In this document: in pieces, positions 1 through 46,943 of the stretch
Layout: each line of letters opens with the position of its first letter
Position numbering within the stretch: position 1 is the stretch's first letter
Assembly: GCA_017613135.1 (NCBI GenBank)
Contig: JAGAEN010000019.1
Location: forward strand, 1-46,943
Reading direction: 5' to 3'
Length of the DNA: 46,943 nt
DNA from: Candidatus Saccharimonadota bacterium
GTDB lineage: Bacteria; Patescibacteriota; Saccharimonadia; Saccharimonadales; Saccharimonadaceae
Translations under genes and position numbers: made by a program
The notes under the pieces: generated by a model
Told to the model about the DNA's origin: nothing
Databases searched by the model: none
Seen by the model: the letters and a program-made list of their open reading frames with translations, nothing else

Positions 1-125
1 CCCGTCAAACCATGAGAGTCACGAGCACCCGAAGTCCGTCTAGGCGGCCTAAGGTGAGCGGGATGATTGGGGTTAAGTCGTAACAAGGCATCGGTACGAG
101 AACGTGTCGATGGATTACCTCCTTT
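1..125 (+). rRNA. rrs: 16S ribosomal RNA, 3' end (partial)
   Basis: This is the 3' terminal part of the small-subunit rRNA. The decoding-site helix 44/45 context (GTCGTAACAAGG) is followed by the final helix and the anti-Shine-Dalgarno CCTCC near 119-123, so the mature end lies close to position 125. The gene enters from the left edge. No ITS tRNA and no 23S follow; instead there is about 165 bp of non-coding sequence and an intrinsic terminator, so the 16S gene is transcribed as a stand-alone unit here. Unlinked rRNA genes are known in several CPR lineages. The intact anti-SD agrees with SD motifs seen before a subset of genes in this window. Confidence 0.95.
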
Positions 126-290
126 CTTGAGAAGGAATGATGCGTGCGTATCAGCAATGATTCGCATAGCTAGGTCGGTTACGGTTGTGTTAAGATAAGC
201 TTATAACACAACAACATCTAGTAGTAGACGTAACATTAAGCTTCACAAACTAACGTATGAAAATTGCACAACTGAGTTGTTAAACCAAAA
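126..290 (+). other. 16S 3' trailer, no gene
   Basis: The stretch after the 16S 3' end holds no ORF, tRNA or 23S start. It has short inverted repeats such as ACAAC-tga-GTTGT (268-280) that could take part in pre-16S processing. I see nothing else in it. Confidence 0.6.
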
Positions 291-314
291 ACGCTCCCTA
301 GAGGAGCGTTTTTT
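291..314. terminator. Bidirectional intrinsic terminator
   Basis: A 7-bp stem, ACGCTCC (291-297) with GGAGCGT (303-309), carries T-runs on both strands. On the plus strand it ends the 16S transcript. On the minus strand it lies just past the stop of the DUF4234 gene and can end that one too. Confidence 0.8.
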
Positions 315-327
315 AGTGAAGAGATTA

Positions 328-642
328 TTATTTACTCTTTTTCTCGGCAATCTTATTCAAATCGGACTGCACAATTGCTGGCATGATAATAGCAATCAAC
401 CAAAATACAATAAACCAAAGAACCCCATTATTGTCTTTTTTAACAAATTTAGAATATGCATCCGCATATTTGTATAGCCAATAAATATTGGCAATCGGGA
501 TGATGAGAAGCCAGGCTGTAGGAATATCTCCACCGAGGCTATTAATCTCTTCCTTGGTCTTTACTTCCCAGTAAATACCGTAAATCCCGAAGGTGATGAA
601 GGTTAGAAGATACACCACCACTATATCTCGTTTTTGTATCAT
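328..642 (-). CDS. DUF4234-like small membrane protein
   Basis: A 104-residue protein with the layout of the DUF4234 family: a first helix-rich segment with the pattern TFGIYGIYW (about residues 16-25), a short charged linker, then hydrophobic segments around 43-60 and 74-92. It is predicted to sit in the cytoplasmic membrane; the family has no established function. It starts at an ATG preceded by AAAGGAG, with a TATAAT box a little further upstream (650-680 region, minus strand), so it has its own promoter and ends at the shared terminator with the 16S unit. The family call is from motif memory. Confidence 0.75.
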
Positions 643-700
643 ATTGACTCCTTTATTATTATATCTTCATTATACATAAGCCTAATCAAAAATGTCAAAT

Positions 701-1042
701 CTATCTCTCGTCACCCTCACTGTGAAGCTTATTTCTCTGATAGCGGCTTTCTAGTTTGTTCAAGTTACCCTCTGCCACTTTAGACAAAGGTACCCTCAGA
801 TACCTAGCAATCGCCGCAAGATACCATAGAGTATCCCCAAGTTCTTTCATCAATAACTCTCGATCTTCATCTGATATTACCCCAGCCTTATCTCGCAAGA
901 TCTTCTTCACCTTATCTGCCGTTTCGCCAGCCTCACCGACCAGCCCCAACACTTTTTCATAGAATCCTAGTTCCTTTAAGTTCTCCGTTTCGTCAAAAAA
1001 ATCATATTTTTTGGCTCTTTTCTGGTATTCATCAAATTCCAT
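701..1042 (-). CDS. MazG-like nucleotide pyrophosphohydrolase
   Basis: A 113-residue all-alpha NTP-PPase of the MazG superfamily, expected to hydrolyse (d)NTPs to (d)NMP and pyrophosphate as a house-cleaning enzyme. The metal-binding pattern is visible: EAGE at about residues 37-40 and KELGDTLWY at about 66-74, giving the ExxE and ExxD magnesium ligands. Length fits single-domain MazG-like proteins, not the two-domain E. coli MazG. The start is supported by an AGGAGG box 7-8 nt upstream. It is divergent from the SpoU methyltransferase, with only 36 bp between the two starts, so the promoters overlap. The exact substrate is unknown. Confidence 0.85.
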   Translation of the reverse strand: MEFDEYQKRAKKYDFFDETENLKELGFYEKVLGLVGEAGETADKVKKILRDKAGVISDEDRELLMKELGDTLWYLAAIARYLRVPLSKVAEGNLNKLESRYQRNKLHSEGDER

Positions 1043-1078
1043 CTCTATTCCTCCTCTTATGCTATAATTATACCACGT

Positions 1079-1621
1079 ATGGAAGACACCAGAAATTTAA
1101 TCGATGAGTACAAAGGTTTGAAAAATGAGCAAGTTTTTGAAGCCTTGAACAAAAAACGCACCGGTCTTGAAATCGCCATCGAAAATGTCGAACACGATTT
1201 TAATATTGGTTCCATTGTCCGTACTGCCAATTCTTTCAATGTGAGCAAGGTCCACATCATCGGTCGTAAAAAATACAACCGTCGCGGCGCAATGTGCACT
1301 GACAAATATCTTGAAATCATTCACCACCCAGATATCGCAGATTTTCTAAAAACCCAAGAAAACAGGGAACTAGTCGCCATCGAAAACAACACTCCGCGCG
1401 CAAAAGAACTCCACACCAAAGAATTTACTAAAAACACCACCCTTATCTTCGGTTCTGAAAATAGTGGCATCACCGAAGATCTACTAGAAAAAGCCACCGA
1501 CGTCCGCTATATTGAATCTTTTGGCTCCACTCGCTCAGTCAACGTCGGCGCCGCCGCCGCTATCGCCATGTACGAATGGACCCGGCAAAATCTATTTTCC
1601 GGTAATAAATTTAACAAGTAA
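1079..1621 (+). CDS. TrmH/SpoU-family RNA 2'-O-methyltransferase
   Basis: A 180-residue SPOUT methyltransferase, predicted to transfer a methyl group from SAM to a ribose 2'-OH of tRNA or rRNA. The three SpoU motifs are present: NIGSIVRTA (about 41-49), LIFGSENSGI (about 122-131) and SVNVGAAAAIAMYEW (about 152-166), which form the trefoil knot. The N-terminal extension is short, so this is a minimal enzyme and the target nucleotide cannot be told. A TATAAT box lies at 1063-1068, 10 nt before the ATG, and there is no SD, so the mRNA is nearly leaderless. Its 3' end overlaps the convergent gene by 30 nt. Confidence 0.88.
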   Translation: MEDTRNLIDEYKGLKNEQVFEALNKKRTGLEIAIENVEHDFNIGSIVRTANSFNVSKVHIIGRKKYNRRGAMCTDKYLEIIHHPDIADFLKTQENRELVAIENNTPRAKELHTKEFTKNTTLIFGSENSGITEDLLEKATDVRYIESFGSTRSVNVGAAAAIAMYEWTRQNLFSGNKFNK

Positions 1622-1825
1622 TTGTAGCACCAAAATATGCAAATTTGCTGTCACTAATAGCCCAACCACAATCGCAATAACACCAAACAATTTAATTCTT
1701 TCATAAGAAGAAGCTCCATTCGCCAAATTCTCAGCAATTGGACGATAAAAAAACACCACGGCCCCACCTACCGCAGCTATAACTAAACCAGCTACCATCC
1801 AACCAAAATTGAATTCAAAATCCAT
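1592..1825 (-). CDS. Two-helix small membrane protein, unknown function
   Basis: A 77-residue protein with two strongly hydrophobic segments (about residues 9-27 and 46-71) joined by a polar loop. I do not recognise a family. Support for it being real: TATAAT on the minus strand ends exactly 6 nt before the ATG, the same leaderless arrangement as many other genes here, and the codon use fits the neighbours. The 3' end overlaps the convergent SpoU gene by 30 nt. Confidence 0.65.
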   Translation of the reverse strand: MDFEFNFGWMVAGLVIAAVGGAVVFFYRPIAENLANGASSYERIKLFGVIAIVVGLLVTANLHILVLQLLVKFITGK

Positions 1826-2084
1826 ATCTTAATTATAACACTTATTGGTCCTTATTATGTATTTGTTTCCGCATATTGGCATACGCATCAATAATAATAT
1901 AAACATTATTATTCAGCCATTAGCTACAAAAAATCGGCCAAAATGCCGACTCACATATAATCTAGTGGGGGCGAATTGGGCAGGCATATTGACACTATAT
2001 AGACAAGATAATGGAGTTTAATTGGCTAAATTCGATAATGTCTAATGACGTGGTATAATGCAAATAGGAAGAACTGATAATACA
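1826..2084 (+). other. Intergenic boundary of the S66 island
   Basis: Gap between the small membrane gene and the S66 peptidase. It holds an imperfect copy of the tRNA-end/terminator sequence (listed separately) and a TATAAT at 2054-2059 ahead of the peptidase ORF. No further gene is visible. Confidence 0.6.
1924..1970 (-). repeat. Direct repeat copy A (tRNA end plus terminator remnant)
   Basis: This 47-bp stretch matches 3306-3353 with only about four differences and one indel. Copy B is the terminator and CCA end of the tRNA-Ile transcript. Copy A keeps the terminator hairpin and the CCA-proximal bases, but the tRNA body beyond them is unrecognisable. It looks like the scar of an insertion or duplication at a tRNA 3' end. 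Confidence 0.7.
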
Positions 2085-3170
2085 ATGAAAGCACAAAAAC
2101 TAAATAAGGGGGATAAGGTCGCAATAGTAAGTTTGTCTAGAGGGCTACTAGGAATGCCTTTTTGCAAACATGAGTTAGATATTGCAATTCGGAGACTAGA
2201 GGAAATTGGGTTAATACCAGTTTTAATGCCAAACGCATTAAAAGATATGGACTATCTTCAGAACCATCCGGAGTCAAGAGCGAATGATTTAAAACAAGCT
2301 TTCATGGACACAAGTATAAAAGGAATTATCTGCGCTGTAGGCGGTGATGATACATACAAAACAATTCCGTATTTAATGGAAGATGGAGAGTTTATCAATG
2401 CCGTCAAAAATAATCCTAAACTATTTACGGGTTATTCTGATACTACGAATAACCACTTAATGCTAAACAAGTTAGGATTATCAACCTTCTATGGCCCTTG
2501 TTTATTGACTGATTTTGCGGAATTAGATAAAGAAATGTTGCCGTATACGAAACAATATTTTGAAAAGATTTTTATGAATGAATCCAGTTTTGAGATAACA
2601 TCTAGTCCAATATGGTATTACGATAGAGAAAGCTATGGCATTGAAGAAGTTGGGAAACCGAGAAAATCCCAAAAAGAACAGCATGGTTTTGAAGTATTAA
2701 ATGGAAAAGGAGAAATAACAGGAAAGTTATATGGCGGGTGTCTAGAGAGCCTATATGATGCCTATACGAGTGAAAGACATGGTGATGAGAATGAAATATA
2801 TACTAGATATGATATTTTACCAACCCTGGATAATTGGAAAGAGAAAATATTATTTATCGAAACCTCTGAAGAAAAGATGCATCCTAATAAATTAAAGATA
2901 ATATTAAATTTCTTTAAAAACAACAAAGTATTAGAAAGCGTAAAAGGGGTAATCGTCGGAAAACCTATAGATGAAAAATATTATGAAGAATATAAACAAG
3001 TTTTTGAAGAAGTGTTTGCAGATTTAGAAACCCCAGTTTTATATAATGTTAACTTTGGGCATTCTGTTCCAAGGTGTATTATCCCTTATGATGCTGACGC
3101 AATTATAGATTTTGATAATAAAAGAATAATTATTAGTAGCCCAATATTTGAAGAAAACGTTAAATATTGA
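2085..3170 (+). CDS. S66-family LD-carboxypeptidase / MccF-like serine peptidase
   Basis: A 361-residue cytoplasmic serine peptidase of family S66, which contains LD-carboxypeptidases (cleaving the L,D bond of muropeptide tetrapeptides) and MccF microcin C7 immunity peptidases. The Ser-Glu-His triad is visible: nucleophile in GYSDTT (about 114-119), Glu in FIETSE near residue 265 and His in NFGHSVP near 323. The length and middle region resemble MccF-like members. I prefer the ATG at 2085, because the in-frame ATG at 2058 overlaps the TATAAT box. An AGGAAG lies before it. The gene is much more AT-rich, and uses more ATA and TTA codons, than its neighbours. With the flanking repeats, this suggests horizontal acquisition, perhaps from Firmicutes. 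Confidence 0.88.
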   Translation: MKAQKLNKGDKVAIVSLSRGLLGMPFCKHELDIAIRRLEEIGLIPVLMPNALKDMDYLQNHPESRANDLKQAFMDTSIKGIICAVGGDDTYKTIPYLMEDGEFINAVKNNPKLFTGYSDTTNNHLMLNKLGLSTFYGPCLLTDFAELDKEMLPYTKQYFEKIFMNESSFEITSSPIWYYDRESYGIEEVGKPRKSQKEQHGFEVLNGKGEITGKLYGGCLESLYDAYTSERHGDENEIYTRYDILPTLDNWKEKILFIETSEEKMHPNKLKIILNFFKNNKVLESVKGVIVGKPIDEKYYEEYKQVFEEVFADLETPVLYNVNFGHSVPRCIIPYDADAIIDFDNKRIIISSPIFEENVKY

Positions 3171-3305
3171 GTGGATATTGGATCGAATAATAGAGTATTA
3201 ACAGATGATTCTATAGTGGTAATAATGCGTTTTCGGACACATTTTTTGTGCAAAATCGTTGCAAAATAACACCCTAAAACCTGCAAGGCACTCAACAGAA
3301 ATTTA

Positions 3306-3353
3306 CTACCAAAAAATCGGCGAAAATGCCGACTCATATATAATCTGGTGGGG
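3306..3353 (-). repeat. Direct repeat copy B (tRNA-Ile end plus terminator)
   Basis: This is the functional counterpart of copy A at 1924-1970. It covers the CCA end of tRNA-Ile and the terminator stem TCGGC/GCCGA (3317-3321 with 3328-3332), followed on the minus strand by a run of T. The two copies bracket the foreign-looking S66 gene. Confidence 0.7.
3311..3332 (-). terminator. Intrinsic terminator of the tRNA-Ala/tRNA-Ile unit
   Basis: On the minus strand, the stem TCGGC...GCCGA is followed directly by six T residues, 14 nt past the CCA end of tRNA-Ile. The stem is short but the T-run is good. Confidence 0.7.
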
Positions 3354-3422
3354 ATATGTGGACTTGAACCACAGACCTCGTCATTATCAGTGACGCGCTC
3401 TAACCAGCTGAGCTATATCCCC
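3346..3422 (-). tRNA. tRNA-Ile (GAT anticodon)
   Basis: On the minus strand the sequence folds into a full cloverleaf. The acceptor stem starts GGGGATA, the anticodon stem CGTCA/TGACG holds the loop CTGATAA (anticodon GAT), the T-arm contains GGTTCAAGTCC, and CCA is encoded. The ATT/ATC-reading Ile tRNA is usually found with tRNA-Ala(TGC) in the 16S-23S spacer; here the same pair stands alone, about 3.2 kb from the 16S end and on the other strand. Confidence 0.95.
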
Positions 3423-3437
3423 ATCTAATTATTAATT

Positions 3438-3514
3438 TGGTGGAGTAACAGGGACTCAAACCCTGGACCTCTGCCTTGCAAAGGCAGCGCTCTAATCAAC
3501 TGAGCTATTACCCC
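3438..3514 (-). tRNA. tRNA-Ala (TGC anticodon)
   Basis: Minus-strand cloverleaf with acceptor GGGGTAA/TTACTCC, which includes the G3:U70 wobble that marks alanine tRNAs. The anticodon stem CTGCC/GGCAG holds the loop TTTGCAA (anticodon TGC). CCA is encoded. It lies 15 bp upstream of tRNA-Ile in the same transcript. Confidence 0.95.
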
Positions 3515-3524
3515 AACATCACTT

Positions 3525-3553
3525 ATTCTACACCATCTTCCCAAAAATTTCAA
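3525..3553 (-). promoter_or_regulatory. Promoter of the tRNA-Ala/tRNA-Ile unit
   Basis: On the minus strand, TTGAAA (3553-3548) and TAGAAT (3530-3525) are separated by 17 nt. The -10 box ends about 10 nt before the 5' end of tRNA-Ala, so the tRNA starts almost at the transcription start. Confidence 0.75.
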
Positions 3554-3562
3554 GACAAAACC

Positions 3563-3649
3563 TTAAAAAGCGGAAACCGCCCAGTAGAAGGCGGTTTCCA
3601 AGGTCATACATGCGCTTAAGTAGCCTCGCAGTTTAATCTACTTAAGTTA
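3563..3649 (-). ncRNA. Orphan small RNA with own promoter and terminator
   Basis: A minus-strand unit of about 87 nt that codes for nothing visible. It begins after a TTGACA-17-TAAAAT promoter. It contains a 9-bp hairpin CTTAAGTAG/CTACTTAAG (3615-3623 with 3638-3646), then a perfect 10-bp stem GGAAACCGCC/GGCGGTTTCC (3572-3581 with 3590-3599) followed by a run of five T: a strong terminator. I could not match it to 4.5S/SRP RNA (no GGAAGCAGCC element), tmRNA or a tRNA. It could be a regulatory sRNA or an attenuated leader for the tRNAs, but they have their own promoter. Confidence 0.6.
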
Positions 3650-3655
3650 ACTCCA

Positions 3656-3684
3656 TTTTATATCACGGAATGCATAATGTCAAT
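3656..3684 (-). promoter_or_regulatory. Promoter of the orphan small RNA
   Basis: TTGACA (3684-3679) and TAAAAT (3661-3656) are spaced by 17 nt on the minus strand. A better-looking TATAAA at 3663-3658 would give a 15-nt spacer. The same TAAAAT -10 is used before infB. Confidence 0.7.
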
Positions 3685-3773
3685 ACCTTTTTTGCACATT
3701 TTTGTTCGAGTTTTCCACAAAAATTGTTCGGGAAAATTAAAAATATTAAAACACATTTTTAAGAAAAAGCATA

Positions 3774-3802
3774 TTGACAAAACTAAAGCAGTATGATATA
3801 AT
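3774..3802 (+). promoter_or_regulatory. Perfect consensus sigma-70 promoter
   Basis: TTGACA (3774-3779), a 17-nt spacer and TATAAT (3797-3802): both boxes match the housekeeping consensus exactly. It drives the KGG protein gene through a leader of about 70 nt, implying very high expression. Confidence 0.9.
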
Positions 3803-3877
3803 GGAATTATTCACTCGTAAAAGGGTGGTGTTTTATCAATAATTTAAGAATTTGGTGGGCAGAATAGGAACAGAGAA

Positions 3878-4081
3878 ATGTCTGGAACTAAAGCTGGTGG
3901 TATGAAAGCCGCCGCTACCAACAAAGCCAAATACGGCAAAGAGTTTTATGCCCGTATTGGTAAAAAAGGTGGTCAAAATGGTCACACTGGCGGATTTGCC
4001 GCTAACCCTGCTCTAGCTCGCATTGCGGGCGCTAAGGGTGGCCGCATCTCTCGTCGTGGCCCAGCTAAAAAAGCTGCCTAA
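3878..4081 (+). CDS. KGG-repeat small basic protein
   Basis: A 67-residue, very basic, glycine- and lysine-rich protein. The KGG pattern, a short repeat seen in stress proteins such as GsiB and YciG, occurs as IGKKGGQNG (about 27-35) and AGAKGGRIS (about 50-58), with a less regular copy near the start. The role is not established; stress protection or nucleic-acid binding are guesses from composition. A consensus promoter, a leader of about 70 nt with AGGAAC before the ATG, and a strong terminator make it a dedicated, probably abundant, single-gene transcript. Such proteins recur in Saccharibacteria genomes. Confidence 0.85.
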   Translation: MSGTKAGGMKAAATNKAKYGKEFYARIGKKGGQNGHTGGFAANPALARIAGAKGGRISRRGPAKKAA

Positions 4082-4088
4082 TGACAAA

Positions 4089-4123
4089 AAGAAGTGCTCC
4101 AATCTAAAAAGCACTTCTTTTTT
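4089..4123 (+). terminator. Intrinsic terminator of the KGG gene
   Basis: A perfect 10-bp stem, AAGAAGTGCT (4089-4098) with AGCACTTCTT (4110-4119), is followed by a T-run. It lies 8 bp past the stop codon. Confidence 0.9.
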
Positions 4124-4141
4124 ATTTTCTAAAAATAAATC

Positions 4142-4540
4142 TTAAAGATTCTCGCACTTCGGGCAATGATACTCCCCATCGGGCGTCTCATAGCGCGTCA
4201 GGCCACACTTCGGGCAGCGCGATTTTTTATCTAGCCACTCTCTATAAGTATCCAGTTCGCGCTCCACTTTGTCATCATCAAATATCACCCCATAAGCATT
4301 GGCCAGTTCTCGCGCCTTTTCCCAGGCCGCTCGTTCCATCTTGAGCCTCATCACATTCGTCCCAAATTCTCGGTGCTCCAAAATCGCATGCCCCAATTCA
4401 TGCAACAGTAAAAGGGAATCATCAGGCTCTTCTGGTCCCACCACCACCGTCTTAGGTGGACGAAAGGCAAATTTTCGTCCAGTTACAAATTTCAAATCCG
4501 GATAATCTCTCCGAATTTTATCTAGAAAACTAGTGTTCAC
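4142..4540 (-). CDS. HExxH metallopeptidase with C-terminal zinc ribbon
   Basis: A 132-residue protein with the zinc-peptidase motif HELGHAILEH (about residues 47-56) of ImmA/IrrE-like or SprT-like gluzincins, and a C-terminal zinc ribbon built from two CPKC knuckles (about 113-116 and 127-130). ImmA/IrrE peptidases usually cleave repressors and are often paired with a helix-turn-helix gene; none is next to it, so the substrate is unknown. It starts at a GTG, 8 bp after the stop of the ROK kinase, with a GGGG box in front, so the two genes form an operon. Confidence 0.7.
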   Translation of the reverse strand: MNTSFLDKIRRDYPDLKFVTGRKFAFRPPKTVVVGPEEPDDSLLLLHELGHAILEHREFGTNVMRLKMERAAWEKARELANAYGVIFDDDKVERELDTYREWLDKKSRCPKCGLTRYETPDGEYHCPKCENL

Positions 4541-4548
4541 GACTGCCC

Positions 4549-5325
4549 CTATCGCTCAGAAGTTTTTTGCTTAGCGTAAAAATAGCACCCGTAAATTACC
4601 GACTCCAGCGGTTTTCGTGGCCGCACAAACTTAACCTTGAAATCAGTCGGCAAATACTTACTATATCTCTTGAAAATTTTTCCGAGCGGCCCACCTAGCA
4701 CCACCACATCAGGAGAGTACTTTTTAATAATATCGGGCATCCCAAGCGCCACTCTGTTCGCCACATCCTGCATAATTACTTTCTTTCGTAAGTCTGTCGC
4801 CAAATCCACATGGTAGTACTTCTCTAGCGCGCTCGCCGCCGCAATATCCTCCCACTCCAATTTTCGCCCATTATACTCATAAATCTTATGTCCAGGCTCA
4901 AACTTATTCGACTCCGGCAAAATCTGCTTTTTTTCTACCACTCCACCGCCAATTCCGGTCGAAAAAGTAAGGAACACTACCCGACCTGGATAAAAAGAAC
5001 CTTCATATAGAGCCGCCAAATTTGCATCATTTTCAAAATAAATCGGGCAGTCGAACAAAGATTTTATAGGCGAATAAAGATCAATTCCGGGCCAATCGCG
5101 ATTACCAAACGAAACTGAGTAATTTTTTTGTACAAGACCCGGGATGGCCACCACCACCGACTTCACGCGATATTTGGAAAATCCAGAAAGCACCTTTTTC
5201 AAATCACTTACAAATCTCACTGCCCCCCGCGCCGTGTGAAATTTAAATCTTCTCACTACTCGCCCCCGCGCTGAAAATAGCGCTACTAAAGTTTTGGTTC
5301 CTCCAATATCAATCGCTAAGTACAT
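4549..5325 (-). CDS. ROK-family sugar kinase-like protein
   Basis: A 258-residue ASKHA-fold protein with the ROK phosphate-1 motif DIGGTK (residues 6-11), FENDANLAAL (about 97-106, with the catalytic Asp) and TGIGGG (about 124-129). ROK members phosphorylate glucose, ManNAc or similar sugars, or act as repressors; no DNA-binding domain is present, so kinase is likely. It is shorter than typical ROK kinases, and the usual Cys-rich zinc motif is absent, replaced by an FEPGHKI...NGRKLEWED stretch. TATAAT on the minus strand ends 6 nt before the ATG (leaderless). It is followed by the metallopeptidase gene. Confidence 0.82.
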   Translation of the reverse strand: MYLAIDIGGTKTLVALFSARGRVVRRFKFHTARGAVRFVSDLKKVLSGFSKYRVKSVVVAIPGLVQKNYSVSFGNRDWPGIDLYSPIKSLFDCPIYFENDANLAALYEGSFYPGRVVFLTFSTGIGGGVVEKKQILPESNKFEPGHKIYEYNGRKLEWEDIAAASALEKYYHVDLATDLRKKVIMQDVANRVALGMPDIIKKYSPDVVVLGGPLGKIFKRYSKYLPTDFKVKFVRPRKPLESVIYGCYFYAKQKTSER

Positions 5326-5351
5326 ATCTTGATTATATCACATAAATTTGC

Positions 5352-5427
5352 TATAATAGAACAAGTTTTAGACTCATTCACGGATCGATTATTGCGTCCA
5401 ACTAATAGTTCCATGAATGAGTCTAAA
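5352..5427 (+). promoter_or_regulatory. rpsA promoter and long leader hairpin
   Basis: TATAAT lies at 5352-5357. The leader then folds into a hairpin whose arms 5367-5384 and 5410-5427 pair at 17 of 18 positions (one C/A mismatch). The stem ends directly against the Shine-Dalgarno GGAAGG (5428-5433). S1 mRNA leaders are autoregulatory in proteobacteria; a similar feedback by S1 binding here is an inference. Confidence 0.75.
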
Positions 5428-5443
5428 GGAAGGAAAATAAGAC

Positions 5444-6511
5444 ATGGCAAATGCCAAAAAATTAACTATGGACGAACTTCTTGCTACTAGCGAAGAAGCC
5501 TCCAAAAAAGTCATCGCCGGTGATACCGTAAAAGGTACGGTGATTTCAGTCAAAAAGCACGAGATTTTGGTTGATCTCGGTGCGCAAGGCGTGGGGCTAG
5601 TCCCGCGCCGTGAAGCGTCTTATGTACGCAATCTAAATGTCGGCGACGAAGTTTCCGCTTCGGTCATCGAAGCCGAGATGGACGACGGTTACGTCCTCTT
5701 GTCGCTTAGAAAAGCCGTCAAGGACAAAGGTTGGGACGAAATTCAGTCCAAGCTCGACAATGCCGAAACGGTCGAAATTACTCCGTTTGACGCCAATCGT
5801 GGTGGTCTTCTCGTTGAGTACGAAGGTATCCGCGGCTTCTTACCAGTGTCGCAACTTTCTGCCGAGCATTATCCACGCGTCGGTAGCTCGGATAAGGACG
5901 AGATTTTGCAACGTCTCAACTCTCTAGTTGGCAAGCAAATCAGAGCTCGTATTCTCGACGCCAGCAAGAAAGAGAACAAACTTATCTTCTCCGAAAAAGA
6001 AGCTATCAAAGATGGTCTCGCTGAGCGCTTCGCTGAACTCAAAGTTGGCGATGTGGTAAAAGGCGTTGTTACTGGTGTTGTTGATTTCGGCGTATTCGTA
6101 AATGTCGAAGGCATCGAAGGTCTCATTCACATCTCTGAGATTTCTTGGGAGCGTGTCAACAACCCATCCGATTATGTTAAAGTTGGTGACACAGTCGAAG
6201 CAAAGATTATTGCTATCGATAAAGAGCGCCTCTCACTCTCGATGAAGCAACTCGTCGAAGATCCGTGGCTTCACGAAGTCGAAAAGCTGAAAAAAGGCTC
6301 TAAGATCGAGGGTACAGTCACTCGAATTACTCCGTTTGGTGCCTTTGTTCAAATCAGCCCAGCCGTGGAAGCCTTAGTTCATGTTTCCGAACTTGGTGAA
6401 GGTTCCGACGTTGACCCAGAGAAAGTCTTTACCTTAAACGAACGCAAGAGTTTTAAGGTTCTAGACATCGACAAAGAAGGTCGCAAGATTTCGCTTTCTA
6501 TCGCGAAATAA
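5444..6511 (+). CDS. rpsA: 30S ribosomal protein S1
   Basis: A 355-residue protein with four S1/OB RNA-binding repeats starting near residues 25, 108, 199 and 282. The last two are the most typical, with GVVTGVVDFGVFV and GTVTRITPFGAFVQI followed by GLIHISE and ALVHVSE. S1 binds mRNA leaders and helps the 30S subunit load structured messages. Four domains, rather than the six of E. coli, is the short form seen in many Gram-positive and CPR bacteria. It starts at an ATG behind GGAAGG, right after a strong leader hairpin, and has its own terminator: a single-gene unit. Confidence 0.93.
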   Translation: MANAKKLTMDELLATSEEASKKVIAGDTVKGTVISVKKHEILVDLGAQGVGLVPRREASYVRNLNVGDEVSASVIEAEMDDGYVLLSLRKAVKDKGWDEIQSKLDNAETVEITPFDANRGGLLVEYEGIRGFLPVSQLSAEHYPRVGSSDKDEILQRLNSLVGKQIRARILDASKKENKLIFSEKEAIKDGLAERFAELKVGDVVKGVVTGVVDFGVFVNVEGIEGLIHISEISWERVNNPSDYVKVGDTVEAKIIAIDKERLSLSMKQLVEDPWLHEVEKLKKGSKIEGTVTRITPFGAFVQISPAVEALVHVSELGEGSDVDPEKVFTLNERKSFKVLDIDKEGRKISLSIAK

Positions 6512-6522
6512 TACTATTAAAA

Positions 6523-6552
6523 AAACTCCGCCTTAAAAGCGGAGTTTTTTGT
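6523..6552 (+). terminator. rpsA intrinsic terminator
   Basis: The stem AAACTCCGC (6523-6531) with GCGGAGTTT (6539-6547) is followed by a T-run, 11 bp past the rpsA stop. Confidence 0.9.
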
Positions 6553-6580
6553 TGACTTTTATTAGCACTAGCATTATAAT
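6552..6580 (+). promoter_or_regulatory. Promoter of the 6615-9396 gene pair
   Basis: TTGACT (6552-6557), a 17-nt spacer and TATAAT (6575-6580). Its -35 touches the T-run of the rpsA terminator. Confidence 0.8.
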
Positions 6581-6614
6581 ATAAGAAAATGCATAAAAGA
6601 AAGGCCATACAAAA

Positions 6615-6920
6615 ATGCAAAACATTGACGATTTTCTAGAAAGTCTCTTAAACGACAAAGGCATCACTGATGTCGACCCCGAGATTCGGGCAGAACTAAA
6701 AGAAGATATGAAAACGCGCCTTATGGACCAGATTAATAAGGCCGCCATTTTGGAGCTTAGCGAAGAAAAAGCTATTGAACTTGCCGACCAAATTGATAAA
6801 CCTGATTTTACAAACGAAAAACTAACCAAATTTATACAAGATGCCGGTGTCAACCTTACTGAAGTCGCACTGGACACGATGCTAAAATTCCGCAATTTTT
6901 ATTTAGGTTCAGGAGAATAA
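6615..6920 (+). CDS. DUF5663-like small acidic helical protein
   Basis: A 101-residue, acidic, all-helical protein with no signal or membrane segment. The pattern of an N-terminal Fxxxll, 'eELKEDMktRLmDQIN' and a later LADQID resembles the DUF5663 family common in CPR genomes, and the protein at 15378 looks related. That family name is from memory and not checked. Function is unknown. A sigma-70 promoter lies just upstream, and the next gene starts 1 nt after its stop, so the two are translationally coupled. Confidence 0.6.
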   Translation: MQNIDDFLESLLNDKGITDVDPEIRAELKEDMKTRLMDQINKAAILELSEEKAIELADQIDKPDFTNEKLTKFIQDAGVNLTEVALDTMLKFRNFYLGSGE

Positions 6921-6921
6921 A

Positions 6922-9396
6922 ATGAACGAGAACATCGGGGAAAAGACAAATAACGAATTACCACAAAAACAGAATGACCAGTGGGACACTCTGAAAAATC
7001 AGCCAATGTCAAAAACTTTTCAAGTTGCTCCCGGTACCACTAAAGAAGCAGAGTTTAAACGCCTTACGGGCGAAGATTGGCCAGGAAAAAAATACATTGC
7101 AGAAACCAGTGGCGCTGATAATTTTGATGGCTATGATTACCCAATAGAAACCTGGACCATCCGCGAACGCACTGCTGAAGAACAATCTGGAATTGTATCA
7201 AGAGAAGAATCTACTGTTGAGCGAATCGCTACTAGCGCTTCAAGCGAAAAACGCACACCCGATGAAGTAGAAGAGCAAATTACAGCAAGCGGCATAGCAA
7301 ATCACAAAAATGCTGATGAATCACGGCTGGTGGGTTCTCAAGTAACAGAGGCCACCGATAAGATTATTACCCCAGAAGGAGCCGAAACAACCAAGCAGCA
7401 AGAATTAGACTCTGCCCGTCAGCAAGAATTAGACTCTGCCCGTCAGCAAGAATTAGACTCTGCCCGTCAGCAAGAATTAGACTCTGCCCGTCAGCAAGAA
7501 TTAGACTCTGCCCGTCAGCAAGAACTTGATCTTGCTAAGCAAAAAGAATCTGAGTTGGCACTGATCGATGAATTATTGGCAGAGCAAGCCAAAGACGATG
7601 CTAGACTTGCTGAAATTGATAAAGAAATTGCCGAACTTGACGAGATGGATTTTGATAAACCACTAGTGGCTATTAATGCCGATTTTTCTCACGATAAGAA
7701 TGATTTAGCCTACGACCTAGCCGAGCGCAATCTAAATGATGAGCTATCGAACGTCAATGGTGTCAAAGGCTATATTAAAAGACTTTGGAAGGGCACTTTA
7801 TTCAAAAAATATTACGAACAGAGTTACGCTAACGACTATATGGAAGGTAATCGTGTAGTAAAAATTGATGGTGAAGAGTTTAATCTTGACGAATTAATGG
7901 AAAGACGTAAAGACGATGCAATTACCCGTTTTGTTATGAGCGTCACGGAAGACAGTAAACGTTTTATCCATAAAAGAGCTGGCGAAGAGATGTTGCCAGC
8001 TGATAAAGAAGCCACCGAAAAAGTTCGTGCCATTATTGAAAAATTTGCCACCGCTCAAGACATGCCGGCCACTGAACGCAAACGCATGCTCAGCGAAGAA
8101 TTGGGCCGTCTACGCGCCGAATACAAAGATAACAAAAGAGAAGTCGATCAGTCAATTTTTGATAATTACGAGCTAGTGGCCGAACAGGCTTTTGACCGTG
8201 TTAGACATGGTATTGCTATTAAAGACGTGATGGATGGGTTCCAAGTCTACAACGCCAAAGTTCGTGACGGCGCTCGCACTAAAGCTCATCGCGACGCCAT
8301 AGACAAAATTTCTAGTTCTGCCATCGGTCAGTTTCTCCCAGTTTCAGCCGAAACGCTTGCTGACGCCTATAGCGTCGCTACCGTTTTTGCGCAAACTGGC
8401 GCTAGAGCTGCTCTCAGGGTCACCGGCGGCATCTTCGCTTCTGGATTAATCTCCGGTCTTAGAGAACAAAATCGTATTGCCGAAGATCGCGCTCGCAGAA
8501 CCCGCGATATGGCTGAAGGTATGAGCTATGAAGAAGAGAACAGAAATACCAACAAACGTACTGCTAAATATGAAGCCAATATTGGCGGCACCATTTATGA
8601 GTTAAAGCCAGCCAACGAATTAATCGACAATATAGAGAAAGCCTTCGATCAAGAAGGGGAAGGTCGTGACGAGGCCTTATTACGTGCTATTGCTGAAGCT
8701 AGAGTACGCATAGATTTATCCGATTTAGAAAGCAAGGATTTAATTTCTTATACTTCAGCCGAAAAGCGTGGAGATGAACGCTTAAAGCTAGATATTGCTA
8801 CCATTCGCGCTGAAAAAGCCCTTTCTACTCCTGAAAAAAGACAACTTAAAACACTGAAGGTGCAAATCGCCAAAGAAATTATTAATGAAATTGATGAATT
8901 AGATTCAGAGTTCAATACGATGCGTGCTTATATGGCGCTGAAAAAAGCTAGCAAAACATTGTTGCTTGGAATGACTGGTATTGCTTTCGGCCCAGAAACT
9001 GCTCGTACCGGCCTTGGTAGTCCAGCCGGCAGTATTGTAGAGGACAATAATACTATTAAAAACGACGATGTTGAAGAAGAACCAAGCTCAAAAGACATCG
9101 AGCCAGAATCATCTAGCGATGTAGCTACTGAGCAAGAACAGTTTAGTAAAAAGATGATAGATTTGATTAAAACAAACGAAGACCTCATAGGTGGTGAAGA
9201 AGGCGTAAAGCTATTAACTGACACTACTAAATACAACAATGCGTTCGGAGAGCGATTCGGCAATTATTGGGACTCTTTAAGTATTCGTGAACGAAAAAGA
9301 GTTATTGAACTCATAAATCAGATTAATAGTTCAGAAGAATCACGCGAGCTTGATTGGGGTAGCGGAGCCAGAGTTTGGCTAACCGCACATTCCTAA
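6922..9396 (+). CDS. Large coiled-coil protein with QQELDSAR tandem repeats, unknown function
   Basis: An 824-residue acidic, mainly helical protein that I do not recognise. Residues about 159-206 are six 8-residue repeats (QQELDSAR five times exactly, then a degenerate copy), forming an E/Q-rich coiled coil. Residues 240-480 are mixed charged helices. About 485-530 (VATVFAQTGARAAL..GGIFASGLISG) is small-residue-rich and moderately hydrophobic, perhaps a membrane-associated or helix-packing segment. A second hydrophobic patch (TLLLGMTGIAFG) lies near 680. The C-terminal 130 residues form a separate domain. There is no signal peptide. It starts 1 nt after the upstream stop with AGGAGA as SD. 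It could be a cytoskeletal or surface scaffold; this is a guess. Confidence 0.75.
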   Translation: MNENIGEKTNNELPQKQNDQWDTLKNQPMSKTFQVAPGTTKEAEFKRLTGEDWPGKKYIAETSGADNFDGYDYPIETWTIRERTAEEQSGIVSREESTVERIATSASSEKRTPDEVEEQITASGIANHKNADESRLVGSQVTEATDKIITPEGAETTKQQELDSARQQELDSARQQELDSARQQELDSARQQELDSARQQELDLAKQKESELALIDELLAEQAKDDARLAEIDKEIAELDEMDFDKPLVAINADFSHDKNDLAYDLAERNLNDELSNVNGVKGYIKRLWKGTLFKKYYEQSYANDYMEGNRVVKIDGEEFNLDELMERRKDDAITRFVMSVTEDSKRFIHKRAGEEMLPADKEATEKVRAIIEKFATAQDMPATERKRMLSEELGRLRAEYKDNKREVDQSIFDNYELVAEQAFDRVRHGIAIKDVMDGFQVYNAKVRDGARTKAHRDAIDKISSSAIGQFLPVSAETLADAYSVATVFAQTGARAALRVTGGIFASGLISGLREQNRIAEDRARRTRDMAEGMSYEEENRNTNKRTAKYEANIGGTIYELKPANELIDNIEKAFDQEGEGRDEALLRAIAEARVRIDLSDLESKDLISYTSAEKRGDERLKLDIATIRAEKALSTPEKRQLKTLKVQIAKEIINEIDELDSEFNTMRAYMALKKASKTLLLGMTGIAFGPETARTGLGSPAGSIVEDNNTIKNDDVEEEPSSKDIEPESSSDVATEQEQFSKKMIDLIKTNEDLIGGEEGVKLLTDTTKYNNAFGERFGNYWDSLSIRERKRVIELINQINSSEESRELDWGSGARVWLTAHS
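7396..7539 (+). repeat. 24-bp tandem repeat, 5 perfect copies plus 1 degenerate
   Basis: The 24-bp unit beginning CAGCAAGAATTAGACTCTG occurs five times without a single difference (7396-7515), followed by a diverged sixth unit (7516-7539). Each unit codes for QQELDSAR. Perfect identity, including third codon positions, points to recent expansion by slippage. Confidence 0.97.
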
Positions 9397-9454
9397 ACAA
9401 TAAGCCCTTACGTTTTAATTGCATTCGTGGTATAATTAATCGCAAGGAGTTATT

Positions 9455-11176
9455 GTGAAATACGCTAAAAAAGATTACGAAGAGCGTCCTTGGCTCAAAT
9501 TTTACGAAGAAGAAAACATCCCAGGGAACCTTGAATACCCAGATTGTTCAATGGTGGATATGATTATGCAGTCGGCCGAAAAATGGCCAGACAATGTCGC
9601 CTATATTTATTATGGGCACAAAGTTACTTACAAGAATTTTGTCAAAAAAATCGAAAAAGCTGCCCGCGCCCTTAAAAATTACGGTGTCAAAGAAGGTGAC
9701 CGCGTCACCATTTGTATGCCCAACACTCCTGAAGGTATCACCATGGTCTATGCCGTCAATATGGTCGGTGCGGTTTGCAATATGGTCCACCCACTTTCTT
9801 CCGAAAAAGAGTTAGAATATTACATCAAAGTCGCCGACTCGAAATACGTTTTAGTTATTGATGCTGTGTTTGATAAAATTTACCGTCTCCGCGATACCGC
9901 TCAGCTCGAGCGTATCATTGTAGTGCGCCCGTCTGATGGCCTTGGTTTCCTCAAGAAAAAGCTTTACACCGCCCTTCACATTAAAAAAGTTCGCCTACCG
10001 CAAAATGATAGCCGCGTCGTCCTATGGGAAGATTTCATTGCGAACTCTTACTTTTATCAGGGGAACTACCACGAAGAACGTGGCGGGGAAGATCTCGCGG
10101 TAATTATGTATTCCGGCGGCACCACCGGCGCTCCGAAGCCAGTTATGCTTTCGAATCTCAACATCAACGCTGAGTCGCTCTGTGACGCTGCGGTGATTCG
10201 CCAGATTGTCCCCGGTGCTACGGTACTTTCTATCTTGCCACTTTTCCATTGTTTTGGTCTAGGCGTCTGTATCCACACCCCACTTTGCAAAGGTATGGGT
10301 TGTATTCTCATTCCAGCTTTTTCGCACAAACAATTTGCTGAAATCATCAAGAAAAACGAGCCAAATTTCATCGTCGGCGTCCCGACCCTGTTTGAGGCAC
10401 TTGTCAATACCAAATTGAAACAAGATGATCTTAAATCTGTCACTGCAGTAATCTGTGGTGGCGACGCTCTCACTCAGACTCTACGCGACAAAGTAAATAA
10501 TTATCTCAAAGACCACGGCTCTAATGCCAAGATTCGCGTCGGTTATGGTCTTACTGAAGGTTCTGGTGCCGTCTGTCTGTCACCGGAAAACTCTTTTGCT
10601 GATAGTATCATCGGCGCACCACTCCCAGACATCGATTTTAAAGTTGTCAAAAACGATACCTTCAAAAAACAACCCGTCGGTGTAGAAGGCGAAATTTGCA
10701 TCAGTGGTCCACTAGTAATGATGGGTTACTTGAATGACGAAGCCGAGACCGCCCAATCTTTGCGCCTCCACGATGATGGCAAACTTTGGCTTCATACTGG
10801 CGACCTGGGCTATCTTGGCGAAGATGGTCTTTTCTACTTTGCCCAGCGCTTGAAACGCATGATTATCAGTAGCGGTTATAATATTTATCCGACTCATCTC
10901 GAATCTATCATTAATTCCCACGAGGCAGTGCTTACTTCTACCGTAATTGGTATTGACCACCCGTACAAAGGCCAAGTGCCAAAGGCCTTCATCGTTTTGA
11001 AGCCAGGTTACAAGCCAGGTAAGCGTCTCGAAAAGGAAATCAGAGAGCTCCTGGAGAGAAATGTCCCGATTTATGCTCTCCCGACCGCCTACGAATTCCG
11101 TGACAAGCTCCCCCAGACTCTTGTTGGCAAAGTCGCCTTCAAGAAACTCGAAGCCGAAGAAAAAGCCAAAAAATAG
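9455..11176 (+). CDS. AMP-forming acyl-CoA synthetase (long-chain fatty-acid-CoA ligase type)
   Basis: A 573-residue ANL-superfamily enzyme that activates a carboxylic acid with ATP and joins it to CoA. Motifs in order: the P-loop-like IMYSGGTTGAPKP (about 213-225), GYGLTEGSG (about 365-373), LHTGDLGYLGEDG (about 446-458), the hinge RLKRMIISSGYNIYP (about 465-479) and the catalytic-lysine region LVGKVAFKKLE near 555-565. CPR bacteria generally lack fatty-acid synthesis, so it may activate acids scavenged from the host for membrane lipids. It starts at a GTG with AAGGAG at 9444-9449; TATAAT lies at 9431-9436. No other lipid gene is adjacent. Confidence 0.9.
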   Translation: MKYAKKDYEERPWLKFYEEENIPGNLEYPDCSMVDMIMQSAEKWPDNVAYIYYGHKVTYKNFVKKIEKAARALKNYGVKEGDRVTICMPNTPEGITMVYAVNMVGAVCNMVHPLSSEKELEYYIKVADSKYVLVIDAVFDKIYRLRDTAQLERIIVVRPSDGLGFLKKKLYTALHIKKVRLPQNDSRVVLWEDFIANSYFYQGNYHEERGGEDLAVIMYSGGTTGAPKPVMLSNLNINAESLCDAAVIRQIVPGATVLSILPLFHCFGLGVCIHTPLCKGMGCILIPAFSHKQFAEIIKKNEPNFIVGVPTLFEALVNTKLKQDDLKSVTAVICGGDALTQTLRDKVNNYLKDHGSNAKIRVGYGLTEGSGAVCLSPENSFADSIIGAPLPDIDFKVVKNDTFKKQPVGVEGEICISGPLVMMGYLNDEAETAQSLRLHDDGKLWLHTGDLGYLGEDGLFYFAQRLKRMIISSGYNIYPTHLESIINSHEAVLTSTVIGIDHPYKGQVPKAFIVLKPGYKPGKRLEKEIRELLERNVPIYALPTAYEFRDKLPQTLVGKVAFKKLEAEEKAKK

Positions 11177-11200
11177 CTCAGGGCGTGTTATAATCATACT

Positions 11201-11908
11201 ATGAAAAAACGTATAGGGATTTTATTAGGCGTAATTCTAGCGATTTCCGCGCTAGTTGCCGTTTTTATTATTGCTGATGGGCACAACCATACTCGCACTT
11301 TCAGTTTTCAAGATACTGCTAGGTTAGCCGAAGCAGTTAATTATGACGATTATGAGCCTAATTCTATTATTCCTGCCGACAAGAACTCCGGCGATATCGC
11401 TGAGAAAATCGAAGGCGATAAAGACGCCCCCATTATCATTTATGAATACGCCGACTACGCCTGTAGCCACTGCGCCGAAGCCAACGCAGTAGTCAATAAA
11501 ATACTCAAAGATTACGATGGCAAAATTGCCCTAGTTTTCCGTGGCTACCTAATCAGCTACTTCCGCAATAATGTCATTGCTTCTTCTGCTGCCACTGCCG
11601 CCCAGCTTCAAGGTTACTGGGAAGAATACAAAAATCTCTTATTTGAAAACCAAGCCACTTGGTACTATCAAAGCGGCACCAAACTCCGCGATTATCTCGG
11701 CGAATTATTCACCGAAGCTTCTAATGGTCAAGGTGATTTAGACAAGTTTTACCAAGATTTATCTAGTGATAACGTAGCGAAACGCGTCGCTTTTGAATAT
11801 GGCATTGGCTCTAAGGTTGACATTTCTGGCACCCCCACTTTTTATATTAACGGCGAAGCCGTCAGCGCCAGTCAGCTAAAAGAAACCGTAGAAAAATTGC
11901 TCAAATAA
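11201..11908 (+). CDS. DsbA-like membrane-anchored thiol-disulfide oxidoreductase
   Basis: A 235-residue protein with an N-terminal signal anchor (about residues 5-26) and a DsbA/thioredoxin-fold domain with CSHC (about 88-91) as the redox-active pair and the cis-proline loop GTPTFYING near 208-216. It probably forms disulfides in exported proteins outside the membrane. TATAAT (11189-11194) ends 6 nt before the ATG: leaderless. No vitamin-K-epoxide-reductase or DsbB partner is visible nearby. Confidence 0.88.
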   Translation: MKKRIGILLGVILAISALVAVFIIADGHNHTRTFSFQDTARLAEAVNYDDYEPNSIIPADKNSGDIAEKIEGDKDAPIIIYEYADYACSHCAEANAVVNKILKDYDGKIALVFRGYLISYFRNNVIASSAATAAQLQGYWEEYKNLLFENQATWYYQSGTKLRDYLGELFTEASNGQGDLDKFYQDLSSDNVAKRVAFEYGIGSKVDISGTPTFYINGEAVSASQLKETVEKLLK

Positions 11909-11941
11909 AGTCGCCTATACTATTTATGCTATAATACTAAT

Positions 11942-12427
11942 ATGCTCTGGAAAATCCTTATAGTTTTAATCATTTCGATGATTCCATTGGTGGAGCTCCG
12001 TGGTGCTATACCGGTAGCCGTCGGGATGGATCTTGGACTCCCCGAATGGCTCGTCCTCATCATCGCCATCATTGGCAACATTATCCCTGTACCGATTATT
12101 TATCTTTTTGCTCGCAAAGTTTTAGAGTGGGGTAGTAAAGTCAAGTGGAAGCCATTCAAACAATTTTGCAATTTCTGTCTTAAAAAGGGCGAAAAAGGCG
12201 GCCAGAAATTACTGCAAAAGGCCGGCAAACACGGTACATATTTTGCATTGTTTCTATTTGTGGCCGTGCCAATTCCTGGTACCGGCGCCTGGACCGGCAC
12301 TCTTGCCGCTAGCGTCCTAAATCTTAATTTCAAGAAAACTATTCTTTCCATCACTGCTGGCATTCTTGTCGCCGGCCTAATTATGCTCGCCGTTTCTCTC
12401 GGTTTATTTAAGGTACTATTCAATTAA
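11942..12427 (+). CDS. Small multidrug export-like membrane protein (COG2426 type)
   Basis: A 161-residue membrane protein with hydrophobic segments at about 1-20, 36-56, 100-125 and 134-158 and the conserved patterns PLVELRGAIPVA near 16-27 and VAVPIPGTGAWTG near 109-121, typical of the Sm_multidrug_ex (PF06695) family. The name is historical; transport substrates are not established. TATAAT (11930-11935) ends 6 nt before the ATG, so it is leaderless and transcribed separately from the upstream gene. Confidence 0.82.
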   Translation: MLWKILIVLIISMIPLVELRGAIPVAVGMDLGLPEWLVLIIAIIGNIIPVPIIYLFARKVLEWGSKVKWKPFKQFCNFCLKKGEKGGQKLLQKAGKHGTYFALFLFVAVPIPGTGAWTGTLAASVLNLNFKKTILSITAGILVAGLIMLAVSLGLFKVLFN

Positions 12428-12440
12428 AATAGTAGTAATC

Positions 12441-12498
12441 TTGACTTTTTGGCATAAGTGTGATATAATAAGAATATAAGTCTCGAAATGTATCGAGA
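12441..12498 (+). promoter_or_regulatory. Promoter and leader hairpin of the L,D-transpeptidase gene
   Basis: TTGACT (12441-12446), a 17-nt spacer and TATAAT (12464-12469). The leader of about 67 nt begins with a small hairpin, TCTCGA/TCGAGA (12481-12486 with 12493-12498), and carries a GAAAGGGGG SD before the ATG. Confidence 0.8.
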
Positions 12499-12543
12499 AG
12501 AACTTTAAAACTATGTTAAGGAATAGAGAAAGGGGGTCTTTCC

Positions 12544-13404
12544 ATGGAAACTCGCCACTGTAGTCGCCACTGTAGCGCCAAGCGTCAACCCAATCTATGG
12601 GTCATTTTACTCATCGTGTTCGGTATCCTTGTTGTTATCACGATAGCAGCCATTTGCTTGCAAAAGCTGAACCAACCAATCGACCCAACAACCCATCCCA
12701 CAACTAATTACAAGAACGAATTTCCCAAGTACGTCAAGTGGGACAAGGAAGATGTCAAGAAGCTCCAAACAGCACTTGGCATCAAAGCAGACGGTCGACT
12801 TGGACCAGAAACTGGTAATGCCATTCGCGCTTATCAGTATCAACACGGTCTTAAAGTTGACGGAGCCGCTGGCCCAGAAACTCGTCAGAGCCTCGGGATT
12901 ACTAATCTCAAAAGCTCAAACGCCTTCCGCTATGTTGCCGACCTTGAGTCGATTGCACGTAATTCCACCTCAGATTACCTGGTTTATATCAGCGATTATT
13001 CAAAAATGATTGCGGTTTACCATCGTGAGTCTGAGGGGTATTGGAAATGCCTTTACTATGCTGCCTGCAGCACTGGGAAGGATGATTCTCCGACTCTCCT
13101 TGGGGACGACGTCATCCAACATAGGGTCATCTCGTTCCAGAATGAGAAAAAGTATTGGTGTTACGCCGTCTTTTACTCTGGAGAATACGGGATTCATTCG
13201 ACCTCCTGTACTTCTTTCGATCCAAAGAGCGGACGGTTTGAAGACATCGATAGCCAAATCGGGAAGAAGATTTCTCCACTTGGTTGTATTCTGGTCGAGC
13301 CGAGTTTGGCAAAATTCATCTACGAAAATTGCCCAAATGGCACTCATGTCGTCCGTGACGATCGTAAGCTCAAAAATTACGATCCGTTTTCCATTAACCC
13401 TTAA
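12544..13404 (+). CDS. Membrane-anchored L,D-transpeptidase-like protein with peptidoglycan-binding domain
   Basis: A 286-residue protein: a short cytoplasmic tail with a duplicated RHCS, one transmembrane helix (about 18-41), a PG_binding_1 domain (about 62-118, with KLQTALGIKADGRLGPET and a second helical repeat) and a C-terminal YkuD-like domain. The catalytic region is GIHSTSCTS (about 219-227) and SPLGCILV (about 246-253). The family signature is HGT followed by SHGCIRL; His and Cys are kept, but the Arg after Cys is Leu and an SH is replaced, so activity is likely but not certain. It would make 3-3 cross-links or attach proteins to peptidoglycan. Confidence 0.82.
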   Translation: METRHCSRHCSAKRQPNLWVILLIVFGILVVITIAAICLQKLNQPIDPTTHPTTNYKNEFPKYVKWDKEDVKKLQTALGIKADGRLGPETGNAIRAYQYQHGLKVDGAAGPETRQSLGITNLKSSNAFRYVADLESIARNSTSDYLVYISDYSKMIAVYHRESEGYWKCLYYAACSTGKDDSPTLLGDDVIQHRVISFQNEKKYWCYAVFYSGEYGIHSTSCTSFDPKSGRFEDIDSQIGKKISPLGCILVEPSLAKFIYENCPNGTHVVRDDRKLKNYDPFSINP

Positions 13405-13409
13405 CAACT

Positions 13410-13437
13410 ATCCCCGCTTCGCGCGGGGATTTTTTTA
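13410..13437 (+). terminator. Intrinsic terminator of the L,D-transpeptidase gene
   Basis: ATCCCCGC (13410-13417) pairs with GCGGGGAT (13423-13430), followed by a run of T. Confidence 0.92.
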
Positions 13438-13447
13438 TCTAAAAAAA

Positions 13448-13522
13448 TGGCTCCCCCGGCCAGACTCGAACTGGCAACCTCGAAGTTAACAGCTTCTTGC
13501 TCCACCATTGAGCTACAGGGGA
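13448..13522 (-). tRNA. tRNA-Asn (GTT anticodon)
   Basis: Minus-strand cloverleaf: acceptor TCCCCTG/CGGGGGA with discriminator G73 (usual for Asn) and encoded CCA; the D-arm is GCTCAATGGTGGAGC; the anticodon loop CTGTTAA gives GTT; the T-arm is GCCAGTTCGAGTCTGGC. One A/G mismatch closes the anticodon stem. The 3' CCA end faces the L,D-transpeptidase terminator. Confidence 0.94.
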
Positions 13523-13572
13523 AGGTATCTCTATTATAGCATATTTTTTCATTTTGTGGTAAAATTAATTAA

Positions 13573-15339
13573 ATGGAAGAAAAAACAATTTTAATCGCCG
13601 GTTCTATTACTGTGGATGAGCTTTCAAAAGCTCTTGGTCTTTCTGTGACCGAGCTTATCGGCACCCTCTTTAAAAACGGGATTGTTGCGACTATCAACCA
13701 GCGCCTCGATTATGAAACCGCTTCCATTATTATTGATGAATTAGGATTAAAAAACGTCAAATTAGAGAAGAAAAACACCGCTACCAAGACTTCCGATTTT
13801 CACCGTGAATTGTCAGATAAAGCTGTCGAGCGCCCACCGGTTGTTGCGGTTATGGGGCACGTCGATCATGGCAAGACTACACTTCTCGACACTCTTCTTC
13901 ATAAAAAAACCGTCGAAAAAGAAGCCGGTGGTATCACTCAGCATATTTCCGCTTATCAGCTAAAACACGACGACCGCCTCATTACCTTCCTTGATACCCC
14001 AGGTCACGAAGCTTTTGCCGCCATTCGTCAACACGGCGCCATGCTGACCGACATCGTGGTTATCGTTGTGGCTGCCGATGACGGCGTCAAGCCACAGACT
14101 GTCGAGGCTATTAATTTTGCTAAGTCCGCCAATGCCAAAATCATCGTCGCCATTAATAAAATCGACCGCGAAGGCGCCGATATTGACCGCACCAAGGCCG
14201 ACCTATCTAATCACGGTCTCCAGCCAGAAGAATGGGGTGGCGACATCACCATGGTACCAATTTCCGCAAAACAAGGCACCAATCTAGAGCAGCTTCTCGA
14301 TATGATTCTCCTAACTTCTGATATTGAAGAATTAAAAGCCGATATTGATATCCCAGCCGAAGGTCTTGTTATCGAGTCTCACATGGAGACGGGGAAGGGC
14401 TCAGTAGTAAATCTTCTCGTTACTGGTGGCGAGTTAAAGACCGGCGAATTCATCGTCGCGGGTAGCACTTATGGCAAGGTTCGCACCATGCTAGATTGGC
14501 AGGGCAAGCCAAGGGGCAAGGCTACTCCATCTACCCCAGTTACTGTGACTGGTTTTAAAGAGCTTCCGAACTTCGGTGATCGCTTCGTCGAGGCCAAAGA
14601 CGAAAAAACCGCCCGTCGCATGGCACTCTTAAATGCCCAATCTATTGCAAACGAGTCTGCTTCCGCCAACGTGACTAGCTCCGATCTTCTCCGGATGATG
14701 AATGTCGCTGACAATTCGAAGATTTTCAATGTTATCATCAAAGGCGATGTGCTCGGCTCGGTTACCAGCGTCGTCGATTCTCTTAAAATGATTGATACTC
14801 ATGGCGAGATTACTTTAAATATTGTTAGCACCGGCGTCGGTGATATCAACGAAAACGATGTCTATATGGCAGCTGGCGAAAACACCATTATCTATGGTTT
14901 TAATGTTTCCGTGCCAATTAATATCAGCAAAATGGCCGCCCGTGACAATGTTCCAATCCGTACTTACAAAGTGATTTATGAATTATTAGACGATGCCAAG
15001 CACGAAATGGAAAATCTCTTAGACGCCGAAATTATCGAAGAAGACAAAGGCGAAATGAAAGTTCTCGGAGTCTTTCGTACCGAAAAGACCAGCATCATCG
15101 CCGGCGGCGAAGTCCTAAAAGGCGACGTAAAACCAGGGTATCTCGCCCGTGTGGTTCGTGACAAAGAATACATCGGCGAAGTAGAAGTCACTTCTGTTCA
15201 AAAGGAAAAAATGGACGTAAAAGAGCTAGTCGCAGGCGAGACCGGTGGCCTCGCTCTTAAACCCAAATCCAAGCTAGAAATCAAACTAAACGACCGTCTC
15301 AAATTCTTCACTCGCGAATCCAAAAAACGCACGCTATAA
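13573..15339 (+). CDS. infB: Translation initiation factor IF-2
   Basis: A 588-residue GTPase that places fMet-tRNA on the 30S subunit. It has a short N-terminal IF2_N helix domain (about 8-60), then the G domain with G1 GHVDHGKT (95-102), G3 DTPGHE (about 142-147) and G4 NKID (about 196-199), then the beta-barrel II, domain III and the C2 fMet-binding domain to the end. It lacks the long linker of E. coli IF-2. It appears leaderless: TAAAAT (13560-13565) ends 7 nt before the ATG and there is no SD. That is notable because IF-2 helps start leaderless mRNAs. It stands alone, without the usual nusA or rbfA neighbours. Confidence 0.96.
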
Positions 15340-15377
15340 TTTAATTCCTTATGCTATAATAAGCATAAGGAGTAATA

Positions 15378-15665
15378 ATGCAATTTGACGAAAAATTTTT
15401 ACAAGAAATGGGTCTCTCGGCTATGCCAGAAGAGGAAAAGCAAAGATTCCTAGCCTATATCCAGGAAGAACTCGAGGTTCGCATCGGCGAGCGGATTTCA
15501 AAAGGCCTTACCGAAACCCAGCTAAACGAATTTGACAAAATTACCGACCAAGCCGAAGCCGCCAAATGGCTTGAAATCAACCGCCCCGACTACCGCGAAA
15601 TCGTCACCCGCACCATCGAAGAAATGAAGTCCGAAATCCGTGCCAACCGAACAAGGCTTATTTAG
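15378..15665 (+). CDS. DUF5663-like small acidic protein
   Basis: A 95-residue acidic helical protein with the motif FLQEMGLSAMPEEEKQRFL near the start and 'ERISKGLTETQLNEFDKI' in the middle. It resembles the small DUF5663-type proteins frequent in CPR genomes and, more distantly, the product at 6615. No function is known. TATAAT (about 15355) and AAGGAG before the ATG give it its own expression signals. Its 3' end overlaps the convergent fmt gene by 8 nt. Confidence 0.6.
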   Translation: MQFDEKFLQEMGLSAMPEEEKQRFLAYIQEELEVRIGERISKGLTETQLNEFDKITDQAEAAKWLEINRPDYREIVTRTIEEMKSEIRANRTRLI

Positions 15666-16434
15666 CGTATCCATTTAAGAAAGATTTCGCGTCCATCGTC
15701 TTCCGCCCCTCTGGCTGCAATCTATCAACCGCCACCAAACCCCCATCAGCGCAAGGAATCGAAAGTACCGCTGTTTCACCCGACCTTGCTATATGCGCCT
15801 CTAAAATGATGCATTTTACGCCAAAAAACGTATATTTTGGTTTTGGAAACCCTTGGTACGCCACAATTTTCCGAAAAGTCACCTCTGCACTATCTGTTTC
15901 CGGCGAGAGTTCGCCCATAGATTTTTCTAGTTTTCCGCAAAAAGTCGCTTTTTTCTCATCTTGAGGTTTAGGCTCCGGCAGTGACCCCAGATTATTCACA
16001 ATCCACTCTGCCCCAGTTTCCGCTAGCGCCTTATAAATCGCTGTTTTATCCATCAGTAAATCAGATAAAGTTGCCTGATAGTACACCGGGCCCGCGTCCA
16101 TCGCTTTTACTAGTTTCATTACCGATACAGAAAACTCAGAGTCACCTGCGAGAATCGCACTCTCAATCGGCGACGCCCCCCGATAAATTGGCAAAAGGGA
16201 AGGGTGAATGTTGAGAATCCCCTCCGGTTCGAACAAATCTAGTACATCGCTTCGAATCATCACCCCAAACGACGCCAAAATCCCATGCGCATCTGGGTTT
16301 TCGCGCTTTATTTTCTTCACTTCTTCTAAATCTTCACGAGTTCTCGCGTGAAAAACCACTTGGCACTCTCGCTCTATAACTGCTAATGCATAATCCGCTA
16401 AAGGCCCGTTCCCGAAAAAAATCACTTTCTCCAT
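15658..16434 (-). CDS. fmt: Methionyl-tRNA formyltransferase (short form)
   Basis: A 258-residue enzyme that formylates Met-tRNAi with 10-formyl-THF. The catalytic formyltransferase motif is clear: NIHPSLLPIYRGASPI (about 94-109; Asn-His with Asp in MDAGPVY near 132). The C-terminal OB-like domain is present but trimmed, since typical Fmt is near 310 residues. It lies directly after def on the same strand with an 11-bp gap, the classic def-fmt pair that adds and removes the formyl group. The N-terminal start at MEKVIFFGNG matches the family. Confidence 0.9.
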   Translation of the reverse strand: MEKVIFFGNGPLADYALAVIERECQVVFHARTREDLEEVKKIKRENPDAHGILASFGVMIRSDVLDLFEPEGILNIHPSLLPIYRGASPIESAILAGDSEFSVSVMKLVKAMDAGPVYYQATLSDLLMDKTAIYKALAETGAEWIVNNLGSLPEPKPQDEKKATFCGKLEKSMGELSPETDSAEVTFRKIVAYQGFPKPKYTFFGVKCIILEAHIARSGETAVLSIPCADGGLVAVDRLQPEGRKTMDAKSFLNGYAK

Positions 16435-16445
16435 CGTTAAAACCC

Positions 16446-17018
16446 CTATTCTTCACCCCAAAGCTTCTTATTTCCGGCAATCCGAGAATCATAATCCACC
16501 GGTACTAAGTCACCCTTGTCATTCATCTCGTAAAACGCATCTTTTTCGCCCTTAATATGGTCGATAAAGAGTATTCCGTCCAAGTGGTCAATTTCGTGAA
16601 GCAGAGTCCTTGCAAGCTCATCGGTCGCCTTGATTCTTACCTCTGTCCCATCTTCTAGCTTTGCCTTCACCCGCACCTTAGAAGCCCGTGGCACCATACC
16701 ATAGATGGAAGGCACCGATAGGCACCCCTCATAGTCACGTTTTGTCTTCCCCTCGGCCTTAATCACCACTGGATCAATCAGCGCTGTAAAACCCGCATTC
16801 GACTTCTCTTCCATGTCGTCACGAATGATAATAATCCGTTTTAGCACTCCCATCTGAGGCGCCGCCATCGCAGCAGATAACTCATAAGGGTGCTTTTTTT
16901 CCCACTCCAAAGAAAGCCGGCGCATTTCAGCAATAATGTCTAGCACTTCCGGCGTAATCTTGCCAACTTTTTCCGACTTCTCTCGAAGTCTTGCATCTGG
17001 TGTGGTAATTATTTTCAC
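16446..17018 (-). CDS. def: Peptide deformylase (GTG start)
   Basis: A 190-residue metalloenzyme that removes the N-formyl group from new proteins. The motifs are AAMAAPQMG (variant of GxGLAAxQ), EGCLSVP and LLHEIDHLDG, which supply Gln, Cys and the two His metal ligands. I place the start at the GTG at 17018, because the protein then begins VKIITTPD like its family. TATAAT on the minus strand ends 6 nt before that GTG, so an upstream ATG at 17036 would lie at the promoter itself. The promoter sits in the end of the neighbouring hydrolase gene. Confidence 0.92.
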   Translation of the reverse strand: MKIITTPDARLREKSEKVGKITPEVLDIIAEMRRLSLEWEKKHPYELSAAMAAPQMGVLKRIIIIRDDMEEKSNAGFTALIDPVVIKAEGKTKRDYEGCLSVPSIYGMVPRASKVRVKAKLEDGTEVRIKATDELARTLLHEIDHLDGILFIDHIKGEKDAFYEMNDKGDLVPVDYDSRIAGNKKLWGEE

Positions 17019-17025
17019 TCTTATA

Positions 17026-17973
17026 TTATAACACAATCAGTTCTGCTGAATCAACATCTACATCTTTAAGCGATACGCTTTTGATTGCCGGATTTTCGTA
17101 AGTATTATAATAATATGTCTTGGTTTTTGCTGAATATCCGCCAGTGTAGACCGTCTTTTCAAACGCGCCATCGGCCATCGCCGCTCCGCCATCAATCATC
17201 GCTACCCCAGTAAGCGTATGGAATAATCTCGACACATTGCTCGCTTCATCAGATTGTACTGGATAATGTGTGTTAAAATATGCCACGCGAATAAAGCGGT
17301 CAGTAGAATAAAACCCGCCAGGAAGTCCACGTATTAGAGAGCCAGAACCAAACGCCGTCATCTTCGCTTTGCCCCAATCCACTTCTTTTGGCATTGTCGA
17401 ATCAAGGTTCATATAGTTGCGCAAATTCTCTTTGTGCCATCCGTACCCCGGCTGGTTGGTGAGAATATCCACATCATTTTCAAAAATCTCCATCCCGGCC
17501 TTGGTGTATTCCACCACAATTGACCTCTTGGCATCACCGATAATCCAGTGCAGTTGCGATACCGGATATTGTGCATTGATTGGTTTTGATACGATTGCCA
17601 CATTTTTGAGGGCTTTTTCAACTTCATCTACCGAAGTAAAGTTAAGAGCCACCCAGAGCGGAAATTCATAGGCTGCCACATTAGTCTTGCCATCTACCGC
17701 AGTAGGCTCATATGCTGCATAACCAGGGAAATTTAGCCCCGCCACCGCTAGTCCATGCTCATTCGCGCAGTCAAAATATAGTGGCGTGTTTTCCGCTACA
17801 ATCCCCATCCCAATTAGAGCCGGGGAATTAGACATCGTCCCGAGAAACGCTGATTTATACTTGTAGCCTCTCGGTGTGACTACTACCTTTTGCCCGTAGC
17901 CAGTCGACCAGTCCAAATTCCGCCCAAAATACATATTTCCGGCATCATCGCTAAACCTCACCCCTGTACACAT
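17026..17973 (-). CDS. Choloylglycine hydrolase / penicillin V acylase family Ntn hydrolase
   Basis: A 315-residue Ntn hydrolase of the conjugated bile salt hydrolase family. After Met removal, Cys2 (MCTGVRF) is the nucleophile. Other active-site residues seen are Arg and Asp in GRNLDW (about 18-22), the Asn in GLNFPGY near residue 80, the Asn in LTNQPGYGWH near 170 and the Arg in TDRFIRVAYF near 222. Close similarity to gut Firmicutes BSH motifs suggests bile-salt or N-acyl (e.g. homoserine lactone, penicillin V) amide cleavage; the substrate cannot be told. There is no signal peptide, so it is cytoplasmic. It has a strong AAAGGAGG SD, unlike its leaderless neighbours, which fits acquisition by transfer. 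Confidence 0.87.
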   Translation of the reverse strand: MCTGVRFSDDAGNMYFGRNLDWSTGYGQKVVVTPRGYKYKSAFLGTMSNSPALIGMGIVAENTPLYFDCANEHGLAVAGLNFPGYAAYEPTAVDGKTNVAAYEFPLWVALNFTSVDEVEKALKNVAIVSKPINAQYPVSQLHWIIGDAKRSIVVEYTKAGMEIFENDVDILTNQPGYGWHKENLRNYMNLDSTMPKEVDWGKAKMTAFGSGSLIRGLPGGFYSTDRFIRVAYFNTHYPVQSDEASNVSRLFHTLTGVAMIDGGAAMADGAFEKTVYTGGYSAKTKTYYYNTYENPAIKSVSLKDVDVDSAELIVL

Positions 17974-18017
17974 AAACCTCCTTTGTTTATTTATTTAAAA
18001 TACTTATGTCTATTTTA

Positions 18018-19934
18018 TCACAATAAACTCGGCGGGTCCAAAAAAACTCTGAAATTCTTGTCTAAATTCTTGCACGCTTCTACTAGTTCCTTCCGCGATT
18101 TTGCTCTCACCACCATTTCCCAAGAGTACCCAGCCGCCGTTCTTTCGTGAAAAGCCGGCTGAGGCGGCGAAACCAAAAACCCTGTATTACACTGTAACAC
18201 GCTAGTCGCTTCCCGCATCTTTTTTAGCACTGTCGCTTCAGTCTTCATCGTCAGCTCTAGTCTTGTTACATATCTAAATGGCGGGAAACCAGAGCGCCGC
18301 CTCTGTTTTAATAAATAATTCGCAAACCCTTCATAATCTTCTGAGATAGCAAATCTAAGCACCGGGTGTTCAGGCTGAAAAGTCTGAATAAACACCTCCG
18401 CCGTATCGAGATGGCCTCGTCCTACCCGTCCAATTACTTGAGCAATCAGCTGAAATACTCTTTCTTCCGCCGCAAAATCTGGCAGGGAAAGCCCGGCGTC
18501 CGCCTGTACCACCCCGACCGTCGCGAGCAACGGTAAATCCAGCCCCTTAGCCAACCCCTGCGTGCCCACCAAAATATCCACCTGCCCCTCACGTACCTCC
18601 TCATAAATCGCCTCTAATCCCTCGCCTTTTTTATTATCCGCATCAAACCGCCGCACTCTCACCTTTGGAAACAGCTTCTTTAGTTCGCTCTCTAATAATT
18701 TGGTCCCAAACCCTTTATGAATCAGCCCCAGACTACCACATTCCGGGCAGGAAGTAGGCACTTTTTCACGAAAATCACAGGTGTGGCACACCAGTTCGTA
18801 AGTATCTGCGTGTAAAGTCAGCGGCAAATAACAATTCGGACATATCACCTCGTGCCCACATTTTTCGCAAATTGTAAGCGGTGCCGACCCTCGTCGATTA
18901 TGAAAAATTAGCGTCTGCCGCCCTTCCGCCAAATTTTTCGCCATCGATTTTAATAAAGAATTAGAAAAATACCTATTTCGCGAAAAATTATCCCTGTTTT
19001 TAAGATCGATAATCGATATTTCGGCTTTTTTAGCCTCTTTTTTTGCCCGCATTTTTAAACTCACCAGGGAACCTATCTTTTTTGCAATGTAATAATCTGT
19101 CACCGTCGGAGTCGCCGAGCCGAGAATACAGCTTACATCGCACGCTTTCGCCATCGCACTCGCCACCCGTATCGCCGAATACCTAGGAGGGTTTTCCTGA
19201 TAATAAGTTCCCTCGTGCTCCTCATCTATAATAATCAGCCCAAGATTAGACACTGGCGCAAATAGCGCCGAACGCGGCCCCACCACTATCAATGGCTCCT
19301 CCGCTTCTAGAATTTGCTCAAAAATCAAATGTCTCTCCGCCTCAGTCTGCTTAGAATGGATTAAAACCACCTTTTCACCAAAAACCTCCCGAAAAACCTG
19401 TACCAACTGGCTAGTGAGAGCAATCTCCGGCACCAAAAGTATCGTGGACTTTTGCCGTTTAAACGCATTTAGAGCCATTCTAAGGTAGATATTGGTCTTA
19501 CCACTACCAGTAACGCCATAAAGCACTTTCGTGCCTCCTCCCCCCCTCTCCAGGCCTTCCAAGGCCACTTTTTGTGCGGGGTTAAGGGGAATAATGGTAG
19601 TTTCACTAGCCTGTTCGGTCTTGTTCGGTCTTGTTCGGCGTTTCTTTTCCACCCCTGTCGGCAAGATAAGGCTCGCCACCAGCCCTTCCGGCACCATATA
19701 ATAATCACTAATAAACCGCGCGACCTTCAGCAAATGTTCCGGCAGCGGCTTTGCATACAAAATTTTCAAAATCGATTTAGTTTTAAAATCCGGTTGCGCA
19801 ACTTTTTTAACAACAATCCCCGGCACCACCCGTCGTCCTACCGGCACCAGCACTATCTGCCCCGGCAAAAGGGAATCACCATAATTATAGGTTAAAATCC
19901 CCACCTTACCTACCGGCATCACCTCATAAAACAT
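18018..19934 (-). CDS. priA: Replication restart helicase PriA
   Basis: A 638-residue superfamily-2 DNA helicase that reloads the replisome at stalled forks. It shows an N-terminal DNA-binding domain, Walker A GVTGSGKT (about 140-147), DEEH (about 223-226), and the zinc module with CEKCG, CPNC, CHTC and CPECG knuckles (about 346-390) inside the helicase domain, then the QVIGRVGRG motif VI near 500. It is shorter than E. coli PriA. It is leaderless: TATAAT on the minus strand ends 6 nt before the ATG. A linker at about residues 100-112 is coded by three phased copies of the complement of TGTTCGG(T/C). Confidence 0.94.
   Translation of the reverse strand: MFYEVMPVGKVGILTYNYGDSLLPGQIVLVPVGRRVVPGIVVKKVAQPDFKTKSILKILYAKPLPEHLLKVARFISDYYMVPEGLVASLILPTGVEKKRRTRPNKTEQASETTIIPLNPAQKVALEGLERGGGGTKVLYGVTGSGKTNIYLRMALNAFKRQKSTILLVPEIALTSQLVQVFREVFGEKVVLIHSKQTEAERHLIFEQILEAEEPLIVVGPRSALFAPVSNLGLIIIDEEHEGTYYQENPPRYSAIRVASAMAKACDVSCILGSATPTVTDYYIAKKIGSLVSLKMRAKKEAKKAEISIIDLKNRDNFSRNRYFSNSLLKSMAKNLAEGRQTLIFHNRRGSAPLTICEKCGHEVICPNCYLPLTLHADTYELVCHTCDFREKVPTSCPECGSLGLIHKGFGTKLLESELKKLFPKVRVRRFDADNKKGEGLEAIYEEVREGQVDILVGTQGLAKGLDLPLLATVGVVQADAGLSLPDFAAEERVFQLIAQVIGRVGRGHLDTAEVFIQTFQPEHPVLRFAISEDYEGFANYLLKQRRRSGFPPFRYVTRLELTMKTEATVLKKMREATSVLQCNTGFLVSPPQPAFHERTAAGYSWEMVVRAKSRKELVEACKNLDKNFRVFLDPPSLL
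19612..19639 (+). repeat. TGTTCGGT motif triplet, 10-bp phased, inside priA
   Basis: TGTTCGGT at 19612-19619 and 19622-19629 and TGTTCGGC at 19632-19639 follow each other at exact 10-bp steps, within a variable linker of priA. The same octamer recurs in intergenic DNA and in the traG-like gene. Confidence 0.85.
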
Positions 19935-20005
19935 ATCATCATTATAACATTGTTGTAATTTTTACAGAAGTCGTGCTATAATAGGGTCATTATAAGTGAG
20001 GAAAT

Positions 20006-20296
20006 ATGTTAGATATCTTCGTTACATCTAGGGTGCGCCGTAAAATCATCGTGGTTTTTGCCAAATACCCCGATTTCAAAACCCACGTTAGGGGTCTTGC
20101 CAAACTCATCAAAGAAGACCCCGGCAATATTCAGAGAGAATTAGAGCGTATGGCTGAGGGCAAATTCCTACTCGTCACCAAAAAAGGTCGCACTAAAATC
20201 TACCAGACTAATAAGCAGTTCCCGATTTTAAAAGAACTTCAAAGTATTGTTATTAAAAGCCAAAAGGGCAGCAAACCTTCCAAAACTATTGGCTAA
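20006..20296 (+). CDS. Small winged helix-turn-helix DNA-binding protein
   Basis: A 96-residue protein that reads as a single winged-helix domain: MLDIFVTSRVRRKIIVVF as helix 1, a recognition region GLAKLIKEDPGNIQRELERM (about 30-49) and a wing with FLLVTKKGRTKIYQTN. Such short regulators that start with LxxxFxSxVRxKLL are common in archaea and CPR. TATAAT lies upstream (about 19977) with GTGAGG before the ATG. The recJ gene follows after 12 bp, so it may regulate its own operon. The target is unknown. Confidence 0.75.
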   Translation: MLDIFVTSRVRRKIIVVFAKYPDFKTHVRGLAKLIKEDPGNIQRELERMAEGKFLLVTKKGRTKIYQTNKQFPILKELQSIVIKSQKGSKPSKTIG

Positions 20297-20308
20297 CAGG
20301 GGCGCCAA

Positions 20309-21919
20309 ATGAACAAGTTATTTACTCAACTCGTAGAAAAACGGCACTTAGACGACGCTTTTTTGCACCCCAAATACGAAAACCTCACCGACCCCTTCAC
20401 TCTCCCAGATATGGACAAAGCCACCGACCGTATCAAAAAAGCCAAAAGCACAGCTGAAAAAATCCTTATTTACGGAGATTACGACGTCGATGGCGTTACC
20501 GCAAGCACTTTGATGGAGCAAGCTTTAATTCTCTCTGGCATCAAGCCAGAAAATATCGAAATTATGCTTCCCGACCGCTTCGCTGACGGTTATGGTATGA
20601 GTCCGCGCCTGATTGAGCGTGCCAAAGACCACCAGGTCAACCTCATCATCACCGTAGACTGCGGCTCAAGAAATCACGCCATCGTCGAAGAACTAAATAC
20701 TCTAAAAATAAACACCATCATCACTGACCACCACGAATGTGCCGACACTCTCCCTGATGCAGGCGCTATCATTAACCCCCACCGTAAGGACCACCCCACT
20801 GAGTCACTTCAAAATCTTGCCGGCGTCGGCGTGGCTTTCAAACTCGCCCAGGCACTAACCAAGCAAAACCTCATCGAAGACGGCCAAGAAAAATGGCTTC
20901 TTGACCTCGTACTTCTTGGCACCATCTGTGACAATATGCTGCTCACCGGCGAAAATCGCATCCTTGGCTACTACGGCACGAAAGTTTTAGCAAAAACTCG
21001 CCGCCCCGGCCTTAGAGAATTGATGCGTACCGCCGGTGTAAAAAGCATCACTTCTGAATCTATCGGTTTCCAAATCGGCCCGCGCCTCAATGTCGCCGGT
21101 CGCCTCGAAACCGCCGAATTATCTCTAAAACTCCTCCGTACCGCCTCTGCTCCCGAAGCTGCTACCATTGCCGTAAAACTTGAAGAATTAAACAAAAAAC
21201 GCCGCACCGAGCAACGCACCGCCACTGATGAAATTATCCATAGGAAACACACGACCGAGCCGGTGATCATCGAAACCGGCCACTGGCACGAAGGAATTCT
21301 CGGCATCGTCGCCGGTCGTCTCGTCGAAAAATATCACCAACCCGCCTTCGTCCTTACCGAAGTTGAACAGGGAATATTAAAAGGCTCCGGTCGCAGTTTT
21401 GGCGATTTTAATCTTTCCGATGCCCTAAATTACGCGAAAGATGCCATTATCGGCGGCGGCGGTCACGCTGGCGCCGCTGGAGTGAGATTAGATTTTAAAA
21501 ACCTCTACCAGTTCCGCGAAAAAATCAACGAATACTATAAAAGCCTTCATCTTATAAATCAAGAAGACTATTTCAAAAATCACGCCGACCTTGAAACTAC
21601 CGATCTCGGCGACATTTCGCTCGAACTTATAGAGGATTTAAAACTCTTAGAGCCCTTCGGCGCCGGTAACGAAGAGCCGATTATCCGCCTAAAAAACCCC
21701 GAAATCTTAGAAACCAAGCGTATGGGCGACCAAGGCCAACATCTCCGCCTTGATTTAAAAGGAAAAGACGGCAAAATCTTAAAATGCGTCGCCTTCTCCG
21801 CCCCCAACCACTGGTTCGAGCTCGACAACTACGATCCCCACGATTTCCTGATAAAACCTGTCGAAAACGAATGGAATGGCACTCGCTCTGCCGAAGCTCG
21901 CCTAATTGACATATGCTGA
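20309..21919 (+). CDS. recJ: Single-strand DNA exonuclease RecJ
   Basis: A 536-residue DHH/DHHA1 phosphoesterase that degrades ssDNA 5' to 3' in recombination and repair. Motif I is GDYDVDG (about 54-60), the Asp-rich motif TVDCGS is near 114, motif III is TDHHE (about 137-141), and the DHHA1 motif GGGGHAGAAG is at about 386-395. The C-terminal OB-fold region follows. Length matches RecJ. It forms a unit with the upstream winged-helix gene, 12 bp apart, with an AGGGG SD. Confidence 0.93.
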   Translation: MNKLFTQLVEKRHLDDAFLHPKYENLTDPFTLPDMDKATDRIKKAKSTAEKILIYGDYDVDGVTASTLMEQALILSGIKPENIEIMLPDRFADGYGMSPRLIERAKDHQVNLIITVDCGSRNHAIVEELNTLKINTIITDHHECADTLPDAGAIINPHRKDHPTESLQNLAGVGVAFKLAQALTKQNLIEDGQEKWLLDLVLLGTICDNMLLTGENRILGYYGTKVLAKTRRPGLRELMRTAGVKSITSESIGFQIGPRLNVAGRLETAELSLKLLRTASAPEAATIAVKLEELNKKRRTEQRTATDEIIHRKHTTEPVIIETGHWHEGILGIVAGRLVEKYHQPAFVLTEVEQGILKGSGRSFGDFNLSDALNYAKDAIIGGGGHAGAAGVRLDFKNLYQFREKINEYYKSLHLINQEDYFKNHADLETTDLGDISLELIEDLKLLEPFGAGNEEPIIRLKNPEILETKRMGDQGQHLRLDLKGKDGKILKCVAFSAPNHWFELDNYDPHDFLIKPVENEWNGTRSAEARLIDIC

Positions 21920-22017
21920 ACCTGCTTTTGATAAGAATATTACATAAACATCTAAATTTTACGCAGAAATTTTATGCTATAATAAAAGTGCTACAATTAA
22001 ACATTTCCGTATTGGAT

Positions 22018-22026
22018 TTATCCACA
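22018..22026 (+). promoter_or_regulatory. Exact DnaA-box sequence TTATCCACA
   Basis: One perfect DnaA box lies between the TATAAT at about 21975 and the ATG at 22063. It is the only exact copy I saw in the window, so it could be a DnaA-controlled promoter site or chance; there is no cluster that would mark an origin. Confidence 0.45.
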
Positions 22027-22062
22027 TTTCGTGCGATATGTCTATAAGGAGAAAGGTGACAT

Positions 22063-23172
22063 ATGGAAAATATACCAACACCAAATTCCGAAGATTTGGT
22101 AATACCACCAAACCCAATGGCGAAACTTTCCGAAATGCCAGATTTTAAAGAACGGCTAGAACAGCTAAGAGAAAAAGAGAAAAAACGTGGGACAAAGATT
22201 CTAGCAGCTGTTGACAAACAAAGATTAGACGATATTGGTGAAGATATCGGCAGAGAAGAGATTGTCGTTACTTCGTCTAATCCAGCTGATGAAGATGACG
22301 TTTGGATTAATATGGATGAAGGTGGTAGTTGGAAATGGAAGACTGGTGAGGAAACTCCTACGCCCCCATCCCCAACTCCTGAGACCCCGACTCCATCCCC
22401 AACTCCTGAGACCCCGACTCCAACCCCAGATTGGGGTAAGGAAGGCGATCCACACGATCCTTCCGATTTGGTTGATTCAGATTCTGGAATAGGTCAAGAA
22501 GAAGCTGAACGCTTTACTGCCGCTGAGGCTGAAGCGGCAGCCGCTGCCCAGGCCGCCACCGCCCATGAAGAAAGTGAAAGGCAAAGACAAGCAGAGCAAG
22601 AAGAAATGCCAGAAATACAAGATAGCCACTACAACGAAGAAGCAGAAGAGTTCTTTGCTAAATTAGGTCTCGATGTAGCTCGCCCGCGCTCACAATCACC
22701 GAAGAAAAAACATAATCACGAACACACGCCTAGCCGCCACCCAGAATTTCTCAAGAATCAAGCCATCGCGAGAGAAAAAGGACAGCGTATGGTTGGCAAC
22801 GAAAAACGACCATATATTTTTCCTCACGAAATCTCTGAAAGGGTGAAAAACGGAGAAGACATCCACGAGCTTGTAAAAAACGCCAATGCTGAAAGTGTCT
22901 GGCATCATATAGACGAATTTGCCAAAAACGGGGCTAATATAGAAGAGATTTTTGACAATATGCCAAAAAGCACCAGGTGGCTTTCAATAGACGAGCTGGT
23001 TCAAAATGGCTACGATGTAGATAAGCTTGCTGATAAATTAAATGATACAGAGGTATGGTTACAGGCTGACAAATTAGTGAAAAATGGTGCTAACGTCAAT
23101 CGTCTCAAACAACGTTTATCCAAAGACGCATTTTTGCGAAGCCTAATTGATAGAGGGGAATTGCTTGGGTAG
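22063..23172 (+). CDS. Acidic protein with PT-rich linker and 26-residue solenoid repeats
   Basis: A 369-residue protein of unknown function. The N-terminal part is polar. Residues about 97-125 are a Pro/Thr/Ser/Glu linker coded by a 27-bp DNA repeat; 150-190 is an Ala/Glu coiled coil. From about residue 261 to the end there are three exact 26-residue repeats plus a partial one, with the pattern N-G-x-[DN]-[IV]-xx-[IL], then W near position 18 and D-x-[LF]-[AV]-[QK] at the end, which predicts a two-helix solenoid for protein binding. There is no signal peptide or membrane helix. It has an AAGGAG SD. Similar 'NGAxV' helical repeats occur in other Saccharibacteria proteins (recalled, unchecked). 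Confidence 0.75.
   Translation: MENIPTPNSEDLVIPPNPMAKLSEMPDFKERLEQLREKEKKRGTKILAAVDKQRLDDIGEDIGREEIVVTSSNPADEDDVWINMDEGGSWKWKTGEETPTPPSPTPETPTPSPTPETPTPTPDWGKEGDPHDPSDLVDSDSGIGQEEAERFTAAEAEAAAAAQAATAHEESERQRQAEQEEMPEIQDSHYNEEAEEFFAKLGLDVARPRSQSPKKKHNHEHTPSRHPEFLKNQAIAREKGQRMVGNEKRPYIFPHEISERVKNGEDIHELVKNANAESVWHHIDEFAKNGANIEEIFDNMPKSTRWLSIDELVQNGYDVDKLADKLNDTEVWLQADKLVKNGANVNRLKQRLSKDAFLRSLIDRGELLG
22366..22419 (+). repeat. 27-bp tandem repeat coding a Pro/Thr linker
   Basis: Two exact copies of a 27-bp unit beginning CCATCCCCAACTCCTGAG (22366-22392 and 22393-22419), followed by part of a third. It codes for a PSPTPETPT linker. Confidence 0.93.
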
Positions 23173-23197
23173 GCACAATATATGTTATAATTAAGGC

Positions 23198-23731
23198 ATG
23201 AAAAAAGTCATTTTGAAATGCAAACTAGCGAACCGCGACAATTTTGAAGATAAACTCAACGAAATCGACCTTGATTTTAGTGCGATGTATTGGCAGCACG
23301 ACCGTGTCTATGTACCACGAGGCTACAAAAGAAGTATGAACCTCCCACGCCTTGTTATGCGCACCGAAATGAAAGCTGTCGACGAGCCACCAAAATATAG
23401 CCTGATTTTGAAACGCCACATCGAAGATTCCGGCATTGATATCGTCGAAACTACTCCTGTTGAAGACTACGCCAACACAGTAAATATCATTTTGCAACTT
23501 GGTTTCAAGCCTGCCGCCGAAGTCTCTCGCCGTCGCCAAGAATTAATGATGGGCCCCGGCACCAAGATTTATCTAGACGAAATCGACGGTCGCCCTGGCG
23601 AATCCTACGCCAAAATCGAATCCGACCTTACTACCACCGACTCCATTCTCGAAGCGAAAGAAGATCTGAAAAAAACCTTCTCCACCCTCGGCGAAGAAAC
23701 CATCGTCGAGAACGCATATTTTGAATTATAA
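23198..23731 (+). CDS. CYTH-domain-like protein
   Basis: A 177-residue protein that fits the CYTH fold of class-IV adenylate cyclases and triphosphatases: an alternating charged strand pattern with RVYVPRG, RLVMRTE, YSLILKRH, VSRRRQELMM, IYLDEIDG and YAKIESDL. These would line the triphosphate tunnel. The N-terminal ExExK signature is not conserved, since the first strand reads VILKCKL, so catalysis may differ or be lost. TATAAT (23186-23191) ends 6 nt before the ATG: leaderless. The neighbour is a convergent DUF4868 gene. The substrate is unknown. Confidence 0.75.
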   Translation: MKKVILKCKLANRDNFEDKLNEIDLDFSAMYWQHDRVYVPRGYKRSMNLPRLVMRTEMKAVDEPPKYSLILKRHIEDSGIDIVETTPVEDYANTVNIILQLGFKPAAEVSRRRQELMMGPGTKIYLDEIDGRPGESYAKIESDLTTTDSILEAKEDLKKTFSTLGEETIVENAYFEL

Positions 23732-23748
23732 ACTAAAAATTGTGAGCA

Positions 23749-24732
23749 TTACCCTCTCGGTGGCTCTCCATCCGGCTCGCCGAGCAGTTTTTTAGACTTG
23801 ATTTCGTATCTGCGTCCATTGACCGGCGAAATATAGTAATCCTCGTTTAAGAGATTCACAAACATCGTGAGATCTTTGTCGTCCATAATAATAATCGAAC
23901 CATCGTCATCCGTCATCAGTTCTAGTTGCATTTCATCCGCATAATCCAGTAACTTATCTTGTGGCATCTCTTCCGCAATATCCATTGCTTGCACTTTTTT
24001 AAGTAGAGGCTTCTTATCTGCAAGTAGGGAATCCAGCGTCAAACCTTCCGCAAACGACAATTTATACTTCTCTGTGAGCTCTTTCGCCTTCGCTTCCGCA
24101 ATCACCTGCGATTTAAAATCGTACTGGAACAGATTTTCAAACTTCGCCTGATTAAACACAATAATTGTGCCATCCACAATCGCCACCTGATTATCATCCG
24201 GCATTTTAAGCGCAATCTCTGCCGAAAATGGCTCAAATGATTCGCCATTAATCTCCCACGAAGTAGCGCCTTTGAGCGCCGACGACGCCGGGAGTAACTT
24301 CGCAATATAAAAAGTCTTCATCCCCTCATCGCCAGGGTAGGTAAACTTCGCGATAATCCCTTTCACCTTCTTGAAGTCATACTCGTTTTCCGAAAAATAA
24401 TCGATATCCTTATACTCATTTTCAATTAAATGAATCAAAGTCTCGGCCCGCCCCACTTTCGACAGGGAAGTACGATAAATCACCTTCTCTTCACCATCCG
24501 CCTTTTCGTATTCGCGACACTCTAACCCCTTGTCCGCCTCTTCAATAATAAAATGTGCCGCTTCCATCATAAACATCGATTTCACCGCACCCGTCAGTTT
24601 GTCAGAATACTTAATCTTATACGGCGTGTAATTTTTATTGAACAAAAACAACTCCGCCGAGACATTATTTTTAACTTCATCCACCTCGTTTGCCCAGAGA
24701 AACACATCAAAGGGCTCACTAGAATTTTCCAT
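23749..24732 (-). CDS. DUF4868 (KwaB-like) protein, orphan
   Basis: A 327-residue acidic protein. The central and C-terminal parts fit DUF4868, the family of KwaB from the Kiwa anti-phage system: a strand-rich half leading to 'VDGTIIVFNQAKFENLFQY' (about 186-204), a helical region after it, and a C-terminal NEDYYISPVNGRRYEI..KK that matches the family's usual ending with a Tyr-containing strand and basic residues. In Kiwa, KwaB works with the membrane protein KwaA; no KwaA candidate is adjacent, so a defence role is uncertain. It has a TATAAT box and a GAGGT SD. It is a lone minus-strand gene among plus-strand genes. The family call is from motif memory. Confidence 0.6.
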   Translation of the reverse strand: MENSSEPFDVFLWANEVDEVKNNVSAELFLFNKNYTPYKIKYSDKLTGAVKSMFMMEAAHFIIEEADKGLECREYEKADGEEKVIYRTSLSKVGRAETLIHLIENEYKDIDYFSENEYDFKKVKGIIAKFTYPGDEGMKTFYIAKLLPASSALKGATSWEINGESFEPFSAEIALKMPDDNQVAIVDGTIIVFNQAKFENLFQYDFKSQVIAEAKAKELTEKYKLSFAEGLTLDSLLADKKPLLKKVQAMDIAEEMPQDKLLDYADEMQLELMTDDDGSIIIMDDKDLTMFVNLLNEDYYISPVNGRRYEIKSKKLLGEPDGEPPRG

Positions 24733-24779
24733 AATTTACCTCACTTATTTTCCCCCATTATATCACACCAAAGCACATA

Positions 24780-24808
24780 TTGACAAAAATAACCATATGT
24801 GATATAAT
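24780..24808 (+). promoter_or_regulatory. Perfect consensus sigma-70 promoter
   Basis: TTGACA (24780-24785), a 17-nt spacer and TATAAT (24803-24808). It is divergent from the DUF4868 promoter, whose -10 lies at 24757-24762 on the minus strand. It serves the gene at 24912 through a folded leader. Confidence 0.9.
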
Positions 24809-24837
24809 TAGAATAATAGGTCTAAAACATTAGATCC

Positions 24838-24897
24838 GCATTTGTGAGGTGAGACACTCTCACTAATTCCAATCACAAATGCCTCTGCTTTGCAGAG
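24838..24897 (+). promoter_or_regulatory. Two-hairpin leader next to the SD
   Basis: A perfect 10-bp stem GCATTTGTGA/TCACAAATGC (24838-24847 with 24873-24882) is followed at once by CTCTGC/GCAGAG (24883-24888 with 24892-24897). The SD AGAAAGGG comes directly after. The layout, with a stem abutting the SD, is like that of rpsA. Confidence 0.75.
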
Positions 24898-24911
24898 AGA
24901 AAGGGAACCAA

Positions 24912-25262
24912 ATGAACCGTTCCTTTAGCCGCACCTTAACCATCAAAGACATCATCGGTAATCCGAGGGAAGTAAAGGTGAAACTCGAAGACACCAATAT
25001 TTCCAACTTCAAGCTTATCGTCACTGACGATGAGAGTGAAATGCCGGTAGGTGTCAAAGAAAATGAGAGGATATACCTCTTAGGCGATCGTGTCAAAGTA
25101 ACCGGAGATTGTAAGGGCTTTATTTGTCCCGGAATCAATCGCCCCGGTATGGGCACAATCGTAAAAATCATGAAAGACAATGCGGATCACTTCTATATGA
25201 TCCTTATGGATAATAACGAGCGCGGCTTCGCTAAGTCAGCTCGTATTACCGTCGTCTCATGA
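24912..25262 (+). CDS. Small beta-rich protein, unknown, strongly promoted
   Basis: A 116-residue protein of unknown family. It is strand-rich with an even charge and the pattern 'GDRVKVTGDCKGFICPGINRPGMGTIVKIM' in the middle, suggesting an SH3- or OB-like barrel with two Cys (about 73 and 78). I start it at the ATG at 24912, behind AGAAAGGG; an in-frame ATG at 24879 lies in a leader hairpin. A perfect consensus promoter and its own terminator indicate high expression as a single gene. It could be a nucleic-acid-binding or regulatory protein, but nothing here shows that. Confidence 0.75.
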   Translation: MNRSFSRTLTIKDIIGNPREVKVKLEDTNISNFKLIVTDDESEMPVGVKENERIYLLGDRVKVTGDCKGFICPGINRPGMGTIVKIMKDNADHFYMILMDNNERGFAKSARITVVS

Positions 25263-25271
25263 GACAACCCA

Positions 25272-25316
25272 CCCCGTGGCATTGCGCTATGCGCATAAAG
25301 CCAAGGGGCTTTTTTA
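25272..25316 (+). terminator. Intrinsic terminator
   Basis: CCCCGTGGC (25272-25280) pairs with GCCAAGGGG (25300-25308) with one mismatch, and a T-run follows. An inner GCGC/GCGC pairing extends the hairpin. Confidence 0.88.
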
Positions 25317-25591
25317 TGCGACGAAACAGGGAAAATAGCATTATCAGGATATAAATACAATAAAAAGTCAATCCCACCACTCCACCCCCCCGTGTTCGGT
25401 TATTACAACACAATAATCACCAAAAATCAACCCCAACTGTTCGGTAAATTAACAGAGAAGTTTTCCACACCTGCTAAAAACTCACTATAAAAAATCTTCA
25501 AAAAAGCTCTTGCTTTTTTTCAAAAAATATACTAAACTGAAATCAGTGGAAACAATACACAAACACCACAAACAAAATGCACCTTAAAAAC
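25317..25591 (+). other. Gene-free stretch with TGTTCGGT motifs
   Basis: AT-rich non-coding DNA. It has TGTTCGGT at 25393-25400 and 25438-25445, an A/T-rich hairpin AAAAAAGC/GCTTTTTT near 25501-25520, and a TATACT at 25529-25534 that could start the folded RNA that follows. No ORF with coding character is seen. Confidence 0.6.
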
Positions 25592-25851
25592 GTTTAAGAC
25601 CGGCCAACTAGGAGTTTCGGCGCGCATTAAATCTTAAGCGAGATGCGTCAAAAAAATCGTGTGAACCTTCATGAACACACCTCCCAATAAAACTCTATAG
25701 ACCGCAAGGTCAAAACACAATAAGTCTCTCAACGGCTGCGATTATATGATTAGCTTCGCGCTGGTACAATCGTGGTAGATTAATTGTGTTATAAAATAAA
25801 AATCAAAGCAGAAACAAAAACGCTGAAGTTTCTAGTTGATCGGTCTTAAAC
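25592..25851 (+). ncRNA. Folded RNA closed by a 28-bp stem, upstream of rsmH
   Basis: Two segments at the ends pair: GTTTAAGACCG (25592-25602) with CGGTCTTAAAC (25841-25851), and 25606-25622 with 25821-25837, where all 17 pairs form if four G-U wobbles are allowed. Those wobbles would be A-C mismatches on the other strand, so a plus-strand RNA is indicated. Inside are CGCAT/ATGCG, GTGTG/CACAC, GACC-gcaa-GGTC and AACACAAT/ATTGTGTT, which together make a multi-branched fold of about 260 nt. The 3' arm ends 4 nt before the rsmH -10 box. I found no RNase P, tmRNA, SRP or 6S signature. It may be a free ncRNA or an upstream control element of the division cluster. Confidence 0.65.
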
Positions 25852-25867
25852 ATTGTATAATTAGGTC

Positions 25868-26740
25868 ATGAAGAATCAACATGTCCCAGTATTATTATCA
25901 GAAGTTCTAGCGTCTCTAGCGCCACGACCTCACGAATCGTATTTAGATTTGACGGCAGGTTACGGCGGGCACGCTAAAGCAATTTTGGATGTAACACTGA
26001 ATTATAAGGATTCCGTTTTGGTAGATCGTGACGAATTTGCCGTAGATAATTTAAAACGCAAGTTCAAAAACGACATCACCATTATGAATACCGATTTTTA
26101 TAGCGCAGTGTCACAGTTAATTGAGTGTGGAAAAACTTTTGATTTGATACTCGCGGATTTTGGGGTTTCTTCACCGCAACTGGATAATGATGATCGGGGT
26201 TTTTCATACAAAAATGATGGCCCACTAGATATGCGGATGGACCGGCGTCAGCCCCTCACGGCTGAAACTATAGTGAATCATTGGAGCGAACGCGACCTTG
26301 CCGAGCTCTTCGTAAAATACGGAGAAGAAAAACCTGGCCGCGCTAAGATGCTAGCAAGAGAAATCGTCACACATCGCCCGCTCACGACTACTAAAGCACT
26401 CGCCGATTTAATCTTAAGCAAATCTAGATATAGCCACACCCACCCCGCCGCCCCAATTTTCCAGGCCATCAGGATAGCAGTCAACGATGAGTTAAAAGAG
26501 ATTGAAAAAACTCTTCCACTCCTCCCAAGACTCCTTAATCATAATGGTCGTGTTGGCATCATCACTTTCCACAGTCTGGAAGACAGATTGGTCAAAGATT
26601 ATTTCAAAGAAGCCGCAAGCTACGGCGAAGAGTCCGAACTTACCCCAGTCACCAAGAAACCAATCGTTGCAGGACCTAGTGAATTAGTTATCAACCCGCG
26701 CGCCCGGAGTGCGAAACTGCGAGTGGCGATGCGGCATTGA
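25868..26740 (+). CDS. rsmH: 16S rRNA (cytosine-1402-N4) methyltransferase RsmH
   Basis: A 290-residue SAM-dependent enzyme that methylates N4 of C1402 in 16S rRNA. The family start HVPVLLSEVL, SAM-binding DLTAGYGGHAKAIL (about 27-40) and ADFGVSSPQLDNDDRGFSY (about 97-115) with DMRMD (about 121-125) are all clear. It opens the dcw-like cluster; mraZ, which normally precedes it, is missing. TATAAT (25856-25861) ends 6 nt before the ATG, so it is leaderless. The -10 box abuts the folded RNA upstream. Confidence 0.96.
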   Translation: MKNQHVPVLLSEVLASLAPRPHESYLDLTAGYGGHAKAILDVTLNYKDSVLVDRDEFAVDNLKRKFKNDITIMNTDFYSAVSQLIECGKTFDLILADFGVSSPQLDNDDRGFSYKNDGPLDMRMDRRQPLTAETIVNHWSERDLAELFVKYGEEKPGRAKMLAREIVTHRPLTTTKALADLILSKSRYSHTHPAAPIFQAIRIAVNDELKEIEKTLPLLPRLLNHNGRVGIITFHSLEDRLVKDYFKEAASYGEESELTPVTKKPIVAGPSELVINPRARSAKLRVAMRH

Positions 26741-26773
26741 TAAAACAAACAAATAAAACAAAAAGGAGGCAAT

Positions 26774-26839
26774 ATGCCAAAACAAATCGTCGTCGCGAAC
26801 AAATCGCGCAAACAAACCATTAAGGTAAATTTCCGTTAG
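26774..26839 (+). CDS. 21-residue basic micro-ORF between rsmH and ftsL
   Basis: The best Shine-Dalgarno of the cluster (AAAAGGAGG, 26761-26769) precedes an ATG at 26774 that opens a 21-codon frame rich in Lys, Arg and Gln (starts MPKQIVVANK, ends KVNFR). It stops just before a series of four hairpins. It might be a real small protein, for instance an RNA-binding basic peptide, or a leader peptide whose translation affects the downstream folding. I do not recognise it. Confidence 0.5.
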   Translation: MPKQIVVANKSRKQTIKVNFR

Positions 26840-26843
26840 TCAA

Positions 26844-26982
26844 CTTGGCGTCTAATGACGCCAAGATTATGGACCGTTTCGGTCCGCCAAATAGAGTTTC
26901 ACATTGTAGAGTGTGAAGTGTATGACCTTCCCGGGCTAAGTTTCTGTAAGTTACTTATGGCTCTGCTTACAGAAACCCCCGG
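26844..26982 (+). promoter_or_regulatory. Array of four hairpins between rsmH and ftsL
   Basis: Four hairpins in a row: CTTGGCGTC/GACGCCAAG (26844-26852 with 26857-26865), GGACCG/CGGTCC (26871-26876 with 26880-26885), TTCACA/TGTGAA (26898-26903 with 26912-26917), and TTTCTGTAAG/CTTACAGAAA (26941-26950 with 26966-26975) capped by CCGGG/CCCGG (26931-26935 with 26978-26982). No T-run follows, so it is not a plain terminator. It may be an mRNA-stability or control element inside the division operon. Confidence 0.65.
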
Positions 26983-27044
26983 ACTAAGGATGAAAAATAA
27001 ACTGTGATAAAAATAAAAATAAACAAAGCGAGGAAAAATAAAAA

Positions 27045-27389
27045 ATGATTAGTCAAACATACGTGAGCAGAAGGGAAGCCAGCATCGGCTTTGTCCGCAA
27101 TCGCAACATCGTCCGCCACACCAAAAGAAATTTAGGTTCCATCTCCCAAATTGTTATCGTTAGTATGCTCACTTTGGTTTTTGGCTTGATTTATGTTATC
27201 GAAGGCACCAAAGCCACCAGTTTTGACTACAAAATCTCCGAAGTCGAATCCGAAATTACCGAAATGACCGCTCGCCGTGATGATCTCGCCGTCGAAAAAG
27301 CTCGTCTCACCTCCGTCGCCACCGCCAAGAATAGTACCGTCGCTGCCAATATGGAAAATGCTTCGGTCACCGGTTATGCTACTGAATAA
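27045..27389 (+). CDS. ftsL: FtsL-like division protein
   Basis: A 114-residue bitopic protein: a basic cytoplasmic N-terminus, one transmembrane helix (about 37-53) and an extracytoplasmic coiled coil (about 62-100, heptad-like EVESEITEMTARRDDL). This is the architecture of FtsL/DivIC, which form a complex with FtsQ and regulate FtsW-FtsI. The sequence alone is too diverged for a firm name; the place between rsmH and the PBP gene supports ftsL. GCGAGG lies before the ATG. Confidence 0.72.
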   Translation: MISQTYVSRREASIGFVRNRNIVRHTKRNLGSISQIVIVSMLTLVFGLIYVIEGTKATSFDYKISEVESEITEMTARRDDLAVEKARLTSVATAKNSTVAANMENASVTGYATE

Positions 27390-27405
27390 TGATATAATAT
27401 AATAT

Positions 27406-29142
27406 ATGTCGCGTATCAAGATTCTAAAAAGTCTTACCTTTGCCGCACTGGCGATTATTGCCGTGCGCCTTTTTTTCATTCAGATTATCGAACACGACAC
27501 CTGGGTCGCCAAAGCCAATGACCAGCACACTTTGCTCGAAACTATCACCGCTAAACGTGGCGAAATATATATGATGGACGAAAACGAGCCAGTCAAAGTC
27601 GTTTTAAACCAAACTGTTTATCAAATAATCATTGACCCAGCCACCACTGACAAAGAACAAATCAAAACTGCACTAGAAAAATACGCCAAAGAATACATTA
27701 CTGCAGATTTAGACGAAATCTATAATATTGAAGGCTTAAGATACTATATTGTCGCAAGAAACGTGCCTTATTCAAATGCCGTCAAAATTGCCGAAGCAGA
27801 AATCAGCAGCGTCTGGTTAAAAGAAGGGAACCGCCGAGTTTATCCAGAAGGCGAAATGGGCTCTACGCTCCTCGGCTTTGTTAATGCCGATGGTGTCGGC
27901 CAATACGGCGTCGAAGGCTCGCTTAATAAACTGCTTTCTGGCAAAGACGGTTTGCTAAAAACCACTGCCGATATTAATAAAGTCGCTCTTTCTATCGGCA
28001 ACGATAATGTCAAAATCCCCGCCGAAAATGGCAAAGACGTTGTTTTGAGCGTCGATCGTGGCCTCGAAAAAGGCGCCGAGGAAATCATGGCCGACTATAT
28101 TAACCACAGTGCCGCCACTCATGCCGCTACTTTAATTATGAATCCCAACACTGGCGAAGTCATCGCGATGACTAGTTTGCCAAGTTACAATCCTGGCGAC
28201 TATGGTCGTGTCGATGATGCCTCGGCCTACATTAATCAAGTTACCGAGGTCCCCTACGAACCAGCCTCAATTTGCAAAAGCTTCACCTTCTCCGCTGCCA
28301 TCAACGAAGGTAAAATGACTAGCGAAACCACATATTACAACAAAGGCTACGAAATTATCGATGGCTGGAAAATCAGAAATGCCGCGCAAAACGCCAGCAT
28401 CACCAACCGTGAACTTACGATGAAAACCGCTCTTTACTGGTCGCTCAACACCGGCTCGATTTACGCTCTAAAACTTCTCGGTGACAATCCCGACGGAATC
28501 ACTCAAGTTGGCAGGGAAAGATTATATGATTATTATCATAACAAGTTCCGTCTTGGCCGGGCTACCGGTATTGAACTAATCGAAGCCGACGGCTACATCG
28601 AAGACCCCAACGAAGGTTGGGGACGCGATTCGACCTATGCCAATATGACTTTCGGTCAAAACCTCGGTGTCACCATGATTCAGACTGCCACTGCCTTTTC
28701 CGCCGTGATTAATGGTGGTTATTATCGCACTCCCACTATCGTTAAAGGCACTTTAGAAAATGGCACCATTGTCCCATTTGAGAGAAAAGATACTGTGAGC
28801 GAACAAATCATCTCTTCTGACACGTCTGCCACAATGCGCGATATGTTAATTAATAACCGTAGTTACCGAGCCCGCCTTGGCATTGACCGCTACGGTTATA
28901 ATATCGGTGGCAAATCCGGTACCGCCCAGGTCATTGTAGATGGCTCTTATGATGATACGATGAGTAATCTTGTCGGTTCTTATATTGGTTTTGTCGGCCC
29001 AAATACCGAAATGCCCGAATATGTCATTATGGTCAAAATTTGGGGCGAAGGGGAAGCCCTCTCTGGCGAAAAAGCGATGACCCTTTTTGAATCGATGGCA
29101 AATTTCACAATTGACTACCTAAAAATAAAACCAGGAGTATAA
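27406..29142 (+). CDS. ftsI: Septal penicillin-binding protein (FtsI/PBP2-type transpeptidase)
   Basis: A 578-residue class B PBP: an N-terminal signal anchor (about 8-24), a dimerisation domain, then the transpeptidase with the active-site Ser in SICK (about 288-291), SLN (about 346-348) and the KSG triad in GGKSGTAQV (about 503-511). It cross-links septal peptidoglycan with FtsW. It follows ftsL by 16 bp; overlapping TATAAT boxes just before the ATG suggest an additional, leaderless promoter. Confidence 0.93.
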   Translation: MSRIKILKSLTFAALAIIAVRLFFIQIIEHDTWVAKANDQHTLLETITAKRGEIYMMDENEPVKVVLNQTVYQIIIDPATTDKEQIKTALEKYAKEYITADLDEIYNIEGLRYYIVARNVPYSNAVKIAEAEISSVWLKEGNRRVYPEGEMGSTLLGFVNADGVGQYGVEGSLNKLLSGKDGLLKTTADINKVALSIGNDNVKIPAENGKDVVLSVDRGLEKGAEEIMADYINHSAATHAATLIMNPNTGEVIAMTSLPSYNPGDYGRVDDASAYINQVTEVPYEPASICKSFTFSAAINEGKMTSETTYYNKGYEIIDGWKIRNAAQNASITNRELTMKTALYWSLNTGSIYALKLLGDNPDGITQVGRERLYDYYHNKFRLGRATGIELIEADGYIEDPNEGWGRDSTYANMTFGQNLGVTMIQTATAFSAVINGGYYRTPTIVKGTLENGTIVPFERKDTVSEQIISSDTSATMRDMLINNRSYRARLGIDRYGYNIGGKSGTAQVIVDGSYDDTMSNLVGSYIGFVGPNTEMPEYVIMVKIWGEGEALSGEKAMTLFESMANFTIDYLKIKPGV

Positions 29143-29149
29143 TATATAT

Positions 29150-30178
29150 ATGACAGACGAAATAAATCAAGAAATGTTTTACGGGCTTCTTCTTGCGCTA
29201 GCTTGTTTTCTTTTATCAATGATGCTGACGCCAGTTTATACCCACTTTGCATACAAATATAAGTTCTGGAAAAAGCAGAAAAAAACTACCGTGGACGGTC
29301 AAGCTTTGCCGATTATGACCAAACTCCACGCCCACAAATTCAAACACACTTTTCCCACGATGGCTGGCCTTATTGGTGTCATCGCCGTCACCATTGTTAC
29401 TTGGGCTTTCAACCTTGATCGTGGCCAGACCTGGCTTCCGTTAGTTGGCTTTCTCGGTGGTTCGCTCGTTGGCGTAATCGACGATGTGATTAATATTTTT
29501 GGTAGTGGCCGTGGCGCTGCTGGCCTTCGTGGACCAGTAAAATTCTTTCTCATTTCTGTTGTTGGCCTAGCGCTTGGCTGGTATTTTGCCGTCAAGCTCG
29601 GCTGGACTACGCTTTTAATTCCGTTTGTAGGCAATATAGAAATTGGCATCGTGGGGATGATTTTAGTCTTTGCGTTTGCTGTAGTTGCCACGTCGAACGC
29701 CGTCAACATTACCGATGGTCTTGATGGCCTTTCTGGTGGTCTTGCGATGCTAGCCTACGGTGCTTTTGGTATTATTGCTCTGTTTCAAGGTAATATGCTA
29801 CTCTTCGGTTTTTGTATGACCGTAGTTGGTTGGCTCCTTTCATACATTTGGTTCAACGTCCCACCAGCCCGTTTTATGATGGGAGATACCGGCTCCTTTG
29901 CTCTTGGCGCCGGTCTTGGCATAGTCGCGATGATGACCAATTCTTTCTTGCTCCTTCCGATTATTGGCCTGATGTTTGTCATAGAAACTGGTTCCAGCCT
30001 CATTCAATTAATGAGCAAAAAGTTTTTCCACCGCAAAATTTTCATTTCTGCTCCACTTCACCATCATCTTGAAGCCAAAGGGTGGGGTGAGGCCAAAATC
30101 GTCATGCGCTTCTGGATTCTAGCCGGCGTCTGTGCCATTGTTGGCATCTTTGTCGCCGCTGTCGGAGGAGCGATTTGA
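29150..30178 (+). CDS. mraY: Phospho-N-acetylmuramoyl-pentapeptide-transferase
   Basis: A 342-residue polytopic membrane enzyme that makes lipid I from UDP-MurNAc-pentapeptide and undecaprenyl phosphate. About ten hydrophobic segments, the catalytic NAVNITDGLDGLSGG (about 183-197), MMGDTGSFALG (about 243-253) and the HHHLE motif of family members (about 303-307) are present. It lies 7 bp after ftsI, and its TGA stop overlaps the TTG start of ftsW. Confidence 0.95.
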   Translation: MTDEINQEMFYGLLLALACFLLSMMLTPVYTHFAYKYKFWKKQKKTTVDGQALPIMTKLHAHKFKHTFPTMAGLIGVIAVTIVTWAFNLDRGQTWLPLVGFLGGSLVGVIDDVINIFGSGRGAAGLRGPVKFFLISVVGLALGWYFAVKLGWTTLLIPFVGNIEIGIVGMILVFAFAVVATSNAVNITDGLDGLSGGLAMLAYGAFGIIALFQGNMLLFGFCMTVVGWLLSYIWFNVPPARFMMGDTGSFALGAGLGIVAMMTNSFLLLPIIGLMFVIETGSSLIQLMSKKFFHRKIFISAPLHHHLEAKGWGEAKIVMRFWILAGVCAIVGIFVAAVGGAI

Positions 30179-31398
30179 GAAGACATCGCTCTGACTTAGT
30201 TATTTTGTTTACTACGCTAGGTTTGATGGCGCTAGGCTTAATTGTGATTTACGCCATTGGTCCGATGCGTGCCAACGTTTTAAATTCTACTTACGGCACC
30301 GACTACGATGCAAACTATTTCTTCCTAGGTCAACTCCGCTCAGTCGCCCTGGCCCTCATAGCTTTTTTTCTCGCTTTTAAAGTTGTCCCATATAAATATC
30401 TTCAAAAATCTGCCAAATTTCTTATCATCATCGCGCTATTAATGTCCGGAATACTCTGGATTTTAGCTCTGTCCGGCTCTTCACTGGCTAAATGCGAACT
30501 CGGCGAATGTCGCTGGTACAATTTTGGCCCAGTCAGTTTTCAGCCAGCCGAATTTTTAAAACTTGCACTCGTGATTTATCTTGCAGATTTTCTCGCCCGC
30601 AAAAGGGAAGCGGGAGATATTGGCAAGCTCAAAGAATTCTGGCTTCCACTTGCCATCGTCTGTGGCGCATCGCTTTTTCTAGTTGTCATTGCACAAGGTG
30701 ACTTAGGTTCCAGCGTGACTTTAATGGCAATTATTTTCGGTACTCTCTTAGTGGCTGGTGTACCAGCAAAACAATATTTAATTATGCTTGCCCTCATTTT
30801 AGCGGTTTCTGTAGGCGCCATTGCCACCTCTAGCCACCGGATGGAGCGTATTCACGCCTGGCTAGACACCATTTCTGGTGCCGAAGTGACGGATTCTACT
30901 TATCATATCGAGAACGCCATGCTTGCTATTGGCACCGGTGGGTTCTTTGGTGTCGGCATTGGCAATTCCGTGCAAGCCACTGGCTACTTGCCAGAGTCTA
31001 TTAACGATTCGGTTTTTGCTATTATGGGCGAAACTTTTGGTTTTGTCGGTCTTTTTCTCATTCTTGCAGTTTTCGGCGCCGTGCTTTTTCGGATGTTAAA
31101 AGTCGCCGAACACACGGCTCCTGGCGACGAGCGCATTTTTATTATCGGAGTTTTTTCGTGGATGCTAGTACAAGTCGCAGTCAATATTATGGCAATGACC
31201 GGTCTGGTACCAGTTACCGGCGTTACGCTTCCTCTGCTCTCTTATGGCGGTACTAGTATGGTCTTTATTTCGTTTGCCATCGGCCTCGTTTTACAACTTT
31301 CGTGTTATACTAGTAGAGAGGTAATCAAAAATGAAGATATTAGTAGTCGGCGGGGGGTCGGGGGGACACATCACTCCAGCCGTCGCCGTCGTGCGTGA
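30175..31398 (+). CDS. ftsW: Septal peptidoglycan polymerase FtsW (TTG start)
   Basis: A 407-residue SEDS glycosyltransferase with about ten membrane helices. The family patterns RWYNFGPVSFQPAEFLK (about 105-121), the catalytic-loop region before NDSVFAIMGETFGFVG (about 277-292) and LPLLSYGGTSM (about 352-362) are visible. It polymerises lipid II with the PBP next door. The start is TTG at 30175, overlapping the mraY stop as TTGA, with GGAGGAG in front. The basic C-terminal tail overlaps murG by 68 nt in another frame, an unusually long overlap. Confidence 0.93.
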   Translation: MRRHRSDLVILFTTLGLMALGLIVIYAIGPMRANVLNSTYGTDYDANYFFLGQLRSVALALIAFFLAFKVVPYKYLQKSAKFLIIIALLMSGILWILALSGSSLAKCELGECRWYNFGPVSFQPAEFLKLALVIYLADFLARKREAGDIGKLKEFWLPLAIVCGASLFLVVIAQGDLGSSVTLMAIIFGTLLVAGVPAKQYLIMLALILAVSVGAIATSSHRMERIHAWLDTISGAEVTDSTYHIENAMLAIGTGGFFGVGIGNSVQATGYLPESINDSVFAIMGETFGFVGLFLILAVFGAVLFRMLKVAEHTAPGDERIFIIGVFSWMLVQVAVNIMAMTGLVPVTGVTLPLLSYGGTSMVFISFAIGLVLQLSCYTSREVIKNEDISSRRGVGGTHHSSRRRRA

Positions 31399-32527
31399 AA
31401 TTTTGGAATTAAAACCCCGTGCCAACGTGGAGTTTTGGACTGATTTTAAATATTATAAAAACGTCACCAAACTCACTACCGAACTCGGTGTTTCTACCGA
31501 AATCAAAGTCCGTCGCATTCCAGCCGGTAAATTCCACCGTTATTCAGATTGGAAGTTTACCGATTATTTTAAATATTTCGACATCACTTTAAAAGATTTA
31601 ATTCTTGGCAATATCCTTGGGTTTTTTGGCTTCATCGCCGGGCTCTTTACTAGTTTTTTCAGAATGCTCCTCAAAAAAAATCGCCCCAATGTGATTTTCC
31701 TAAAAGGTGGTTTCGTCGGCTTACCAGTTGGTCTAGTAGCCAAGCTTTTCCGTATCCCCTACGTTATCCACGAATCTGATGCTGTAGCTGGTCTAGCCAA
31801 TCGTATTTTAATGAAAAAAGCTAAAAAAGTTGCCTTTGGTATTCCGCCGTCCGACGAAGTATTAGAAAAACATAAAAATTACGTTTGGACGGGCATCCCT
31901 GTCGGACCAGAATATAAAGCTGTCAGCCCCGCAAAGACAATGTCACTCAAAAAAGCTTTTTCTTTTAACGACAAAAAACCCCTTGTCGTGATTACCGGCG
32001 GCTCACAAGGCTCCAAAAATCTCAACGAAGTCACGCGCCAAATTCTCCCAGAATTATTAAAAACTGCCTCTGTCGGCCTCGTTGCCGGTCGCAAACACTA
32101 CGAAGATATGGTCGATTTGAAACAATACGAAAACTGGGACCACGCTTCGCTCGAATCCAATTTTCGGATGTGGGAATTTAACACCGCGATGAATGAACTT
32201 ATGGGCGCTGCCGACGTCGTAGTCTCTCGTGCCGGCGCTACTACCATCGCCGAACTCGCCGCTCTTAAAAAAGCCGTTATTTTAGTTCCATTTGAAAGAT
32301 TACCTGGTAGCCACCAAGTTCGTAACGCCGAGCGCCTAAAAGCAGCCGGTGCCGTAGAAGTCATCTATGATTCCAAAATGATGGAAAACCCTACCGATCT
32401 ATTAAAACTCATCCAACATCTCGTCAAATCGCCTCGTCTTTGTGCAGATATGGCCGATAGCCTTCATAAAGAAGCCCGTGCTGACGCCGCTCACCGTCTC
32501 GCTGAAATAATCTTGGAAATTGCCTAA
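31331..32527 (+). CDS. murG: UDP-GlcNAc:lipid I transferase MurG
   Basis: A 398-residue peripheral membrane GT-B enzyme that turns lipid I into lipid II. The N-terminal glycine loop GGGSGGHITPA (about 7-17), the second-domain ITGGSQGSKNLN (about 218-229) and RAGATTIAELAAL (about 299-311) are typical. It has a longer loop at about 70-110 than E. coli MurG. The ATG follows GAGAGG inside the end of ftsW, so translation is coupled. Confidence 0.95.
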   Translation: MKILVVGGGSGGHITPAVAVVREILELKPRANVEFWTDFKYYKNVTKLTTELGVSTEIKVRRIPAGKFHRYSDWKFTDYFKYFDITLKDLILGNILGFFGFIAGLFTSFFRMLLKKNRPNVIFLKGGFVGLPVGLVAKLFRIPYVIHESDAVAGLANRILMKKAKKVAFGIPPSDEVLEKHKNYVWTGIPVGPEYKAVSPAKTMSLKKAFSFNDKKPLVVITGGSQGSKNLNEVTRQILPELLKTASVGLVAGRKHYEDMVDLKQYENWDHASLESNFRMWEFNTAMNELMGAADVVVSRAGATTIAELAALKKAVILVPFERLPGSHQVRNAERLKAAGAVEVIYDSKMMENPTDLLKLIQHLVKSPRLCADMADSLHKEARADAAHRLAEIILEIA

Positions 32528-32528
32528 A

Positions 32529-33143
32529 ATGGAAGGGAACGATGCCCCAAAACTTGCTCGCCGTCTGGCTAATCGTAAATCTACGATGAAATCTGGTCGC
32601 ACCATCGGCGAGAAAAGGGAAAAACTCGAAACTGCTTCCGAGCGTGTTGCCGCTCACAAGAAAAATAAAGTCAAAAATAATCTCCGCGTTTTCGGCACCA
32701 GTCTCGGATTTGTCATTGCCGCCGTGGTACTTATTTTAATTCTTTTGCCACTTTTCCGTCACGACGATGGTGGCAATCCCTCATCGAACACCATTTATGT
32801 TCCCGTAAAACCTACCATAGAAATAATCGACGAAGCCGCCTCATCTAGCGGTGAAGAGCATCTCACTAGCCGAATGAAAGAATACATCGGCCAAGTAGAA
32901 GCCTGTCTTCGAGAACTCGGCTACGTGCCGACAAAAGCCGTTATCCCCGTAAACTCCATCCGCGAAGTCGATTTCTATCTAGAAAATCAGCCAGGCTATA
33001 TTAAGACTATCATTGATCGTGGCAGTGGTGTATCCGCCGAAGATGCCGACCGGATGATTCGCTATCTCGCCTCTCAAGGTGTCGAAGAATACCAGTATAT
33101 CGATGTCCGTATCGAGGGCAAAGCCTACTGGCGCGAGCAGTAA
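32529..33143 (+). CDS. ftsQ: FtsQ/DivIB-like bitopic division protein
   Basis: A 204-residue protein with a basic cytoplasmic N-terminus, one transmembrane helix (about 60-80) and an extracytoplasmic domain ending in EYQYIDVRIEGKAYWRE, reminiscent of the end of FtsQ/DivIB beta domains. A POTRA domain is not obvious, so the name rests largely on location after murG. ATG 32529 is 1 nt past the murG stop; a TTG at 32520 would add three residues. It is the last gene before the terminus-like gap. Confidence 0.6.
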   Translation: MEGNDAPKLARRLANRKSTMKSGRTIGEKREKLETASERVAAHKKNKVKNNLRVFGTSLGFVIAAVVLILILLPLFRHDDGGNPSSNTIYVPVKPTIEIIDEAASSSGEEHLTSRMKEYIGQVEACLRELGYVPTKAVIPVNSIREVDFYLENQPGYIKTIIDRGSGVSAEDADRMIRYLASQGVEEYQYIDVRIEGKAYWREQ

Positions 33144-33149
33144 GGGACA

Positions 33150-33283
33150 GGGAACTGTTCGGTTTTTGTTCTATTGCTATTCTCTTCTCTTCTGTTCGGT
33201 TTCTGTTCGGTAATACAAGAACTTTTTGTCCATAGAAAGGCAGGAAATCACCACAAAAACAGGGAAAAACATAAAATAGGGAA
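33150..33283 (+). repeat. Cluster of polar AGGGAA motifs
   Basis: AGGGAA occurs at 33150, 33261 and 33278, with a near copy CGGGGAAA at 33290, all on the plus strand. They are the last plus-strand copies before the motif switches strand for the rest of the window. Confidence 0.75.
33157..33211 (+). repeat. TGTTCGGT motif cluster
   Basis: Three exact copies of TGTTCGGT lie at 33157-33164, 33193-33200 and 33204-33211; the last two are 11 bp apart, about one helical turn. Other exact copies are at 19612, 19622, 25393, 25438 and 34261, all on the plus strand. Confidence 0.85.
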
Positions 33284-33360
33284 ATAAAACGGGGAAATGT
33301 CAAATCAACAAAAATCCAGGAATGTGAGTCAAAAAACCGGCAATTGGCATTTAGATGAAC

Positions 33361-33387
33361 CTGGAGCAAGCCCTAGGGCCACTCCAG
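33361..33387. repeat. 27-bp palindromic hairpin
   Basis: CTGGAG and CTCCAG enclose GCCCTAGGGC, itself self-complementary, giving a 27-bp palindrome 8 bp ahead of the long inverted repeat. No T-run follows it on the plus strand. Confidence 0.8.
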
Positions 33388-33394
33388 ATTGTAC

Positions 33395-33630
33395 TAAGGG
33401 CTAGGTATTTTTTCTGAAACATTTTGAAATTGCCAGATAAAATCAATAATTTTACGGCTCGAACCCTGTACTGTTAGGGTGGAATTCCGATAATAATCTC
33501 TAACTATTTATGTATAAAGTAAAGTTTGTACCTTTCCCTTTGTATGACAAATACAGGTGCAGAGCCGCCTAAAACTATTGATTTTATCCTAGCGCAATTT
33601 CGAATGTTGAAGAAAAATACCTAGCCCTTA
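33395..33630. repeat. Long inverted repeat with arms of about 66 bp
   Basis: The arms 33395-33460 and 33562-33630 are almost fully complementary, with a few indels, and enclose about 100 bp that contains a small ACCCT/AGGGT hairpin. The outer 17 bp, TAAGGGCTAGGTATTTT, match perfectly. The ends are flanked by TA, so a MITE of the IS630/mariner kind is possible, as are a large hairpin RNA or a terminus-specific structure. There is no ORF. Confidence 0.85.
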
Positions 33631-33640
33631 ACCAAGGTGA

Positions 33641-33670
33641 AATGTCGTAAAATATGTATTGTGCGACATT
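33641..33670. repeat. 30-bp imperfect palindrome, dif candidate
   Basis: AATGTCG and CGACATT end a 30-bp palindrome in which 24 of 30 positions are symmetric. Its geometry, two arms of about 11-12 bp around a 6-bp centre, is that of a Xer site, and the minus-strand left arm resembles the XerC half (GTCGCACAA compared with GTGCGCATAA). The XerD half is a weaker match. Confidence 0.35.
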
Positions 33671-33767
33671 AGACCTAAATCAAAAAGTCGATAATTTATA
33701 CGTCCAAAGCCCGGCCAGTTTTTTAGTCGTCCAGTACTTTATAATTATTTGCGGTTTAATTCTCTGC

Positions 33768-36700
33768 TTATTTGTCGTGTTTGATGGCTAGGAACCCGTC
33801 TACTGAATTATCTACTTCTGCGAACCTGTCCGTCCTTTTAACAGGGGTAGATAAGGGGAGCGCCTCTTTAGATGGGATAATCTCAACTACATCTTTTTCC
33901 TGAAAAATCACTTCCGGTTTTACCTCTGGCTTAACAGGGGAGGAAACTGAATTAATTTTAGGCGTAGCCGCAGATGCGGGATTGATTCTATCGGTAGAAA
34001 CGGGAACTACAGGGGAAGCACTAGGCCTTACCTCTGACGCCTTTTTCCCCATCTTATGTTTCCCTTTCTTCTCTGAGCGACGTTTCCCTTTCTCTGGTAC
34101 GGGGCTAGATTTCTCCGCTGCTTTATTTCCCTCTTTTTCCGCCACGACTTTTGCCAAATCCTTTAAGCCTAATCTTTCTTTACCCTCGGCGGCATTAGGG
34201 CTCAAGTTTTGTTTACGAAATTCCGCTTGCAAAGAACTAGGTCGTTTTAAGTTCGGTTTTTGTTCGGTACGAATAATAGTGGTATTCTCCGGCATCGTGG
34301 GCGCTTCTTTTACGGTAGTTCGTGAAATTGGCTTGAACACAACTTCTTCTTGCCTACCAGAATCGGATAGCTCCTTCTTATATTTCTCAGACTGCTCAAT
34401 CGTTTCACGAATCTCAGCTTCTACCTCGCTACGTGGCCGAGCAAAATTCGCTCGCGAATGTTCAATAATCGCCTCGAAATTATCCGACGGTGAATCTGGA
34501 ATCGACAAAGTTGTTGCCGAGAATGCTGGCACCTTTTCACCACCAATAATCATTGAAATCACAAAATGGCGATTATTAAGTTGTAAAAGATCAGACTCTT
34601 CAAAAGTTGGCTCGAATTGCTTTACTAGCACCGGTGCATCATCTGCTGACACGCGGAAGGAAATCGTGGTACCTACGTTACCAAACACCGCATCACGCAC
34701 CGAATCGGTCATTTGAGCGACGTATTGGTTTGCTACGGTCAAATTCAGGCCATATTTTCGCGCCTCAGACAAAATCACCGCAAACGAATCCGTGGCAAAG
34801 TTCTGGAACTCATCTACATAAAGATAAAACGGCCGCCGGTCTTTAACATCCGGAATATCAGAACGTGACATCGCCGCAAGTTGTACCTTAGTTACTAAGA
34901 ATGCGCCCAAAATTCCGGCATTATCTTCACCGATCAAACCCTTAGATAGATTTACTACCAAGATTTTCCCTTCGTCCATAATCTTGCGAATATCAAACGA
35001 AGATTTCGGCTGCCCGATAATATTACGGATAATCGGATTTGCCGTAAACGCCCCTACCTTATTTAGCACCGGCGCAATCGACTCATTAACTTGCTTTTCG
35101 TTCCATTGGCCGAACTCGTGTTTCCAGAATTGCAACACCGTCACATCGTGACAATAATCAAGAGTTTCTTTTCTAAAATCCTTATCCGTCAGCATCCGTG
35201 AAATATCAAGTAGGGTCGTCTCCGGACGGTCAAGTAGAGCCAGCAAAGTATAACGGAGAATATGCTCAAGCCTTGGCCCCCACGAATCGCCAAACATCCG
35301 CTTAAGTACCCCAATTACCTCCGAGCACACATTCGGCTTCTTCGCCGGATCAGAGACTTCGAGGGGATTAAATGCCACTGGGTATGCCGTATCTGCCGGG
35401 TTGAAATAAACCACATCTTTCACGCGCGATTCCGGAATAAACTTCAAATTATCAATCGCAAAATCCCCGTGCGGATCGATAATACAATACCCTTGATTAT
35501 AGAAAATATCCGACAGCGCCAAAAGTTCTAGCAACCCGCTCTTTCCTGCGCCCGTTTGCCCAATAATATATACGTGGCGCGACCGATCGCGTCGTAATAA
35601 CCCAAACTGATGGTTAATTCCCCGGAAATTCGTTAGCCCAAACGCCGAAATATTTTCGTCGTTAGATTTTTCACCAGTGATGACCGGCAACTTAGCTGGC
35701 GGCTCAGCTGTCTTTGATGAAGCCCACACGATATTTGGCGTTTCTACCGAAGTATGTGGCAAATGATACACCGACGCCAGTTCCGAAATATTCAAAATAA
35801 ACCCACGGTCCGCAAATTCACGCAGTTTATAGGCCGATAAAGCGTCGCGACTAAAAGTCCCACCTACCTGCTTAAACCCATTCAAATTCGTAGAGTTAAA
35901 CTGCTTAAATGACCCCACCAGCGCTTGCATATTAAGCTTAGCATCTACATCGCTATGTCCAAGATATGCTAAACGGATTTTCACCTCATAGCCAAGTTTG
36001 GTTGCCTTTTCTTCGGCTTTCGCAATTTGTGTCTTTGCTCGCTCGGATAATTCTACCTTAGTTTCCGAATTCGTGCCACCTGCTGGTGGTCTAAACAGCG
36101 CCAAAAAGATTTCCGAAACATAAGTCCAGTCAAACGACCCACCAAACCAGAATTTTCCACCCGATTTCACCCGTCGAATCCACTTGTCGGTCGTATTTTT
36201 ATGCCAATCATCCGGAATCGGTCGCGCCAGAATCTGAATCCACATTTCCTCCGTCTGCTCAGGGCTAAGTTTTGCCAAAGTCCCGGTGATACCAGCCAAA
36301 GGGTCCACTTCAAAAGTGTCAAAAGTTTTAATCGGTAAAGCCTCATTTTCAATCAGTCCGAGCTCCGCCGAATAACTCACCGTGTATTTCGTGCGGTCGT
36401 CTACATAGTCCTCGTTCATTTTGTATATTTGCACGGTCGGATATTGCGAATAAATCTGCCCTTCGACAAAACTTTGCAAAATTTTCGGCACCCACACATA
36501 AAATCTAATCTGCCCCGAAGTCGACACAATTTCAAATGACAAATGCTCCTGTACCCCACCAGAATTCCTAAGTTCCTGCTTATCGCGCAAAATCCCGTGC
36601 AGCGAAGCAAACATCTGCTCTGCCGCGAGTTCCTTTTTATCATTAGTCCGTGGAATTTCTAGCATCAAAAGCACTGAGTCCACATTTAAGACTTTAAGTT

Positions 36701-36800
36701 TGTTTAGTTTTTTATAATTCCGATAAGTAAAATAAGCCAGAATCCCCACTACTGGTATCCAGAAAATCGGCATTAAGATAAAATGTATGACAGCGTCCAT
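33768..36800 (-). CDS. VirD4/TraG-type (DUF87/TrwB-like) membrane DNA-translocase ATPase
   Basis: A 1010-residue protein with an N-terminal membrane helix (about 5-25), a beta-rich N-domain (to about 390), and a AAA+ motor domain with Walker A GQTGAGKSG (about 412-420), Walker B YLYVDEF (about 656-662) and a downstream ANQYVAQM. This is the type IV coupling-protein / HerA-like group, often found in CPR genomes near pili or secretion genes. The C-terminal 250 residues are low-complexity and Lys/Pro-rich. TATAAT ends 6 nt before the ATG: leaderless. No relaxase or VirB genes are nearby, so it may act alone in DNA uptake or transfer; this is an inference. Confidence 0.82.
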   Translation of the reverse strand: MDAVIHFILMPIFWIPVVGILAYFTYRNYKKLNKLKVLNVDSVLLMLEIPRTNDKKELAAEQMFASLHGILRDKQELRNSGGVQEHLSFEIVSTSGQIRFYVWVPKILQSFVEGQIYSQYPTVQIYKMNEDYVDDRTKYTVSYSAELGLIENEALPIKTFDTFEVDPLAGITGTLAKLSPEQTEEMWIQILARPIPDDWHKNTTDKWIRRVKSGGKFWFGGSFDWTYVSEIFLALFRPPAGGTNSETKVELSERAKTQIAKAEEKATKLGYEVKIRLAYLGHSDVDAKLNMQALVGSFKQFNSTNLNGFKQVGGTFSRDALSAYKLREFADRGFILNISELASVYHLPHTSVETPNIVWASSKTAEPPAKLPVITGEKSNDENISAFGLTNFRGINHQFGLLRRDRSRHVYIIGQTGAGKSGLLELLALSDIFYNQGYCIIDPHGDFAIDNLKFIPESRVKDVVYFNPADTAYPVAFNPLEVSDPAKKPNVCSEVIGVLKRMFGDSWGPRLEHILRYTLLALLDRPETTLLDISRMLTDKDFRKETLDYCHDVTVLQFWKHEFGQWNEKQVNESIAPVLNKVGAFTANPIIRNIIGQPKSSFDIRKIMDEGKILVVNLSKGLIGEDNAGILGAFLVTKVQLAAMSRSDIPDVKDRRPFYLYVDEFQNFATDSFAVILSEARKYGLNLTVANQYVAQMTDSVRDAVFGNVGTTISFRVSADDAPVLVKQFEPTFEESDLLQLNNRHFVISMIIGGEKVPAFSATTLSIPDSPSDNFEAIIEHSRANFARPRSEVEAEIRETIEQSEKYKKELSDSGRQEEVVFKPISRTTVKEAPTMPENTTIIRTEQKPNLKRPSSLQAEFRKQNLSPNAAEGKERLGLKDLAKVVAEKEGNKAAEKSSPVPEKGKRRSEKKGKHKMGKKASEVRPSASPVVPVSTDRINPASAATPKINSVSSPVKPEVKPEVIFQEKDVVEIIPSKEALPLSTPVKRTDRFAEVDNSVDGFLAIKHDK
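34251..34268 (+). repeat. Phased GTTCGGT pair inside the traG-like gene
   Basis: GTTCGGT at 34251-34257 and TGTTCGGT at 34261-34268 are about one helical turn apart, in the part of the gene that codes for the variable C-terminal linker. Confidence 0.75.
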
Positions 36801-36819
36801 ACGTCTATTATATCACAAA

Positions 36820-37848
36820 TTATGCTAATGTATAAGAGTTCTTGTCGATTTTCTTAAATAATTTTTTATTCTGCAAATTTAAGAGAATCGTCGTCTCTTT
36901 TACCTTGCGGGTTTTTAATACTTGTTTTACGATTTCCTCGCGCGTGAGTGCTCCGCCAGACTTCTCTAGAATTCCAGTAATAATCTCTGCAATCGTTCCC
37001 TTCTTGTATCCCCAAGAAGACAAAGCGTAAATTCCCCGCCCAATTAACACAAATCGCGCATCTTTAATTAACTCATTGTGAATCGCCTGCACCGTCACAT
37101 TTTTGCGCCTAAAATTCGAACCCTTAATTTCTTTCGCAATTTCCGAAAAATGCATCGGCTCTTTTTTAGCCTCCAAAATCACAAAAATCTTATCTCGAAT
37201 ATTTTTCGGGTTTACCATCGGCCATTTCGCCAGTCCCCACACGCCATTCAAGGTAGCGAGCAACTTAGAAATTGACGCAATCGCCTTAATGTGGTCAGGA
37301 TGCTCATAATTTAATTTATTGTCAAGTTCATCAATTGTCATCGGCGCTTTATTCTCGCGGATCAGCTTCACAATCTCATCTACCCGTCCACGAATCGTTT
37401 TCTCGTCGCCATATTCTGCAATGCCCACCGCTGCATTATACTTATCGTTCTCTTCCACTACAGTCAGATTTTTCGCAAAAGTCGCAATAAAATAAATACC
37501 GGTTCGTTCTGAAGCGGTAGAAGTACGTCCATAGACTTTGTCAGCGAGATCGGAGAGTTTCGCCACCCGCCCCATTTCAGTAAGATTACGGACCAAAATC
37601 TTTTCGGCGGCTGCGAGTTCGGGTATCTCACCGTCCTCTGCGGAAATTTGAAGACGAATAAGAATCGCTTTTTCAAGTTGCCTTACCCGCTCACGCGTAA
37701 TAGACAACATTTCACCAATTTGTTCAAGTGTTTCTTTGTTGCCAGAAAGCCCAAATCGACGCGAGATGATTTCCTTCTCACGCTCTTGCTCGATAATTTT
37801 TAGGCTGCCGGAGATTGCTTTTTTAAGGATTTCCGCATTTTGGTCCAT
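36820..37848 (-). CDS. Sigma region 4-like / HARE-HTH transcription regulator
   Basis: A 342-residue protein with an N-terminal helix-turn-helix of the sigma-70 region 4 kind, ETLEQIGEMLSITRERVRQLEKA (about 39-61), the part that binds the -35 box. It is followed by winged-helix segments; the third quarter, PMHFSEIAKEIKGSNFRRKNVTVQAIHNEL, is a HARE-HTH domain as in the delta subunit of RNA polymerase. Sigma regions 2 and 3 are absent, so it cannot be a complete sigma factor. It may work as an RNA-polymerase accessory factor. A TTGACA-17-TATTAT promoter drives it; it lies 19 bp from the traG-like gene. Confidence 0.78.
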   Translation of the reverse strand: MDQNAEILKKAISGSLKIIEQEREKEIISRRFGLSGNKETLEQIGEMLSITRERVRQLEKAILIRLQISAEDGEIPELAAAEKILVRNLTEMGRVAKLSDLADKVYGRTSTASERTGIYFIATFAKNLTVVEENDKYNAAVGIAEYGDEKTIRGRVDEIVKLIRENKAPMTIDELDNKLNYEHPDHIKAIASISKLLATLNGVWGLAKWPMVNPKNIRDKIFVILEAKKEPMHFSEIAKEIKGSNFRRKNVTVQAIHNELIKDARFVLIGRGIYALSSWGYKKGTIAEIITGILEKSGGALTREEIVKQVLKTRKVKETTILLNLQNKKLFKKIDKNSYTLA

Positions 37849-37894
37849 CAGTATTTTTCCTTTTCCAACCCTGTTAATATTGTTAATTATGCTT

Positions 37895-37923
37895 ATAATA
37901 CCATAGTTTTATAAAATTGTCAA
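37895..37923 (-). promoter_or_regulatory. Promoter of the sigma4-HARE gene
   Basis: On the minus strand, TTGACA (37923-37918), a 17-nt spacer and TATTAT (37900-37895). A leader of about 40 nt with AAAGGA follows. Confidence 0.8.
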
Positions 37924-38035
37924 CTATGATTTTCTTTATTTTCCTATATTATTGTAGCACATTTTTTACAATTTTGGAAAAAAATTATAAAAACATAAAC
38001 ACTTCCCTGAAATCCATTTGCCACCCATGTTAAAC

Positions 38036-38064
38036 TTGACTTTTTAAGTCAAGTGTGCTATAAT
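38036..38064 (+). promoter_or_regulatory. Plus-strand promoter overlapped by a palindrome, antisense to topA
   Basis: TTGACT (38036-38041), a 17-nt spacer and TATAAT (38059-38064) point into the 3' end of the opposite-strand topA gene. The -35 box is one arm of a 9-bp palindrome (34-42 with 46-54, counting from 38000). The palindrome could also be a weak terminator for topA on the minus strand. Confidence 0.55.
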
Positions 38065-38074
38065 GAAAGTATAA

Positions 38075-40546
38075 TTATTTTTTCTTTGCAGCCTTCCGGG
38101 TTGCTTTTTTCTTGCCCCGCGCCCCGCGCCGAGTTTTCTTGGCAGTTTTTGGCTTTTTTTCGAGCATTTCCTTGGCCTGCTCCAAGGTAATCGACTTCGG
38201 ATCTACTTCTTTTGGCAACTTGACACTATTGCGTCGTCCCGGCCCCTTGACATATGGTCCGTACGCCCCGTTAATAATCTGAATTTCGCCCCAGTCGGCA
38301 ATCATCGAATCAATTTTTTTCTGATAAAGAGGCAAAACTTCCTCTAAACTCACCGTATAAGGGTCCAAATCTTTCATCGGAATATTATATTTGCCACCCT
38401 TAAGATATGGTCCAAACGGCCCGTTCGCGGCAATTAGTTCAACCCCGTCCGCCGCTTTACCTAGCATGCGTGGCAAAGTCGGAAGAGCCAATTGTTTTAA
38501 AGCTTGCTCTAAGGTCACGGTTTTAACTGATTTTCGCTTTGGCAAAGGCGCAAACCGCGGCTTTACGCCAGCCTCTTTTTCGTTATCTCCTAGCTGAATA
38601 AACCCGCCACTTTTCCCAATTTTGGCAAAAATCGGCTTACCAGTTTCTGGGTCGTGGCCGAGTAAACGTGCGTTATTATAGCGTTCCACCCCTTGCGCTT
38701 CCAAAACTGTATCGCGAAACGGACCATAAAAATCTCGAAGCATCTTTACGCGCTCCAGTTTTGCTTCCGCCACCAAATCTAAATCTTTCTCAATGTTTGC
38801 GGTAAACTTATAATCTACAATATTCTTGAAATTGTCAGTCAAAAACCCAGCCACAAGCTCGCCAATCGCCGTCGGCACGAGTTTCCCCTTGTTCGCCCCA
38901 TATTTCTCCTTGATGATGGAGCGGGTGATGGTCGGGGCTACAGTCGGCGCGATGTGTTCTGAGGAACATGAAGACTTGGCCAGAGCGGCTTGGGAGCTGT
39001 TGTCCGAAGGACACGCCGCGCCGACTGTAGCCCCAGCCTTCAACTCTACCACTTCCCGTTCCTCGCCTTCCGACTCACCCTTTACCACATACCCACGGGC
39101 TTGAATAGCGGTCATAATTGTCGCATAAGTGGATGGCCGTCCAATCCCGAGCTCTTCAAGTTTCTTTACCAAAGACCCTTCCGTATATCTTGCCGGTGGT
39201 TTAGCAAAAGTCTGCTTAGCAGTAAGCTCCAAACAGTCCAAAATATCACCACGAGACACCTTCGGTAACTCCAAATCCTTACTCTTCCCATACACCTTCA
39301 AAAACCCATCAAACACCACCACTTCACCTTTGGCTACAAAAGCATTACTTAAATAAATGGTCGTTTTGGCAACTTTGGCATTAACCATCTGCGTGGCAAG
39401 CGTTCGCGCCCAGATTAATTGATAAAGCCGTTTCTCATATTCATTTTTACCAGCCGAAGTGCGCGAAATATTTGTCGGCCGAATCGCTTCGTGCGCCTCT
39501 TGTGCCGAAGCATCCTTCGTCTTAAAATGCCGCGTCTTCAAATACTCCGCCCCATATTTCTCCTTAATATAAGCCGCCATCGCCCCCACCGCCTGAGAAG
39601 ACAAATTAAGAGAGTCCGTGCGGTGATAAGTAATCAAACCAGCCTGATAAAGCCCCTGCGCCGCCGTCATTGTCGTCCTTGACGAAAATCCAAGTTTCGC
39701 GTTCGCCTCAATCTGTAAAGCCGCCGTAGTAAACGGCACTGGATTAGCCTTCACTCCTTCCGTTTCCTCCACGTTCTCCACCACGAACCGCGACGAAATC
39801 AACTTTTCCAGCAGTTCCCTCGCCTCATCTTCGTTTTCAGGGGAAAGATTATTGTAGGTAGCTAAGAAGGATGAAGAATCGGACACAGCGTGTCCTTCGG
39901 ACACGCTCCGGGCCGCTCTGGCCAAGTCTTTATGTTCCGCAGAACACACCGTGTCCGATTCTTCATCCTTTATAAACTCGCCACTAATCTTAAAACTAGA
40001 CTTACTCTCAAACTTCTCAATTTCCTTCTCGCGCTCCACGATTAAACGTAGCGCTGGTGACTGTACTCGCCCTGCCGACACTGCCCCTGGCACCTTCCGC
40101 CGCACCATATCAGATAAATCATACCCCACTAGCATATCAAGCGTCTGCCGCGCTTGCTGTGACGACACCATATCCATATCTACCACACGCGGATGCAAAA
40201 TCGCTGCATCGAGCGCCGGTTTAGTAATCTCGTGAAAAGTAATTCGCGCCGTATCTTTCGGTAGTCCCAAGACCTCGCACAAATGCCACGAGATCGATTC
40301 CCCTTCGCGGTCCTCATCCGTCGCGAGCCAGATTTTCTCAGCCTTTTTCGCTTCTTTTTTCAGCTCAGCAATAATAGACTTGTGTCCCGGATCCACTTCG
40401 TAAGTCACCTCAAAAGTCGATTTATCTACCTTAGTATCTTTTCGAATATGTCCCACCGACGCCAGCACTTTAAAATCAGCACCGAGATATTTCTCGATGG
40501 TCTGTGCCTTCGCCGGGCTCTCTACTATCACTAAGTTTTTAGCCAT
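38075..40546 (-). CDS. topA: DNA topoisomerase I with two in-frame palindromic inserts
   Basis: An 823-residue type IA topoisomerase that relaxes negative supercoils. TOPRIM: LVIVESPAKAQTIEKYLG (about 4-21) and ATDEDREGESISWHL near 78-92; the catalytic Tyr is in LITYHRTDSLN (about 304). The C-terminus has Topo_C repeats (FGPYLKGG, GAYGPYVKGPG) instead of zinc fingers and a Lys-rich tail. Start: the ATG at 40546 (MAKNLVIV) has TATGAT ending 6 nt upstream; an in-frame ATG at 40564 would lie above the promoter. Residues about 193-227 and 505-538 are coded by palindromic elements that are absent from the usual family layout. Confidence 0.95.
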   Translation of the reverse strand: MAKNLVIVESPAKAQTIEKYLGADFKVLASVGHIRKDTKVDKSTFEVTYEVDPGHKSIIAELKKEAKKAEKIWLATDEDREGESISWHLCEVLGLPKDTARITFHEITKPALDAAILHPRVVDMDMVSSQQARQTLDMLVGYDLSDMVRRKVPGAVSAGRVQSPALRLIVEREKEIEKFESKSSFKISGEFIKDEESDTVCSAEHKDLARAARSVSEGHAVSDSSSFLATYNNLSPENEDEARELLEKLISSRFVVENVEETEGVKANPVPFTTAALQIEANAKLGFSSRTTMTAAQGLYQAGLITYHRTDSLNLSSQAVGAMAAYIKEKYGAEYLKTRHFKTKDASAQEAHEAIRPTNISRTSAGKNEYEKRLYQLIWARTLATQMVNAKVAKTTIYLSNAFVAKGEVVVFDGFLKVYGKSKDLELPKVSRGDILDCLELTAKQTFAKPPARYTEGSLVKKLEELGIGRPSTYATIMTAIQARGYVVKGESEGEEREVVELKAGATVGAACPSDNSSQAALAKSSCSSEHIAPTVAPTITRSIIKEKYGANKGKLVPTAIGELVAGFLTDNFKNIVDYKFTANIEKDLDLVAEAKLERVKMLRDFYGPFRDTVLEAQGVERYNNARLLGHDPETGKPIFAKIGKSGGFIQLGDNEKEAGVKPRFAPLPKRKSVKTVTLEQALKQLALPTLPRMLGKAADGVELIAANGPFGPYLKGGKYNIPMKDLDPYTVSLEEVLPLYQKKIDSMIADWGEIQIINGAYGPYVKGPGRRNSVKLPKEVDPKSITLEQAKEMLEKKPKTAKKTRRGARGKKKATRKAAKKK
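38934..39034. repeat. Palindromic element E1 inside topA
   Basis: The perfect 18-bp inverted arms 38934-38951 and 39017-39034 (GGGGCTACAGTCGGCGCG and its complement) enclose a core of about 65 bp with two inner hairpins, TGTTC/GAACA and TGTCC/GGACA. The reading frame of topA continues through it. The core matches, in opposite orientation, the core of E2 at 39867-39970. Confidence 0.93.
39867..39970. repeat. Palindromic element E2 inside topA
   Basis: The perfect 20-bp arms 39867-39886 and 39951-39970 (AAGGATGAAGAATCGGACAC and its complement) enclose a 64-bp core that is nearly the same as that of E1 in reverse, including the stretch GCCGCTCTGGCCAAGTCTT. The arms of E1 and E2 share no sequence. 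The two orientations code for unrelated peptides, both open. Confidence 0.93.
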
Positions 40547-40596
40547 AATACAATCATACCACACCCGTCAAGCACGAGCATCGCAAACGCGAAGTA

Positions 40597-41169
40597 TTAT
40601 TTCCGCTTCTTAGCCGCAACCTCAATCCTACACATCAGAGTGCTCATTATAATAGTTGCCACCATAGCAACAATTAGTAGCGCGCTGGCTACGTAGTTAC
40701 TCACCCCCGCTACAAAAGTCAAAATCACCCCAAGCGGCGCCAAAATCCCAACCATAATCTTCGATAACCCAATCGCTAGATAATATTTCTTAATCATTTT
40801 TTTCGTCCTTGGCATCGTTTTAATACTAAAAACCCGCTTTTTCACCAAATCATAAATCCCAAATATTGTTAAAAGCAGCGGCCCGCACATCCCTACCGCA
40901 ATCGCTACCATCGCAAAAACACTCGGAAAATGCACCGTCTCGTTCGAAAACGCGTTAAAACTATCTAGCCCCCAAAGCAAAAAGTTTACGCCCAAGACCA
41001 ACCCCAGTATCCCAAGATACATAAAAATCACTCCCACCTCGCGTGGTTCGTCCACCGCGAAGACTCGGTTTTTTGCCACCATCTTGCCAGTTTTAATTTG
41101 GTAAATCCCCCACGAGAGAAATGCCAGCCCTATAATCCCCGCTATAATTGCAAAAATAATTAAATCCAT
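40597..41169 (-). CDS. Polytopic membrane protein, unknown function
   Basis: A 191-residue protein with about five hydrophobic segments (near 3-25, 49-70, 82-108, 132-155 and 160-180) and a basic loop around 112-130. I do not recognise a family. I choose ATG 41169, since TATAAT on the minus strand ends 6 nt before it; the in-frame ATG at 41187 lies at the promoter. It is followed by topA, 50 bp downstream, so it may share its transcript. Confidence 0.7.
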   Translation of the reverse strand: MDLIIFAIIAGIIGLAFLSWGIYQIKTGKMVAKNRVFAVDEPREVGVIFMYLGILGLVLGVNFLLWGLDSFNAFSNETVHFPSVFAMVAIAVGMCGPLLLTIFGIYDLVKKRVFSIKTMPRTKKMIKKYYLAIGLSKIMVGILAPLGVILTFVAGVSNYVASALLIVAMVATIIMSTLMCRIEVAAKKRK

Positions 41170-41251
41170 AAGCTTATTATACCACACATATATTTATCTA
41201 TGGGCTAGTCGATGGCTTGACTGCTGCATTCACCCGCGTTACTATTTAATC

Positions 41252-41522
41252 ATGAGCAGTTTCATATTATCATCAATGATTGCCGGAGTACTAAGTGTTT
41301 GCTTTTTGCTATCGGCATATATACATTTACACATAAAAAAGAAATTTTAAAAAAGAATACGAAAGCAATTGAAGACCCTAAATCTATGAGTATGATATTC
41401 TTTTGTCTAGCTATCTGTGATATTCAATGACGTTTATATTGGCATTCTTGGCTATTCTTGTAATACCGTTGATTGCAATCTATGCAAGCATAGAATACTC
41501 TATTTATCATAAAAATAAATAA
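41252..41522 (+). pseudogene. Frameshifted remnant of a small membrane protein gene
   Basis: Three successive open stretches in different frames each code for hydrophobic peptides: 41252-41350 (32 residues, starting MSSFILSSMIAG), a middle frame that runs to a TGA at 41428-41430 and includes KSMSMIFFCLAICDI, and 41427-41522 (31 residues, MTFILAFLAILVIPL). Read together they look like one membrane protein of about 90 residues broken by two frameshifts. It is AT-rich compared with its neighbours. A TTGACT-17-TACTAT promoter remains upstream. Alternatively they are separate tiny membrane peptides. Confidence 0.4.
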
Positions 41523-41535
41523 CTAATTTAGCCAC

Positions 41536-41846
41536 CAAAAAACCCTCAGGTAAGGGTGGGCATCACCTGAGGGTATTTTGGCCCTCTAACTCTTCACTAA
41601 CTATACCGGGTGAACCCCGGAAGCGCGACCCACCTCACACAAATTGGGGCCCGCCGGTTAGAGGGATTGCTATGCCTTTGAAATGCTCCCTTTCAAAGTG
41701 GAGGTAATACTTATAACAATAAACCATGAAGAAATTTATTGTACGAAAGGGTTTCAAAAGCACGCAATTTCTGCTACACTATGAGTAGTATAGCTGAAAT
41801 TATAACTTATTTAGGTGCGGTGTAGGGCGCTTTTTGCACCCTAACT
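41536..41846 (-). ncRNA. Structured ncRNA of about 310 nt, unidentified
   Basis: A minus-strand unit with a perfect consensus promoter (see next entry) and a perfect 10-bp terminator stem ACCCTCAGGT/ACCTGAGGGT (41542-41551 with 41565-41574) followed by T6. Helices between include CCCTCTAAC/GTTAGAGGG, CTTTTGAAA/TTTCAAAGG nested around CCCTTTC/GAAAGGG, ACAATAAA/TTTATTGT, and AATTTC-a-GCTATACT/AGTGTAGC-a-GAAATT. The G-U wobbles in these stems work only on the minus strand. I could not find the conserved signatures of RNase P RNA, tmRNA, SRP RNA or a known riboswitch; a diverged form of one of these is still possible. Confidence 0.75.
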
Positions 41847-41852
41847 GCCATC

Positions 41853-41881
41853 ATTATATCACACAGGAGAAAATATGTCAA
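41853..41881 (-). promoter_or_regulatory. Perfect consensus promoter for the 310-nt ncRNA
   Basis: On the minus strand, TTGACA (41881-41876), a 17-nt spacer and TATAAT (41858-41853). It overlaps the start codon of the divergent dprA gene (41875). Confidence 0.9.
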
Positions 41882-42846
41882 TACTTTTTTCATACTTTTT
41901 TGAAAAAATCAACCAAATCTCACCCCTAGAGAGCAATTTTACAGAGGTGTTAGACGCTATTGCGCTTAAGCCTAAAATATTGTATTTCTATGGAAAAATG
42001 CCCGAAAATGTGTCAAAACAGCGCCCAAAAACCGTCGCCATTGTCGGCTCTCGGCACAATACCAAATACGGCGAAGAAGTCGCCTATAAACTCGCCTACG
42101 AACTCGCCAAGCACAATGTTATTGTAATTTCTGGCCTAGCTTTTGGTATCGATTCCATTGCTCACCGCGGCTGTCTAGACGCTGGTGGTACCACCATCGC
42201 TGTTCTTGGCACCAGGATAGACGATATTTATCCCAAGGCACATCGTCCTCTCGCGACAGAAATTATAAAGCAAAACGGTGCCATCATCTCCGAATATCCA
42301 TCGCTAAAAGACTCTACTGCCCCGTTCGCCCCTGTTGAATTTGTTGACGAACTCACCGGGCGCCGCCGTATCGACCAAAAAATCTCATTTCTCTACCGTA
42401 ACCGCCTTATCGCCGGCTTATCTGATATTGTCGTAGTCGTCGAAGCAGCCGAGAGGTCCGGCTCCCTAAATACCGCCACCCACGCCATCGAGCAGGGTAA
42501 GACCGTCTACGCAGTCCCCGGCAACATCACCAGCCCCTATTCCCAAGGTTGCAATAAGCTCATCAAACAAGGCGCCCTTCCCTACACCGAGCCGTCCGAC
42601 ATCCTCCAAGAACTCTTCCCCGAAGAATATCTAAAAAAACAAAAACGCCTGAAAAAAGCCCACCTCATCGGCGATACCGATGTTGAGACTATTATTCTAA
42701 AAGCCATCGCCGAAGGCCTCCGAAAAGGCGATGACATTATGAGAGCCACCCACCTTCCGCCCGAGATATTTAACCAGACCGTCACCCTCCTCGAAATCAA
42801 AGGTCGCATCCGTTCTCTCGGGATGAACACCTGGAGCCTTATTTAA
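41875..42846 (+). CDS. dprA: DNA-protecting protein DprA
   Basis: A 323-residue Rossmann-like protein that binds incoming ssDNA and loads RecA during transformation. The family motifs AIVGSRHNTKYGEEVA (about 54-69), ISGLAFGIDSIAHRGCL (about 86-102), GSLNTATHAIEQGKTVYAVPGN (about 200-221) and a C-terminal winged helix are present. Natural competence genes are common in Saccharibacteria. CAGGAGA serves as SD. Its start overlaps the -35 of the ncRNA promoter on the other strand, so the two may interfere. Its 3' end overlaps pth by 8 nt. Confidence 0.95.
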   Translation: MSILFSYFFEKINQISPLESNFTEVLDAIALKPKILYFYGKMPENVSKQRPKTVAIVGSRHNTKYGEEVAYKLAYELAKHNVIVISGLAFGIDSIAHRGCLDAGGTTIAVLGTRIDDIYPKAHRPLATEIIKQNGAIISEYPSLKDSTAPFAPVEFVDELTGRRRIDQKISFLYRNRLIAGLSDIVVVVEAAERSGSLNTATHAIEQGKTVYAVPGNITSPYSQGCNKLIKQGALPYTEPSDILQELFPEEYLKKQKRLKKAHLIGDTDVETIILKAIAEGLRKGDDIMRATHLPPEIFNQTVTLLEIKGRIRSLGMNTWSLI

Positions 42847-43360
42847 TAAAATCCTCAATCTTCCCCGCCACTTCACTCAAAACATCCGGAAGAAGCGCTT
42901 TTTCCTCAGGTGTAAACCGCGACAACACAAAATCTATATCTCCCATCTGCCGACGCAAAACATCATTCCCTGTCCCAATTCTCACCCGTGGGTATTCAGA
43001 TGACGACAAATAAGCATCCACCGATTTTAGTCCGTTATTCCCCCCCGCCGCACCAGACACGCGCATCCGCACCTTACCAAATTCCAAATCAAAATTATCG
43101 CAAATCACCAGCACATCTGATAAATCAATCTTATAAAATCTCACAAACTCCGCCACCGCTCGCCCCGAATCATTATAAAAATCCTGCGGCTTTATAAAGA
43201 TCACTTCACCATCTCTCCCCCACACCGCCCCAAACCGCGGTTTACTCTCCCAGGACAGCCCCTTCACCTTAAAATAAAAATCTAGCGCCAAAAACCCGGC
43301 GTTATGCCTAGTAAAATTATACCTATTTCCTGGATTTCCCAGTCCAACTACTAATTTCAT
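42839..43360 (-). CDS. pth: Peptidyl-tRNA hydrolase
   Basis: A 173-residue enzyme that frees tRNA from stalled peptidyl-tRNA. It has VGLGNPGNRYNFTRHNAGF (about 4-22, with catalytic His), the Asn in FYNDSGRAV and Asp in CDNFDLEFGKVR. In the usual GGHNGLKS motif the His is replaced by Asn (GGNNGLKS), while the key Asn stays. The start is ATG 43360, with TATAAT on the minus strand ending 6 nt before it; a longer in-frame ATG at 43420 reads through the upstream terminator hairpins. Leaderless. Confidence 0.93.
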   Translation of the reverse strand: MKLVVGLGNPGNRYNFTRHNAGFLALDFYFKVKGLSWESKPRFGAVWGRDGEVIFIKPQDFYNDSGRAVAEFVRFYKIDLSDVLVICDNFDLEFGKVRMRVSGAAGGNNGLKSVDAYLSSSEYPRVRIGTGNDVLRRQMGDIDFVLSRFTPEEKALLPDVLSEVAGKIEDFIK

Positions 43361-43383
43361 AGCCAAATTATACCATAAAAATA

Positions 43384-43441
43384 CCCCCGCGGAAATCCGC
43401 GGGGGTTCAGGAGGAACCATCCCCCGCTGTCCTCACGGGGG
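43384..43441 (-). terminator. Double terminator after the phoH-like gene
   Basis: Two GC-rich hairpins: CCCCCG/CGGGGG (43421-43426 with 43436-43441), then a perfect 10-bp stem CCCCCGCGGA/TCCGCGGGGG (43384-43393 with 43396-43405) followed on the minus strand by TATTTTT. The pth promoter begins right after. Confidence 0.9.
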
Positions 43442-43454
43442 AAGAGTGAATAGG

Positions 43455-45086
43455 TCAAGTAGTCCTTTTTTTATGGGCATCTTTTTGCCGAGTGGCAATC
43501 GCCTTTACCAGAGGATGACGGATGATTTCATCTTCGGTAAAGCATACTTGGGCTACCATTGGGTTGTCACGAAGTAATCTCGACGCATACACCAGACCGT
43601 TGTTGGTCCGGTCGAGATACGGCGCGTGAATTTGCTCTACATCACCTGTTAAGATGATTTTGCCATCGGCCCCGAGTCGCTTAATCAAAGTATCAGCTTG
43701 CGAGATATTCTGATCTTGAAACTCGTCGTAGATGGCTAGCTCGTAGGCAAAATCTCGCCCCCGCGCGTTTTCGATTGGGATACTCGAAAACCAGTTTTCC
43801 CAAATCAAATCCACGCGGTCTTTAAGTCTTGACTTGATAGAGCGTTTGCTCTGCGCCTCATCGTCTTGCGTATCGCAACTACATTTTTTCGAAGTACTTT
43901 TGCACTCAGCGCCATATTTTCTCAGGTTTTCAAGCTCCTTTTTAAACTTTGAATCGCTGAGTAACAAATAGTTACGCAAAGCATTTTTGAGCGGCTGCAC
44001 GTCGGGGTCCATTTTTTCGTCCAAATCACCCGGGAGCGCGCCAATTTTGCTTTGACTTTCGCACGGAATCACCGTGACACCGATAAACTCGCCATCGCGG
44101 CAGGCATTATAGCCATAGATTGTCGCCATAAATGTCTTTCCGCAACCAGCCGGCCCCGTACAGATAACCGCTGCAAAATCCGGGTTCATCAATGCTTCGG
44201 CATAAATTGCCTGGCCAGGATTGCGTGGTCGTACTGGGAAATCACTTGCATATTGCAAAGATACTATGGCGTCTTCTTGCGCATCGTAGCGTCCGATGTA
44301 AGTGTAATAAGGATCAGGCTCCTGGGAACAGGCCCCAAGGTATTCTTCGCCTTCTGCCCTCATCACAATAAACTCGTTGGCTACCAGAGTAGTTTCTCGT
44401 GGCATCGTTTCTTCAAAGAGCTCACGAGAGATTCGCTTCTCAACAAAGAATTCGGTCAACAAATCCTTAGGTACTACAATATCGCGTCGCCCCGTGTAGG
44501 GCTCCGGGAATTTGTAGCCATAGCGACTCGTCCTAATTCCGCACTCTCTCGCGCGGATAGCCAAACCATTGTCGTTGGTCAGAAGCGTCACCTCGTCACA
44601 TTTAGCCGTCAATATTTGTTGTTGTTCGGCTGTGCCGTCATTCTCTATCCCGATAGTCTTAAAAATCGTCGAAAGAGCTGCCAGGATTATTTGTCCATCC
44701 ATATCGTCTTCCGATGGATTAAACGGCAACGATTCTTTAAAATCGCAGTGTACCGGCAAGATAGAGAGTTTTTGGTTGGTTCCGCGAATCCAGATTGGAT
44801 TCTCTAGACCGTAAGAGCAAGCCATATTGGTGTCTCGCTTTTCGATTAAGGCCCTAATACGTCTAAGAGCCTCACGCGCTGCTCTTCCGCGCTCGCTTTT
44901 CTCTTTTTTAAAATTGGAAAGCTCGCGCACTACTACATCAGGAATGACCAGATGTGCTCCTTCTAGGTCAATTGTCGGCTCACGAAGCTCAACTTTTCGA
45001 CCTATAGGGGGTGGTATTACGTCCACATAGTCCACCAAAATATTGGTGTCGAGCACATAAATTGGCCTACCAATTTTGCCAGACAT
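43455..45086 (-). CDS. PhoH-family protein with N-terminal PIN domain
   Basis: A 543-residue protein with an N-terminal PIN nuclease domain, YVLDTNILVDY (about 10-20) with further acidic residues near 50 and 125-130, and a C-terminal PhoH ATPase domain with Walker A CTGPAGCGKT (about 307-316), IGALPGDLDEK and Walker B AIYDEFQ (about 467-473), then GDVEQIH. PIN-PhoH (YlaK-type) proteins are thought to unwind and cut RNA. A Cys/Lys-rich insert (ECKSTSKKCSCD, about 389-400) in the ATPase domain is unusual. It has a strong AAAGGAGG SD. Confidence 0.9.
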   Translation of the reverse strand: MSGKIGRPIYVLDTNILVDYVDVIPPPIGRKVELREPTIDLEGAHLVIPDVVVRELSNFKKEKSERGRAAREALRRIRALIEKRDTNMACSYGLENPIWIRGTNQKLSILPVHCDFKESLPFNPSEDDMDGQIILAALSTIFKTIGIENDGTAEQQQILTAKCDEVTLLTNDNGLAIRARECGIRTSRYGYKFPEPYTGRRDIVVPKDLLTEFFVEKRISRELFEETMPRETTLVANEFIVMRAEGEEYLGACSQEPDPYYTYIGRYDAQEDAIVSLQYASDFPVRPRNPGQAIYAEALMNPDFAAVICTGPAGCGKTFMATIYGYNACRDGEFIGVTVIPCESQSKIGALPGDLDEKMDPDVQPLKNALRNYLLLSDSKFKKELENLRKYGAECKSTSKKCSCDTQDDEAQSKRSIKSRLKDRVDLIWENWFSSIPIENARGRDFAYELAIYDEFQDQNISQADTLIKRLGADGKIILTGDVEQIHAPYLDRTNNGLVYASRLLRDNPMVAQVCFTEDEIIRHPLVKAIATRQKDAHKKRTT

Positions 45087-45227
45087 AACCTAACCTCCTT
45101 TTAATGTGCTTAAGGCACTGTTTAGAAAATGAGAGCCTCCTTACTTTCTCCCACTTACATACTAGTTTATCATAAAAAAGAAAAAACGCCGATAAAATCA
45201 GCGTTCCATCCTCTAATTATAGCACAC
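45087..45227 (-). other. Gap with phoH leader and der terminator
   Basis: This holds the phoH upstream region (AAAGGAGG near 45095-45110, no clear -10 beyond TATGAT/TATGTA candidates near 45160-45175) and the der terminator. No gene is seen. Confidence 0.6.
45181..45205 (-). terminator. Intrinsic terminator of der
   Basis: On the minus strand AACGCTGAT pairs with ATCGGCGTT (one G-U), followed by T6, 22 bp after the der stop. Confidence 0.85.
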
Positions 45228-46673
45228 CTAGTCTATTTTGTCAAGTTTATCCCCATCACTACGGTATGAAAACATAATTGGTGTACCAATGAATGGGTAT
45301 TTTTCGCGAATTATACGCTCCAAATAGCGCTTCCACGACCAATGAAGTAGTTCCAGGTCGTGCCCGTGTACCACAAACCAAGGCGGACAGACATCGGTCT
45401 GAACCATATATTTTGGTTTCGGACGGGTGTTTTTAAGCCCCGCTGGCGCGTGCGAGATAATCGCTTCGTTTAAAATCTTATTAAGTTCCGAAGTCTTGAT
45501 TTCGGTATGCCGCGCCTCGTCAATCGTTAGTGCCAGTTCAAAAAGTTGCGTTGCATTAAGCCCCGTTTTCGCACTAGTCAGCACCACCGGCGCATAAGGG
45601 AGAAAATCAAAATCTTTTTCAAGGGCATCAATCAGAAAATCTGCCGCCGTACGGTTGCCGATATTCTCCTCGCCGTAATAATTAGTCGGCGTAGATTCAT
45701 CCAATGAATCAGCCTTCGTTACTACCATGATAATTCCCTTACCCGCTTCGACGATTTGCCCAGCGAGAGATTGGTCGAGCTTAGAGTGTGGCTCCGTGGC
45801 ATCTACAAGCAGACAACAAATATCCGCCTCTTCTATCGCCGCCAAAGTCCGGATGGCAGAAAACTTTTCAATTCCCACTTCGCGCTTGCCCGGCTTCCTA
45901 AGCCCCGCGGTATCCAAGATCTCCAAATCTCGCCCCTTGTAGCGCACTTCTACACGGTTTACATCCCGCGTCGTCCCCTGCCTACTTGACACAATCGCCT
46001 GCTGCTTTTTCCCTAGCGTATTAAACAGCGACGACTTCCCTACGTTCGGCCGCCCAATCAGCGCAATCTTCAAAGAAGACTTAAGGAGAGTTTGGGAATC
46101 CTCCTCTTGAGGGCTTCCGGAGGTTACGACCGAGGCATGAGGGGTCCGAGCCCCGTGACGACGGGCGCGAGGAACCCCGTCCCGAAAGAGGACGGATTCC
46201 AAACTCTCCTTTAATCTCATTATGCCTTGCCCGGTCGTCGCCGACACGTAATAAGTCTTCTCTGGCGCAATTCCTAGCGCCCGAAACTCAGTAATAGGTA
46301 AAGACTCCGAAAGATCGCATTTATTAAGCACTAGATACACCGGCTTCTGAGATTTTAGAGCATCTTTAACAATTTTCTTATCGCGGTGGTCAAAATACTT
46401 TGACGAATCAAGCGTCACTAGTATTATATCCGCCGCATCTATCGCATCGAGAATTTGGTCCTGAATCGACGCCTCAAAATCATCAGTCGGGTCTTTCAGC
46501 CCTGCTGTATCAATCAAAATAAACGCGTCGTCAATCTTCGCCATCACATTGTCCCGCGTCGTCCCCTCCTCGCGCGCCACAATCGCGATGTTTTTCCGCG
46601 CCAAGCGGTTAAGAATTGACGATTTTCCAGCATTAGTTTGGCCTATCAAAGCCACAATTGGCATCTTTTTCAT
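45228..46673 (-). CDS. der: Ribosome biogenesis GTPase Der with an in-frame palindromic insert
   Basis: A 481-residue double-GTPase needed for 50S assembly. G domain 1 has GQTNAGKSS (about 11-19), DTAG and NKCD; G domain 2 has GRPNVGKSS (about 207-215), DTAG near 256 and TKAD; a KH-like domain ends the protein. The first P-loop is GQTNAGKS rather than the usual GRPNVGKS. Residues about 155-197, between the two G domains, are coded by a palindromic element of about 130 bp, making the linker longer than normal. TATAAT ends 6 nt before the ATG: leaderless. Confidence 0.95.
   Translation of the reverse strand: MKKMPIVALIGQTNAGKSSILNRLARKNIAIVAREEGTTRDNVMAKIDDAFILIDTAGLKDPTDDFEASIQDQILDAIDAADIILVTLDSSKYFDHRDKKIVKDALKSQKPVYLVLNKCDLSESLPITEFRALGIAPEKTYYVSATTGQGIMRLKESLESVLFRDGVPRARRHGARTPHASVVTSGSPQEEDSQTLLKSSLKIALIGRPNVGKSSLFNTLGKKQQAIVSSRQGTTRDVNRVEVRYKGRDLEILDTAGLRKPGKREVGIEKFSAIRTLAAIEEADICCLLVDATEPHSKLDQSLAGQIVEAGKGIIMVVTKADSLDESTPTNYYGEENIGNRTAADFLIDALEKDFDFLPYAPVVLTSAKTGLNATQLFELALTIDEARHTEIKTSELNKILNEAIISHAPAGLKNTRPKPKYMVQTDVCPPWFVVHGHDLELLHWSWKRYLERIIREKYPFIGTPIMFSYRSDGDKLDKID
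46083..46211. repeat. Palindromic element inside der
   Basis: The arms 46083-46108 and 46187-46211 are complementary (AAGGAGAGTTTGGGAATCC compared with the reverse of GGATTCCAAACTCTCCTT, continuing into TCCTCTT/AAGAGGA), with two 1-nt indels. The inner part, about 78 bp and GC-rich, has GGGG/CCCC and CCCGT/ACGGG hairpins. Its core is unlike that of the topA elements. The der frame stays open across it. Confidence 0.88.
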
Positions 46674-46779
46674 ACTGAAATTATAACATAAAATGTTAAT
46701 TTTTCAAAGAATACAGCTTGTGGAAAAGTGTATTAAAAAAGTCTTTACAATCCAAAACAACTTATGCTAATATAAAAAT

Positions 46780-46943
46780 ATGCAGGTCATACACAAACAC
46801 TATTTTGGCAGGTACGCTTGTTCTAAGTATATCTCTCGCAGCAAGAAGCTCCGTCTTCTTGGCTCAGTCTCTTCTACTCTTCTTGGTGTGCTTGTCTTTT
46901 CTATTCTTTTTCCTATCCAAATCAAATGGACCAATGTAGAAGC
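46780..46943 (+). CDS. Partial membrane or exported protein, 5' end only
   Basis: An ATG at 46780 opens a frame that runs off the right edge (54 codons seen). It starts MQVIHKHYFGRYACSKYISR, is basic for about 27 residues and then has a hydrophobic helix (about 28-47, LLGSVSSTLLGVLVFSILFP), so it is a signal-anchor or signal-peptide protein. A TTTACA and a TAATAT/TATAAA box lie just before it, with almost no leader, as for other leaderless genes here. The family is unknown because most of the gene is missing. Confidence 0.6.
   Translation, partial: MQVIHKHYFGRYACSKYISRSKKLRLLGSVSSTLLGVLVFSILFPIQIKWTNVE

Follow-up and report, generated by a model that had tools for sequence, protein, structure and literature searches.

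A Predicted Class-Wide Structured RNA in the mraZ-rsmH Gap of Saccharibacteria

Organization of the rsmH Locus

The stretch of DNA analysed here (the window) comprises 46,943 nucleotides of contig JAGAEN010000019.1 of a Candidatus Saccharimonadota bacterium (assembly GCA_017613135.1). Its forward strand carries rsmH (mraW), encoding a 16S rRNA methyltransferase (25868-26740; Pfam Methyltransf_5, E 2.4e-88), with an ftsI-like transpeptidase gene further 3'. The rsmH gene starts with a leaderless ATG located 7 nt after a TATAAT -10 box (25856-25861, +), and a TATAAT-like box precedes the ATG across the genus. Upstream of this box lies an RNA element at 25592-25851 (+), whose sequence and coordinates are those given in an earlier sequence-only reading of this DNA; the gene before the RNA, in the window's genus, is an unrelated ORF without a Pfam match.

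Some other features were recorded in the window. Positions 1-320 hold the 3' end of a 16S rRNA gene followed by a hairpin and a T-run (about 290-315), so that the 16S gene looks unlinked from the 23S gene in the window. A 327-aa ORF on the minus strand (23749-24732) gives a KwaB-like (Kiwa anti-phage defence) Pfam match (E 9.5e-8). Between rsmH and the ORF at the ftsL position, a basic micro-ORF of 21 aa (MPKQIVVANKSRKQTIKVNFR; 26774-26839, +) with a strong AAGGAGG site is predicted to encode an ultrashort conserved protein; a loose pattern finds MPIQVKSSSRAYKVRVRVL-like peptides directly 3' of rsmH in at least 73 of 109 loci of the order. It is followed directly (26840-26995, +) by a second multibranched RNA (CCGUUAGUC...GGACUAAGG), alignable in most genus members; for the stretch 26770-27045 the folding energy is -79 kcal/mol (z = -5.9).

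Structure and Strand of the RNA Element

The region 25592-25851, folded alone with RNAfold, has a minimum free energy (MFE) of -81.2 kcal/mol, versus -50.0 +/- 4.5 in 200 shuffled sequences, none of which was as good (z = -6.98). The sequence-only reading had described a multibranched RNA closed by a 28-bp stem (11 + 17 pairs) and reaching the rsmH -10 box. Both points were borne out, since the MFE structure has a closing stem (P1) of 12 + 18 pairs including G-U, i.e., about 28-30 bp, around a multibranched interior with inner hairpins, and its 3' edge at 25851 lies just before the TATAAT box. The 5' arm of P1 (25592-25622, +) is delimited by RNAfold and by covariation in the genus and order-wide, the 3' arm (25821-25851, +) by order-wide covariation. 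The plus strand had been proposed on account of G-U pairs within the stem, and this assignment stands: two column pairs of the closing stem (22-311 and 24-309) are occupied by G-U throughout the 34 genus sequences, and the score of a covariance model is 271 bits on the plus strand versus 38 on the minus strand, which together indicate an RNA of the plus strand.

Inside P1, all on the plus strand, a first hairpin (P2, CGCAT/ATGCG; 25623-25647) covaries in the genus, and its loop CGA is able to pair with UCG at 25657-25659, forming a possible pseudoknot. The internal element GAACCTT (25663-25669), of the form G-N-A/T-C-N-T-T and nearly invariant order-wide, resembles the first half of boxA, its role being conjectural. 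It is followed by the near-invariant unpaired core ACACCTCCCAAT (25677-25688; order form ACACCTCCCAAAACTCCACCTCACACATAAGTCTCT), which is invariant in alignment A1 and nearly so in A3/A4. P3 (25715-25789), formed in the MFE structure by ACACAAT (25715-25721) and ATTGTGT (25783-25789) around a conserved AAGTCTCTCAACGGC, shows partner changes in relatives as judged by eye (e.g., L021 and L024), while the P4 hairpin (GCTGCGAT/ATCGTGGT; 25735-25776) covaries in the genus and is replaced by other domains in other families. A near-invariant, unpaired A-rich/C tract (25794-25820; order form ACAAAAACAAAAAC...AAAAACAAAAAG) completes the interior; A/C-rich tracts of this kind are found near the 3' arm of P1 order-wide.

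Covariation and the Invariant Strand

The sequence-only reading had proposed to look for conserved pairing in close relatives. In the RNAalifold consensus of the 34 genus sequences, 22 of 41 pairs have both partners changed in one or more sequences; as an example, column pair 10-323 occurs as UA, CG, UG, and AU, and column pair 36-55 of P2 as AU in 18 sequences and GC in 16. Across 32 sequences of the order, belonging to many families, changes on both sides are seen in 17 of the 24 P1 pairs and 97.8% of the cells are paired, and none of 500 shuffles did as well. The pairing thus stood up to the proposed comparison. The pseudoknot is supported as well: the P2 loop can form at least four Watson-Crick pairs with the strand 5' of the GNACNTT element in 64 of 78 loci, versus a mean of 34.6 and a maximum of 46 loci when loops are swapped among sequences, a margin that is indicative, the test being built on related sequences.

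The most striking part of the RNA is a single-stranded run of about 35 letters (ACACCUCCCAAAACUCCACCUCACACAUAAGUCUCU) that stays nearly invariant throughout the order while the amino-acid identity of rsmH drops to about 50%; in the window's genus, this core is shortened. The middle hairpin domain varies between families. In L076, L084, L130, L133, L146, and L171, this domain contains CACCACAACAACUCCAU-like letters that also form the start of the rsmH coding region (..QLH), and the two could compete for one partner.

The invariant strand raises two alternatives. According to the first, the RNA would be a trans-acting antisense RNA, with Shine-Dalgarno regions or another RNA as the pairing partners of its unpaired CACCUCCC/CCACCUCAC strand. 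The strand is C-rich and contains an anti-Shine-Dalgarno-like CACCUCC; however, its complementarity to 16S rRNA, the rRNA operon region, and the RNase P and tmRNA loci is not above that of shuffled sequence, and no partner was found among the rRNA, RNase P, and tmRNA loci, which makes this explanation improbable. According to the second, RsmH would regulate its own synthesis through a mimic of its 16S target around C1402. A resemblance is indeed present in the genus (ACACACCUCCC versus 16S ACACACCGCCC, and UAAGUC versus UUAAGUCGUAAC), but 22.5% of shuffled cores produce a decoding-strand match of equal size, and the core matches 16S best at another place. Mimicry of the decoding site, being no better than in shuffled cores, was rejected, and autoregulation by this route appears very improbable.

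Distribution of the RNA

BLAST retrieved the element in nearly all of the 35 other genomes of the genus. The 34 oriented copies that were aligned match end to end, and all of them lie directly upstream of rsmH. Of 149 genomes of the order, 122 were positive with an order-level covariance model (R1) under strict filters, each with essentially a single copy. Genome quality is uneven and some of the misses correspond to contig ends; most of the missed genomes that could be checked have the RNA, or a contig-truncated part of it, before rsmH. In 79 of 79 order-wide loci, representing about 30 families, rsmH is located directly 3' of the RNA and on the same strand.

A rigid 25-letter pattern of the core matched only six genomes phylum-wide, because the spacer within the core varies in length, and it was replaced by a refined covariance model (R2). 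In a phylum-wide sample, R2 detected the RNA in 32/32 genomes of the order and in 4/5 genomes that belong to the class but to other orders, and the copies whose position was checked lie upstream of rsmH; the one genome without the RNA yielded no rsmH either. Among 343 other Patescibacteria there were eight weak matches, none convincing, all lacking the stem and spanning only the A/C-rich interior, which is roughly the chance expectation. In most of the rsmH loci of other classes that were looked at, mraZ adjoins rsmH without such an RNA. A different long stem (TTTATGTGGCCGATAACTTA / TGAGTTGTCGGCCACATAAA) was observed upstream of rsmH in L186 (G206, another Patescibacteria class; around 1222-1360), where it surrounds CACCTCC and an A-rich tract and where mraZ was not seen; it is a possible analogue that R2 does not recognise.

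The conservation and the covariation described above are the reasons for taking the RNA as real. It can be stated with near certainty, on comparative grounds, that a structured RNA of about 220-300 nt, read from the plus strand, occupies the mraZ-rsmH gap throughout the Saccharibacteria (Saccharimonadia).

The boxA Element and the Upstream Region

The sequence-only reading had remarked that the RNA occupies the position where mraZ would be. This came close: the arrangement in the rest of the class is mraZ-boxA-RNA-rsmH, and 21 of 24 genomes of other families have a MraZ that passes the Pfam cut-off, at coordinates next to the RNA; the RNA lies there between mraZ and rsmH, and it is in the window's genus that mraZ is missing (0/36 genomes over the cut-off).

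Just 5' of P1, at 25579-25589 (+), there is a boxA-like element (GCACCTTAAAA), conserved across the genus and predicted to be a NusB/S10 binding site. The strict motif (G-N-A/T-C-N-TTAA-A/C-A upstream of untranslated RNA), which can be compared with the E. coli consensus GYTCTTTAANA (PMC5725501), was found upstream of the RNA in 55 of 79 order-wide loci, versus 6 of 828 control windows and a shuffle mean of 0.3. The same motif is carried by the 16S rRNA leaders of the order, so that an untranslated RNA and the rRNA leaders have a boxA in common. On the basis of this sequence agreement, it is likely that NusB/S10 load on the RNA polymerase at this site.

Further upstream, the genus alignment suggests a putative promoter of the RNA (25510-25538, +), consisting of a -35 box TTGCTT (25510-25515), a 17-nt spacer, and a -10 box TAAACT (25533-25538); it is kept in most genus members, and some have the end of another gene there. 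A small hairpin (GTGG..CCAC; 25546-25569, +), identified by eye near the presumed 5' end, is present in most of the genus, and relatives have AGCG..CGCT and AGTAGAT..ATCTAC instead, which by eye are compensating changes. Six loci from several families (L072, L077, L074, L156, L160, and L162) contain an extra structured domain (..GGGAAGAGCAG..GAUGAGAAACCCUGAAAGGGUGUCUCAU) between boxA and P1; no Rfam match to it was found in the loci scanned.

A boxA placed 5' of a C-rich, unstructured core might also suggest a Rho-dependent attenuator, in which a C-rich, G-poor rut strand is opposed by boxA antitermination. However, the Rho RNA-binding domain (Rho_RNA_bind) was over the cut-off in none of 60 relatives, with one sub-threshold match, whereas the same search was positive in 9 reference genomes; moreover, a rut site needs no fixed sequence of 35 letters. 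Rho/rut attenuation was rejected on this basis, being largely refuted and left with next to no probability, and for the same reason the boxA found here is not explicable as a protection from Rho.

The RNA-rsmH Junction

In the window's genus, rsmH has a separate promoter behind the RNA, and a similar arrangement is seen in 9 of 14 other members of the family. Most other families have a short A/C-rich spacer between the RNA and rsmH, with no evident promoter and no Shine-Dalgarno sequence, the latter occurring in 1 of 79 spacers. No U-tract of a terminator was found after P1; other expression platforms are possible. Within the genus, the distance from the stem to the -10 box ranges from about 5 to 40 nt, and in some members (L025, L116, and L117) inserts separate the RNA from rsmH.

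These observations bear on the suggestion of the sequence-only reading that the RNA, by direct contact with the promoter, might control cell division genes. That a structured RNA heads the division cluster is strongly supported; control by promoter contact is not, given the variable distance and the lack of an evident promoter at that position in most other families. The same data speak to the idea of a DNA-level element, namely a palindrome or an operator of the rsmH promoter with no RNA involved. The stem does abut the -10 box in this genome; nevertheless, the conserved G-U pairs (two of them invariant), the strand-biased model scores, the pseudoknot, the variable distance to the promoter, and the lack of an evident promoter at this place in most families leave hardly any room for this explanation.

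The main rival is a purely cis-acting leader in an mraZ-rsmH mRNA, controlling rsmH and the downstream division genes through translation of the start without Shine-Dalgarno, mRNA stability, or elongation, with boxA/Nus factors or a ligand as the input, as in E. coli suhB. The invariable location of the RNA directly upstream of rsmH (79/79) and the lack of an evident promoter between the two in most families argue for it, and boxA elements in 5' UTRs can mediate regulation (suhB, PMC5725501). On the other hand, the RNA is fully kept in this genus and in much of the family even though rsmH there is served by a leaderless promoter of its own, a standard expression platform cannot be seen (neither a terminator U-tract nor, with one exception, a Shine-Dalgarno sequence), and the inserts mentioned above part the RNA from rsmH. 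A substantial minority of the probability would still go to this leader.

Comparison with Known RNAs

No family of Rfam 15, the mraW motif included, matched the window, the RNA region, or the order representatives at the gathering score, and permissive thresholds returned chance-level matches only. No description of such an RNA was found in the literature searched (open-access papers only). RNase P RNA and tmRNA were rejected as identities, both being present elsewhere in the genome. For 6S RNA, which shares the housekeeping size and the long closing helix, no RF00013 match was obtained in the genome, which is weak evidence, as the model matches only 6 of 14 control genomes; the RNA differs from 6S also in its large multibranched interior with a conserved single strand.

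The mraW RNA motif of Actinomycetales (Rfam; Weinberg et al. 2010, PMC2864571) is likewise a candidate structured RNA near mraW/rsmH, but it belongs to a different phylum, its model does not match here, and the Saccharibacteria RNA is larger, with a long closing stem, a pseudoknot, and a boxA. The boxA regulating E. coli suhB from its 5' UTR (PMC5725501) also lies outside rRNA and upstream of a gene linked to rRNA biology; however, there is no large structured RNA at suhB, and the suhB mechanism ends in Rho termination, Rho not being found here. The decRNAs of the E. coli mraZ-rsmH-ftsL-ftsI operon (PMC6156199) have been reported as stable structured fragments from the same operon, but they lie within coding regions, whereas the RNA predicted here is intergenic and covarying.

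The closest resemblance is to the bacterial pre-16S rRNA leader, in which a boxA is likewise followed by an RNA closed by a long helix. In E. coli, according to one study (PMC10250234), 30S biogenesis is aided by both boxA and the leader-trailer helix; the helix is essential, and boxA contributes modestly. In Saccharibacteria, the long covarying closing helix is present, but what it encloses is not rRNA: the approximately 200 nt inside are unrelated to rRNA (Rfam), without SSU/LSU model matches and with an alignment to 16S not above shuffles, and they are found in single copy between mraZ and rsmH.

A Proposed Origin and Role of the RNA

The best reading, although we would place it slightly below an even chance, is that an rRNA-like transcript, with boxA and a leader-trailer-type helix, yields a structured RNA, whose function beyond that can be suggested from sequence comparison. 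The transcription would pass boxA and then produce the RNA, whose ends would zip into the long helix; this would present the pseudoknotted hairpin, the nearly invariant C-rich single strand, the variable hairpin domain, and the A-rich tract. The RNA might be folded with the help of Nus factors and be cut from the transcript, probably by RNase III acting on the long helix. In most families, the same transcript probably runs on into rsmH, whereas in the window's family rsmH would have gained its own promoter.

Whether the released RNA acts in its own right is nearly balanced, the probability falling a little on the negative side. The RNA outlived the loss of mraZ and also persisted once rsmH had acquired a separate promoter. 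This suggests that it is more than a trailing part of mraZ or a leader of rsmH, and favours a function of its own; the evidence leans to this extent towards the independent ncRNA considered in the sequence-only reading. The unbroken attachment of the RNA to rsmH favours cis control, since this is what a cis element would do. A role of the RNA, or of an RNP, tied to ribosome assembly would fit the fixed partner rsmH and the rRNA-like build. A bolder proposal, which is tentative and rather unlikely as a whole, is that the class Saccharimonadia as a whole might possess, in this RNA, an unrecognised core ncRNA that matures in the manner of a small rRNA (boxA, leader-trailer helix, excision) and is trans-acting, perhaps with RsmH in ribosome assembly, in bacteria where Rho was not found.

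To our knowledge, few structured RNAs are fixed across an entire bacterial class, and most of these are housekeeping RNAs. Being kept across the whole class and absent from Rfam 15, the RNA described here is a strong candidate for a core RNA of Saccharibacteria that has so far gone unrecognised, for which a covariance model and a predicted transcript are now at hand. These bacteria are ultrasmall parasites, and the RNA heads their division/cell-wall cluster. Its presence suggests that they employ boxA/Nus factors outside rRNA for a reason other than anti-Rho protection, as Rho was not found in this lineage.
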